DNA of 46,002 bases from Planctomycetaceae bacterium. Its GTDB lineage: Bacteria > Planctomycetota > Planctomycetia > Planctomycetales > Planctomycetaceae. Positions 1 to 46,002 of this stretch are shown here, piece after piece. The stretch lies in NCBI GenBank assembly GCA_020426325.1, contig JAGQQG010000048.1:1-46002 (forward strand). The letters run 5' to 3'. Under the pieces are notes generated by a model. The model did not search any database. It saw only the letters and a program-made list of their open reading frames with translations, and was not told the origin of the DNA. Both the position numbers and the translations under genes were made by a program. The number at the start of each line of letters is the position of its first letter. Positions within the stretch are counted from its first letter, which is position 1.

Positions 1-87
1 CTTCAGCAGCAACTGGTCAGCCAGCGTACTCTTGCCGTGGTCAATGTGGGCAACAATCGAAAAGTTACGAATAAACTCGGGGGACAT
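1..87 (-). CDS. lepA: Elongation factor 4 (LepA), N-terminal fragment
   Basis: This is the first 29 codons of a gene that runs off the left edge. It reads [20 protein letters not shown] and then TLADQLLLK, which is the typical LepA opening with the G1/P-loop (AHIDHGKST) of translational GTPases. The IRNFSI lead-in before the P-loop separates LepA from TypA/BipA and EF-G. LepA is a ribosome-associated GTPase that back-translocates stalled ribosomes. The start is the ATG at 87-85; no strong Shine-Dalgarno is visible, and the upstream DNA is a short GGGGATC-rich repeat. Only the N-terminus is seen, so integrity of the rest cannot be judged. Confidence 0.9.
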
Positions 88-250
88 AGATCGGGGATCG
101 GGGATCGGGTTTCGGCGTTCGGGTGTCGGGACGACAGGGCAGGGCAGACGGTGATCCAGTGACTCACATCGGGTCGGAGATTATAGGGATCGTGGGTCAC
201 TCCGCACAGAGCGAAGCGTTAAGCGTATTCCTGTTTGCAAGTGGTATTTT

Positions 251-384
251 ACCACAGAGGCACTGAGACACGGAGGTCATCATCGGTGTGATCGTGGCGG
301 ATTCTTCACAGTTGTGTCAATCAGGTTGCGGAGGAATTGGCAAGTGTTTCTGCCCCATTCTCCGTGACTCAGTGTCTCCGTGGT
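251..384. repeat. Inverted copies of an ACCACRGAG-type dispersed repeat
   Basis: The left arm (251-275, starting ACCACAGAGGCACTGAGAC) and the reverse complement of the right arm (360-384, starting ACCACGGAGACACTGAGTC) match at 22 of 25 positions and are separated by 84 bases. This resembles a short sequence scattered between genes in many bacteria, which often yields spurious ORFs containing HHGDTESR- or TTEAQRHGE-like peptides. Family membership is from memory; the inverted pairing is seen directly. Confidence 0.6.
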
Positions 385-450
385 GAAACCATCTTTTTGC
401 ATTCCAGAAGCGTAGAGGGTGTTGCCAGAGCCGTACGTTTTCAGTCGCAT

Positions 451-489
451 TCATTGCAGTGTCGAAGAATCGCTGCGACACTGCAATGA
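451..489. promoter_or_regulatory. Perfect 14-bp inverted repeat upstream of the VOC gene
   Basis: TCATTGCAGTGTCG at 451-464 is repeated as its exact reverse complement at 476-489, with an 11-base spacer. It ends 25 bases before the ATG at 515. It has no following T-run, so it is not a typical terminator. It could be an operator for a dimeric repressor or a 5' UTR hairpin. Confidence 0.55.
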
Positions 490-514
490 TCCAATCCAAC
501 AGAGGGAACTTGTC

Positions 515-988
515 ATGTCCAAGTCTGTAAAACCGATTCCTGACGGGTATCACTCGGTGACACCCTACCTGGTTGTCAAAGGGGCAGCGGCGGCGATTGA
601 TTTCTACAAGCGGGCTTTTGGTGCGATCGAGTTACTGCGGCTGGAGGGGCCAAACGGGATCATCGGCCATGCGGAGGTGAAGATCGGGGACTCGCCCGTG
701 ATGCTCGCGGACGAACACCCGGACCACGGTGCTCTGAGCCCGGACTCGATCGGTGGTTCGCCGATCAGCCTGATGGTTTACGTGGAGGGTGTGGATGCGG
801 TGTTCGCCCAGGCACTTGAAGCGGGGGCCACGGAAATTCGCCCGGTCCAGAACCAGTTCTACGGCGACCGCTCGGGGATGCTGAAAGATCCGTTCGGTCA
901 TACCTGGAATATCGCCACGCATGTTGAAGACGTACCGGAGGACGAGATCGCAGAGCGAGCGAAAGCCGCAATGTCCGATGGTCAATGA
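515..988 (+). CDS. VOC family protein (PhnB/glyoxalase-like)
   Basis: A 157-residue single-domain protein of the vicinal oxygen chelate superfamily. It opens with the family signature (residues 12-37, YHSVTPYLVVKGAAAAIDFY then KRAFGA), keeps a histidine at H52 (IIGHAEVKIGD), and ends with the FYGDRSGMLKDPFGHTW motif (116-131) typical of the PhnB-like and glyoxalase/bleomycin-resistance subgroup. Such proteins are cytoplasmic and bind a metal; the substrate cannot be told from sequence. The ATG at 515 was chosen because it has an AGAGGGA ribosome site at 501-507; the open frame extends upstream to 419 but would run through the inverted repeat at 451-489. The sulfatase gene follows 21 bases downstream, so co-transcription is possible. 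Confidence 0.85.
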   Translation: MSKSVKPIPDGYHSVTPYLVVKGAAAAIDFYKRAFGAIELLRLEGPNGIIGHAEVKIGDSPVMLADEHPDHGALSPDSIGGSPISLMVYVEGVDAVFAQALEAGATEIRPVQNQFYGDRSGMLKDPFGHTWNIATHVEDVPEDEIAERAKAAMSDGQ

Positions 989-1009
989 GATCCGGAAAGA
1001 TTCTCAACG

Positions 1010-2476
1010 ATGCTGAGAGCGACAAGCCTGATCGTCGTGTCCGCCCTGATGAGTCTGATCGCCAGTGAGGCGACATACGCGGTCGATCGGCCGAACATCA
1101 TATTTGTGATGATCGATGATCTCGGCCCCGAGTGGGTGAACTGTTACGGGGCGGAGGATATTGAGACGCCCCACATTGATTCACTGGCAGCGTCGGGGAT
1201 GAAGTTTCTGAATGCGTACTCGATGCCGCAGTGTACACCGACGCGTGCGACGTTGCTCACCGGACAGTACCCGTTTCGACATGGCTGGGTGAACCACTGG
1301 GACGTGCCTCGCTGGGGGGCAGGCTGTCACTTCGACGCGAAGTACAACGTGACGTTTGCGCGGCAGCTGAAGTCGGTCGGTTACATGACGGGCATCGCGG
1401 GTAAGTGGCAGATCAACGACTTCCGCGTTCAACCGGGCGTGCTCAAAGAACACGGGTTCGACGAATGGTGCATGTGGACCGGCTTCGAAACGGACAACCC
1501 GCCGAGTGCAGAACGGTACTGGGACCCTTACGTGTTTCAAAACGTGACCGGTCCCGGCTACGAGGGGCCAACTTTGAACATTCGCCACATCGAGGCTGAC
1601 GGTCCGAGAGTGGCAGGGACGTATAGCGAACGGTTCGGTCCAGATGTGTACAACGCGTTCTGCTGTGACTTCGTGGGACGACACAAGGATGAGCCGTTTC
1701 TCCTGTACTATCCGATGTGCCTGACACACGGTCCACTTGTTCACACGCCCGACGAACCGGATGAGTCAGATAAACTCGCCAAACACAAAGCGATGGTGCG
1801 GTACACAGACAAGTTGATCGGTCGAATTGTTGACGCGATTGATGCTGCGGGTGTTCGGGAGCGGACGATCCTCATCATCACGACCGACAACGGCACGAGC
1901 GGTGGTCTCACCGGTCACATGAGCGGACGAGCGGTGCAGGGGGGTAAAGGGAAGGTCACAGAAAACGGTGTGCGAGAGCCGTTCATTGCGAACTGTCCGA
2001 GCATCGTACCTGCAGGGGTCGAGACGGAATGTCTGACGGACTTCACCGATCTGTTACCGACATTCTGTGAACTCGCCGGAGCACCACTGCCGGAGGGTGT
2101 GACGCTTGACGGAAAGTCGATCGCTCCCGTGCTGCTGGGCAAAGCGGACGACGGTCCGCGGGAGTGGATCATGGCGATGGGGCATGGTCCTGCACGGCTG
2201 GATGAGCAGGGGGTACGGCCGGTCGTCGATTTCACGCATCGTGTCATTCGTAACAAGCGGTTCAAGGTTCATGTCAGCGACGATCGTGAAATCACCGCGT
2301 TGTATGATCTCATTGACGACCCGGCTGAGGAGAGAAATCTGATCGCCAGCACGATGCCCCTCCATCGGAAGGCGATCAAAAGACTGACCTCTGCACTCGA
2401 ATCAATGCCCGCTAAGGACGCTCGACCGCAGTACGATGCCACTCCGCCTCAACGATGGGACCAACGTCCGGAATGA
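1010..2476 (+). CDS. Secreted sulfatase (arylsulfatase family)
   Basis: A 488-residue alkaline-phosphatase-superfamily sulfatase with an N-terminal signal peptide (about 1-24). Metal-binding aspartates lie in FVMIDDLGP (D36, D37). The CxPxR signature is QCTPTR with C75, the residue converted to formylglycine in this family. IITTDNGTSGG supplies further metal ligands. Oddity: the usual GKWH is GKWQ here (132-134), so the histidine after the conserved lysine is replaced. It probably hydrolyses sulfate esters on polysaccharides in the periplasm or outside the cell, as the many planctomycete sulfatases are thought to do. The exact substrate is unknown. No sulfatase-maturating enzyme is encoded in this window. 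Confidence 0.9.
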   Translation: MLRATSLIVVSALMSLIASEATYAVDRPNIIFVMIDDLGPEWVNCYGAEDIETPHIDSLAASGMKFLNAYSMPQCTPTRATLLTGQYPFRHGWVNHWDVPRWGAGCHFDAKYNVTFARQLKSVGYMTGIAGKWQINDFRVQPGVLKEHGFDEWCMWTGFETDNPPSAERYWDPYVFQNVTGPGYEGPTLNIRHIEADGPRVAGTYSERFGPDVYNAFCCDFVGRHKDEPFLLYYPMCLTHGPLVHTPDEPDESDKLAKHKAMVRYTDKLIGRIVDAIDAAGVRERTILIITTDNGTSGGLTGHMSGRAVQGGKGKVTENGVREPFIANCPSIVPAGVETECLTDFTDLLPTFCELAGAPLPEGVTLDGKSIAPVLLGKADDGPREWIMAMGHGPARLDEQGVRPVVDFTHRVIRNKRFKVHVSDDREITALYDLIDDPAEERNLIASTMPLHRKAIKRLTSALESMPAKDARPQYDATPPQRWDQRPE

Positions 2477-2604
2477 TGCATCGGTCTGCCTAAAGTCAAC
2501 AAGAGGTTGTGTCGACATTGCTGACGCTTCCGATGCCGTCATTCATCGGGTACATAGGAATCACATTTCAACACAACGTTCACACTTCCACACAGGAGAT
2601 CGAG

Positions 2605-2817
2605 ATGAGACTGTTCATAATTTTGGCCATGTTTGTGTCGCTGGTCGGATTTGCCGGATGCTCCGAGCAAACAAAGCAGGAGGCGAGCGAAGCTGCTGAG
2701 GCAACAGGCGAAGCAATCGAAAGTGCTGTGGATGACGCGGCACAGAACACGGAAGCCGCTGCTGAGGCCGTGCAGGATGCCATTCACGAGCATGACAAAG
2801 ACGGCGACGAACAATGA
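2605..2817 (+). CDS. Small acidic lipoprotein
   Basis: A 70-residue protein with a lipoprotein signal: MRLFIILAMFVSLVGFAGC, lipobox FAGC with the modified Cys at position 19. The mature part is short, lysine-poor, and rich in Ala, Glu and Asp, probably one long amphipathic helix that ends in EHDKDGDEQ. The ATG at 2605 has an AGGAG site at 2594-2598; the longer frame from 2509 would bury the signal peptide and was rejected. It sits between two sulfatases. No function is known; it resembles the many tiny helical lipoproteins of planctomycetes in size and composition only. Confidence 0.75.
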   Translation: MRLFIILAMFVSLVGFAGCSEQTKQEASEAAEATGEAIESAVDDAAQNTEAAAEAVQDAIHEHDKDGDEQ

Positions 2818-2874
2818 TTCGAGCAACCAATCGCATTCGATAAACAGCACTGGCATATCTCCGAGGAGGATCGT

Positions 2875-4356
2875 GTGAATATCCGTCCGTACTTCTGCAC
2901 GATCCTTCTCCTGAGCATGTGGCCTTGGAACGTCGCTGTTGAAGCGGCGGATCGACCGAACGTGCTGATCCTGTTTGCGGATGATCAGCGCCCCGATGCC
3001 GTACATGCCTTCGGAAACGAGGTCATTCAGACACCGAACATTGATTCGCTCGTTCAGGAAGGGTTTCGGTTTGAGCGGGCGTATTGCATGGGGTCGATGA
3101 CAGGTGCAGTTTGTGTCCCCAGCCGGGCCATGCTGAACAGCGGCCGCAGCCTGTTCCGCGTCGATCACAAGCTCTTGGGGATTCCAACTGCCGGGGAGAC
3201 GTTCGGTCAGCAGGGATACGTGACGTTTGGCACGGGAAAGTGGCACAACGGAGCCGAGTCATTCCTGCGAAGCTTTCAACAGGGGACAGCCGTCTTCCTC
3301 GGCGGGATGAACGATCACACGAAGGTGCCACTCGTTGACGTCGCCAACGGCGAGATGACCAACAAGCGAGTGGGAGACGGGTTCTCCAGTACATTGTTCG
3401 CCGATGCAGCGGTTGATTTTCTGAAGTCGCAGGACAGCGAGAAACCGTTCTATGCGTACGTGGCCTTCACAGCACCGCACGATCCACGGCAGTTCCCCGA
3501 TGAGGTAGCGGACTTGTATCCGCCGGAGGAGATGGCAATGCCGGTGAACTATCTGCCGCAGCATCCTTTCTTCAACGGTTGGATGACCGGCCGGGACGAA
3601 ACCCTTGCTCCGTGGCCGCGCACAAAAACGATCATTCGGCACCAACTGGCCGAGTATTACCGGATGATCACCCATCTCGATCAGCAGATCGGTCGCGTTT
3701 TGCAGGCATTGGAAGAGAGTGGACAAGCCGACAACACAATCATCGTCTATGCAGCTGATCATGGACTCGCTCTCGGCAGTCATGGCTTGCTGGGCAAACA
3801 GAGTGTTTACGAACACAGCATGGGGACTCCATTGGTGCTCAAAGGGCCGGGGATTTCTGCGGAGCGGTCCAGCCGCGCCTTCGCGTATCTGTTTGATATC
3901 TTCCCGAGCCTGTGCCAACTGACGGGCGTCACACCTCCGGAGGGAGTCGAGGGAAAGAGCCTTGTCCCCATCTGGCAGGGCCGGAGCCACTCCGTGCGGC
4001 CGAGTATCTTTCTGGCCTATGAGACGTTCATGCGGGCAATTCGCACCGACCGCTGGAAGCTCATCCGATATCCACACATCAATCGCACACAGTTGTTTGA
4101 TCTGGAGAACGATCCGTTCGAACTGCACGATCTGGCGAACGACCATCGACAGGCACAGCGGGTGGCTGACATGTTCGCACTGCTGGAACAAGCTCAAGTC
4201 GACTACGGAGACACGCTGCCACTCACGTCGAAAGATCCGGTTGATGACTACATCGACCTGACCGGACATAAGCGCAAACCTGATCAACATCAGCCGGAAT
4301 GGATCGTCCGCAAGTATTTCGAACTGGAGGGTTGGGACTGGCAGGACAGTGAATAG
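2875..4356 (+). CDS. Secreted sulfatase (choline/iduronate-sulfatase-like)
   Basis: A 493-residue sulfatase with a signal peptide (about 1-24). Visible active-site elements are LILFADDQRPD (metal Asp pair, D36, D37), VCVPSRAML with formylglycine precursor C80 (C80-V-P-S-R84), GTGKWHNGAE (K122, H124), FTAPHDPR, and YAADHGLALGSHGLLGKQ near residue 300. The DDQRPDAV opening and the SHGLLGKQSVYEHS motif point to the iduronate-2-sulfatase/choline-sulfatase-like group rather than to the arylsulfatase at 1010. The start is GTG at 2875, with GAGGAGG at 2863-2869 giving good spacing. The two sulfatases here are not close duplicates, so they likely act on different sulfated sugars. Confidence 0.9.
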   Translation: MNIRPYFCTILLLSMWPWNVAVEAADRPNVLILFADDQRPDAVHAFGNEVIQTPNIDSLVQEGFRFERAYCMGSMTGAVCVPSRAMLNSGRSLFRVDHKLLGIPTAGETFGQQGYVTFGTGKWHNGAESFLRSFQQGTAVFLGGMNDHTKVPLVDVANGEMTNKRVGDGFSSTLFADAAVDFLKSQDSEKPFYAYVAFTAPHDPRQFPDEVADLYPPEEMAMPVNYLPQHPFFNGWMTGRDETLAPWPRTKTIIRHQLAEYYRMITHLDQQIGRVLQALEESGQADNTIIVYAADHGLALGSHGLLGKQSVYEHSMGTPLVLKGPGISAERSSRAFAYLFDIFPSLCQLTGVTPPEGVEGKSLVPIWQGRSHSVRPSIFLAYETFMRAIRTDRWKLIRYPHINRTQLFDLENDPFELHDLANDHRQAQRVADMFALLEQAQVDYGDTLPLTSKDPVDDYIDLTGHKRKPDQHQPEWIVRKYFELEGWDWQDSE

Positions 4357-4385
4357 CTCTTGTCTGTTACGGAAACAAACAGCTG

Positions 4386-4655
4386 ATGCCTCAAGTGCAC
4401 TTCACTCCGAATCTCAAAAAACATCTCGACTGTCCACCGACAGAAGTGGTCGGACGAACGGTCCGTGAGGCGTTGGATGTCGTCTTCGCTGAAAATCGAC
4501 GGCTGCGCGGGTATATTCTCGATGATCAGTCACGACTGCGCAAGCATGTGACAATCTTTGTCGATAATCAAATGATCCGGGATCGAAGCCATCTCAGCGA
4601 TGCCGTCACCTCAGAGAGTGAGATTTACGTGATGCAGGCGCTCTCGGGAGGCTGA
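4386..4655 (+). CDS. MoaD/ThiS-like ubiquitin-fold carrier protein
   Basis: An 89-residue protein ending in LSGG. The C-terminal Gly-Gly and the beta-grasp pattern (VHFTPNLKKHL, VREALDVVFAENRRLRGYI, HVTIFVDNQMI, SEIYVMQALSGG) mark the MoaD/ThiS family, whose members carry sulfur as a C-terminal thiocarboxylate after activation by an E1-like enzyme. No moaE, thiF/moeB or thiazole genes are nearby, so a molybdopterin or thiamine role is not supported by context. It stands 100 bases ahead of a membrane protein and about 600 ahead of a BNR-repeat protein. I recall MoaD-like genes sitting next to BNR/WD40-type genes in other bacteria, with unknown role. Confidence 0.85.
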   Translation: MPQVHFTPNLKKHLDCPPTEVVGRTVREALDVVFAENRRLRGYILDDQSRLRKHVTIFVDNQMIRDRSHLSDAVTSESEIYVMQALSGG

Positions 4656-4755
4656 TGATTCACCGAATCCAAGATTGCCCGCATCTGTGCGATGCGAATC
4701 AGGATAAACCGACGCGAACAGAAACCTTTAAGGAGACCAAGGGGCAGCTGATTTT

Positions 4756-5211
4756 ATGACGAATTTCCTCGACGACGATTACGATCCCGGCTCTGGACCT
4801 CAACCGGGAGGCAGCAACAAAGCACTCATGATTGGGGTCTTCGCGGGCGTGGGCCTGCTGGTGTGTCTCCTGTGTTGCGGTGGGGGAATCGCGTTCTTCT
4901 ATTTCGGCACCAGCGTGCTGGCTGAAGAAATACGGAATGAGCTGAAAGTCAATCCGGTGGTGCAGGAAAAAGTCGGCAACATCAAAGAGTTGGAGATCGA
5001 CTGGATCAAGTCGGGAGCCGCTGATGGTGAAGACGATTTCGTTCTGCGAATCTTCGGAGACAAGGCAAGCGGATACGTCACCGTCGAGTCCATCACCGAT
5101 ATCGACGGAAATGAAGAAGTTGTCAGCGGCACTCTGGAACTGGATTCCGGCGAGACGTTCGACCTGTTTCCTGAGGAAGATTCTTCGGAACTGCCTGTCG
5201 AACCCGAGTAA
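4756..5211 (+). CDS. Single-TM protein, possibly Coa1/Tim21-like
   Basis: A 151-residue protein with a short Gly/Pro/Asp-rich cytoplasmic N-terminus, one strong membrane segment (about 24-52, with a CLLCCGGG core), and an extracytoplasmic domain of about 95 acidic residues. The outer domain (EEIRNELKVNPVVQEKVGNI, then FGDKASGYVTVESI) recalls the cytochrome-oxidase assembly factor 1 (Coa1) fold, where a short domain follows one anchor helix; this is a weak, pattern-level resemblance. The start is the ATG at 4756. It lies between the MoaD-like and BNR genes with gaps of 100 and 47 bases, so the three may be one operon. Confidence 0.7.
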   Translation: MTNFLDDDYDPGSGPQPGGSNKALMIGVFAGVGLLVCLLCCGGGIAFFYFGTSVLAEEIRNELKVNPVVQEKVGNIKELEIDWIKSGAADGEDDFVLRIFGDKASGYVTVESITDIDGNEEVVSGTLELDSGETFDLFPEEDSSELPVEPE

Positions 5212-5258
5212 CGCGCGGGTGAAATTGACGTCACTTGCAAATCAAACAGAGAAACAAC

Positions 5259-6389
5259 ATGAGCAATCGATTATACGTCGGCACCCGGAAAGGTCTGTTC
5301 GTTCTTGAACGTCGCGATCAGGGTTGGGAGATTGCGACGGTTCATTTCCTCGGCGAGCCGGCGACAATGTTTCTGCAGGACCCGCGGGACGGGTGGCTGT
5401 ACACAACGCTCACACTCGGTCACTTCGGAGCCAAGCTGCATCGTTCGGGTGACGGCGGCAAGACGTGGGAAGAGTGTGGCGTCCCGGTCATTCCCGCAGG
5501 GGCAGAAGTCCCGATGATGGTCTTCGACGAAACCGGGATGCCAGTATCGCCAGCCCCGCAGAAGGCTGCGAGTCTCAGCGAAATCTGGTCACTCGAAACT
5601 GGCGGGGCGGATGAGCCGGAAGTGCTTTGGGCAGGGACGATCCCCGCTGCCTTGTATCGTTCGACCGACCGTGGTTCGAGTTGGGAACTGGTTGAGTCGC
5701 TGTTCAATGTTGAAGAACGGATGAAATGGTTCGGCGGGGGCAAGGATGATGCCGGGCTGCATACGATCTGCGTCGACCCTCGGGACAGCCGACATGTGAC
5801 CATCGCGATCTCCGCTGGCGGTGTGTGGGAGACCCGTGATGCGGGCGAGAGTTGGACCAATATCGGACAAGGCCTGCGTCAGGATTACGTGCCCCCCGAC
5901 CTCGCCTACGCGACCGACACACAGGACGCACATCGTCTGGCCTTCTCCGCAGCCGATCCCGACGTGATGTGGGTCCAGCACCACAACGGCATCTTTCACT
6001 CAACCGACAACGGAAAAAACTTCCGTGAGATTGAGGACGTGTCCCCCTCCGTATTCGGCTTTGCGGTCTGTGCCCACCCGCACGATCCCAGGACGGCCTG
6101 GTTCGTACCGGGAGAGAAGGACCAGTGCCGGATTCCGGTCGACGGAAAGATGGTCGTCACGCGCACGCGTGATCGTGGCGAAACATTCGAGGCACTCCGC
6201 GAAGGACTGCCGCAGGAGCACTGCTATGACCTCGTGTTTCGTCACGGACTCGACGTGGACGCAACCGGAGACCGACTCGTCATGGGGTCATCGACCGGCG
6301 GCCTGTGGGTCAGCGAGAACAGCGGCGACACCTGGACATGTGTGTCGAACACCTTGCCACAGATCTACTGCGTGCGGTTCGCGCGATAA
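5259..6389 (+). CDS. BNR/Asp-box beta-propeller protein
   Basis: A 376-residue protein without a signal peptide. It contains six Asp-box repeats of the S-x-D-x-G-x-T/S-W type: HRSGDGGKTWEE, YRSTDRGSSWEL, WETRDAGESWTN, FHSTDNGKNFRE, TRTRDRGETFEA and WVSENSGDTWTC. This pattern fits a six-bladed propeller like those of sialidases and Vps10-type proteins. Sialidase catalytic residues were not recognised, so an enzyme name is not warranted. The ATG at 5259 (MSNRLYVGTRKGLFVL) was preferred to a TTG at 5235. It follows the MoaD-like and single-TM genes closely, and its product is predicted to be cytoplasmic. Confidence 0.85.
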   Translation: MSNRLYVGTRKGLFVLERRDQGWEIATVHFLGEPATMFLQDPRDGWLYTTLTLGHFGAKLHRSGDGGKTWEECGVPVIPAGAEVPMMVFDETGMPVSPAPQKAASLSEIWSLETGGADEPEVLWAGTIPAALYRSTDRGSSWELVESLFNVEERMKWFGGGKDDAGLHTICVDPRDSRHVTIAISAGGVWETRDAGESWTNIGQGLRQDYVPPDLAYATDTQDAHRLAFSAADPDVMWVQHHNGIFHSTDNGKNFREIEDVSPSVFGFAVCAHPHDPRTAWFVPGEKDQCRIPVDGKMVVTRTRDRGETFEALREGLPQEHCYDLVFRHGLDVDATGDRLVMGSSTGGLWVSENSGDTWTCVSNTLPQIYCVRFAR

Positions 6390-6445
6390 TGTGTCGTCAT
6401 GTTGGAACGAACTACTTTACACGCACGGAAAACAAAAGGTGCATT

Positions 6446-6892
6446 ATGCCAAAGGGACACCCGTTTTATATGCTTTGGTCGGGAGCATTAAATTTTGGAG
6501 ACACGCCGGGCGTGTTTACGAATGCCCAGTTCGTGGGTCTACTAGTTCAGCTTCCAGTGACATTGACATTTGTTCCTGATGATGACTCGCCGATACGGTT
6601 TCTACTTCGAACAACTGATGTGGAAATCTTTAACGACAAGAAGCACCCAGTCTACTGGGACTGGCTCCCCGGCGCACCCCTGCCGAATCCCGTTGGCTTC
6701 ATTGATGATACTGAACTCATTCCTGGCCGCCCGGAGTACCATCAGTTGGCGGTACCTCCTCATAACGCTCAGCTGGGACCGCATACGATCACGATTCTGG
6801 TCAATCCGGAGGTTTCGGCAGGCCTCAAGGATGACTTCGTTCTCGAACGAGTAGAAGCTCACGACACGATTGGTGCGAAGATCGGTTGGTAA
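6446..6892 (+). CDS. Hypothetical protein
   Basis: A 148-residue protein I do not recognise. It has no signal peptide or membrane segment, and is rich in Pro, Asp and Phe with probable beta-strand structure (QLPVTLTFVPDD, GPHTITILVNPE, DDFVLERVEAHD). The ATG at 6446 has an AAAAGGT site at 6433-6439. The frame opens further upstream inside the BNR gene, which is only the overlap of two frames. Its local composition is slightly less GC-rich than its neighbours, which could mean recent arrival. It ends 127 bases before the convergent methyltransferase gene. Confidence 0.6.
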   Translation: MPKGHPFYMLWSGALNFGDTPGVFTNAQFVGLLVQLPVTLTFVPDDDSPIRFLLRTTDVEIFNDKKHPVYWDWLPGAPLPNPVGFIDDTELIPGRPEYHQLAVPPHNAQLGPHTITILVNPEVSAGLKDDFVLERVEAHDTIGAKIGW

Positions 6893-7019
6893 GGTGGCAG
6901 CATAACCAAGCCATGCACGCGATCGGGCGTGTTTGACAGGGAGGCCTCACTCGCGCGTCACGGGTGAAGGCTCTCGTTATCGATTAGCTGTAGATTTCAA
7001 ATGTGCGGCTCAACGAACA

Positions 7020-7820
7020 CTATGCGGCCTTCGCGGTCAATTCAAAGATGCCGCAACCGTAGCAGAGGTTGTAAGACTGCTCGAAGTCGAGCGTGTCTGG
7101 CTCGACGTGAGGGTGCAGGTTGCCGTCGTCGCCGACATACGAGAAGGTGTCGATGTCGAAGTCGTCTTTGAGCAACGACCGCAAATAAGGCAGCGAGAAC
7201 ACGCGATGAGCGTTGAACTCAATTCGTTGCTGGTTCGAGATGGGAGTCGACAGATACAGTCGCCCGCCCGTTTTGAGCATGCGGCGAAGATTGCGCAGAC
7301 CTCGGAGGTGGCCTTCAAAATCCATCGGGTCGCCGTATCGTCCCAATCCAAAATGTTCGATGGCATGTAAACAGGAGAGGGAGTCAGTCGTCTCGACGAG
7401 TTCTGCTGGAAGCTCGGCCATCAGGTCGGCACAGAGAAAACGAATGTTGGGTGTCGTGCTCGTGAGCTGACGAACGTCGATCGCTTCGATCTCGCGAAAG
7501 GACGCAACGTGGGCCACGAAGCCATCGACACGTGAGCCGACATCGATGTGTCTCTGAGGAGATCGGGCGAAGATCTTCTGAGCAACAAACAGGTCCTGAT
7601 GGAAGTAGTGTCCGTTCGCACTGCCGGCCGGCTTCGACTTTTCATCGAGAACAGGGAACAGCGTCCCGAACTGAAACGGCTCCTTGGACGCACGGGCTTC
7701 GCGGCGGAGTTGCCGGTATCCGCTCACGTATCCCGGCAGTCGTCCCACATTCCGCACGAGGCGTTTAGGCTCAAAACCTGAGAGGCGTCCGAGTCTGCGA
7801 ATGCTTTTATGGATACTCAT
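7020..7820 (-). CDS. DUF268 family SAM-dependent methyltransferase-like protein
   Basis: A 266-residue protein. The DUF268 core is visible: GHYFHQDLFVAQKIFARSPQ, then HIDVGSRVDGFVAHVA (motif I, about residues 91-106), IEAIDVRQL, LSCLHAIEHFGLGRYGDP, and LRRMLKTGGRLYLSTPI. This is a Rossmann-like methyltransferase fold often found near glycan-biosynthesis genes. It is the last gene of a minus-strand group after an FkbM methyltransferase (55-base gap) and a hydroxylase. The methyl acceptor is unknown; context suggests modification of a surface glycan or a secondary metabolite. Confidence 0.85.
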   Translation of the reverse strand: MSIHKSIRRLGRLSGFEPKRLVRNVGRLPGYVSGYRQLRREARASKEPFQFGTLFPVLDEKSKPAGSANGHYFHQDLFVAQKIFARSPQRHIDVGSRVDGFVAHVASFREIEAIDVRQLTSTTPNIRFLCADLMAELPAELVETTDSLSCLHAIEHFGLGRYGDPMDFEGHLRGLRNLRRMLKTGGRLYLSTPISNQQRIEFNAHRVFSLPYLRSLLKDDFDIDTFSYVGDDGNLHPHVEPDTLDFEQSYNLCYGCGIFELTAKAA

Positions 7821-7875
7821 GAGCGTCTCTTATGATTGACAGAGCGTTGGGCTGTGAGAGATCTGCTGATCCTGG

Positions 7876-8676
7876 TCAAGCAGCTCTCTTTCGTGCGAGG
7901 AAGTTCGTCGTCACGAACTGTTCGTGTACTTCTCGGTATCGGGGCATTTGTCGGAAAAAACCACGTGGGGTGATCCGATACAACTGCATCCCCTGATCGC
8001 GGAAGAACTGGTAGAAGTCGCGAAAGTACGTGCGCGAGTCGATGTTGCAACCGCCGAACTCGAACGTAACTGCGTCGATGCGGCTCTCGACGAACATTCG
8101 CTTCGCTCCGGCGAGCACGTCCTGCTCGTGGCCTTCAACGTCGATCTTGAGCAGGTGAATGTGTCTGATATCGTGCTCGTCGCAGTAGTCGTCAAGCGTG
8201 CGTACATCGACCTGTTGGGAAAGTTCCATCGAACGGTCGAAGTGCGAGAGGTCTCGCTTTGTCAGCGAACTGAGGCCGGACGCAGGCACGTCTGAGTAGA
8301 GTGTCGCTATGCCTCGCTCGGCCCCGAGGGCGACGTTGTTCAATCGGACTTTTTTCGTCTCTCCGAATTTTGAAGAGAGTTGCGAGAAGGCTTCGCGACC
8401 CGGCTCGAAGCTGTGCAGATCGATCCGCGAGTTGTCACATTGTTCGTGAATGAGTGTTGCGAACTGGCCGACGTTGGCACCGACGTCGAACACGCACAAA
8501 CGCTCAGCGGGATGCTCATTGATCATCCGCACGAGACCAAGCTCGCCGCTGGTGCTGACCTTGGTGCCGGCACCGATTCCCATCAGGTAGTGGGAGAACT
8601 TGACGTTATATTCCAACAGACGTTGAGAGACGTCGTTGCCGGTGAACAGCGAACAGGCTCGCTTGAGGACTGACAT
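7876..8676 (-). CDS. FkbM family methyltransferase
   Basis: A 266-residue class I SAM methyltransferase of the FkbM family. It shows the SAM-binding loop CVFDVGANVGQFATL (about 61-75), LHSFEPGREAF, VALGAERGIATLY, and the family-typical HLLKIDVEGHEQDVLAGA near residue 170, where the Asp/Glu/His set defines the group. FkbM enzymes O-methylate sugars or macrolide hydroxyls. The ATG at 8676-8674 has GGAG six bases upstream, but that site lies inside the 3' arm of a perfect 11-bp hairpin (8681-8723), so translation may be controlled. It lies 71 bases after the hydroxylase gene. Confidence 0.9.
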   Translation of the reverse strand: MSVLKRACSLFTGNDVSQRLLEYNVKFSHYLMGIGAGTKVSTSGELGLVRMINEHPAERLCVFDVGANVGQFATLIHEQCDNSRIDLHSFEPGREAFSQLSSKFGETKKVRLNNVALGAERGIATLYSDVPASGLSSLTKRDLSHFDRSMELSQQVDVRTLDDYCDEHDIRHIHLLKIDVEGHEQDVLAGAKRMFVESRIDAVTFEFGGCNIDSRTYFRDFYQFFRDQGMQLYRITPRGFFRQMPRYREVHEQFVTTNFLARKRAA

Positions 8677-8680
8677 GCAA

Positions 8681-8723
8681 AACTCCGCTCGACCCCGAGT
8701 TGAGTGGGAAAACGAGCGGAGTT
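8681..8723 (-). promoter_or_regulatory. Hairpin that occludes the FkbM ribosome binding site
   Basis: AACTCCGCTCG and CGAGCGGAGTT form a perfect 11-bp stem with a 21-base loop between the hydroxylase and FkbM genes. On the minus-strand transcript the 3' arm contains the GGAG that serves the FkbM ATG, and it is followed by TTTTGC and then the ATG. Two readings are possible: a translational switch, or a leaky terminator/attenuator of stem plus short T-run. Confidence 0.6.
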
Positions 8724-8747
8724 ATAGGTTTTTCTGCCGAATCAGGT

Positions 8748-9449
8748 CTAGGCGGCCTTTTTCGCGAACTTTTGGACTTCATTCGCCACTTTTCGTCCGT
8801 AGGTGTGCCGGGCGATCAGGGTTGTGGCTCGATTCAGCATCGTGGGGAGCATGGGCATGGGCCGCAACACGTCGATGATCAACACGCAGCGGACGCCGTT
8901 ACTGTGATTGATGACTTCGTGCAGATGCGAATCATCGAACAGGACCGCCTCGCCCAGCTTCCAGGTGTACGGCTGATGGTTCACGACGATACAAGGGGGG
9001 TTGTGCTCCGGTACGCGAAGGGCCAGATGATAACGGAGATAACCGAGGTAAGGCCCTTCATGTGCCGGGATCGACTTCCCCGGATCGAGGATCGAAAAGA
9101 AGGCCTGAATGACATTTGGCACCCGGGCGACCGCAGCACACGTCCTGGGGAACCGCTGACGATTGACGTCCACACGATGGCCGAGGATCTCCAGCATACA
9201 GACGTTCCAGTTGTGTGCCGTCGTATCGGAGATTTTGGCCTCACCCGCATCCACATCGTGGTAGCGCGGCAGGCGTGTTTCGGACTGGAGCAGATCCTCG
9301 AGTTCCTCCCGGATCTCGGGAAAGCACTCCGTCACTCTGTTGAGTTCGGGATAGGTCTCATTGATATCAAAGAAAGTCGGCCGCTTCTCATACCCGACGT
9401 ACGGAGCATAACAGCCATTCACCATCGACTTGAAAATATGATAATCCAC
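8748..9449 (-). CDS. Aspartyl/asparaginyl beta-hydroxylase-like oxygenase
   Basis: A 233-residue member of the AspH (Asp_Arg_Hydrox) family of Fe(II)/2-oxoglutarate-dependent oxygenases. The iron-binding histidines are in SIPAHEGPYLGYLRYHLAL and in EAVLFDDSHLHEVINHS, and the family's RCVLIIDVLRP closes the core. A hydrophilic C-terminus follows. The start was set at GTG 9449 because AAGGAGG lies at 9455-9461, five bases upstream; the TTG at 9470 lies upstream of that site. In bacteria these enzymes hydroxylate small molecules or lipid and peptide groups. Followed by two methyltransferase genes, it is the likely first gene of the group. Confidence 0.88.
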   Translation of the reverse strand: MDYHIFKSMVNGCYAPYVGYEKRPTFFDINETYPELNRVTECFPEIREELEDLLQSETRLPRYHDVDAGEAKISDTTAHNWNVCMLEILGHRVDVNRQRFPRTCAAVARVPNVIQAFFSILDPGKSIPAHEGPYLGYLRYHLALRVPEHNPPCIVVNHQPYTWKLGEAVLFDDSHLHEVINHSNGVRCVLIIDVLRPMPMLPTMLNRATTLIARHTYGRKVANEVQKFAKKAA

Positions 9450-9707
9450 GACGGCCTCCTTGAGCCGCAAGATGAGCGGAGTCTAGAACGGTCCCTGAGT
9501 GGGAGAGGGAACGGAAGCTAGCAAAAACCCCATCACGCCGTGAACGTGACTCAGAATCGAACCAGGCGAGCAACACAAGCCATGATTCTGCCAAGTTTCG
9601 ACGTCACTCTGAGTTATGGCAATCGGGCCTGTCGATGCCCTAAATAGAGGCGTCTCAAGTTTCCGCAAGAACTGCTTGTTGCATGGGCTCGAAAGCTGTT
9701 CGGCAGG

Positions 9708-11510
9708 TCAGGTCTGCCGCGTCTCCAACGTCTCCCAGCGAGCAAACAACGTTTCGAGTTGCGAATTCAACTCCTGCAAGCGGGCGTTCACGTCGGCGAT
9801 GACGGAGCCTTCCTGTTTGAAGAACGTCGGGCTGGCCATCTGTTCGTGAAGCTCAGCGACTTCCTGTTCGAGTTCATGGATCTGTTCAGGAAGTGCTTCG
9901 AGTTCCTTCTGTTCCTTGAAACTGAGTTTGGCGGGTTTGCGATCCGGGGAAGCCGTCGTCCTCTCAACTTTTGTAGTCGGCGGGTCCGGCTCGCTGTGAA
10001 CGGCTGACTGCTCGCCGCGTTGCCGGACGTAGTCGTCATAGCCTCCGTCGTACTCCTTCACCACGCCATCCCCCTCAAAGGCAAGCGTACTGGTCACCAC
10101 GTTGTTGAGGAAGGCGCGGTCGTGACTGACCAGCAGCAGGGTGCCGGAGTAATCGGCCACGAGTTCTTCCAGCAGTTCGAGCGTCTCGGTGTCGAGATCG
10201 TTCGTTGGTTCGTCGAGGACCATCACGTTGGAAGGGCGTTTGAAGATACGAGCCAGTAGTAGCCGGTTGCGTTCACCTCCGGAGAGGTAGCGGGCAGGTC
10301 GGCGGGCGCGCTCGGGAGTGAACAGGAAGTCCTGCAGGTAACCGATGACATGCTTGGATTTGCCGTTGATGAGGAGCGTGTCCTGACCCTCGCCCACGTT
10401 CTCTGCAACCGTCTGTTCCTCGTTGATCTGCTCGCGGAGCTGATCGAAGTAGATCACCTCCAAATTCGTCCCGTGCCGCACGGAGCCGGACGTCGGTTCG
10501 AGGTCGCCCAGCAGTAACTTCAGGAGTGTCGTTTTTCCAGTCCCGTTGGGGCCGATGATGCCAATCTTGTCGCCGCGCGTAATCAGCATCGACAGGTCCT
10601 GCACAACGGGTTGCTGACCATCGCCGTATGTGAATGTCAGGTTCTTCGTCTCGATGACGAGCCGTCCGGAGCGTTCAGCTTCTCCTGCCTGCATGCGCAC
10701 ATTGCCAAGTTTCTCGCGGCGCTGTCGGCGTTCGTCCCGCATCTTGACGAGTGCCCGCACGCGACCTTCGTTGCGGGTCCGGCGGGCCTTGATCCCCTGG
10801 CGAATCCAGACCTCCTCTTCGGCCAGCTTGCGATCGAACGCCGCGTTCTGCTTCTCCTCAGCATCCAAAGCCTGCTGCTTGCGTTTGAGGAACGTGTTGT
10901 AGTCACAGGTCCAGTCGAACAGACGAGCCCGGTCGACCTCGATGATCCGCGTGGCCAGCGACTGCAGGAACACCCGGTCGTGGGTCACAAAGACCAGCGT
11001 CCCCTGATATGCCTTGAGAAAACCTTCCAGCCAGGAAATGGACTCGATGTCGAGATGGTTCGTCGGTTCATCGAGGAGCAGAATGCCCGGTTCGAGCACA
11101 AGAGCGCGGGCGAGCAGTGTACGACGTTTCATGCCGGACGACAGAGTCGCGAACCGATCAGTACCGTCCAGCGACATGCGGGAGAGTACGACCTCGACCG
11201 CCCGTTCGATCTGCCATTCGTCGAGATCGGCGTCGGCAGCCCCGCCCGCGATGACTTCCGAGACCGTGTGATCGCTGCCGTCGGGGACTTCCTGAATCAG
11301 CCGGGCGATCCGGACCCCATTCGCCGGCTTGACCAGACCTTCGTCCGGAGCGATTTCACCGGCCATAATCTTCATCAGAGTCGATTTGCCGGCACCGTTG
11401 CGGCCGAGGAGGCCAATCCGTTCCCCCATGTCGATTTCCAGATCGACCCCATCCAACAAGGGCTCCCCGCCAAACGAGAAACGGACATCACGGAGACTGA
11501 GCAGAGACAT
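9708..11510 (-). CDS. ABC-F family ATPase (Uup/EttA-like)
   Basis: A 600-residue protein with two ABC ATPase domains and no membrane segment. Domain 1: Walker A GRNGAGKST, signature LSSGMKRR, Walker B ILLLDEPTNHLD. Between the domains is a charged linker (the P-site tRNA-interacting region of ABC-F proteins, around QALDAEEKQNAAFDRKLAEE). Domain 2: GPNGTGKTT, LSGGERNR, VMVLDEPTNDLD. The C-terminus is a coiled coil (LEALPEQIHELEQEVAELHE), which places it near Uup. ABC-F proteins act on the ribosome rather than as transporters. The ATG at 11510 (MSLLSLRDVRFSFGG) is the conventional start; an ATG at 11528 is also in frame. Confidence 0.93.
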   Translation of the reverse strand: MSLLSLRDVRFSFGGEPLLDGVDLEIDMGERIGLLGRNGAGKSTLMKIMAGEIAPDEGLVKPANGVRIARLIQEVPDGSDHTVSEVIAGGAADADLDEWQIERAVEVVLSRMSLDGTDRFATLSSGMKRRTLLARALVLEPGILLLDEPTNHLDIESISWLEGFLKAYQGTLVFVTHDRVFLQSLATRIIEVDRARLFDWTCDYNTFLKRKQQALDAEEKQNAAFDRKLAEEEVWIRQGIKARRTRNEGRVRALVKMRDERRQRREKLGNVRMQAGEAERSGRLVIETKNLTFTYGDGQQPVVQDLSMLITRGDKIGIIGPNGTGKTTLLKLLLGDLEPTSGSVRHGTNLEVIYFDQLREQINEEQTVAENVGEGQDTLLINGKSKHVIGYLQDFLFTPERARRPARYLSGGERNRLLLARIFKRPSNVMVLDEPTNDLDTETLELLEELVADYSGTLLLVSHDRAFLNNVVTSTLAFEGDGVVKEYDGGYDDYVRQRGEQSAVHSEPDPPTTKVERTTASPDRKPAKLSFKEQKELEALPEQIHELEQEVAELHEQMASPTFFKQEGSVIADVNARLQELNSQLETLFARWETLETRQT

Positions 11511-11594
11511 GAGAGCGTACGAAACCATTCCAGCGGATCGGGACCAACAGGAATTGCTTCTAACGTGTCCGTGTCGTTTTGACCAGCGGTGATC

Positions 11595-11816
11595 TCAGAT
11601 CGCCTCGCTGCCAACCCGTTTCAGAATCTCGCAGAGCATAGCCGTCTGTTTTTCGGTGTGGTCATCGAGACAGCGGAGATGGTTCGTCCAGGAATCGCGA
11701 AGCGGCAAGACGAAGTGCTTCGCCGTCCACATGGCACAGTGGCTCAGCATCCGGAGAAAGACGATGAGCACCAGCAGGGGAGTTCCCAGATCGATACAGC
11801 GTTCAATCCATTCCAC
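11595..11816 (-). CDS. Small membrane protein overlapping the ethylene-receptor-like gene
   Basis: A 73-residue protein starting with GTG at 11816-11814, which overlaps the end of the upstream gene by 14 bases in another frame. It has one membrane helix (about 9-28, LGTPLLVLIVFLRMLSHCAM) followed by a charged helical tail (LPLRDSWTNHLRCLDDHTEK onward) of about 40 residues, predicted to lie in the cytoplasm. The overlap suggests translational coupling, hence a partner of the sensor-like protein. I do not recognise the family. A frameshift that splits one longer protein is an alternative, because the same tail could follow the third helix of the upstream protein. Confidence 0.55.
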   Translation of the reverse strand: MEWIERCIDLGTPLLVLIVFLRMLSHCAMWTAKHFVLPLRDSWTNHLRCLDDHTEKQTAMLCEILKRVGSEAI

Positions 11817-12162
11817 GGTGCAGAATCCAAATGATGAGAGTGATGTTGGCCAGCCACGAGATGCCGGCTGTCTGCCAGGTCCACAGAGCGACAAGCAGAT
11901 AGTTGGGGTAGAAGAAGGGCATGATCCCCTCGATCAGATGCCCGATCGCACAGCTGAAGACGAACGCTCCGTAGATCAGCACGATGCGTTCGATCTGCAA
12001 TGGCCTGTCGAAGAAACCACTGCGAAATGCCTGCCACAAGATCAGCGGATTCACCAGATAGGCCAGAGACAGCAAGAACGATCCGCTCCAGTAGAGCAGT
12101 TCCAACCACAGAGGCCAGACTCCCTCGACGCAACACTCACTGCGAGGGAGGAAATGAACCAT
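11803..12162 (-). CDS. Stand-alone ethylene-receptor-like membrane sensor domain
   Basis: A 119-residue, three-helix membrane protein (about 17-43, 57-78, 86-114). It matches the N-terminal ethylene-binding domain of plant and cyanobacterial receptors in several places: ECCVEGVWP (C10, C11) against the CNCIEPQWP opening of ETR1, LAYLVNPL against IAYFSIPL, and GAFVFSCAIGHLIE against GAFIVLCGATHLIN. C71 and H75 keep the C-x3-H spacing of the copper ligands Cys65 and His69. The residue aligned with the essential Asp25 appears to be S28, so true ethylene binding is uncertain. No histidine kinase or GAF domain follows. The ATG at 12162 has GGAG seven bases upstream. Confidence 0.65.
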   Translation of the reverse strand: MVHFLPRSECCVEGVWPLWLELLYWSGSFLLSLAYLVNPLILWQAFRSGFFDRPLQIERIVLIYGAFVFSCAIGHLIEGIMPFFYPNYLLVALWTWQTAGISWLANITLIIWILHRGMD

Positions 12163-12653
12163 GAATCACTCCGAATTGAACACGGCAGGACGACATCAGG
12201 TCCTGTTGCCCTACGCGGAGCGGTTGCGCTTTGGTCAGAGTTCGAACGTGCTTGGCAATGGAAATCGACGACGCGGGGCGGGTTGCGCCGACGTGGTGAA
12301 TGTTATGCCAGGCGGTCGCGGCTCGGCAGGAGCCTCGCCCTCCCATGTCGAGAATTCGCGGCATCCATTTTCGCTGTACTTGCAGTGTCCGACAGATGCC
12401 GTGTCTTGCTTCAAACCAACACGAGCAGGACGACCACGAAAAAAACAAACCCCACGCGTTGCCGGAGAGACAGCGAGTGGAGAGCTGTCATCACTGGCAA
12501 CGGTGGGGAAGGGAAGGAGTCCGGGAGAGTGTTCGCTGTAGGAAGGATGTGAGGGGAGTCGTACGTCGCTGTCCCCTCACCCTGATTTCTCGCTGATGGC
12601 TCGAAATCTGTCCCTCTCCCTCATGGGGAGAGGGACGAGTGTACCTCTCATGC
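12163..12653. other. Intergenic region with dispersed repeats
   Basis: No convincing gene. Around 12312-12351 lies a GCTCGGCAGGAGCCTCGCC-type sequence whose minus frame reads GGRGSCRAA, a peptide that recurs in spurious planctomycete ORFs. From 12547 to 12640 lies a CCCCTCACCCTGATTTC-type sequence ending in a perfect 11-bp hairpin (12610-12636). Confidence 0.5.
12610..12636. terminator. Perfect 11-bp hairpin after the regulator gene
   Basis: GTCCCTCTCCC, a five-base loop and GGGAGAGGGAC form a perfect stem, starting 18 bases past the stop of the minus-strand regulator gene at 12654. The minus strand continues AGATTTCGA, a poor T-run. It may terminate that gene, but it is also part of a dispersed repeat. 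Confidence 0.4.
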
Positions 12654-14042
12654 TTAAGCGGCGCGGGAGATACGATTGGAACCCGGCCCGCCACGCGGGG
12701 GGTAGCCGTATTCGCGAAGCTTGCCGGACAGAGTTCGCAGCCCGATCTTGAGGGCCTTGGCCGTCATTTCGCGGTTCCCACCGAAGCGATTGAATGTCGC
12801 TTCGATGAGTTTGCGTTCCATCTCACGCAGAGTGAGTCCGCTTTCTTCGGCTTCATCCTCTGCCGGCTTCTCGATCCAGGTGGCGAGAGTGTCGGCGTGA
12901 AGTTCTGTTCCGGTTTCGATCGCACAGCAACGTTCGAGAACGTTGTTCAGTTCCCGAATGTTGCCGGGCCACTGATGCTGCTTCAACAAATCGAGAGCTT
13001 CCGGGGTCAGCCGGAGTGTCTGCTTGCCTTCCCTAACGGCGTACTCGGCGAGGAAGTGCTCAGCGAGAACGCTGATGTCTTCGATCCGATTCCGCAGAGC
13101 AGGAACTTTCACGACATGTCCGCTGAGGATCTCCAGCAGGTCCGCTCGGAACTTGCCTTCCTTCACGGCAGCACGCAAATCGACGTGCGTGGTCGCGATG
13201 ATGCTCGGAGGGGGGAGTTCGCCTTCCTTCAACTGATCAGACGATGCTGACGTTGCACGGAGGACACGGACTAAACGCTCCTGAGTCGTCAGCGCGACGG
13301 CATCGACATCGTCGAGGAAGAGCGTGCCGCCTGCTGCTTGCTGGAGCCGACTCTCTTCCCCTTCGGGAGATTCGCCGAACAACTCCTGTTCGATGGCCGT
13401 GCCACAGAGGACTTGACAGCGGATTCGAACGATCGGTTTGCGGCTGCCAAAGCGGGCCCGGTGCAGGGCTCGTGCGGCGACCGTGGTGCCCGAACCGGCT
13501 TCACCGGTAATGAGCACCGGACTGCGATCGTCAGCCAGTTGCTGAAGTTCATCACGCAGTCGCAACATGGAGTTGCACTGTCCGACCATGTCGTCCACAC
13601 CGCGAGAGAGCAATCGTCGTTTGAGCTGCTGGTTCTCAGAGATGAGATGCGATCGGCCGAGTGCGGTGAAAACGGCCCCTCGGAGCTTGTCGCGTGTCAG
13701 GGGGGGATCGAGAACTTCACAGGAAGAGAGTGTCGCAGCCCGGAACTGCTCACGCTGTTGAGCTGCCGGAAGAATAATAAACTGTGTCGGCTGATGATGC
13801 GTCCGAACCAGCCGTTCGAGTTCGATCACCTCCCGGACATCTGCTGGTTCGTCGAGGATACAGACACCAAATGTCTCATCGGGAAGAATCTCCCGGAGCT
13901 GCATGATGTCGGACGCCTCACACGTTTCCGTCGTTTGGTCGGCGATGATTTGAGCCAAACGTCCACGAGCGTTGGCATCACGAGAGCAGAGAACAGCTCG
14001 TCCGCTGAGTCGGATCGTTGCTGCGAATTGGTCAGTAGTCAT
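12654..14042 (-). CDS. Degenerate NtrC-like regulator (pseudo-receiver, AAA+, Fis HTH)
   Basis: A 462-residue protein with the layout of a sigma-54 activator. The receiver-like part (about 14-130) keeps a possible phospho-Asp (D64 in CILDEP) but lacks the acidic pair and the conserved Lys (DPPLT instead of TKP). The AAA+ domain (about 150-390) has Walker A GEAGSGTT with T186 in place of Lys, Walker B LFLDD, and no GAFTGA loop: after ELFG comes ESPEGEESRLQQAAGGTLFL. FRADLLEILSG and LRNRIEDI are retained. The C-terminal Fis-type HTH (NRFGGNREMTAKALKIGLRT) is intact. It probably binds DNA but is unlikely to activate sigma-54 by ATP hydrolysis. The neighbour upstream is the Cys-rich HEAT gene. 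Confidence 0.88.
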   Translation of the reverse strand: MTTDQFAATIRLSGRAVLCSRDANARGRLAQIIADQTTETCEASDIMQLREILPDETFGVCILDEPADVREVIELERLVRTHHQPTQFIILPAAQQREQFRAATLSSCEVLDPPLTRDKLRGAVFTALGRSHLISENQQLKRRLLSRGVDDMVGQCNSMLRLRDELQQLADDRSPVLITGEAGSGTTVAARALHRARFGSRKPIVRIRCQVLCGTAIEQELFGESPEGEESRLQQAAGGTLFLDDVDAVALTTQERLVRVLRATSASSDQLKEGELPPPSIIATTHVDLRAAVKEGKFRADLLEILSGHVVKVPALRNRIEDISVLAEHFLAEYAVREGKQTLRLTPEALDLLKQHQWPGNIRELNNVLERCCAIETGTELHADTLATWIEKPAEDEAEESGLTLREMERKLIEATFNRFGGNREMTAKALKIGLRTLSGKLREYGYPPRGGPGSNRISRAA

Positions 14043-14328
14043 ACGACAAAGGTCCCTGAAATCAAAAGGAGGAGAGGGCCCAAGTGGGGAGAGGAATCGA
14101 ATTGTGAGAGAGGGATTGCGATCGTCGACTCATGAGGCGATCGAGATCGTCAGTGCGTAACGTCAGACGTGCGACTGCCGACCCGGACAAACATCCTGAG
14201 GCGTGAACGCGGAGGATTGGAGATGAGAACACACCAACACGCGGCGAGAACCACGCGCCAACTGGCGGGCTTCATCAGTGGGAAATGGATTGTGAGAGGG
14301 AGAGATCAACAGAGAGTTGAGGGGCGGA

Positions 14329-14358
14329 TTGATATCGGTTTTGGTGATTTTGTGTCAA
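14329..14358 (-). promoter_or_regulatory. Possible sigma-70-type promoter for the regulator gene
   Basis: On the minus strand TTGACA (14358-14353) is followed after 18 bases by TATCAA (14334-14329). This would give a leader of about 280 bases before the ATG at 14042. Only the match to the consensus supports it; planctomycete promoters are poorly defined. Confidence 0.3.
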
Positions 14359-14460
14359 GTGTCTTTGTAAGTTTGCCGACACGATTGCACGCTTTTTGTA
14401 AGAAGTACGTCAAATCGCGCGAGTGCAGCAAACCCAGGGAGACTGGTGAAGCGCGCACTC

Positions 14461-14491
14461 ACACCCCGACCGCTTGCATCGGTCGGGGTGT
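14461..14491. terminator. Perfect 12-bp GC-rich hairpin
   Basis: ACACCCCGACCG, a 7-base loop and CGGTCGGGGTGT. It lies on the minus-strand path after the Cys-rich gene and before the regulator gene. No T-run follows on either strand, so it may be a backup terminator or a processed 3' end. Confidence 0.5.
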
Positions 14492-14524
14492 TACGCAAAA
14501 GTGGTCATTGAGCACGTCAAAGAA

Positions 14525-14570
14525 TCGAACAAACGCGACCCGGGAAGATCCCGAGCCGCGTGTTGTTCGA
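14525..14570 (-). terminator. Long imperfect hairpin, likely terminator of the Cys-rich gene
   Basis: TCGAACAAACGCG at 14525-14537 pairs with CGCGTGTTGTTCGA at 14557-14570, around an inner CGGGA-AGA-TCCCG stem. It lies 61 bases after the stop of the Cys-rich gene; on the minus strand it is followed by TTCTTTGAC, a modest T-rich tail. Confidence 0.5.
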
Positions 14571-14630
14571 ACTCATGTCGAATCGTCCTGTTGACGATCC
14601 CTGATGGCTCAGACGTTCGCTACTGATCAA

Positions 14631-15749
14631 TCAGTTGGCGAGCCCCAGCAGACCAGCCAAGCCTTTCTTGGAGGAAGCCGGACGAACCGAACTGTGTCGA
14701 GGATAAAACTTGGGGAAGTATGCACTGGGCGGTTCCGGTGCAGCTTCGGGCATCGGCTCTGCAGCCGGTGCAGCTTCTGGAGCAGCCGGTGCAACAGGAG
14801 CTTCGTCACTCTCGGGGAGGTCAGCCGGAGCAGATGGTGCGGCATGATCTGCGACAGGAGGAGCTGTCGGAGCGGCATGTCCAGTCGTGCATCCACTCGT
14901 GCAACCGGAGTCGCAGCAACCTGAGTCACAGCAGCCGGTCTCACAGCACGCCACTTCGCAGCATTCGGTGTAGCAAGGATCAACAACCTTGTAACCACAC
15001 TGCTTGAGGGCTCGCTTGGCGTACCACCGCACTCGCCAGTCGCAGTCTGCCAACGCACAGGTCAGAGCCGAAACAACTTCCTGGCTGCAGCAGCAGGAGT
15101 TCTTGCGGAGCTCGTCACCAATTTCATTAGCGGCTTGAGCACGAACACGCTCGTCGGTGTCGTTCAAGGCGTAAATCAGTGCACACATGAGTTCCGGGTA
15201 GCAGGCACAGTCGAAGGTCCAGCTCATCTGACGAACAGCACGGCGACGCTGACGAGCGTAGCAGGCAGTCTGAGACTGGTAGATCAACTCTGCCAGAATG
15301 CAGGAGTCATCACAGCAAACGGTATCGCAGCAGTCGTCACAGCAACTCGGATCGCAGCATTCGTCGCAACATGACGGATCACAGCAATCTTCACAGCAGT
15401 TGTTGTTGCAGCATCCGGTCCCGCAAGCGGTATCGCAGCAGGCGTTGTTGCCACAACCGTTGTCACAGCAGCCACTGTTGACGGGGCAGCAGGCAGCCGG
15501 ACACCCATTGCCGATGCCATTGCAGCAGGGGCGTTTGAGTGTGGAACGACGGCGCTGATAGCAATACGCATTGCAGTCTCGGCACGGCTTGACGATGACC
15601 GGCTGACAGCACTCCGGCTGGCAGGTCGGCACGCAGTCGCAACATTTTGCAGAGCCTTTGTTGAAATACTTGTTGAACAAGCCGGCCTCAGAGATCTGAG
15701 TGAAACCAGCGAGCACAACCAGCGCGGCGAGCACATGGGTCGTTTTCAT
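14631..15749 (-). CDS. Secreted cysteine-rich HEAT-repeat protein
   Basis: A 372-residue protein with a signal peptide (MKTTHVLAALVVLAGFTQIS, cleavage near EAG) and about 58 cysteines. The first half is a run of CC pairs such as CCDPSCCDECCDPSCCDDCC; the middle has two HEAT-like helical repeats (MCALIYALNDTDERVRAQAA and SALTCALADCDWRVRWYAKR); a second Cys cluster follows (ECCEVACCETGCCDSGCCDS). The tail is Ala/Pro-rich and ends in a basic segment. The start at 15749 has AAGGAG seven bases upstream; the frame extends upstream to 16049 without support. It may be a disulfide-linked cell-envelope protein or a metal-binding protein; function unknown. Confidence 0.85.
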   Translation of the reverse strand: MKTTHVLAALVVLAGFTQISEAGLFNKYFNKGSAKCCDCVPTCQPECCQPVIVKPCRDCNAYCYQRRRSTLKRPCCNGIGNGCPAACCPVNSGCCDNGCGNNACCDTACGTGCCNNNCCEDCCDPSCCDECCDPSCCDDCCDTVCCDDSCILAELIYQSQTACYARQRRRAVRQMSWTFDCACYPELMCALIYALNDTDERVRAQAANEIGDELRKNSCCCSQEVVSALTCALADCDWRVRWYAKRALKQCGYKVVDPCYTECCEVACCETGCCDSGCCDSGCTSGCTTGHAAPTAPPVADHAAPSAPADLPESDEAPVAPAAPEAAPAAEPMPEAAPEPPSAYFPKFYPRHSSVRPASSKKGLAGLLGLAN

Positions 15750-16436
15750 GGACAGTCTCCTTCCTGTGGATCCCATTGGGGTCGTCATGACCACCGGGTC
15801 AGTGCCAACGGCCGGATTGACAGGCTCGTGTTGAGTCCGTCGGACATTGTGCGACTTGGTGAGTCGACCTTCCAGGTGTCGTCTCACCGACTCGGTGGCC
15901 TTGCGGATGGTAACCCGCAAGACCCCTCTGTCGTTTCCATCGCTGTCGGGGGACTTCCTTTTACCCCATGAGAGCCTGATTGGCTCTTTTCGCCCCCGAC
16001 TCTGCGATGAGTCATTGAATGAGTTCGATATAGAATGGGGCAGGATCAACTATCGACCTGGCCTGAATCGCCGCTGAGTCATCTCACTGAGAGGCCACTC
16101 AGACCAGTTGTGTCGAATGTAACTCCCCGCAGAGGCGCTTCGTGCAGGTCATTCCAGATCTGCGGGGGATCAGACTGTCCGTCGATTCGTTCGCCGAATC
16201 GATTATGCGTGTTGGGCAAAGATCAACGAGGGAAAACGCGATCGCCTGCCCTGAGAAAGTCAAATCTCAAACCGAGGATTTCTATGACATTGTCCCCGCG
16301 AGGGTGGAGACAGCGCGGTCGATCACGACGTAACGACGATGACGGTTCTACATGACTCACGGCATCACACGATGGCTACGGTCGCAGGGGATGACGATCG
16401 GCACAATCTGCGCGACCTGACTGTTCGCAATCTGTT
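15750..16436. other. Long intergenic region upstream of the Cys-rich gene
   Basis: About 690 bases with no convincing gene. It must contain the promoter and leader of the minus-strand Cys-rich gene. A small TTGCGG/CCGCAA hairpin lies near 15901-15920 and a GAGCC/GGCTC pair near 15970-15985. I found no clear promoter or known riboswitch. Confidence 0.4.
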
Positions 16437-17309
16437 TTACTTGAGTAGTGAGAGTAGATATTCGCCATAACTGCTTGTCCGCATCTTCTCAGCAAGCTTC
16501 TGCAGAGCAGCGGCGTCGATGTACTTCATCCGCAGGGCGATTTCCTCGAGACAGGCGATCTTCAGCCCCTGTCGCTGCTCCAAAACGCTGACAAAGTTAG
16601 TTGCCTCCTGCAGCGAGAGGTGCGTGCCCGTATCCAGCCAGGCGGTCCCGCGGTCCATCACCTCAACCATGAGATCGCCCCGCTCGAGATAGACCCGATT
16701 GACGTCGGTGATCTCGAGTTCACCCCGAGGGGAAGGTTTGATCGACCCGGCGATGTCCACGACATCGGTATCGTAAAAGTACAAGCCGGTGACTGCAAAA
16801 TGGGACTTCGGCTGTTTGGGTTTCTCCTCAATGCTCAGTGCCTGGCCGGAGTCCGTCAGTTCGACGACACCGTATCGCTCGGGATCACGAACCCGATACG
16901 CATAAACCGTGGCGCCACTGGTGCGTTGACAAACATTCTGCAGGCTCGCGGGCAGCTTACTGCCGTAGAAGATGTTGTCCCCCAGGATCAGGCAGGAGGG
17001 AGAATTCCCCACAAAATCGGCTCCAATCAGGAAGGCCTGCGCCAGTCCCTCGGGACGCGGTTGTTCCGCGTATTCAATGGAGATGCCCCACTGTGCGCCG
17101 TCACCGAGCAACTCGCGATAAAGCGGCAGGTCGTGCGGTGTGCTGATGAGGAGAATCTCTCGAATCCCTGCCAGCATCAAGGTCGAGAGCGGGTAATAGA
17201 TCATCGGCTTGTCATAGACGGGCAACAGCTGCTTACTGACAACCTTGGTGACCGGGTAAAGCCGCGTACCGCTTCCGCCAGCCAGAATGATCCCCTTCCG
17301 ATCCGCCAT
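16437..17309 (-). CDS. rfbA: Glucose-1-phosphate thymidylyltransferase
   Basis: A 290-residue nucleotidyltransferase, full length for RmlA/RfbA. It makes dTDP-glucose from glucose-1-phosphate and dTTP, the first step of dTDP-L-rhamnose synthesis. Visible motifs: [20 protein letters not shown] (nucleotide binding), [48 protein letters not shown], and [17 protein letters not shown] near residue 225. A second ATG one codon in (17309) is preferred, because AAGGA then lies six bases upstream; 17312 is the alternative. No rfbB, rfbC or rfbD lies beside it, so the pathway is split across the genome. Confidence 0.95.
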
Positions 17310-17400
17310 CATGGTTCCTTTCTCTCGTCGATGTTCCCCATAACGGGGTCTGAATGGTGTTGCCCGAACGTCCAGATGCTCGTGAGTTGGTCAAATCCCT

Positions 17401-17421
17401 GCAAGGCTTGGCGAGCCTTGC
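17401..17421. repeat. Short perfect hairpin
   Basis: GCAAGGCT, loop TGGCG, AGCCTTGC: a perfect 8-bp stem upstream of rfbA. No T-run follows. It resembles palindromic dispersed repeats rather than a terminator. Confidence 0.4.
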
Positions 17422-17707
17422 CATTCGCTCTGATCACAAATCATGGTTCACAGATTTCATGAAGCGAGATTTTTCGGACAAACCACCTCTCCGATTGATG
17501 ATTCGTCATCATTTCGATGTCAGGCGTCGCAGGTCTGATGACGTCTGCCTCGGGATCCCTCTCACCACCAAATTTGACGCAGGATACTGTCAGCGAACAA
17601 CTTGCAATTTCTGCCGAAGAACTTGCAGTCATCGGCATCACACATGCAATCATCTGAACCATCAAAAGCAATCACACAGTTGTGTGTTCCAAATAGAGAG
17701 ACGACTC

Positions 17708-17733
17708 CCGCTTCGGGAACACTCCCGAAGCGG
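17708..17733. terminator. Perfect 10-bp hairpin
   Basis: CCGCTTCGGG, loop AACACT, CCCGAAGCGG, followed on the plus strand by ATCGTTT. No gene that it would terminate has been identified. Confidence 0.4.
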
Positions 17734-18003
17734 ATCGTTTCAACCTCAAAGGCAGACATGTCCTCCCAGGGTCGTGGGAGAATCGGTTACGTCGCAACTT
17801 CAAATCTGATTGTTTGAAGACCGGCGTTCAGAAATCACAGAATCAGGTTTCTCGATCATCGAGGAATCCATCTCAGTCCGTCATCGAAAGGGTGTCTCGA
17901 TTGAGATGCAGAATCGATCGAGGTGCAAGGTTAAGTCCAAACACTTCATCGGGCGGCATAGCGTCGATTCTCGGTGTGTAGCCGAATTCGTCGCGTGACG
18001 TCA

Positions 18004-18042
18004 GAAGCCTCCTGTTTCGGGGGGAGCGGGGGGCTTCCTTTT
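18004..18042 (+). terminator. Hairpin with T-run upstream of the ABC membrane-domain gene
   Basis: GAAGCCTCC pairs (with one wobble) with GGGGGCTTC, ending at 18037 and followed by CTTTT. It looks like an intrinsic terminator on the plus strand for an unseen transcript, 124 bases ahead of the gene at 18166. Confidence 0.45.
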
Positions 18043-18165
18043 CACATACCAGGCAGTTTCGGGTGCCGCGCGGGAAGAAGCGACTGACAGCCCATGGTCG
18101 GTTCAACCCGCCGCGGCACCTCATGACCACTTTTGCCGACCGGCGGATGACACTTCTGCGAGGCC

Positions 18166-19089
18166 ATGATGGCAGCAACCTCTCTCAGCTCACGAGTCAC
18201 ATCGCGACTCCCCTTCCAGACTCTCGCACCTGAGGAAGCATCCCCTTACTTCGAGAGTTCGACCCCCGTGGCTCCCACTGCGGAAGTGTCGGCGGCAACG
18301 ACCAGCCTCAATCGACCTCGCCTGCGAGGTGTCTCCGTGTTGCTGGTCGCTGAGAACATCGCTCGACTGATGCAGCCACTGGCCATGGGACTGGCGATCA
18401 ACAGTCTGATGATTCGTTCCTTTTCCGGCCTGATCGTATTGCTTGGTCAACAATTGGCTTACCTGCTGATCAGCAGCATTCGTCAGAGGATGGTCTCCCA
18501 AGAGTTGGAGGGGATCATGAACATTGAAGTCCATCAGATGACCCCGGACATGGATGAGACTTGTTTGAGAGATCGAACCACCCGGATCCACAATCAACTG
18601 CATCTCATTGAACAGGCACTCCCGGAATCAATTCACATTGCTGTCAGCCTCTGCGGTGCGCTCCTGATGTTGGCCTTGTACGACTGGTTGCTGGCTCCGG
18701 TGTGTCTTGTCCTTGTTCTCCCGGTCATACTGCTGAGCATGGCCGGTGGTCGGCAATCGCAGTTGCTCGGTCGACAGATCATGCAGGCTGAAGAGCGTGA
18801 ATCCGAACTTCTGTCCGGAGGAGATCTCAGGGCAATCCGTCAGCATTTTCAGCGATACGCTCAGACACGCAGGCAACTCGCAAATCTCGACGCCTCCAGT
18901 TTCTGTCTGATGCAGTTGTTCGTGCTCGGCCTGTTGGCAACGACGCTTGTCCACTATTGCCTGCAGTCATCCGTCCAGGCAGGCGACATCGTGGCCGTTG
19001 TGATGTACGTCCTCTGGTTCCTCACGGCTTTGAATAGTCTGCCGGTCCTCGTTCGACTGTTGAACAGGTTGAGGACCATCACACCTTAG
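18166..19089 (+). CDS. ABC-exporter-type membrane domain without ATPase
   Basis: A 307-residue protein with a Ser/Thr-rich N-terminus of about 50 residues and then about six membrane helices (VSVLLVAENIARLMQPLAMG; GLIVLLGQQLAYLLISSIRQ; IHIAVSLCGALLMLALYDWL; LAPVCLVLVLPVILLSMAGG; LMQLFVLGLLATTLVHYCLQ; IVAVVMYVLWFLTALNSLPV). This is the pattern of the six-TM domain of ABC exporters, as in stand-alone ABC_membrane-type proteins. The protein stops after the last helix, and no ATPase gene lies next to it. GAGG precedes the double ATG at 18166/18169. The substrate is unknown. Confidence 0.75.
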   Translation: MMAATSLSSRVTSRLPFQTLAPEEASPYFESSTPVAPTAEVSAATTSLNRPRLRGVSVLLVAENIARLMQPLAMGLAINSLMIRSFSGLIVLLGQQLAYLLISSIRQRMVSQELEGIMNIEVHQMTPDMDETCLRDRTTRIHNQLHLIEQALPESIHIAVSLCGALLMLALYDWLLAPVCLVLVLPVILLSMAGGRQSQLLGRQIMQAEERESELLSGGDLRAIRQHFQRYAQTRRQLANLDASSFCLMQLFVLGLLATTLVHYCLQSSVQAGDIVAVVMYVLWFLTALNSLPVLVRLLNRLRTITP

Positions 19090-19291
19090 AATCTGCTGTC
19101 GATGCCCCTGACTCTCCTCCATCCGTCAGTGATGAGGCCATTCGACACCATCCGCCGAACCTAACCCTCTCATTGAGTTTCGGCAGCGACGAACCCATAG
19201 TGCGCTTGCGATCGCTCTTACGACTGTCAACACTGTGATGTTGACCATCAATGCGACTGAATCGACGAATCGCAGTTGCTGAACAGAACGT

Positions 19292-20365
19292 ATGAGGACC
19301 GGTGGAATGATCTTGAGAGGCTTGTTGATCGTAGTAGTGATTTTCGGTCTCTCTGTTGGCACTGCATCTGCCCAACCGAGGCCGAGCAACCCGGAAGCGG
19401 GGCCCGTGTACCTCGATCCCTCAAACGTCGATGAAGATTTCGCCTATCAGGGTGAGTACGTCGGCTGGCAACAGTCCTCGCGAGGGTATCGCGGGGTGAG
19501 GAGGTCGGGGCTGCAGGTCATCGCACTCGGCGACGGGCAATTCTCAGCGACCGGGTATCGCGGAGGACTTCCGGGCGATGGCTGGTTTGGCGGCGATCGT
19601 CAGTTGTTTGAAGGAGCCCGAACAGGAGACACCGTCGAGTTGACAGGGGAGGGCTATCAACTGCACGTCGACGGTGAGATGGCAAAGCTGACCCGCGAAG
19701 ACGGGAGCACTGCGGGTGAGTTCCACAAAGTTGTGCGGGTCAGTCCCACCATGGGGGCACTCCCACCGCCGTATGCGACTGTCCTGTTTCAGGGAGACGA
19801 TCTCGGGGAATTTGAGAATGCTGCCATCACCCCTGAAGGGTTTCTGCAGGCAGGAACTCAAACGATTCGTCCTTTGGACAGTTTTCGGATGCACGCAGAA
19901 TTCCTTCTGCCCTATAAACCTAAAGGGCGTGGGCAAGATCGGGGTAACAGCGGCTTCTATCTGCAAGGCCGGTACGAAGTCCAGGTGCTGGATACGTTCG
20001 GACTGGAGGGAGTCGAGAACCACTGCGGGGCGCTGTACAAGACCCGCCGCCCGGACATCAACATGTGCTTCCCTCCGCTCTCCTGGCAAACTTATGACAT
20101 CGATTTCACACCGGCCCGCTTTGATTCATTGGGACAGAAGGTGAGTGACATGCGCATCAGCGTCTGGCAAAACGGAGTCCCCATCCATGCGAATGTCGCC
20201 ATTTCCAACAAGACAGGTGCCGGAAGTCCCGAAGGTCCCGATCCTCTTCCCATGAAGCTACAGGACCACTCAAATCCCGTGATGTACCGCAACATCTGGC
20301 TCATCGACCGATCAGCGTCCCCCTTGGGCTCGTCTAACCAAGTGACCGCTGTCACCAGACCGTGA
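19292..20365 (+). CDS. Secreted DUF1080 (3-keto-disaccharide hydrolase) protein
   Basis: A 357-residue protein with a signal peptide (about 1-27, ending TASAQ). The C-terminal DUF1080 domain, a concanavalin-like fold, is visible from about residue 165: VLFQGDDLGEFENA, FRMHAEFLLPYKPKG, GNSGFYLQGRYEVQVLDTFG, and IDFTPARFDSLGQKV. This domain is common and multi-copy in planctomycetes, and some members cleave 3-keto-glycosides. The N-terminal part (residues 40-150) is a small beta-rich region around a GWFGGDRQLFEG core. It likely works outside the cytoplasm on sugars, alongside the sulfatases in role but not in position. An ATG at 19307 is an alternative start. Confidence 0.9.
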   Translation: MRTGGMILRGLLIVVVIFGLSVGTASAQPRPSNPEAGPVYLDPSNVDEDFAYQGEYVGWQQSSRGYRGVRRSGLQVIALGDGQFSATGYRGGLPGDGWFGGDRQLFEGARTGDTVELTGEGYQLHVDGEMAKLTREDGSTAGEFHKVVRVSPTMGALPPPYATVLFQGDDLGEFENAAITPEGFLQAGTQTIRPLDSFRMHAEFLLPYKPKGRGQDRGNSGFYLQGRYEVQVLDTFGLEGVENHCGALYKTRRPDINMCFPPLSWQTYDIDFTPARFDSLGQKVSDMRISVWQNGVPIHANVAISNKTGAGSPEGPDPLPMKLQDHSNPVMYRNIWLIDRSASPLGSSNQVTAVTRP

Positions 20366-20389
20366 GCTGACTCTGGGTAGTTCGACAGT

Positions 20390-20605
20390 TTAATCTGATT
20401 TCGACTTTTTGGGCCTCGTGTTGAATTTCCGTTCCGGTAGTCGGCCGACGATGTCCTCCACCTTCCACAACCGGTCGGTTACTCCAGGGCGCATGGCGGG
20501 AGTCGACTTGATGGTCTGATGGATGCGGGAGATATTTTAGTACATGAACTGCAGCGCAATGGCGTGGCAGTAATTCTCGATCTTCTTGCGTGATTCTTCT
20601 GCCAT
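20390..20605 (-). pseudogene. C-terminal remnant of an IS transposase with in-frame stop
   Basis: Reading the minus strand gives MAEESRKKIENYCHAIALQF, MY, a TAA stop (20537-20539), then NISRIHQTIKSTPAMRPGVT, DRLWKVEDIVGRLPERK and a normal stop at 20390. This matches the C-terminal tail of IS1-type DDE transposases, whose conserved form is close to YYNFxRIHxTLxxTPAMxAGVTD. The stop falls where a Tyr is expected. No upstream transposase portion and no terminal repeats were found, so this is a decayed 72-codon fragment. It shows past insertion between the DUF1080 gene and the next small gene. Confidence 0.7.
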
Positions 20606-20652
20606 GATTTAAAGACGCGACTGTGGCGTTTCAGCAGTCAATGAGGGATTGG

Positions 20653-20832
20653 ATGTTCAAACGACAACGCCGGCATGTACCGCCTCAAATGTGGCGTATG
20701 ACATTCTACTTCATATCCGGCGTGTTAGTGTGCTTTCCGCTTGCACTACTGTTTGGACCGGGCTTCGTTTTGATGGGTGGGAGTGCCGGGGTGATGATAG
20801 GCCTACTGTGGGATGCCTACCGCATGAAGTGA
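20653..20832 (+). CDS. Small two-helix membrane protein
   Basis: A 59-residue protein with a basic N-terminus (MFKRQRRHVPPQMWRM) followed by two membrane helices (FYFISGVLVCFPLALLF and GFVLMGGSAGVMIGLLWDAY). The ATG at 20653 has GAGGG five bases upstream; earlier starts at 20623 and 20641 lack one. It lies just downstream of the transposase remnant. I do not recognise the family. The clear ribosome site and membrane pattern make it a likely gene despite its size. Confidence 0.55.
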   Translation: MFKRQRRHVPPQMWRMTFYFISGVLVCFPLALLFGPGFVLMGGSAGVMIGLLWDAYRMK

Positions 20833-21062
20833 CGGTGACACTTCTGTCAATCGTCCGCCAGACTGACGGCTGTCGAACAAAGGAAAAACTGCCCCAATAC
20901 CACCTCTCAGAATTCGATCCGAAACTGAAATCAAGGTCACCTCGCTTCAAACATTGCCGCTGAGCCGTCGATCGGTAAAATTCCAGGAACAAGGCCGGTC
21001 GAATTCTGTCTTGATCGGCTATGATGGGAATGACTCTGCCTGGAGACTATCATTCTCGAAAT

Positions 21063-21686
21063 ATGGACTATGATTTTTTCGCCATCCTGTTGCTGCTGGT
21101 CGGGTTCGTCCTGATCGTCGCTGAGGTCTTCCTGCCCTCCGGGGGGATGATCCTCATCATGTGCACGATCTCGTTCGTCGCATCCCTGTGGTGTGCGGTG
21201 CAGGCGTGGTATGGGACACATCCCGTCGCATTCGGGAGCTATGTGACGAGTCTGATCGTGCTGATTCCGACCATTGTCATCGGTGCGTTTCAGGTTTTCC
21301 CGAAGACTCCATTCGGTCGTCAGATCATCGCTGCTCCGACGCCGGAGGAAGTCACTCCTCATGCCGAGGAGCGACAGCATCTGGCCACAAAGATTGGTCG
21401 AATCGGTGAGGCCGTCACACCCATGATGCCCGGCGGATTGGTCAGCGTCGATTCAGAACGTTTGCACGCATTCACGGAAGGGGTCATGATCGAGAAGGGA
21501 ACCCCCGTCGAGATCGTGGAGGTTCGTGGCACACGTGTCGTCGTCCGGGAAGCCAGTGCAGAGGCGTTACGTCGGCAGGAGTCGGGTGCCGCCCATGAAG
21601 AACAGTTTCTGGCCGACGATGAACCATCTGACCAGAGTGACGATCTCACGGAACCGCCGCTTGACTTCGTCGTGCCACAAGGCTAA
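21063..21686 (+). CDS. NfeD-like membrane protein
   Basis: A 207-residue protein with three or four N-terminal membrane helices (FFAILLLLVGFVLIVAEVFL, GMILIMCTISFVASLWCAV, TSLIVLIPTIVIGAFQVF) and a C-terminal soluble OB-fold NfeD domain (IGRIGEAVTPMMPGGLVSVD through VEIVEVRGTRVVVREAS). NfeD proteins partner with flotillin/stomatin-like proteins, and floA follows 81 bases downstream, which supports the assignment. The start is uncertain: ATGs at 21021, 21030 and 21063 are in frame and none has a clear ribosome site. The third was chosen because MDYDFFAILL begins the first helix naturally. Confidence 0.88.
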   Translation: MDYDFFAILLLLVGFVLIVAEVFLPSGGMILIMCTISFVASLWCAVQAWYGTHPVAFGSYVTSLIVLIPTIVIGAFQVFPKTPFGRQIIAAPTPEEVTPHAEERQHLATKIGRIGEAVTPMMPGGLVSVDSERLHAFTEGVMIEKGTPVEIVEVRGTRVVVREASAEALRRQESGAAHEEQFLADDEPSDQSDDLTEPPLDFVVPQG

Positions 21687-21767
21687 ACCGCAGTCAGTTC
21701 ACGTCTTGGCCTCTGGCCGAATTCCATCATTCATCGGTTGTCACAACTCAACGCGACAGGGCATACC

Positions 21768-22823
21768 ATGACGACCAATTTGCTGCTTCTGGCACAACTG
21801 GGCGGCCCCCTCATGATGATTCTCATCGCAGGTGGTTGCCTCTTTCTGTTGATCTTCGTGGCCGTATTTTTGCGGTACGCAGGGCTGTGGATTCAGTGCA
21901 AGATGACTAAGGCGGGGATTTCTTTCCCTCGTCTGGTCATCATGACGATTCGCAAGGTCAACCCGTCAATCATCGTCCGCAGCAAGATTATGGCCGTTCA
22001 GGCGGGTTTGACCGACATCAGCACGCAGGCCATGGAGGCCCATTATCTCGCAGGCGGCGATATTACCAAGGTGATCCGTGCACTCGTTGCGGCTCACCGG
22101 GCGGATCTCGACCTCGACTGGCAGACGGCACAGGCAATTGATCTTGCTGGTCGTGATGTGCTGGATGCCGTGCGGACGAGCGTTTACCCCAAGGTGATTG
22201 ATTGCCCCGATCCTAAAAAGACAGCTGGAACCCTCGATGCGGTCGCAGGAGACGGAATTCAGCTCAAAGCCAGGGCGAGAGTCACCGTGCGCACCAACAT
22301 CCGCCAGCTTATCGGAGGAGCGACCGAAGAGACCGTCATCGCCCGAGTCGGTCAGGGGATTGTCCAGGCGATCGGTTCCACTCCCTCCTATGCGACCGTG
22401 CTGGAAAATCCGGACATGATTTCCCAAACGGTGCTCAATCAGGGACTCGAAGCCCAAACTGCATTTGAGATCGTCTCGATCGACATTGCCGACATCGACG
22501 TTGGAGACAACATCGGTGCCCGTCTCCAAGCCGATCAGGCCGAAGCCGACATGCGCGTGGCTCAGGCACGTGCCGAACAGAAGCGAGCGGAGGCCATTGC
22601 CCGGGAACAGGAAATGGTGGCCCAGACTCAGGCCAATCGGGCCGAAGTCGTGCTGGCCGAAGCCGAAGTTCCAGAAGCAATTGCATCCGCATTCCGAGAG
22701 AACCGGCTGGGGTTGCTCGACTACTATGAACTCAAGAATGTTCAGGCTGACACCAAGATGCGATCTGCCATCGCCGGGGAACGAGACGAAGTGGCCCCCA
22801 GTTCTGACATGACCAGTCGATAA
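21768..22823 (+). CDS. floA: Flotillin-like protein FloA
   Basis: A 351-residue protein of the FloA/YqfA family. It has an N-terminal membrane hairpin region ([20 protein letters not shown]), an SPFH core ([37 protein letters not shown]), and a long Ala/Glu-rich coiled coil ([20 protein letters not shown] onward). FloA organises lipid-domain-like membrane patches and is normally coded with nfeD, as here. The ATG at 21768 was preferred over the TTG at 21738. Length and layout are typical. Confidence 0.95.
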
Positions 22824-22870
22824 TCGTAAAACGCAACGACTTCACGCTCCGGTCAGGAGTGATCTCAGTC

Positions 22871-23572
22871 ATGAATCCCATCCTTGCACTTGATATCGGC
22901 TCGATCTTTGCGGTTGGCTTTCTGCTGATCTCATTCATCGGCTGGATCATGAATCTGATCAACGCTCAGAATCCGCCACCCCAGCCCAAGCAGCCGGCCC
23001 GTCGTCCGGTTCCGCGCGATCGCAAGGTGCAGAACGAAATCGAAGCCTTCCTGCAGGAAGCCATGGGGCGTCGCGCTCCCGATCAGCAGCAGAGGCCTCA
23101 AGTCGATGAGATCGAAATCATCGAACCAGCTCCTCAACGTCGGAGACCTCCTCAGCCACAACCGTCCCGAAAAAAGGCCCGGAAACCTGCGACACCAAGC
23201 TCCTCTCTCCCGCAGCCGAGTTCACAGCCCGGTGAGTCACTGTCGTCACGGCACCTCAGCTCCTCGCCCAAGCTTGGTCAGGGAGTCCGTTCTCATGCCG
23301 ATGAACACATGAGGTCACGACTTGCAGATCAGATCCAGCAGGACCTCCCGCATCTCGTGAGCCAGGGTGTGTCTCAACACCTGGGTGAGTTTCGCGCGGA
23401 TGATGTCGACACGCGTCGTGAAGTGGCCCCGTTCGTTTCGTCACGAGCAGCCGTTAAGGATGTGACAGGATTGATCGCCTCGATCCGCAAACCTTCCGAG
23501 ATGCGGAAGGCAATTATCCTGCAGGAGATTCTCTCCAAACCTCGAGTCCTGCAAAACCGAGGGGACGATTGA
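22871..23572 (+). CDS. Membrane-anchored hypothetical protein downstream of floA
   Basis: A 233-residue protein with one N-terminal membrane helix (IGSIFAVGFLLISFIGWIMN), then a long Pro/Gln/Arg-rich disordered stretch (about 35-130), and a helical C-terminus ending in VTGLIASIRKPSEMRKAIIL followed by QEILSKPRVLQNRGDD. The C-terminal motif (residues 208-227) looks conserved-like and could bind a partner. AGGAG at 22855-22859 precedes the ATG at 22871 by 11 bases. It follows floA by 47 bases, so it may belong to the nfeD-floA operon as an accessory protein. I do not recognise a named family. Confidence 0.75.
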   Translation: MNPILALDIGSIFAVGFLLISFIGWIMNLINAQNPPPQPKQPARRPVPRDRKVQNEIEAFLQEAMGRRAPDQQQRPQVDEIEIIEPAPQRRRPPQPQPSRKKARKPATPSSSLPQPSSQPGESLSSRHLSSSPKLGQGVRSHADEHMRSRLADQIQQDLPHLVSQGVSQHLGEFRADDVDTRREVAPFVSSRAAVKDVTGLIASIRKPSEMRKAIILQEILSKPRVLQNRGDD

Positions 23573-23607
23573 GCCGGTCAGGTTCAATTGGCTGAACGCT
23601 CCCGCTG

Positions 23608-24726
23608 ATGTCCAAATCATCTCTCAGTGTGCTTCTTCTGGCCGGCCGATTCGAGGTCCGAGGGAGTTCAGCACGTACGCTTCATCTCGCAGAGAACCTT
23701 CCGAGCCACGACATCATCCCGCATCTGATCTGCCTCGATGCCACACGTGTCGAACCGGAACGTCGCAAGAAGTTCGAACTGACTGTGATGCGTCTGCTCG
23801 ACACCCCGCTCGTCGAACGGCTGTATCGCCACTTTCTCCTGCAAGACTTACAAAAGAATCCCCCCGACCTGATTCACGTCCAATGGCGGGGGATGCTTCC
23901 GCTCGGTCGCTGGCTGGCGAAGCATCTGCAGCGACCGTACATCGTCACGGTTCACGACTACTTGAACCAGCAGGATGCCTTCAAGTTCGACCATCAATGG
24001 GGACGCCGCATCATTGCGGTGAGCGAGTCGGTCAAAGAAGACCTGCTGTTTCAAACAAAACTAGCCGGAGACATCGTTACCGTCATCCATAGCGGCGTGC
24101 CCACTGATCACATCAGCGACGGCCTGACGGTGCTGAATAACGACCACATGCCCGTGGTCGGAACGGCCGGCCCACTGGAAGCGGCCAAAGGGTTGGACTA
24201 CTTTCTCCGCGCAGCTCGGATCGTCGCTCACAGTCGACCGGACGTCCAGTTTCTCGTCGCTGGTGCCGGTCCGGACGAGTCTCGTCTGCGTCGTCTGGTC
24301 GGCGAAATGAAAATGACTGGACAGGTGACATTCGTACCAAATGTGTTCGACTTCACGTCCTCATTGGAGGCGATGGATATCTTCTGCCTTCCCGCCCTCA
24401 AGCAGGGGCTGGGGACGATCATGCTGGAAGCCATGGCGCGAGGCCGTCCGGTCATCGCGACGCGGGCCGGCGGCGTCGACAGCGTCGTGAAGGAGGGAGA
24501 AACCGGACTGTTGGTCGAGCCATCAGACATCGACGACCTCGCGGGACGCATGCTCGAACTGCTCTCGAATCCTGCCAAAGCTCAGGAGATTGGCCGCCGA
24601 GGTCGAGATGTCGTGAGTGAGCATTTTCGTGTGGATACGATGGTGCAAATGACAGCCGAGTTATACCGTAAGGTCGTCACAGCCGAGCGTGAACAGATTC
24701 CAGCCATCGCCGGGAAGATCGCGTGA
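23608..24726 (+). CDS. Glycosyltransferase, GT4-type
   Basis: A 372-residue GT-B glycosyltransferase. The N-terminal acceptor half carries the helix-rich VRGSSARTLHLAENLPSHDI and the IHVQWRGMLP/IVTVHDYLNQ segments. The C-terminal half has the GT4 donor site: GTAGPLEAAKGLDYFLRAAR, FLVAGAGPDESRLR, and IFCLPALKQGLGTIMLEAMA (EX7E-like motif), followed by GRPVIATRAGGVDSVVKEGE. The gene overlaps cinA by 4 bases (GTGA), which suggests translational coupling. The sugar and acceptor are unknown. No signal peptide or membrane helix is present. Confidence 0.9.
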   Translation: MSKSSLSVLLLAGRFEVRGSSARTLHLAENLPSHDIIPHLICLDATRVEPERRKKFELTVMRLLDTPLVERLYRHFLLQDLQKNPPDLIHVQWRGMLPLGRWLAKHLQRPYIVTVHDYLNQQDAFKFDHQWGRRIIAVSESVKEDLLFQTKLAGDIVTVIHSGVPTDHISDGLTVLNNDHMPVVGTAGPLEAAKGLDYFLRAARIVAHSRPDVQFLVAGAGPDESRLRRLVGEMKMTGQVTFVPNVFDFTSSLEAMDIFCLPALKQGLGTIMLEAMARGRPVIATRAGGVDSVVKEGETGLLVEPSDIDDLAGRMLELLSNPAKAQEIGRRGRDVVSEHFRVDTMVQMTAELYRKVVTAEREQIPAIAGKIA

Positions 24727-25985
24727 AAGCAGAAATTATCGCCATCGGCAGCGAACTGACCGACGGGGCCAAGCTCGACACCAACTCGCAGTGGCTCAGT
24801 CAACAACTCACCGATCTGGGAGTCACCGTCCACTTTCACACGACTGTCGCGGACGATTTGACAGAGAATGTCGATGTGCTCCGGATCGCCGTCGAGCGTG
24901 CGGACATCATCCTTGTGACGGGAGGGTTAGGCCCAACACTCGATGACCTCACACGTCAGGCGATGGCCGATCTCGTTGGTGCCGAGCTGACTCTGCACGA
25001 GGCTTCACTCGCTGTGATCCGCGAGATGTTCGCCAGCCGTGGCAGGGAGATGCCTCAGCGGAACGAAGTGCAGGCGATGTTTCCACAAGGGAGCGAACCG
25101 TTGCCGAACCCGGTGGGGACCGCCCCCGGCATCTGGATGGAAGTGCCCCGAGGTGACGGTCTCTTCCCGGCGTGTATCGCAGCCATGCCGGGCGTGCCCA
25201 GCGAGATGCGACGCATGTTCGAGAAGCAGGTCAAACCAAGACTCCCCGTCAGTGCGAGAGTTATTCGCAGAGCTCGCTTGAACTGCTTTGGACTGGGGGA
25301 GTCGCACACGGAACAGATCCTCGGTGACCTCACGGCACGCGGCAACGACCCCGAGGTCGGGATCACCGCTTCCGAAGCGACCATCACTCTGCGTATTACG
25401 GCCCGTGGCGACACCGAGCAGGAGTGTGCAGTCAAGATTCACTCGGCCTCCGAGATCGCTCGGCGACTTCTCGGCCACTATGTCTTCGGCACGGAAGACG
25501 AGGAATTGCAGCACGCAGTCGTGCAGATGCTGATCGAGTCGGGAAAGACCTTATCGACTGTGGAGTCCGGAACAGGCGGACTGCTCTCACATCGACTGAC
25601 GGATGTTGACGGTTTCGAGAGGTGTTATGTCGGCGGGCTCATCCTGCCAACCGAGACATCCCAGCAACGCGAACTGGAACTCACCGCCGAACAATATCAG
25701 CAGCACGGTGCGATCAGCGAAACGATCGCCCGTGAACTGGCAAGCCAGTGTCGTACTCGGCTCGGGACGGACTATGCCATCGCGATCACGAGTGATCGAG
25801 GAGGAGCGGCTCTCACTGATCCTGCTCAACCGGCTGCCTTTGTTGCGATTGCGATGGCTGACGATGTTCTCACGCAACCCGTGATTCGCCTTGGCGACTC
25901 TACCATGCACCGCAGCCGTACGGTGAAAACGGCCCTCAACCTGTTGCGGCTCAGACTGCTGAATGTTGAGCCCAGTCGTTCCTGA
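24723..25985 (+). CDS. cinA: CinA family protein with degenerate C-terminal domain
   Basis: A 420-residue protein with the CinA layout. The N-terminal MoaB/MogA-like domain has AEIIAIGSELTDGAKLDTNS (3-22), VTGGLGPTLDDLTR (65-78), and AMPGVPSEMRRMFE. The C-terminal PncC-like domain (about 262-420) is altered: the family ESCTGG is ESGTGG (281-286), the catalytic Tyr of TYSNxxK aligns with Pro309, and the Lys aligns with Gln. The later GIAGP loop is replaced by TSDRGG. The nicotinamide-nucleotide deamidase activity may therefore be lost, while the N-terminal domain looks intact. The start is GTG, overlapping the glycosyltransferase stop. Confidence 0.9.
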   Translation: MKAEIIAIGSELTDGAKLDTNSQWLSQQLTDLGVTVHFHTTVADDLTENVDVLRIAVERADIILVTGGLGPTLDDLTRQAMADLVGAELTLHEASLAVIREMFASRGREMPQRNEVQAMFPQGSEPLPNPVGTAPGIWMEVPRGDGLFPACIAAMPGVPSEMRRMFEKQVKPRLPVSARVIRRARLNCFGLGESHTEQILGDLTARGNDPEVGITASEATITLRITARGDTEQECAVKIHSASEIARRLLGHYVFGTEDEELQHAVVQMLIESGKTLSTVESGTGGLLSHRLTDVDGFERCYVGGLILPTETSQQRELELTAEQYQQHGAISETIARELASQCRTRLGTDYAIAITSDRGGAALTDPAQPAAFVAIAMADDVLTQPVIRLGDSTMHRSRTVKTALNLLRLRLLNVEPSRS

Positions 25986-25987
25986 GC

Positions 25988-26275
25988 TTACTCGACAACG
26001 TCTTCGAGTGCAGACAGGCTGACGATCTCGTGTCGACTCACGAAGACACGTTTGCGGTTGGAGGAGAGTCCGTGCCGCTTGCTTTCCAGCACGTAGAGCT
26101 CACGCGTGGTCGTCGTATCACGCAAGTCGTGAACGTCCGCATCGGTGAGGATCAGATACTTGTGATCCATCTCACTCAGCGTACCGACGTAGACGTAGAG
26201 ACTGGCCACATCAATCACGACCGGCTGACCAATCAGTTGTTCCAACAGCGGACTGGGCTCGGGATCGGACATCAT
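25988..26275 (-). CDS. Conserved-looking hypothetical protein
   Basis: A 95-residue soluble protein (MMSDPEPSPLLEQLIGQPVV through LSALEDVVE). Its pattern of strands (VVIDVASLYVYVGTLSEM, KYLILTDADVHDL, KRVFVSRHEIVSL) suggests a small beta-barrel such as an LSM- or PRC-like fold, which is an inference only. The start was placed at the ATG MMSDPEP; an upstream ATG at 26311 would add 12 residues with no better ribosome site. It converges on cinA, with the stops two bases apart. Confidence 0.6.
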   Translation of the reverse strand: MMSDPEPSPLLEQLIGQPVVIDVASLYVYVGTLSEMDHKYLILTDADVHDLRDTTTTRELYVLESKRHGLSSNRKRVFVSRHEIVSLSALEDVVE

Positions 26276-26490
26276 CACGTTCTGTTTGCAGGGATAAGCA
26301 GGAACCATCACGTCGCCGACCAGCGTGACGAGTGGTCCTCCCGACCGTCAAGTGTTCTGAATCTGCGATTTGTTCCGGCCAAATTCTCTTGCGACGTGTG
26401 GTCAAGTTCAGAGGGATAGCCAAGGATGAACTTGTGTTGCGATGAATACCTCGCAAGACTGAGGGCGGTGCTCAAACATGGGAGTAACAA

Positions 26491-27255
26491 ATGCGAATTG
26501 ACGGACAGACAATACTCGTGAGCGGTGGCAGTTCCGGACTGGGGGCCGCGACGGCGCGACGGTTCCTCGCACAGGGGGCGTCAATCATCATTGCTGACCT
26601 GGCTTCACCCGACACGAGTCTGACCGATGACTACCAGACTCGCATCTTTTATCAGCCGACAAATGTTACCCTCGACGAGGATGTTCGATCACTCATTGCC
26701 GAAGGGCAGAATCGTCTCGGCCCCCTGAGAGGAGCCGTCACTTGTGCGGGGATCGCTCATGCTGAACGTGTCGTCGGCCGGGACGGGGCTGCCTCACTCG
26801 ATGCCTTTCGAAAAGTGATCGAGGTGAACCTCATCGGCACGTTCAACGTCGCCCGTTTAGCTGCGAAAGCGATTGCGAAACAGGAACCGATGGAGGACGG
26901 GGAGCGCGGCGCGATCGTGATGACAGCCTCGATTGCTGCGTTTGATGGTCAGATTGGCCAGTCGGCTTACTCCGCTTCCAAAGGAGGAGTTGCTGCCCTC
27001 GCATTGCCGCTTGCACGTGATCTCGCCAAACACGGCATCCGCGTGAACGCCATTGCGCCGGGAGTCTTCGAGACACCCATGTTTGCAGGTGTTTCGGATG
27101 AAATTCGCGCGTCACTGATTCAGCAGATCCCGTTTCCGCATCGCCTCGGACATGCAGACGAATTCGCAGCACTCGCACAACAGATCATTGAAAACGTCAT
27201 GCTCAACGGCGCGACGATTCGCCTCGATGGAGCACTCCGGATGGGGGCCAAATGA
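26491..27255 (+). CDS. Short-chain dehydrogenase (3-hydroxyacyl-CoA dehydrogenase type 2-like)
   Basis: A 254-residue classical SDR. The NAD-binding motif is [16 protein letters not shown] (GxxxGxG, 12-18), CAGIAH, S147, and the catalytic Y160-SASK164. The IIADL at 33-37 favours NAD over NADP. The order and the [14 protein letters not shown] and [18 protein letters not shown] stretches match the HSD17B10-type enzymes that oxidise 3-hydroxyacyl-CoA in fatty or branched-chain acid breakdown. The convergent carboxylase beta subunit would fit amino-acid or fatty-acid catabolism. Confidence 0.9.
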
Positions 27256-27332
27256 AGCGGTGAGCCGCTTGCTGATCACTTAAGAACTTCTCAGCAAGAG
27301 ACATCATGCTGGCTGCGCGAACTTTCCCGTTT

Positions 27333-27344
27333 GAGACATGTCTC
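27333..27344. repeat. 12-bp palindrome between converging genes
   Basis: GAGACATGTCTC, a perfect palindrome, 12 bases past the stop of the minus-strand carboxylase. Just upstream, CTTGCTGA (27268-27275) and TCAGCAAG (27291-27298) form another small stem after the SDR. Neither has a strong T-run. They may be part of a repeat or a bidirectional end signal. Confidence 0.3.
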
Positions 27345-27355
27345 TAAAGTAGGCG

Positions 27356-28960
27356 TCACACCTGAAACACGCCGGTGCGGAACGGGGGGCGGTTGGCAGT
27401 AGACGGAAGGAGTTCCAGGGCCATTTGCAGCCAGTCACGCGTCTCGTGCGGAGCAATGATGGCATCGACCCAGCCCCGCGCAGCGCCGTAACGGATGTCG
27501 GTGGCGTCAGCATAGCGTCGGTTGATATCGTTCCGCAGCTCGGCGATGGCTTCTTCCGAGAGTGTTTCGCCTTTGCGTTGGGCGTCGCGCAGACGGAGGG
27601 AGAGCAACGTCTCGGCTGCCTGGGCGCCTCCCATGACAGCGTTTCTTGCACCTGTCCACGCAAGGATGAGGGCCGGGTCATACGCTTTGCCGCAGAGGGC
27701 ATAGTTGCCCGCACCGAATGATCCACTGATGATCACCGTCAGCTTGGGGACGACAGAGTTGCTCATGGCGTTCACGAGCTTCGCACCGGCCCGAATGATG
27801 CCCGCCTGCTCTGCACGCTTGCCGACCATGAAGCCTTGCACATCCTGCAGAAACACGAGCGGCAGCCCCGTCTGATTGCACTCCATGACAAACCGGGCGC
27901 CCTTCTCAGCAGCGTCGACGTACAGTACGCCGCCTATCTGCACCTCTCCCTCAGCAGTGCGACTGCGGTGCCGTTGATTCGCCAGAATGCCGACTGCTCG
28001 CCCACCGATGCGGGCTTTGGTCGTGATGAGCGTCTGCCCGTACTCAGACCGATATTCCTCCATCGTGTCTGCATCGACGAGACACTCGATCACATCCCGC
28101 ATCTCGTATTCACCCTGACCATCGCCAGGGACAATCTCGTACAAGTCGTCGGCGTTGCGGGCAGGTGGGACAATGTTGACTTCGGGCGGAGCAGGGCAGT
28201 ACGTGTGTTCCGGGAGGAGAGCAATGAGTGATCTCAACTTCGTGAGACACGCGGGATCATCAGGTTCGCGATAATCGATGGAGCCGCTGATCGTCGCGTG
28301 CATCTTCGCGCCGCCGAGTTCCTCCGGATCAACTTCCTGACCGATGGCCGCTTTGACGAGGGCTGGACCAGCGAGACACATCTGACTCCCTTCGGTCATC
28401 AGGGCTGTGTCACAGAGCACGGGCAAATAACCACCGCCTGCGATGCAGTTCCCCATCACGGCCGCATATTGCGGGATACCGGCTGCGGACATCACCGAGT
28501 TGTTGCGGAAGATGCGACCAAAGTCGTCCTCGTCCGGGAAGATCTCATCCTGAAGCGGCAGAAACACGCCCGCTGAGTCGACGAGATAGATGACGGGCAA
28601 CTCGAAGTGGAAGGCGATGCGCTGAGCCCGGATGAACTTTTTGACCGATTGAGGGAACATGGCTCCCGCTTTCACGGTTGCATCGTTCGCAGCAACGAGG
28701 CAGGGTCGACCGCTGACCCAACCGATGCCCGTGACAACCCCCGCAGCCGGGACGCCGCCCCATTCTTCATACATGCCGGAGGCAGCCCAAAGGTTCAGTT
28801 CGAAGAAGGGCGTGTCCGGATCGAGTAGCTTGGCCAGTCGTTCACGAACCGGGAGACGTCCCAGTTTGCGTTGCCGCTCCTGCCCGGACGGACCGCCCCC
28901 TTCTCGGAGGACCACTTCCTGCTGCTTGATTTCATCAGTCAGTTCACGAAGCGTCGGCAA
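27356..28960 (-). CDS. Acyl-CoA carboxylase beta subunit (carboxyltransferase)
   Basis: A 534-residue biotin-dependent carboxyltransferase, full length for the methylcrotonyl/propionyl-CoA carboxylase beta group. It carries the two crotonase-fold halves: GVVTGIGWVSGRPCLVAAND, VIYLVDSAGVFLPLQDEIFP, GIPQYAAVMGNCIAGGGYLP (N-half) and LPLVFLQDVQGFMVGKRAEQ, AGIIRAGAKLVNAMSNSVVP, ISGSFGAGNYALCGKAYDPA (C-half). The FLPLQDEIFPDEDDFGRIF stretch is closest to methylcrotonyl-CoA carboxylase (leucine breakdown). The alpha, biotin-carrying subunit is not in the window, so the exact acyl-CoA is not settled. Confidence 0.92.
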   Translation of the reverse strand: MPTLRELTDEIKQQEVVLREGGGPSGQERQRKLGRLPVRERLAKLLDPDTPFFELNLWAASGMYEEWGGVPAAGVVTGIGWVSGRPCLVAANDATVKAGAMFPQSVKKFIRAQRIAFHFELPVIYLVDSAGVFLPLQDEIFPDEDDFGRIFRNNSVMSAAGIPQYAAVMGNCIAGGGYLPVLCDTALMTEGSQMCLAGPALVKAAIGQEVDPEELGGAKMHATISGSIDYREPDDPACLTKLRSLIALLPEHTYCPAPPEVNIVPPARNADDLYEIVPGDGQGEYEMRDVIECLVDADTMEEYRSEYGQTLITTKARIGGRAVGILANQRHRSRTAEGEVQIGGVLYVDAAEKGARFVMECNQTGLPLVFLQDVQGFMVGKRAEQAGIIRAGAKLVNAMSNSVVPKLTVIISGSFGAGNYALCGKAYDPALILAWTGARNAVMGGAQAAETLLSLRLRDAQRKGETLSEEAIAELRNDINRRYADATDIRYGAARGWVDAIIAPHETRDWLQMALELLPSTANRPPFRTGVFQV

Positions 28961-29303
28961 CGTTGACTCCTTATTGGATTGTGGGCTGCTACCATCTCAT
29001 AGCTTGGAGTATAAGCTGTCTCTGGTCCGACCGGCAGTCGTCCTGCTTCGCAAGCTTCATTCACGACTCGGAGCGTCGTGCCACACAGTCAATTGTGGAC
29101 TCAGCCGGCTTCACAATTCACCGTCAAGCTATTGACCGGTTTTCTACGGATCAACTAGCGTGAAGCCTGCGTGGTGAGACTCATCGTGAGAGACGTCGAA
29201 TTGGCTGAAACAATGCGGTTTTCCAACGGGTAGTTACGATATCGAGGCAGATCTCATTCTGCCGTGTCCCTTCCGGCGTCTTGACGCTCACGTGTGTGTT
29301 TGA
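28961..29303. other. Divergent intergenic region
   Basis: About 340 bases between the divergent carboxylase and HlyD-type genes. It should contain both promoters. I saw no clear operator, repeat or gene; the short frames here overlap the 5' ends of those genes. Confidence 0.4.
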
Positions 29304-30569
29304 ATGCGATTCTTCCTCAAACTGCTGACTTTCCTGATCGTTGTTGCAGGACTGATTGCAGCCGCGTATCAGCCGACCGTTGAGTATTGGAAGAAAAGAA
29401 ATCAGCCGAAATTCAAGACCGTGAAGGTTGAAGAAGGTGAGATCATCGAGGTGCGCAATGCGACGGGCACCATCAAGCCGGTGCTCGAAGTCCACGTGGG
29501 ATCGTTCGTCTCCGGTCCGATCACGGAACTGCACGTCGAGTTCAATGATGAGGTCGCTCAAGGGGACTTGCTGGCCAAAATCGATCCATTGATCTATCAG
29601 GCCAGCGTCGACAGAGACCGGGCGACACTCGCGACCCGCAAAGCCGACATCGTGCGCATCAAGGCACGGCTGCAGAATGCGATCAACGATGAGAAACGAG
29701 CAATGGGGCTGCGATCGGACAACCCGGATTACATCTCCGATACCGAGATGGACCAGTACCGCTTCGCCCGCATGGCTCTCGAAGGTGAGTTGAAAGTTGC
29801 TGAGGCGAACATCCTGCAGGCCGAAGCGAACCTCAAGAACTCCGAGGCCAATCTGGGGTATACGGAGATTCGCTCGCCGGTGGACGGGATGGTCACGGAC
29901 CGCAAGATTGATCCGGGGCAGACACTGGCTGCCCAGTTTCAGACACCGGAACTCTTCATCATCGCCCCCGATATGCGAAAGGAGATGCATGTGTTTGCGG
30001 ATGTCGATGAAGCGGACATCGGCCATATCCGCAACGCCCAGGAAGCTGGCGAGACGGTTCAGTTCACTGTGGATGCTTATCCCGACGAACTGTTTGAGGG
30101 CAAGATCTTCCAGATTCGTCTCAGCCCCACGACGACTCAGAACGTGGTGACGTACCCGGTCATCGTCTCCGCCCCGAACGAAGACCTCAAACTCCTGCCC
30201 GGGATGACGGCGAAGATCACCTTCCCCATCGCCAAGCGAACCAAAGTGATCAAGATTCCAAACACAGCCAAACGCTACTATCCCCAGAACCGCGAACACG
30301 TTCACAAGGACGATCTCGACATCCTCGACGGCACCGAACAGGTCCAGACGGACGAGGATGATCAGCAGACTGACGAGGAGCCCCCCGCTGATGAACGATC
30401 CAAGGCCAGCCGTAATCGCAATCGCCGTCATGTCTGGATCGAAAAGGATGGCAAACTGCGAGCCGTCGCGGTCGAGTTCGGCATCAGCGACTACAAGTAC
30501 ACAGAACTCGTCTCCGGCGAAATCAAACCAGGCCAGGAACTCGTGATTGGCTTCGATAAGAAGAGATAG
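29304..30569 (+). CDS. HlyD/MacA-type periplasmic adaptor of an efflux pump
   Basis: A 421-residue membrane-fusion protein. One N-terminal helix (FFLKLLTFLIVVAGLIAAAY) anchors it. The lipoyl halves flank a coiled coil (VEVHVGSFVSGPITELHVEF ... QAEANLKNSEANLGYTEIRS, VDGMVTDRKIDPGQTL). The beta-barrel domain follows (FADVDEADIGHIRNAQEAGE, YPDELFEGKIFQIRLSPTTT). It closely matches MacA. A hydrophilic insert of about 60 residues with many Asp/Glu and then Arg/Lys (334-375) is unusual. It lies 119 bases before an FtsX-like permease, its likely partner. Confidence 0.9.
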   Translation: MRFFLKLLTFLIVVAGLIAAAYQPTVEYWKKRNQPKFKTVKVEEGEIIEVRNATGTIKPVLEVHVGSFVSGPITELHVEFNDEVAQGDLLAKIDPLIYQASVDRDRATLATRKADIVRIKARLQNAINDEKRAMGLRSDNPDYISDTEMDQYRFARMALEGELKVAEANILQAEANLKNSEANLGYTEIRSPVDGMVTDRKIDPGQTLAAQFQTPELFIIAPDMRKEMHVFADVDEADIGHIRNAQEAGETVQFTVDAYPDELFEGKIFQIRLSPTTTQNVVTYPVIVSAPNEDLKLLPGMTAKITFPIAKRTKVIKIPNTAKRYYPQNREHVHKDDLDILDGTEQVQTDEDDQQTDEEPPADERSKASRNRNRRHVWIEKDGKLRAVAVEFGISDYKYTELVSGEIKPGQELVIGFDKKR

Positions 30570-30688
30570 GGAATGGAGGGATAGAGAATGGTGCTGTATC
30601 GACCTGACTCAGAACACCGATTCTCATTTCCGACCACCACTCGATTCGATATTCCCAATTCCCGATCCTCCATACCCCATTCCGAGCT

Positions 30689-31924
30689 ATGTTCACCACG
30701 ATCCGCATCGCGTATCGCGCTCTGATGAAGAACAAGATGCGGGCTGCGCTGACGGTGCTGGGGGTGGTGATCGGCATCGCAGCCGTCACGACCATGGTCT
30801 CACTGGGTCAGAGTGCGAGCAATCTGATTCAAGGGCAGTTCGAATCGCTGGGAACGAATGTGATCGTCGTCTTCCCCGCCAGAGGGAGACGGGGAGGCGT
30901 CCGATCGGGCGATCTGCCGACGCTCACTTCAGGCGATGCTACGGCCATCGCGGAAGATTGTGACTCGGTCCTGGCCGCATCTCCGCTGCTCTTCACCTCG
31001 ATGCAGGTGATCTACGGCAACAGCAACTGGAAGCCGAGTGAAATGTTCGGCGTCGGTCCCGACTACCTGCTGGTTCGCAACTGGAACGTGCGGCTGGGTG
31101 GATTTTTCAGTGAGCACGATGTGAATGCTGCGGACACGGTCTGTGTCCTTGGGCAGACAGTCGCAAGGCGGCTGTTCCAGACGGCTAATCCCATCGACGA
31201 GACGGTCCGCATTCAGAACATCCCCTTTCGAGTCATCGGCGTCCTTGAAGCCAAAGGAGCCAACATCATGGGGGACGATCAGGATGACATCGTTTTGATG
31301 CCCTATACGAGCGTGCGGCAACGGCTGTTCGGATCAGAGTTTCAGAATGTGCATGCCATCATGGTTTCGTCGCGCTCGGTCACCACAATGCAGGATGCGG
31401 AGATGGAGATTCGCAATCTGCTGGCCGACCGGCATCGGATCGCACCCGGTCAGCCGAACGACTTCCGTGTGCAGAACACCACCGAGATTGCAGCCATGAT
31501 GGGGGTCATTACCGGGACGATGACCGCGATGCTCGCATCAATCGCAGGTATCTCACTGCTGGTCGGCGGAGTGGGCATCATGAACATCATGCTGGTTTCC
31601 GTGACCGAACGGACGAAGGAGATCGGCATCCGTATGGCAGTCGGTGCCCGGGGGCGAGACATCCTGTTGCAGTTTCTCGTCGAGTCGGTCCTGCTCTCAT
31701 GTGTCGGCGGTGCGATCGGTTTCGCTCTGGGCATCAGCGGCTCAATGGGAATCACCATGGCCATCAATGCTTATTCCGACGGCGTGGAATGGCCGACAGC
31801 CATCTCATATCCGGCCGCGATCGTCGCCATCCTGTTCGCAGCAGCAGTCGGGATCGTATTTGGCTTCTATCCAGCCCGCCGCGCCAGTCGTCTCGATCCG
31901 ATTGACGCACTGCGCTACGAGTGA
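30689..31924 (+). CDS. MacB-like ABC transporter permease (FtsX family)
   Basis: A 411-residue permease with the MacB/FtsX layout: one N-terminal helix (KMRAALTVLGVVIGIAAVTT), a large periplasmic domain (about 45-270), and three C-terminal helices (MLASIAGISLLVGGVGIMNI, SVLLSCVGGAIGFALGISG, AAIVAILFAAAVGIVFGFYP). The ERTKEIGIRMAVGARGRDIL loop, the usual coupling segment, is intact. MacB-type permeases normally act with an ATPase, fused or separate; none is encoded here, so it may be elsewhere. With the adaptor upstream, it likely forms an export or envelope-stress complex. Confidence 0.9.
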   Translation: MFTTIRIAYRALMKNKMRAALTVLGVVIGIAAVTTMVSLGQSASNLIQGQFESLGTNVIVVFPARGRRGGVRSGDLPTLTSGDATAIAEDCDSVLAASPLLFTSMQVIYGNSNWKPSEMFGVGPDYLLVRNWNVRLGGFFSEHDVNAADTVCVLGQTVARRLFQTANPIDETVRIQNIPFRVIGVLEAKGANIMGDDQDDIVLMPYTSVRQRLFGSEFQNVHAIMVSSRSVTTMQDAEMEIRNLLADRHRIAPGQPNDFRVQNTTEIAAMMGVITGTMTAMLASIAGISLLVGGVGIMNIMLVSVTERTKEIGIRMAVGARGRDILLQFLVESVLLSCVGGAIGFALGISGSMGITMAINAYSDGVEWPTAISYPAAIVAILFAAAVGIVFGFYPARRASRLDPIDALRYE

Positions 31925-31960
31925 TCCCGTGTCGCGGTTTCTGTTCGACGTTGCCCCGTC

Positions 31961-32005
31961 AAAACGCAAACACGCCGCATCGGCTGCGGTGGCCGACGCG
32001 GCGTG
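31961..32005 (-). terminator. Intrinsic terminator between converging genes
   Basis: CACGCCGCATCGGC (31971-31984) and GCCGACGCGGCGTG (31992-32005) pair at 13 of 14 positions around a 7-base loop. On the minus strand the stem is followed by TTTGCGTTTT (31970-31961), so it best serves the minus-strand small gene at 32033. The permease on the plus strand also reads into it. Confidence 0.7.
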
Positions 32006-32032
32006 CATCTTCTGGTGATCGCCCCCGGAAGG

Positions 32033-32338
32033 TCAGAAGACATCCAAGATAAAGTGGTGTCCGCTGTGATACGGTCGCTTGGATGGATAGAAGTTATGCC
32101 AGTCATCTCGATACACCGGAATCTGCTTCTCGACCGGGTATCGGTAGTACATATGGTCGTAACTCTCGGGCAGCCGACGGAAGTTCTGGGGATAGTAGAC
32201 GTACGGGTAGTAATAGAACCGCTGCCAGTCGGTGGGCTGTCCCGGATTGGCCGCCTGGGCGTCGGTCGTGGCCAGCAGACCGGCGGTCACGATCGCCCCA
32301 ACAAACAGCAGCCCCCGCATCAGATTCCGCTTCGCCAT
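32033..32338 (-). CDS. Small secreted tyrosine-rich protein
   Basis: A 101-residue protein with a signal peptide (MAKRNLMRGLLFVGAIVTAG, cleavage after about AQA, residue 29). The mature part has 13 Tyr in about 70 residues, grouped in RFYYYPYVYYPQNFRR and DHMYYRYPVEKQIPVYRD, with His and Arg mixed in. GAGGAG lies about ten bases ahead of the ATG. I recall similar short Tyr/Pro secreted proteins in planctomycetes, of unknown role; adhesion or envelope structure is a guess. It has its own terminator at 31961-32005. Confidence 0.75.
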   Translation of the reverse strand: MAKRNLMRGLLFVGAIVTAGLLATTDAQAANPGQPTDWQRFYYYPYVYYPQNFRRLPESYDHMYYRYPVEKQIPVYRDDWHNFYPSKRPYHSGHHFILDVF

Positions 32339-32671
32339 GAGTCCATGCTCCTCAAACTCAGTTGCCGTGGGGCAGGACTTTCACCTGCCTGAGTGTTGAT
32401 GTCAGTGGGAGGTCGAGGACCTGCCCCACGTCAACCAATACATCGGCCACCGGGTCAACCTCAGAACAGTCATTTTCGGTACAATCCATACGACCTGACC
32501 GCTGACCTGCGTCTCAAGCCCATCCTCGAAGTTCGATAACATTCAGTGCAGACACTGGTTGCGCACGAAGCAACAGCGCAAAACCGGATTCGGCAAAGAT
32601 CACCGAACGTCTAGCACAATCGAGACTTCGCGGTCGGTTGCTGTTGACGATCAAGCCCCCCGGCCAACTCG
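32339..32671. other. Intergenic region with inverted repeat copies
   Basis: About 330 bases. GTGGGGCAGG at 32367-32376 is repeated inverted as CCTGCCCCAC at 32420-32429, and GGCAGG/CCTGCC forms a small hairpin at 32371-32389. I associate the GGGGCAGG...CCTGCC motif with dispersed planctomycete repeats, from memory. No gene is seen. Confidence 0.4.
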
Positions 32672-33898
32672 TCAATGCTTTCCTGCCTCGGCCGGCTGCT
32701 GAATCGTTACCGGGTCACTCAGCTCTTTGACCAATTCAAAGTCCGGCTCGTTCCCCGACTCGCGACGGGTGAAGTAGTTGAACAACATCAACCCATCCAC
32801 GCCATCTGCATAGAGTTGCCGGGCGAGTGTCCGATATGTGTCCGCCTGGGGTTCCACCTCAATCGAGGCGTACAGCGGCATGTCCCGGGGCATACGTTCC
32901 CGGTACTCCTTCACTGGCAACGGAAAATCATTCCGCAGATAGTGAGAAGCGATCAAGAAGTCGACCAGCCCCTCTTCAGCCCAGCGAAACACATCCAGTC
33001 CCACGGCCCGGTTCTGTTCCGGTCTCGCCATCACACGTGCTGACAGCAACAGGGGGCGTTCACGCTCCTTTCCCAACCGGGTTGTCAGCTCCCGCAGTCG
33101 TCGCATCAGGTCGGTCATCGCATCGAGGTTCTGCTCTTCCTCACCATCCTTGAAGAACATCGGGAAGCGTTGGAAGTCGATCTCTAACCCGTCAACGTCG
33201 TAACGTTCGAGGCACTCGACGATCTGATCATACCTACGCTGCCGAACCTCTTCGTGAGCGAAATCAAGCCCGCCCGGCAACCACTTGCCAACAACCGGAC
33301 TTGTGCGCGGTCCAAGAATGTCCTGATGCAACTGACTTAACGGATCGCCCGGCTGACCGATCCAGTACTCCGGATGTTCTCGCCAGAAGCGGGAGAGGAT
33401 GAGGTTGTACGGGAAGACATCCGGGGTGTCGGTGCCGTGGACTTCGTTGATGCGAAACGACAGGAACACCTCCATGCCTTGTTCCTTCGCCCGCTCGACG
33501 GCGATCCCCATCGCATCCTGCCCCTGTTCGACAAATGCTTTGTAGTTGAGTGCGGCTCTCGCTAACGTTCCGGGCTTGGTGCGACCGGTTTCCTCGATCT
33601 GTTTGAGAATCTCGGGATCGTCTTCGTCCCCCAGCATGCGGGCATGCCGACTGGGGAAGTTCATCACCATCCCGTCATTGGGCGACATGCTGAATGTTGT
33701 CACCCCGGACGCAGCCACCTGATCGATGTAGGGGGACACATCCTCCGGCTGCATCGGTGGCCCTTTGTAGATGAACATGTTGTCCGCATCGCTGTTGTAG
33801 ATGAACCGACGAGGCCGCACCGGCTCATCCGCCTGGATGCAGACAGATGTGATAAAGAAACAGAGAACCAGCAACAGAGTTCGCACAGAACCGCACAT
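32672..33898 (-). CDS. Secreted putative glycoside-hydrolase-like (GHL10-like) protein
   Basis: A 408-residue protein with a signal peptide (MCGSVRTLLLVLCFFITSVC, cleavage near IQA). The rest looks like a TIM barrel: PYIDQVAASGVTTFSMSPND, AVERAKEQGMEVFLSFRINE, the GLDFAHEEVRQRRYDQIVEC helix, YDVDGLEIDFQRFPMFF with an E-x-D near the barrel's C-end, and GLVDFLIASHYLRNDFPL. This resembles the hypothetical glycosyl-hydrolase-like families GHL6/GHL10 rather than a characterised GH. GGGGAA lies six bases ahead of the ATG at 33898; the ATG-like start at 33931 was rejected. A polysaccharide role is inferred. Confidence 0.7.
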   Translation of the reverse strand: MCGSVRTLLLVLCFFITSVCIQADEPVRPRRFIYNSDADNMFIYKGPPMQPEDVSPYIDQVAASGVTTFSMSPNDGMVMNFPSRHARMLGDEDDPEILKQIEETGRTKPGTLARAALNYKAFVEQGQDAMGIAVERAKEQGMEVFLSFRINEVHGTDTPDVFPYNLILSRFWREHPEYWIGQPGDPLSQLHQDILGPRTSPVVGKWLPGGLDFAHEEVRQRRYDQIVECLERYDVDGLEIDFQRFPMFFKDGEEEQNLDAMTDLMRRLRELTTRLGKERERPLLLSARVMARPEQNRAVGLDVFRWAEEGLVDFLIASHYLRNDFPLPVKEYRERMPRDMPLYASIEVEPQADTYRTLARQLYADGVDGLMLFNYFTRRESGNEPDFELVKELSDPVTIQQPAEAGKH

Positions 33899-34295
33899 GA
33901 AGTTTCCCCGATGAAATGTCTCGGCTATCACACATTACCGTCAAACATCGTACGGCAACGACAGACGATTCGCGAGTAGTTGCAGCTCGGCAGAAACCCG
34001 GCCCTCGCGTGAGAGAGTGATTGCCCCAGGGCAATCGCACGTTCAGGACGTCCGAGTTGCCCTGAATATGTGATTTCGTCACCGTAGCTGGACTCGCCAG
34101 AGTTCAGATTGATGATTGGCAACTGACATGACGGCTGAATTCTGGTGAATCCAGCTACATCGAACGTGCGATTGCCCTGGTGATTGCCCGAGTTGCACAC
34201 ACCGACTGGGCTGTACGTTGGAGCAGCGACGGTGGTGTTCGGTCGAGGATCTCACTATGGTGAATGTTCGAGGTCAAACTCCTGAGGAGCTATCC
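33899..34295. other. Divergent promoter region with nested inverted repeats
   Basis: About 400 bases between the secreted GHL-like gene (minus) and the DUF1559 gene (plus). Most of the middle is the nested inverted repeat at 34026-34180. No gene is supported; the frame opening at 34218 is an upstream extension of the DUF1559 gene. Confidence 0.5.
34026..34180. repeat. Nested inverted-repeat element (MITE-like)
   Basis: Outer arms of 19 bp are perfect: CCAGGGCAATCGCACGTTC (34026-34044) and its reverse complement at 34162-34180. Inner arms of 24 bp (34084-34107, starting GTAGCTGGACTCGCC, and 34135-34158) match at 21 of 24. The right arms are almost contiguous (3 bases apart), but the left arms are split by 39 bases, as if something were inserted. 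The 27-base loop carries no gene. Confidence 0.6.
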
Positions 34296-35216
34296 ATGAA
34301 ACGCCGCGGATTTACCCTGATCGAACTCCTGGTTGTGATCGCGATCATTGCCGTCATGATCGCCTTGCTGCTGCCCGCCGTCCAACAGGCACGCGAGGCC
34401 GCACGGCGGACGCAATGCAAGAACAACCTCAAGCAGATCGGGCTCGCTCTGCACAATTACCACGACGTCCATCTCCTGTTCCCTCCCAGCAGCACCAGTG
34501 GCTTTGGTGCGGGTGTCTGGAACTATCCCGCCACCGGACCGACTGACCCGTCAATCCACCTGCACAGCTTTGCCAGTCTGATTCTCCCGTATCTCGAACA
34601 GGCCAACATCTACAACTCGATTGACTACAACGTCTCGTCACTTGATCCGGTCAATCGCGAGATGGCTTCGCAGGTGCTGCCGTTCTACATCTGCCCCAGC
34701 TACAGCGGCAGGACCGTTAGCGACGACCCGCTCTACACGACAACCGTCGGTTATGACAGCTTCGCAATCCGGAACTACGTCGCGATGGGAGCCGTCTCGG
34801 TGCTTGGACTCTCGGGGGCGGTTCCTGCTGAGGGTGTGATGTATCCAGGCTCCGCTAATCGCTTCCGTAACATTACCGACGGCACAACGAACACGATCCT
34901 GGTTGCAGAAACACGTGAGCAGAGTTCGTCCGTGTGGATCGATGGCACGACTGCGTCTGTTGCTGCCCGTTGGACCGATCTTGGCAGCCCGACCTTCTCC
35001 GGCAACACGGTCTCCATCAATTACACTCCGTACTTCCCGGGAGGGATCTTTCCGAATTCCATCGGACAGGAATACGGTCCCTCCAGCCAGCACGAAGGGG
35101 GTGCCCATCACCTGCTGTGCGACGGCTCAGTCCATTTCCTCTCTGAGAACATGGACGCTGAGGTGTACGACGCCCTCACAACCTGTGCCGGTAACGAAGT
35201 CGTCGGAGAGTTCTGA
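34296..35216 (+). CDS. DUF1559 pilin-like protein
   Basis: A 306-residue protein. The N-terminus is a type IV pilin/pseudopilin signal: [20 protein letters not shown] with G5|F6 cleavage and E10. The hallmark DUF1559 lead-in follows ([34 protein letters not shown]). The C-terminal H[19 protein letters not shown] (from about 280) is also typical. These proteins are highly multiplied in planctomycetes and are exported by a pilus-like or type II secretion route; the role is unknown. The start at 34296 has GAGGAG six bases upstream. A terminator follows. Confidence 0.93.
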
Positions 35217-35243
35217 GGCGACACCACCGGATTGCCCATTCGC

Positions 35244-35276
35244 AACAGCCGCCCATCCCCGATGTGCGGCTGTTTT
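35244..35276 (+). terminator. Intrinsic terminator after the DUF1559 gene
   Basis: AACAGCCGC (35244-35252) pairs perfectly with GCGGCTGTT (35266-35274), then TTTT including 35273-35276. It lies 27 bases past the DUF1559 stop. Confidence 0.8.
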
Positions 35277-35284
35277 AGTGAGCT

Positions 35285-35995
35285 TCAACTGTCCCAATCT
35301 TCAATCCCGAGATGCCGTTCAATGGCCCGTTCGATGCTGCGGGCCTCTGCTTCCGTGTCCGCATATTCGAGAACTCGAACGACTCCCCCGTTTCGGAGTG
35401 TCGCGTAGATCGAGTAGTGCAAATCGTGTCGAGAGCGATGCATCCGAGTTGAGAGTTGGATAATGTCTTTAACCGGGATTCTCCGATTTCCGTACCAGGG
35501 AAGAGGTCCATGGCTGACTTTGAGAAACTCATTGTCGACTTGAAATTCGGTCGAATTCACCAGCAGGCACAATCCGTAGTAGGTCAGACCAGCCGTCAGC
35601 GCCAGCATCGAGCCGCCAAGCAATCCCTGCCACCCTCCCTGGCCGACGTCCTGCCACGAGAGGTAAGCCAGATAGGGCACAGCGATCAGGAACATGACGA
35701 CCGAACAGCCGTTGAACCACGGATGATCGATGGACAGCGTGCGGTCGATCTCCCGCGTTCGGACAGGCGACCGTCTCTTCACACGTCTTGCGTACTCCGC
35801 CGAGGTTCTTCGTCGAGTTGTTGTCGCTTCCAGTCCGCGAGCGCGCTCGTATGCAGCACGCACAGCATCGGGCAAATCTTCAATCGCCCCCACTTCGATC
35901 CAGTCGCCGCCTCGACGTCGATACCGGAGACGTCTTTCGCCCGCTCGCGGTCCGTGGAGTTCCCGGTCCCATTGCAGCCTGTAGGTGTCACTCAT
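35285..35995 (-). CDS. Two-helix membrane protein of unknown function
   Basis: A 236-residue protein. The N-terminal 75 residues are hydrophilic and resemble a small sheet (RLQWDRELHGPRAGERRLRY, EVGAIEDLPDAVRAAYERAR). Two membrane helices follow (NGCSVVMFLIAVPYLAYLSW and LLGGSMLALTAGLTYYGLCL), and then a C-terminal domain that looks like a PH-like or DUF304-like fold (EFQVDNEFLKVSHGPLPWYG, IPVKDIIQLSTRMHR). The ATG at 35995 was preferred to the TTG at 36091, which begins an Arg-rich extension. I do not recognise a specific family; the helix-plus-PH-like layout is an inference. Confidence 0.65.
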   Translation of the reverse strand: MSDTYRLQWDRELHGPRAGERRLRYRRRGGDWIEVGAIEDLPDAVRAAYERARGLEATTTRRRTSAEYARRVKRRSPVRTREIDRTLSIDHPWFNGCSVVMFLIAVPYLAYLSWQDVGQGGWQGLLGGSMLALTAGLTYYGLCLLVNSTEFQVDNEFLKVSHGPLPWYGNRRIPVKDIIQLSTRMHRSRHDLHYSIYATLRNGGVVRVLEYADTEAEARSIERAIERHLGIEDWDS

Positions 35996-36099
35996 CCGAA
36001 TATGATAAACAACCCCGTCACAAAGAGTGGCAGATTCTTCGAACTGAGGTCGAACGGATGTATTTCGACCAATCTGGTCTCGCCCCGCCAATCACTCTG

Positions 36100-36978
36100 T
36101 CACTCGGCCAGCGGTCCGTACAACTCTGGACGTCGAAATCGAAAAAGATACTCGGGTTCAGCCCGTGCGGAGCGGAGTGACTCACGGTCGAAGTTGACGA
36201 GGAGCATCGCAGGCTCGCCGGGATGCCCCTTCCACTCGGCGAGGGTCTCGCCGCGCGGTCCGATTGCAATCCCGCCACCGGGGAAGGACTGGCTAACTCC
36301 CGCGAACTCGACTTCTCCCACGTAGTTGCAAGCGATTCCGAACACACCGTTCTCCTGGCAGCGGCTGCGGATCGCGGGAGCCGCCCACTCCTGCCAACCT
36401 TGAGGTGTCACCGGCGGCGGGTCTGCTGCGAAGGGGAACAGTACGATTTCGACATTCTGCACAGCGAGCAATCGTGTCGACTCGGGCATGAGAGCATCGA
36501 AACAGATGTTGCACCCGATGCGTCCCAACGGCGTGTCGATCACCGTCGGTCCTCTGCCACCATTGTAGAACGGCATCTCAAACATGGGTATGTGCAGCTT
36601 TCGCCAGTACCCCAACACACCACCCGGGCCGACCAACACCTGCGTGTTGTGCAACACATTCCCTGCATCCTCAAGCATGCCCGCTGAGAGTAGGACATCG
36701 TGAGATGCTGCGATCTTGACCAGTTGTTCGACGGCCGGACCGGAAAGGGGCTCCGCGATCGCATTCGCGCCAGCCAGTGCACTGCGGAGCCATTCGCTGT
36801 GATCTCCCGTGGGGTGATTGGGAATGAACCCGGTCAATGACAACTCCGGAAACAGAACAATCTCCGCCCCGGCCCCCTTCGCACGAATGGCCCAGTCATC
36901 GATCTTCGAAAGATTGCCTGACATGTCTCCGGGCTTCGAGTCAACGGATACGGCGGCCATTCGGACTTGAGTCTGCAA
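36100..36978 (-). CDS. Carbon-nitrogen hydrolase (nitrilase superfamily)
   Basis: A 292-residue member of the nitrilase superfamily with the full catalytic triad: E45 in VLFPELSLTGF, K127 in YWRKLHIP, and C159 in GCNICFDALMPES. The fold and the mid-region LHNTQVLVGPGGVLGYWRK match N-carbamoyl/amidase-type members. It cleaves or forms C-N bonds in amides; the substrate is not known. The start is TTG at 36978, which has AAGGGG six bases upstream; an ATG at 36960 is the alternative. The neighbour downstream is the two-helix protein (gap of 104 bases). Confidence 0.9.
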   Translation of the reverse strand: MQTQVRMAAVSVDSKPGDMSGNLSKIDDWAIRAKGAGAEIVLFPELSLTGFIPNHPTGDHSEWLRSALAGANAIAEPLSGPAVEQLVKIAASHDVLLSAGMLEDAGNVLHNTQVLVGPGGVLGYWRKLHIPMFEMPFYNGGRGPTVIDTPLGRIGCNICFDALMPESTRLLAVQNVEIVLFPFAADPPPVTPQGWQEWAAPAIRSRCQENGVFGIACNYVGEVEFAGVSQSFPGGGIAIGPRGETLAEWKGHPGEPAMLLVNFDRESLRSARAEPEYLFRFRRPELYGPLAE

Positions 36979-37061
36979 TGGATTCCCCTTCGTGATGTGA
37001 GTATCAACTGATATTGAATTCCCTGACGTGACTTCCGCGCAGAACTTCCATTCCTCACGTC

Positions 37062-37162
37062 GTCATTCCCGCGCATGTGGGAATCCAGACTGGAGTTGAT
37101 GAGATGTAAACTTCAGCCACAGTAACTCGTGCTCGCTGGATCCCCGCCTTCGCGGGAATGAC
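37062..37162. repeat. Paired dRS3/NEMIS-like ATTCCC repeats
   Basis: Two copies in opposite orientation, at 37062-37088 and 37136-37162. The first contains ATTCCC-N8-GGGAAT, the second ATCCCC-N8-GGGAAT; both are flanked by GTCATT/CCAG-type ends. This is the pattern of dRS3-type repeats of Neisseria and of similar sequences in other bacteria. They lie between the nitrilase and DUF1501 genes; the 48-base interior is not repeated. Confidence 0.6.
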
Positions 37163-37245
37163 AGCTTCGAGCGGATGACGGAATTTTTGGGATCACGGAT
37201 TTTCATTGTGGCTCTTCAATGGCTTGCTGCTACCCAACGATCCAC

Positions 37246-38577
37246 TCACCCCAACAGTGCCGGAATGACGTCGCCGATCGGGATGAGCCGGTGCGGTCGC
37301 TCGAGACTGTCGTAGAGGATCGTGTCTTCGGAGATGCCGAGCGTCTGGTACAGCGTGGCAATGATGTCACCGGGAATCAGCGGATCGCTTTCGGGAAACG
37401 CTCCGGTCGAATCACTGGCTCCGTAAATCAGTCCTTCGCGGAAGCCCCCGCCAGCCAGCATCAGGCTGTAGCAGAAGTTCCAATGGTCGCGGCCTGCATT
37501 GGCGTTGATCTTCGGGGTGCGGCCGAAGTCACCCATCACAGCGACGACAGTTCGTTCCAGCATCCCACGTTCTGCGAGGTCAGCGAGCAGCGTTCCGCAT
37601 GCGGCATCGAACTGCGGCAGCAATGTGTTCCTCAGCGATTTGAAATTGTTGCCATGTGTGTCCCAGGTCGCGTTGGCATCGGGTGCCCAGGAAAGCGTGA
37701 CGACTCGCGTTCCCGCCTCGATCAACCGACGGGCGAGCAGGGTGCTTTGACCATAAATGTTTCGACCGTACTGATCGCGCAATGAATCACTCTCCTCCGA
37801 CAGACGAAAAGCCTGCTGTGTCACGGGAGACGTGAGCAGATCGAGTGCCCGCTCCTGAAAACGGGTCATCGCGACATCATCGCCAGCTGAGGGTTTGAGG
37901 TGCTCGAAGAGTTCCCGGCGGGCTGAGAAACGAGACTTGTCGACCCCGTCGCGCAGTGAGAGTTCGGGGACTGCGAAGTTGTCCGCATTGGGATCTCGCA
38001 ACACAAACAGCGGGTCCCATGAGCGGCCAAGATATCCGCCAAAGAATCCAGGTTGCGGCGGACCCTTTGCGCCTTCCTTCGTCATGTATGGCAGATGCAC
38101 AAAGGGGACAATCGGCTGCTCAGGCGGGCGGAGCAGGGCGGTGACGCTGCCGGGAGCCGGGTTGTCGGTCGGACGGGTCCCACCTCCAATCTCACCTCGA
38201 TCATGCCCCGTTAGTGCTGTATACACCGCAGCGGCATGTGCATTGTTGACGCTATGGTGCATCGACCGCACGACCGTCGTTCGGTGGATCTGCTGTGCGA
38301 GAGTCGGCAGCAACTCGCACATCTGATATCCGCCAATCGACGTCGCGATCGGCTGAAACTCACCCCGGATACCCTCGCCCGTTTCAGGCTTCATGTCCCA
38401 CATATCGAGATGGCTCGGACCACCGTTGAGGAACAGAATAATGCACGCGTCAGCAGTCGCTTCCTTTGTGGTGGTCTTGTTTGAGTCCTGCGCCTGCAAC
38501 AGATGCGACAAGCTCAACCCGCCTAGCGAGAACGAACCCACTCTCAGAAAATCTCGCCGTGATCGTGGAAAGGTCAT
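37246..38577 (-). CDS. DUF1501 family Tat-exported protein
   Basis: A 443-residue protein of the DUF1501 (sulfatase-fold) family, very common in planctomycetes. It starts with a twin-arginine signal (SRRDFLRVGSFSLGGLSLSH). Features follow in order: CIILFLNGGPSHLDMWDMKP (about 45-64), STLLARRLIEAGTRVVTLSW, NATWDTHGNNFK, and VVAVMGDFGRTPKINANAGR then DHWNFCYSLMLAGGGFREG. The metal-like Asp/His residues resemble alkaline-phosphatase-superfamily sites, but catalysis is unproven. The first in-frame ATG (38646) adds 23 residues before the Tat motif; 38577 fits the motif better. It lies 149 bases downstream of phoB on the same strand. Confidence 0.92.
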   Translation of the reverse strand: MTFPRSRRDFLRVGSFSLGGLSLSHLLQAQDSNKTTTKEATADACIILFLNGGPSHLDMWDMKPETGEGIRGEFQPIATSIGGYQMCELLPTLAQQIHRTTVVRSMHHSVNNAHAAAVYTALTGHDRGEIGGGTRPTDNPAPGSVTALLRPPEQPIVPFVHLPYMTKEGAKGPPQPGFFGGYLGRSWDPLFVLRDPNADNFAVPELSLRDGVDKSRFSARRELFEHLKPSAGDDVAMTRFQERALDLLTSPVTQQAFRLSEESDSLRDQYGRNIYGQSTLLARRLIEAGTRVVTLSWAPDANATWDTHGNNFKSLRNTLLPQFDAACGTLLADLAERGMLERTVVAVMGDFGRTPKINANAGRDHWNFCYSLMLAGGGFREGLIYGASDSTGAFPESDPLIPGDIIATLYQTLGISEDTILYDSLERPHRLIPIGDVIPALLG

Positions 38578-38726
38578 TGGCTGGCAGGCCCCGAGTGCTG
38601 CGGATGGAATGATCCACTCGATTGTCCCTTTTTCTCGACGAGTCACAAGGGAACAGGCGAAATGGGGCAGGGCAGAAGGCCCCCTGAAGCAATTGGAGCG
38701 AGGACGCTTTCGTCGTAATTCCGCCG

Positions 38727-39431
38727 TCAGTTTGCAACAGCTGCTGCGTTGGCACGGAAGCGGTAGCCGATGCCGCGGACTGTCTCAACGCATGACGCGT
38801 AGTCGCCGAGCTTCTTCCGCAGGGAGCGGATGTGGACATCGATCGTGCGTTCGAGCGAGTTCGCATCCTCGCCACGAGAACAGTCCATTAACTCGTGTCG
38901 CGAGAATGTACGCCCTTGTTGACGCAGGAAGCTCCACAAGAGACGGAACTCTGTCGGAGTCAGCAGCACTTCCTGACCATCGAGCGTGACCATGTGATCG
39001 GCTCGATTCATCTCGATGCCTGAACACGCGAGGACATCGCCGTTGTCGGAGGCCGCTGGAGGACGGCGAAGCTGGGCCTTGATACGCTCCAGCAGAGGCT
39101 TGATGCGGAACGGTTTGGTGACGTAATCGTCGGCCCCCATGTTGAAGCCGACCACCTCGTCAGTCTCTTCCCCCTTGGCTGTCAGCATCAGCACGCGGAT
39201 CTCATGGGTCCGTGGATCGCTGCGGAGTTGACGGCATACTTCGAGGCCATCGATGACCGGAATCATCAGATCGAGGATCACAAGGTCGGGCGACAGGCTG
39301 CGTGCGCGATGTAACGCCGTCTGACCATCGGACACCGCAGTAACTTCGTAGCCTTCGCGTCCCAGGTTGTGCTGCAAGATTTCACTGATGGAAGGGTCAT
39401 CCTCCACCAGCAGAATTCGAGATTTGCTCAT
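38727..39431 (-). CDS. phoB: Response regulator PhoB-like
   Basis: A 234-residue OmpR/PhoB-type regulator. The receiver domain has the acidic pocket E10-D11-D12, phospho-acceptor D54 (LVILDLMIPV), T84 in LMLTAK and K106 in YVTKPF. The winged-helix domain (about 140-228) is complete, with LTPTEFRLLWSFLRQQGRTF and the recognition-helix region SLERTIDVHIRSLRKKLGDY. With phoU three bases upstream and phoR before it, it is very likely the phosphate-response regulator. No Pst transporter genes are in the window. Confidence 0.92.
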   Translation of the reverse strand: MSKSRILLVEDDPSISEILQHNLGREGYEVTAVSDGQTALHRARSLSPDLVILDLMIPVIDGLEVCRQLRSDPRTHEIRVLMLTAKGEETDEVVGFNMGADDYVTKPFRIKPLLERIKAQLRRPPAASDNGDVLACSGIEMNRADHMVTLDGQEVLLTPTEFRLLWSFLRQQGRTFSRHELMDCSRGEDANSLERTIDVHIRSLRKKLGDYASCVETVRGIGYRFRANAAAVAN

Positions 39432-39434
39432 GAT

Positions 39435-40112
39435 TCAAATCACCTGCTTGTGTTCAAAGTGACGTCCATGACGGATGATGGTCCCCTCGACGAGGTAGAC
39501 CACATCCTCAGCAATGTTCGTCGCGTGATCGGCAACCCGTTCGATCTGTCGCGAGGCGGAAAACAGATGCAGCAACGGCTCAATGCGTTCCGGAGTCCGG
39601 TGCATATCAAGAATCAACTGATCGATGATCTCACGATTCATGTGATCGATTGCGTCGTCATCCCCGCACACCTGCATCGCCTTGACCGGGTCAAGGTCGA
39701 CATAGGCATCGATCGCCCGATGCAGCATATCGACCGCATCGTGGGCCATCTCCTTCAGGCGATCCGGAATCGGAATCTCCGGCGACTCGGCCAGTCCACA
39801 CGCACGCTGGGCGATGTTGGAAGCAATGTCGGCCACACGTTCCAGCTCGCCTGAGATCTTCATGACCGTGGTGATCCGACGCAGGTCCACGCCCGCAGGC
39901 TGATTGAGAGCCAGCGCTTTGAGGCAATCGTCCTCAATCTGCACGTCCAACTCATCAATCGCGTCATCCAACTTGGCGATCTTGACCGCCTGATCGAAAT
40001 TTGGCTCACCCAGCTGATCGACCGCCTGATGGATCATGTCTTCCACGCGGGAGGACATCGCGAGCAGATCGCGGTGCAGTTTGCGAAGGTCTCGGGAAAG
40101 ATGCTGTGCCAT
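39435..40112 (-). CDS. phoU: Phosphate signalling protein PhoU
   Basis: A 225-residue PhoU, made of two similar three-helix bundles. The conserved metal-binding helices appear twice: ELERVADIASNIAQRA (first half) and QIERVADHATNIAEDV (second half), both carrying the E/D-x-x-AD and N-x-A-E/Q pattern. It represses the Pho response through PhoR and Pst when phosphate is plentiful. The ATG at 40112 (MAQHLSRDLRKLHRDLL) was chosen; the open frame extends to 40187 with poor starts. It lies between phoR and phoB in one operon, with phoB three bases after its stop. Confidence 0.93.
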   Translation of the reverse strand: MAQHLSRDLRKLHRDLLAMSSRVEDMIHQAVDQLGEPNFDQAVKIAKLDDAIDELDVQIEDDCLKALALNQPAGVDLRRITTVMKISGELERVADIASNIAQRACGLAESPEIPIPDRLKEMAHDAVDMLHRAIDAYVDLDPVKAMQVCGDDDAIDHMNREIIDQLILDMHRTPERIEPLLHLFSASRQIERVADHATNIAEDVVYLVEGTIIRHGRHFEHKQVI

Positions 40113-40234
40113 AGAGACGGGGCTGATGATGGTCACCCTTCCTTGGTTGAACCAGATGGAAAATGTTTGCGTTAGTTGAGTAAACAATTGTTAAGATCGA
40201 ATGAACCTTCAGGGAGTTCTCGTTTCGAAGAACT

Positions 40235-41677
40235 TTATTGCAGAACGGCCGGAACATCCGCCAAAGCTGACTGTGTTCCGGGGGCGGGCACATGGTCCTG
40301 AGATCCCACCAAAGGGAGCCTCACGCGGAAGGTACTTCCCTTGCCCATCTGACTCTCAACCTCGACCGATCCTCCGAACAACTGGCAGAGGTGTTTGACG
40401 ATCGAGAGACCGAGTCCCGTCCCTCCCCGTTGTCGGTCACGAGCCTTGTCGACCCGGTAGAAGCGTTCGAAAATTCTCGCTTGGCGGTCAAGCGGGATGC
40501 CAGCACCATCGTCTTCGACAGAGATGATTCCCATGTCCTCGGCCTGCTGCCAGCGCACGGTCACATGCCCAGTTGATTCGGTGTATTTGATCGCATTGTC
40601 GACGAGATTGTCGAGAATCGTTCGCAACTCATCTGCATCGGCCAGCACGCTCAGCGGCTTGATGGGTGGCTCGGAACGCAGTTGAATGTTCTTGGCTTCT
40701 GCGACTGCTCGGTGATCCTCTAGGCAGTCAGCAACGACTGCCCCAACGGCCACTTCCTGAGCTTCGAAGTCATCCTCCTGAGATTCGATCCGTCCGAGTC
40801 GGATCAGATCAAGAATGATGTCATGCAAACGTTCCGACTCGCTGATAATGCGATTCAGGAAGTATTCCTCCTGTTCACGATCGGTCTCCGGATCGTTGAG
40901 CAGCGTGTCTGCGTAAGCCTGAATGGACGTCAGTGGAGTCTTCAGTTCGTGAGAGACATTTGTGACGAAGTCACGCCGCATCGATTCCAGTTTTCGGAGC
41001 GTCGTCATATCTCGGAGCACCAGTACGGCACCGGGCACTGGCTCGCTGGGCAGAGCGGTGACCGTCAGCGACACCACCAGCTTCGAGCGAGGCATCACGA
41101 CTTCCCGGTGCACATCCTCTTCCGAAGTGAGCACCGTCTGAACAGCCTCTTCAACTGACGAGGACCGAATCACTTCCCAGAGCGGACGATCCAGCACCTG
41201 CCGGGCAGTGATCTCCAGTAGAGACCGAGCCGTCTCATTGACAAACAGAAGCCGCTCATCCGTATCGACGACCACCACCCCTTCCGCGACGGTCGTGAGG
41301 ACCGCGTGCAACAACTCGGTGCGCTGAGCATGTTCCTCCGCCAGACGCTCGACGGTTTTCACACGTCGCAACAGCCGTCCTCCCGCGAGATGCAACGGCT
41401 GAAGCAGCTCCTGCAGCTCCGAGGGTAACCGTTGATGCTGAGTCTGCGCCAGCTCCGGGTCATCCCAGGCTCCCACCGTCAGCCGGAGAGCCGTGAGCAG
41501 GTTTCGCATGCGCCTGTGCATCCACCACGACTGCAACGTCGCAGCACACAACAGGAGCATGCCGAACCAGACAGCAGACTCACCGAGCTTGTCCCACTGA
41601 AAACTGATCAGCGCGGCGAGGCACGCGATCCCGATCGACGAGACAAATACTTTCCAAAACGTTACGTCGCGGAACAT
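40235..41677 (-). CDS. phoR: Sensor histidine kinase PhoR-like
   Basis: A 480-residue kinase. Two N-terminal helices (about 8-26 and 35-52) are separated by only about 8 residues, so there is almost no periplasmic sensor, as in PhoR. A short linker precedes a PAS domain (about 118-225, LLHAVLTTVAEGVVVVDTDE). The HisKA domain follows, with H243 in FVTNVSHELKTPLTSI, and then the HATPase: N-box DNLVDNAIKYTE, G1 VEDDGAGIP, F/G2 GGTGLGLSIV. It likely phosphorylates the PhoB encoded downstream. Spacing to phoU is 122 bases, an AT-rich stretch that may carry its own promoter. Confidence 0.92.
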   Translation of the reverse strand: MFRDVTFWKVFVSSIGIACLAALISFQWDKLGESAVWFGMLLLCAATLQSWWMHRRMRNLLTALRLTVGAWDDPELAQTQHQRLPSELQELLQPLHLAGGRLLRRVKTVERLAEEHAQRTELLHAVLTTVAEGVVVVDTDERLLFVNETARSLLEITARQVLDRPLWEVIRSSSVEEAVQTVLTSEEDVHREVVMPRSKLVVSLTVTALPSEPVPGAVLVLRDMTTLRKLESMRRDFVTNVSHELKTPLTSIQAYADTLLNDPETDREQEEYFLNRIISESERLHDIILDLIRLGRIESQEDDFEAQEVAVGAVVADCLEDHRAVAEAKNIQLRSEPPIKPLSVLADADELRTILDNLVDNAIKYTESTGHVTVRWQQAEDMGIISVEDDGAGIPLDRQARIFERFYRVDKARDRQRGGTGLGLSIVKHLCQLFGGSVEVESQMGKGSTFRVRLPLVGSQDHVPAPGTQSALADVPAVLQ

Positions 41678-41890
41678 CTCGGATCCCTGGACGCCTCAAA
41701 ACGATGTTCGGTTTCAGTCGCTCATCGACGGAGAGATGGAACTGCCGCAACTCCATGCTAAACAGTCCGTACGATGGCGACAACGACCGGCGGGGGTCAT
41801 CGCGAAGAGATTGCGGTCAGGAGACGAACAGGTCTGCCTCACCAGCAGCAGCCAACCCCACCCTTGCCCATTTTAACAGTAAACAGGGGG

Positions 41891-42916
41891 CTACTGCTGC
41901 CATGCTGCGTCGTAGCGCAGGCCGAGGTTGAGAATTCGCTGGATGAGGTCTTCATACGAGTATCCGGCGGCCTCGGCTGACTCGGCAAAGTCTTCCCCAT
42001 ATTCCAGGTTCGGATTGGCGTTCGCTTCAATCACGAAGACCTGCCCATCCGGACGCAGACGCAGGTCGATGCGGCCATAGCCGCTCATGTTGAGGATGCG
42101 ATAGACCCGCTTGCACAAGCGTTGAATGTTGGCCACTTGTTTGGGGGTGAGATCCTTGGCAAGTCCCGTTTCGATCCCGTGCTTACGTTGATATTTCGTG
42201 TTCCATTTGACCCGGGCTGTCGCGATCCGGGCGATGTCCTCGGGCATGTTGGTGAACCTCATCTCCCAGACTGGAAACGTCTGTAAACGTTTATTGCCGA
42301 TCACGCCGACGTACAACTCGCGGCCATCAATGTACTCCTCGGCAAGGGCATCCGACTTCACGTTTTCGTGCACGAACTCAGCACGTTCGATCAACGCCCG
42401 ATCGTTCGTGACGATCGAGTTCTGCGAAATTCCAAACGAGGCGTCCTCCGTGCTCGACTTCACCAGCACCGGATAACGAATTCGTTTGGGTGGCTTCACC
42501 TTCTGGCCCAATGGAAAGACCGTAAAGCGGGGCGTGGCGATCCGATGATAGGCCAGAATCTTCTTGCTCAGTGCTTTGTCGTGGCTGAGGAGCAGGCCGC
42601 GCGGGTTACAGCCGGTATAGGGCTGGCACATGAGTTCCAGATAACTGACGACCGCCTGATCGTACACGGTGACGCCGTGGAACTCTTCGAGCATCATGAA
42701 GGCGATGTCCGGCTTCCATTCGAGGATCGACTGACGAATCGGGCCCAGGTCGTTGAACACGCCGAGCGTCTGAACCTCGTGTCCCAGATTCGCGAGCGCG
42801 GCGATGACATCGTACTCCATCTTCCAGACAGGCGGATTGTTCTCGTCGTAGTCCACAAGATCGTCGGGCGGTATCAGCCCTTCCCGGACCAGCGACAGAA
42901 CTCGGAGACGTTTCAT
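41891..42916 (-). CDS. ATP-grasp ligase (RimK / D-Ala-D-Ala-ligase-like)
   Basis: A 341-residue ATP-grasp enzyme. The N-terminal pre-ATP-grasp domain (LRVLSLVREGLIPPDDLVDY, IAALANLGHEVQTLGVFNDL) leads to the central ATP-binding part (HDKALSKKILAYHRIATPRF, YPVLVKSSTEDASFGISQ) and the C-terminal catalytic core (LAEEYIDGRELYVGVIGNK; SGYGRIDLRLRPDGQVFVIE followed by ANANPNLEY). It forms amide bonds using ATP, most like D-Ala-D-Ala ligase and RimK-type glutamate ligases. Its gene overlaps the zinc peptidase by 4 bases (ATGA), so the two are translationally coupled. The substrates are unknown. Confidence 0.87.
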   Translation of the reverse strand: MKRLRVLSLVREGLIPPDDLVDYDENNPPVWKMEYDVIAALANLGHEVQTLGVFNDLGPIRQSILEWKPDIAFMMLEEFHGVTVYDQAVVSYLELMCQPYTGCNPRGLLLSHDKALSKKILAYHRIATPRFTVFPLGQKVKPPKRIRYPVLVKSSTEDASFGISQNSIVTNDRALIERAEFVHENVKSDALAEEYIDGRELYVGVIGNKRLQTFPVWEMRFTNMPEDIARIATARVKWNTKYQRKHGIETGLAKDLTPKQVANIQRLCKRVYRILNMSGYGRIDLRLRPDGQVFVIEANANPNLEYGEDFAESAEAAGYSYEDLIQRILNLGLRYDAAWQQ

Positions 42917-43980
42917 AATGCGATCTTATGGGCTTCATCCTGAATATAATTCATTGTGTGCATCGTCAGCACAACGAGCACATCACGCTCAACTTCCTCC
43001 GCTGGCCGGTCAACCCGCAGCTTGAGTTCCCGACAGCGTTGAATCATCTCACCCAGGACCTGATCGATGATGTATTGGAACTGACCTGTCCACTCAGCCA
43101 CATCCCGCCGTGAACGTCGTCGAATGCGTCTTAGAAATGTGGCTGCCGAGGGCAGGCCCTCACAACTCGGGTCATCACAAAACAGTCGCCGCAGTTCATG
43201 ATCGTAGGAATCGGCCACTTCAATACGGTAGTGATCTCGCTTGTCTGCATAGTGTTCGCGGAGCGTGTTGCGGTTGAGCCGCAATGGCTCTTCATGCTTG
43301 CGCGAACGCACGCAGGGACGTTCTTCGCGGATCTCCTTCATCAACCCATCGACATACTCAATCTTCTTAAGCGCGGGCCAGTCGTGATAGACCTGTCGCC
43401 AGCGTGACCTTGGCTTTAACCACACTGCAAACGTTTCAGCAAAGTCCTCGACCGGATGACTCTGGGCATACCACAGATCGAGATTCACCACGAACCGATG
43501 GCTGTACGGCTGAGGGTTATACGACTCCGGGTAGGGCGTCGAAACGTTTCCAAAGACCTTGCGATATCCACTTCGCCGCCGCAAGCGATATGCGTTATCG
43601 ATCGCATGGCCCGCCTCGTGACGCAGAATCCGCATGCACCATTCCGCAGTGCCCCCTTCGACCTCGAACATCTGTTGCTCTTCCAACCTCATCAGCCGGC
43701 TGTCGGCCAGATAAAACGGAATGGCCACGCCCGGAACCCCATCCGGAGTGAACCATTCCTCGGACAGCCAGAAGTGCGGACGGAACGACAGCTTCTTCGC
43801 ATCGAGTTCCCGAGACAGTTGGTCGATGCGCACCTCCAGGGGTGTCCCCTCGATCGTCAGCTTCAGATCGCAGAATCGCAGATCAAGCAACTCCTCATCC
43901 GAAAGCTGTGCCAGATCCGGGTTACCGAATTGTGATCGTCGCTGGCTCTTCCTGCGGCGATCATGTCCATTGACACTCAA
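42913..43980 (-). CDS. Putative zinc-dependent metallopeptidase
   Basis: A 355-residue soluble protein with the zincin motif HEAGH (H121, E122, H125 in ILRHEAGHAIDNAY), and a downstream SHPVEDFAETFAVWL segment that supplies the likely third ligand and its helix, as in the putative zinc-binding metallopeptidase families. A preceding segment, FWLSEEWFTPDGVPGVAIPF, looks like a substrate-side sheet. No signal peptide is present. The start at TTG 43980 is preferred, because GGAGG/GGGAG (43988-43997) lies seven bases upstream; the ATG at 44055 lacks one. It precedes and overlaps the ATP-grasp gene, and the two likely make and break the same kind of bond. Confidence 0.8.
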   Translation of the reverse strand: MSVNGHDRRRKSQRRSQFGNPDLAQLSDEELLDLRFCDLKLTIEGTPLEVRIDQLSRELDAKKLSFRPHFWLSEEWFTPDGVPGVAIPFYLADSRLMRLEEQQMFEVEGGTAEWCMRILRHEAGHAIDNAYRLRRRSGYRKVFGNVSTPYPESYNPQPYSHRFVVNLDLWYAQSHPVEDFAETFAVWLKPRSRWRQVYHDWPALKKIEYVDGLMKEIREERPCVRSRKHEEPLRLNRNTLREHYADKRDHYRIEVADSYDHELRRLFCDDPSCEGLPSAATFLRRIRRRSRRDVAEWTGQFQYIIDQVLGEMIQRCRELKLRVDRPAEEVERDVLVVLTMHTMNYIQDEAHKIAL

Positions 43981-44132
43981 ACCGTAACTCCCTCCCGCTT
44001 TGTCGCGTCCTGGTTGGTTTCGTAATTTTTCGCAGGATAGTGGCCGATCCCTCATCGTCCAACAGCGATTGCTTGGCTTGCGTGGTCGAACGGCGATAAA
44101 GTGCAAAGATCGCCACAGGAAGAGGAAACATC

Positions 44133-44891
44133 ATGCTCACTCCTTCTCAGATTGAAAAGTACCACCGCGACGGATATGTCACCCCGGATTACCGTCTGCC
44201 GGATGAAGTGATTGACGACATCAAAGCAGCACATTCTCGTCTGATCGAACGGCATCCGGAGTTCAGCGACTACTGTTCCGCCCTACTGGCATACGACACA
44301 TGGTTCCTCACGGTCGCGAGAATCCCCGAGATTCTCGACATGGTCGCACAGGTCATCGGGGATGACATCGCCCTCTGGAACTGTAGTTTCTTCGCGAAGC
44401 CCGCGAAGGTGGGGTCAAAGACACCTTGGCATCAGGATGGCGAATACTGGCCCATCCGCCCACTCGCGACCTGCACCGTCTGGATTGCGATTGATGCGTC
44501 GACTCCCGAGAACGGTTGTCTCAAGGTCATCCCCGGCTCGCATCGCGAGCAGCGGCTCGCCAAACATCAGGAAAACAATGCTGAGGGGCTCGCGCTCAAC
44601 CTCGAACTCGATAAGACCGAATTTGACGAGTCACAGGCAGAAAACATCATCCTCGAACCGGGACAGGTCTCGCTGCACGACGTCTACCTCTACCACGGCT
44701 CCGAGGCGAACACGTCCGACCACCCCCGCCGCGGCATGACCCTGCGTTACATGCCCACGACATCGGTCTACTGTCACGACGAGCCGACCAAATTCAAACG
44801 CGAAGGCCGCCTTGTGATGTCACAACGTACGGTCTACCTCATGCGCGGCATCGACCGATCCGGCAAAAATGATTTTCGTATTCGGTACTGA
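44133..44891 (+). CDS. Phytanoyl-CoA dioxygenase (PhyH) family protein
   Basis: A 252-residue Fe(II)/2-oxoglutarate oxygenase of the PhyH family. The iron ligands are H100 and D102 (TPWHQDGEYWPI) and the distal H188 (YLYHGSEANTSDH); R200 or R199 is the likely 2-oxoglutarate-binding Arg. The GCLKVIPGSHREQR stretch is family-typical. It could hydroxylate a small amino acid, lipid or sugar-linked substrate; bacterial PhyH proteins have broad roles. It is divergent from the metallopeptidase gene. Confidence 0.9.
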   Translation: MLTPSQIEKYHRDGYVTPDYRLPDEVIDDIKAAHSRLIERHPEFSDYCSALLAYDTWFLTVARIPEILDMVAQVIGDDIALWNCSFFAKPAKVGSKTPWHQDGEYWPIRPLATCTVWIAIDASTPENGCLKVIPGSHREQRLAKHQENNAEGLALNLELDKTEFDESQAENIILEPGQVSLHDVYLYHGSEANTSDHPRRGMTLRYMPTTSVYCHDEPTKFKREGRLVMSQRTVYLMRGIDRSGKNDFRIRY

Positions 44892-44951
44892 TCTCTCGGC
44901 ACTCTTCACCTGCCAATCATCGCTTGCGGATTAGCAGAATCGAGAAACCGC

Positions 44952-46002
44952 TCACCGATAGTGATACAGCATAAACACCGCGAGCGAACACAGGATTGCT
45001 GCCCAGAAACGATCTTCCGTCAGCATCGCCGACATGGGCGAGGCACCACTTTCGTACCGTTGCTTCACATGAAGCATTGCAGTTGTTCCAAATGCAGAGA
45101 AGGTCCAGAAAGCGCCAGCTATCCCGCATGCGATTGGCGACCAAGTCTCGCTGACCATCAGCCAACCCAATACCGCATACACACCGATCGATACAAAAAT
45201 CACCGCAAATGACTTGGCAAGCGTCCCCGGAGCATGACCGCCCAGGTCGGTCCACACGAGTCGGCTCTTCTCGCTGTCGGGCGATGTCATCAGGCTCACG
45301 ACAATGTGGATCACAAAGCACAACAGCAACACGACCACCACCCGATGGAAGAATGCCAATTTCGGTCCGAACGCTTCGACAATTGTCGGATAGTCACCGG
45401 CGTAGTTGTTGTAGCCCCACTCAACCAGCCATGAGAAGAACACGCCCGAGAGGATCGTCCAGAATGATCCCGCTGCTGTCGCCCGTCGCCAGAACATGCC
45501 GAGGATGAACGTCACGAGCACGCCGGGCGTCAGATAATTCTGATAGTCGACAAGTTTAAGGAAGAAATTGGCCTCGGAGTTCGGATCGAGGATAAAGATC
45601 GCCATCAGAGCCGCCATCACCACGAGTGCAACAATCGACATGCGACCGAAGCGGATCAATTCTCGATCCGTCGCCGCAGGATTGATGTACGGTTTGTAAA
45701 TGTCCATCGTGAGAATGGTCGCAGCCGAGTTCATCATCGAGTCGATCGATGAGAGAATGGCTCCGATCAGACCGGCTGCGATGATGCCGATGATCCCGGT
45801 CCCGACGGGGATCACCAGCTTGACCAGTTCCGAGAAGGCCGCATCCGGATCGACGGCCCGGTCGGGCATCTCCTTCTGGAACAGGTAGTATGCTGCAATG
45901 CCTGCACCGATCGCGAAGAACGGGATCAGCAATTTCAGAAAACCCGCTGCGACGATGCCGATCTGGCCTTCCGAGTCGCTGCGGGCTCCCAGGGCGCGTT
46001 GG
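44952..46002 (-). CDS. Sodium:solute symporter (SSS family), C-terminal part
   Basis: The C-terminal 349 residues of a larger protein that continues past the right edge (frame open to 46001). It begins QRALGARSDSEGQIGIVAAG, continuing FLKLLIPFF, typical of the SSS family after TM7. Then come about eight further helices, with the family-typical LIGAILSSIDSMMNSAATIL (sodium-site helix), DYQNYLTPGVLVTFILGMFW, SFWTILSGVFFSWLVEWGYN, and LCSLAVFMLYHYR at the end. It likely imports a sugar or other small solute with sodium. The N-terminal helices are outside the window. Confidence 0.9.
   Translation of the reverse strand, partial: QRALGARSDSEGQIGIVAAGFLKLLIPFFAIGAGIAAYYLFQKEMPDRAVDPDAAFSELVKLVIPVGTGIIGIIAAGLIGAILSSIDSMMNSAATILTMDIYKPYINPAATDRELIRFGRMSIVALVVMAALMAIFILDPNSEANFFLKLVDYQNYLTPGVLVTFILGMFWRRATAAGSFWTILSGVFFSWLVEWGYNNYAGDYPTIVEAFGPKLAFFHRVVVVLLLCFVIHIVVSLMTSPDSEKSRLVWTDLGGHAPGTLAKSFAVIFVSIGVYAVLGWLMVSETWSPIACGIAGAFWTFSAFGTTAMLHVKQRYESGASPMSAMLTEDRFWAAILCSLAVFMLYHYR

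Follow-up and report, generated by a model that had tools for sequence, protein, structure and literature searches.

The ETR1_N domain (Pfam PF25487) is the three-helix membrane domain of plant ETR1, SynEtr1, AzoEtr1, and planctomycete proteins. The isolated membrane domain of ETR1 is reported to bind one Cu(I) per monomer very tightly, with a K_D of 1.3e-15 M (PMC6586836). In ETR1, changing C65 or D25 is reported to abolish ethylene binding, and D25 is predicted both to set the position of H69 and to form a bond with K91 (PMC11819568). The Cu(I)-binding peptide POLARIS is described as binding to the membrane domain of ETR1, with copper strengthening the contact (PMC12744750).

We analyzed a planctomycete locus in which an ETR1_N protein stands alone beside a small one-helix protein. 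The locus lies in a 46,002-nucleotide stretch of DNA (here called the window), which is contig 367 of a 6.8-Mb genome in 424 contigs that is 95.6% complete. The sensor gene (positions 11803..12162, minus strand; Pfam PF25487, AlphaFold, and dN/dS) encodes a three-helix membrane protein of 119 aa, beginning with ATG at 12162 and stopping at 11803, with the stop codon included in the span. The partner gene (11595..11816, minus strand; AlphaFold and dN/dS) runs from GTG at 11816 to a stop at 11595 and encodes 73 aa, an N-terminal membrane helix followed by a charged helical tail. The two frames overlap by 14 bases (11803..11816, minus strand). A sequence-only reading of this DNA had given the coordinates, the 119 residues, and the overlap correctly; the strand was absent from it. 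Our preferred reading, to which we give a probability of about 0.4, is that the sensor may be a split, ethylene-blind Cu(I)-binding membrane subunit, derived from planctomycete receptors, which modulates the one-helix partner.

The match to the receptor sensor domain claimed in the sequence-only reading was recovered by HMM search. The sensor, entered without its start codon, scored 34.8 bits against PF25487 (E = 2e-8), above the cut-off of 27. When the whole genome was searched with PF25487, the sensor was found at 34.3 bits and was the sole ETR1_N match above the cut-off. None of 14 control genomes had a match above this cut-off, and sub-threshold matches with E values up to 1 occurred in 9 of them. 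When 44 other ETR1_N rows were made into an HMM, the window protein reached 47.8 bits on it, compared with 10.6 bits for the best hydropathy-preserving shuffle (2,000 made, 1,982 scored), 0.4 bits for the reversed protein, and 0.7 bits for the partner. These scores indicate that the sensor is a true member of the ETR1_N sensor-domain family. A chance open reading frame is ruled out by the shuffle scores and by the purifying selection described below.

The AlphaFold model of the sensor, made with the window, sister, and four phage sequences as input, has helices at residues 18 to 47, 54 to 84, and 88 to 118 (mean pLDDT 78.5, pTM 0.67). As had been claimed, the protein ends after the third helix: the open frame of 120 codons stops there, with no output module on the same chain, and no kinase gene lies beside it. 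Comparison of the model with BFVD and PDB structures gave no match reaching an E value of 0.001; a BFVD structure labeled as a bacteriophage holin family (E = 0.82) and PDB zinc-transporter structures (E = 2.5 or worse) were discarded. Sequence searches of NCBIfam, PHROGs, and PDB with the window proteins gave nothing better than E = 0.077, and a sequence search with the sensor found no solved structure. The plasmid search returned a single Acaryochloris match (E = 1e-2) with no listed gene beneath it.

Sensor residues were compared in an alignment of 59 rows, comprising 2 window-type, 44 other cellular, and 13 phage or prophage sequences. The cellular rows came from 45 of the 55 relatives' loci (L003 to L027 and L031 to L060), with 10 near-duplicates left out by eye, and L020, which lacks helix 1, was removed before residues were counted, leaving 44. 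Not all of these 44 bear a kinase: L052, L056, and L058 have a coiled tail, and further rows stop early or run into the end of a contig. All of the features named in the sequence-only reading (the C10-C11 double Cys, the LAYLVNP motif, C71/H75, and S28 at the Asp25 position) are present. C71 and H75 (codons 11938..11952, minus strand) form a C-x3-H pair corresponding to copper ligands C65/H69 of ETR1, and this Cys and His are kept in all 59 rows (2/2 window-type, so also in the sister; 44/44 other cellular; 13/13 phage or prophage). C10 of the double Cys (codons 12130..12135, minus strand) aligns with the family N-terminal Cys, which is found in 40 of the 44 other cellular rows (2 gaps, 1 Ser, and 1 Thr in the rest) and in 13/13 phage rows. 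At the Asp25 position (codon of S28, 12079..12081, minus strand), Ser in the window and Thr in the sister stand in place of the Asp kept in 44/44 other cellular and 8/13 phage rows. The Ile35 position is Ile in all 44 other cellular rows and Asn (N38) in both window-type rows. The helix-3 Lys, kept in 43/44 other cellular and 4/13 phage rows, is Thr in both window-type rows. Pro36 is retained in the window type (P39) and in only 3 of the 13 phage rows, and the I62 position is V68 in the window and Ile in the sister. Ile35 and Pro36 of ETR1 count among the residues needed for ethylene binding; the full list of seven ETR1 binding residues is reportedly that of Wang et al. 2006.

The window type therefore keeps the copper pair, with both ends of the contact equivalent to D25-K91 gone. 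Because Asp25 is replaced, ethylene is an unlikely ligand, in line with the earlier suggestion that the ligand may be something else, and from its residues the sensor appears very unlikely to sense ethylene. The loss of D25 could also weaken copper binding, because D25 in ETR1 is modeled as positioning H69 (PMC11819568).

Querying 170 family genomes with the sensor protein yielded 27 places in 23 of them, and Pfam matches in 392 phylum genomes numbered 55, spread over 42 genomes. The only intact stand-alone frames were those of the window (120 codons) and its sister genome G065 (135 codons) in the family set and those of the window and G213 in the phylum set. The short frame of G022 (108 codons) is a fragment without helix 1, and an ETR1_N piece in G294 (82 codons) contains an internal stop. 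Two genus mates carry a canonical-score ETR1_N elsewhere, in a 956-codon frame in G066 and a 299-codon frame in G064 (a genome 72% complete), and the stand-alone form was not found in either. Above the cut-off, no ETR1_N other than the stand-alone form occurs in the window genome or G065, and none at all in G067.

The window and sister sensors share 71 to 72% amino acid identity, with a dN/dS of 0.16 (dN 0.195, dS 1.22; all dN/dS figures are Nei-Gojobori values, with synonymous sites near saturation). On the same basis, dN/dS between window and sister is 0.035 for the partner (88 to 89% identity) and 0.056 for the neighboring NtrC-type gene, and the partner values across all six pairs of the four genomes that have it range from 0.029 to 0.119. 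Both genes are under purifying selection. A frameshift or sequencing split is ruled out, as the sister has the same two frames and there is no fused version at the locus in either sensor-bearing genome. The sister overlap is of the 4-base ATGA type if its partner begins at the first Met, and in that case the exact 14-base overlap is not conserved.

The partner is present in 4 of the 170 family genomes, all of this genus, and its profile found only its own genome among the 392 phylum genomes. In G066 and G067 (88 and 77% identity to the window partner), it lies about 207 to 218 bases after the same NtrC-type gene, with no sensor gene between. The pair order suggested as worth checking is thus kept in one of the three relatives that have the partner (G065), the other two having the partner only. 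Because G066 and G067 keep the partner with no room for a sensor gene, the partner is independent of the sensor, and its persistence excludes a strict two-part machine for the genus. The proposal that the partner carries the signal out is not supported in the form in which it was made, since both genomes retain the partner without the sensor. A four-taxon tree of the NtrC-type gene joins the window with G066 (bootstrap 87; 62 on codon positions 1 and 2), so that loss of the sensor in G066 is weakly favored over a single gain in the window and sister.

The AlphaFold model of the partner is one helix from residue 2 to 71 (mean pLDDT 78.0, pTM 0.41), and the protein has no match in Pfam or NCBIfam. 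Of its 73 residues, 4 are Cys and 4 are His, a modest, uncorrected signal of richness relative to the other window frames (binomial p = 0.005). H46, C49, H53, and C62 are invariant in the four genomes, and on our own reading the first three are spaced for one helix face. Residue 26 is His in the two sensor-bearing genomes and Gln in the two without the sensor, a suggestive split that may track sensor presence and may reflect one or two events.

The order of transcription on the minus strand is NtrC-type regulator, sensor, partner, and ABC-F ATPase. The upstream neighbor (12654..14042, minus strand; Pfam) is an NtrC-type AAA+ regulator with a Fis helix-turn-helix, which is also found in G065, G066, and G067. 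Its receiver-domain match is weak, and judged by eye its sequence seems to lack the GAFTGA loop. The ABC-F ATPase (9708..11528, minus strand; Pfam) is downstream in G065 and G066 too, and no good match to it was found within the 15 kb searched in G067. A protein that by eye is very Cys rich adjoins the locus (14631-16049, minus strand); it has a HEAT-like stretch just below the Pfam cut-off and is 54, 67, and 49% identical to its counterparts in G065, G066, and G067, respectively. Comparison of the four upstream regions by eye and with MAFFT revealed a block, GCGCAAC-N9-10-TAG (12202..12229, minus strand), that may be a shared promoter. In the window and G065 it stands ahead of the sensor, and in G066 and G067 ahead of the partner, an arrangement that would fit a sensor gene lying now, or having once lain, between the partner and an older promoter. 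The 12 neighbors scanned against Pfam are ordinary chromosomal genes (sulfatase, methyltransferase, Asp/Asn hydroxylase, nucleotidyl transferase, NfeD, and others), with no copper gene and no phage gene, endolysin included, among them.

Our preferred reading takes as its observed ground the family membership, the residue pattern, the selection, the gene order in two species, and the partner alone in two others. The 119-aa protein would be a planctomycete ETR1_N receptor sensor domain now standing alone. It would form a dimer in the membrane, probably with the N terminus outside and the C terminus inside, linked or stabilized by its N-terminal cysteines, and would hold Cu(I) on C71/H75. Without Asp25, Ile35, and the helix-3 lysine, it should neither bind ethylene nor signal by the receptor route. 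The sensor would be translated together with the partner and would bind it in the membrane; the nearest precedent for such a contact is that of POLARIS with ETR1. The cytoplasmic helix of the partner would bear the conserved H46, C49, H53, and C62, and how much copper the pair holds, or its redox state, could then set the association of the partner or its hold on a putative target. Against the copper-subunit reading stand the lack of a copper gene among the 12 neighbors, the lack of a significant BFVD or PDB match, and an AU test result (p = 0.122) described below.

The same copper ligands would serve a pair that only buffers Cu(I) or passes it on at the membrane, with no signal output. The loss of the signaling residues D25 and helix-3 Lys with retention of the ligands fits this, as do the Cys- and His-rich partner with its four invariant residues and the very tight Cu(I) binding reported for the isolated ETR1 membrane domain (PMC6586836). 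However, none of the 12 neighbors scanned is a copper gene, and two congeners have the partner without the copper-site protein, and we regard this simpler copper handling as unlikely.

The sequence-only reading had held that in known receptors the domain is fused to an output module, and this is too strong: besides the three planctomycete coiled-tail frames, there are 13 ETR1_N genes that stand alone in DNA of phages or prophages. They are in IMG/VR contigs L070, L071, L074, L076, and L078 to L084, in Maribacter phage Molly_1 (gp065), and in the G213 prophage; the viral contigs were scanned with domain alignments and then with the matches found. All 13 proteins score at least 43.7 bits on the 44-row HMM, and the four scanned with Pfam exceed the ETR1_N cut-off (L070, 55.6 bits; L071, 104.5 bits; G213, 45.7 bits; L079, 68.3 bits). 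PHROGs gave nothing better than E = 0.077 for the five ETR1_N proteins of the window, G213, L070, L071, and L079. The G213 gene is assigned to a prophage or phage contig because a phage tail protein (phrog_1101, E = 3.8e-178) precedes it; searches of phage records and viral contigs with the G213 protein found nothing.

A one-helix, charged-tail gene adjoins the ETR1_N gene in all 13 loci (by a hydropathy rule in 12 and by eye in Molly_1), with the sensor first in 12. In 12 loci, the one-helix gene starts from 62 bases before to 7 bases after the sensor stop codon, figures that use the first possible start codons and may overstate the overlaps. An endolysin gene lies within the examined flank in 8 of the 13: GH108 in L078 to L082 (by Pfam in L079 and L081 and by tblastn in L078, L080, and L082), GH19 in L083, phage lysozyme in L076, and amidase in Molly_1. 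None was found in L070, L071, L074, L084, or G213 with tblastn queries and with Pfam on a few frames. In L079 (IMGVR_UViG_3300046648_000141), the lysis-like region at 3109-5901 contains an endolysin, small membrane genes, ETR1_N, and one-helix charged-tail genes, with a weak Rz-like spanin match (E = 3e-4). The stand-alone gene is likewise in an apparent phage lysis region in L076, L078, and L080 to L083. In Molly_1 (NC_062751.1; L077), gp065 (5890-6759) encodes 289 aa, has the ETR1_N domain with C-x3-H, and is annotated as hypothetical; it lies directly before the annotated endolysin and after the one-helix gp064, which it overlaps by 4 bases. The search of phage records found the gp065 domain in eight records of Molly and Colly phages. 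Two of the phage proteins, in L071 (4887-5441) and L074 (4049-4594), keep the equivalents of Asp25, Tyr32, Ile35-Pro36, Cys65, and His69, so they are candidate ethylene-binding proteins of phages.

The 13 loci do not amount to 13 independent events, as many of them (L078 to L082) are close kin, and the tree shows G213 and two main phage lineages. One-helix genes abound in lysis regions, so the adjacency there may be a mere shared address. The use of ETR1_N in phages, often near lysis genes, looks unreported. In one library of open papers, judged by title and the start of the abstract, we found no report of an ethylene-receptor domain in phages or lysis and no planctomycete ethylene-receptor paper describing such stand-alone genes; for a stand-alone ethylene-binding domain with histidine kinases, the match found there was, by its title, about light-controlled motility.

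In the best tree (104 columns, rough bootstrap), the window and sister lie inside the cellular planctomycete rows, within forks supported at 98/95, 81/20, 92/95, and 90/80 and with a stem 2.94 changes per site long. Twelve phage rows lie on the other side with the cellular L031 and L032, and G213, which has a long branch, joins the cellular rows. Forcing the window, sister, and 12 phage rows together lowers the log-likelihood by 19.6 and is not rejected (AU p = 0.122), and the cellular placement of the window pair is unsure because of the long branches. The window copy may thus have a cellular origin separate from the phage copies, a placement that is not firm. The best-tree separation, together with the absence of sequence kinship between partner proteins of the three compared groups, suggests that the likeness of window and phage loci, a bare copper-site domain beside a one-helix protein, is most probably convergent. 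HH comparison of the window partner with the three groups of phage one-helix proteins gave E values of 0.056 to 0.37 over 7 to 18 columns, and a likeness in sequence between them was rejected.

It is conceivable, but decidedly improbable, that a stand-alone two-gene ETR1_N module had two or more separate origins, in the present planctomycete genus and in the lysis regions of phages, and that in phages it gates lysis or permeability by a Cu(I)-bound signal, which would be ethylene where Asp25 is kept. The odds are well against the window copy being a domesticated relative of a phage-type membrane-acting module, holin-like or lysis modulating. The constant one-helix neighbor, the shared order in 12 of 13 loci, the eight endolysin flanks, and the AU test leave some weight for it. 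In the best tree, however, the window pair falls on the cellular side, the partner is unlike the phage one-helix groups (best E = 0.056), no window-type relative was found in viral contigs, and the 12 neighbors scanned contain no phage gene.

We give little credence to a sensor that is still a receptor for a gas or small molecule, ethylene or another Cu(I) ligand such as CO, acting through a histidine kinase encoded elsewhere. In its favor, the sensor keeps, or replaces conservatively, the copper ligands, Y32, P36, and the I62 position, and no further ETR1_N passes the cut-off in the window genome or in G065, whereas one does in G066 and in G064 (72% complete). Against it, both D25, whose role in ETR1 is described in PMC11819568, and I35 are replaced in both window-type sequences, and no kinase lies beside the sensor. 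Least probable is a relic, with the gene as the remaining sensor half of a receptor that broke up, retained for now through translational coupling to the partner, a view that would suit the missing sensor in G066 and G067, the existence of broken pieces such as L020, and a window-sister identity of 71% against 91% for the NtrC-type protein, 88% for the partner, and 83% for ABC-F (the Cys-rich neighbor is lower, at 54%), but that sits poorly with a gene intact in two species at a dS of about 1.2 and a dN/dS of 0.16 with C71/H75 unchanged.

The preferred reading of a split, possibly copper-bound subunit sets the ETR copper site apart from both ethylene sensing and the kinase, which allows the role of the bare domain to be asked about. 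The pair also points to the unreported-looking phage use of the domain, often near lysis genes, and these phage relatives add interest to what is a variant of a known family. Since the cultured Maribacter phage Molly_1 has an ETR1_N gene beside an endolysin, the phage half is testable at the bench.

Compared with the PF25487 receptors, the window sensor has in common the three-helix membrane domain, the N-terminal Cys, Y32, P36, and the C65/H69 pair, but it lacks the output module and has Ser or Thr for D25, Asn for I35, and Thr for the helix-3 Lys. The planctomycete proteins L052, L056, and L058 resemble it in having no catalytic module in frame and differ in their fused coiled tail and in keeping D25. 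Their tails are 74 to 87 aa long with a similar C-terminal motif and no kinase. The phage proteins, like the window sensor, stand alone, keep C-x3-H, and adjoin a one-helix charged-tail gene; in contrast to it, 8 of the 13 have D25, 8 of the 13 have an endolysin in the flank, and the best tree separates 12 of the 13 from it. Molly gp065 is also longer, at 289 aa compared with 119 aa. The partner resembles Arabidopsis POLARIS, which is described as small and helical, with two conserved Cys and a Cu(I)-dependent contact with ETR; POLARIS differs in being a plant peptide of 36 aa, whereas the interaction within the window pair is putative (PMC12744750 for POLARIS).
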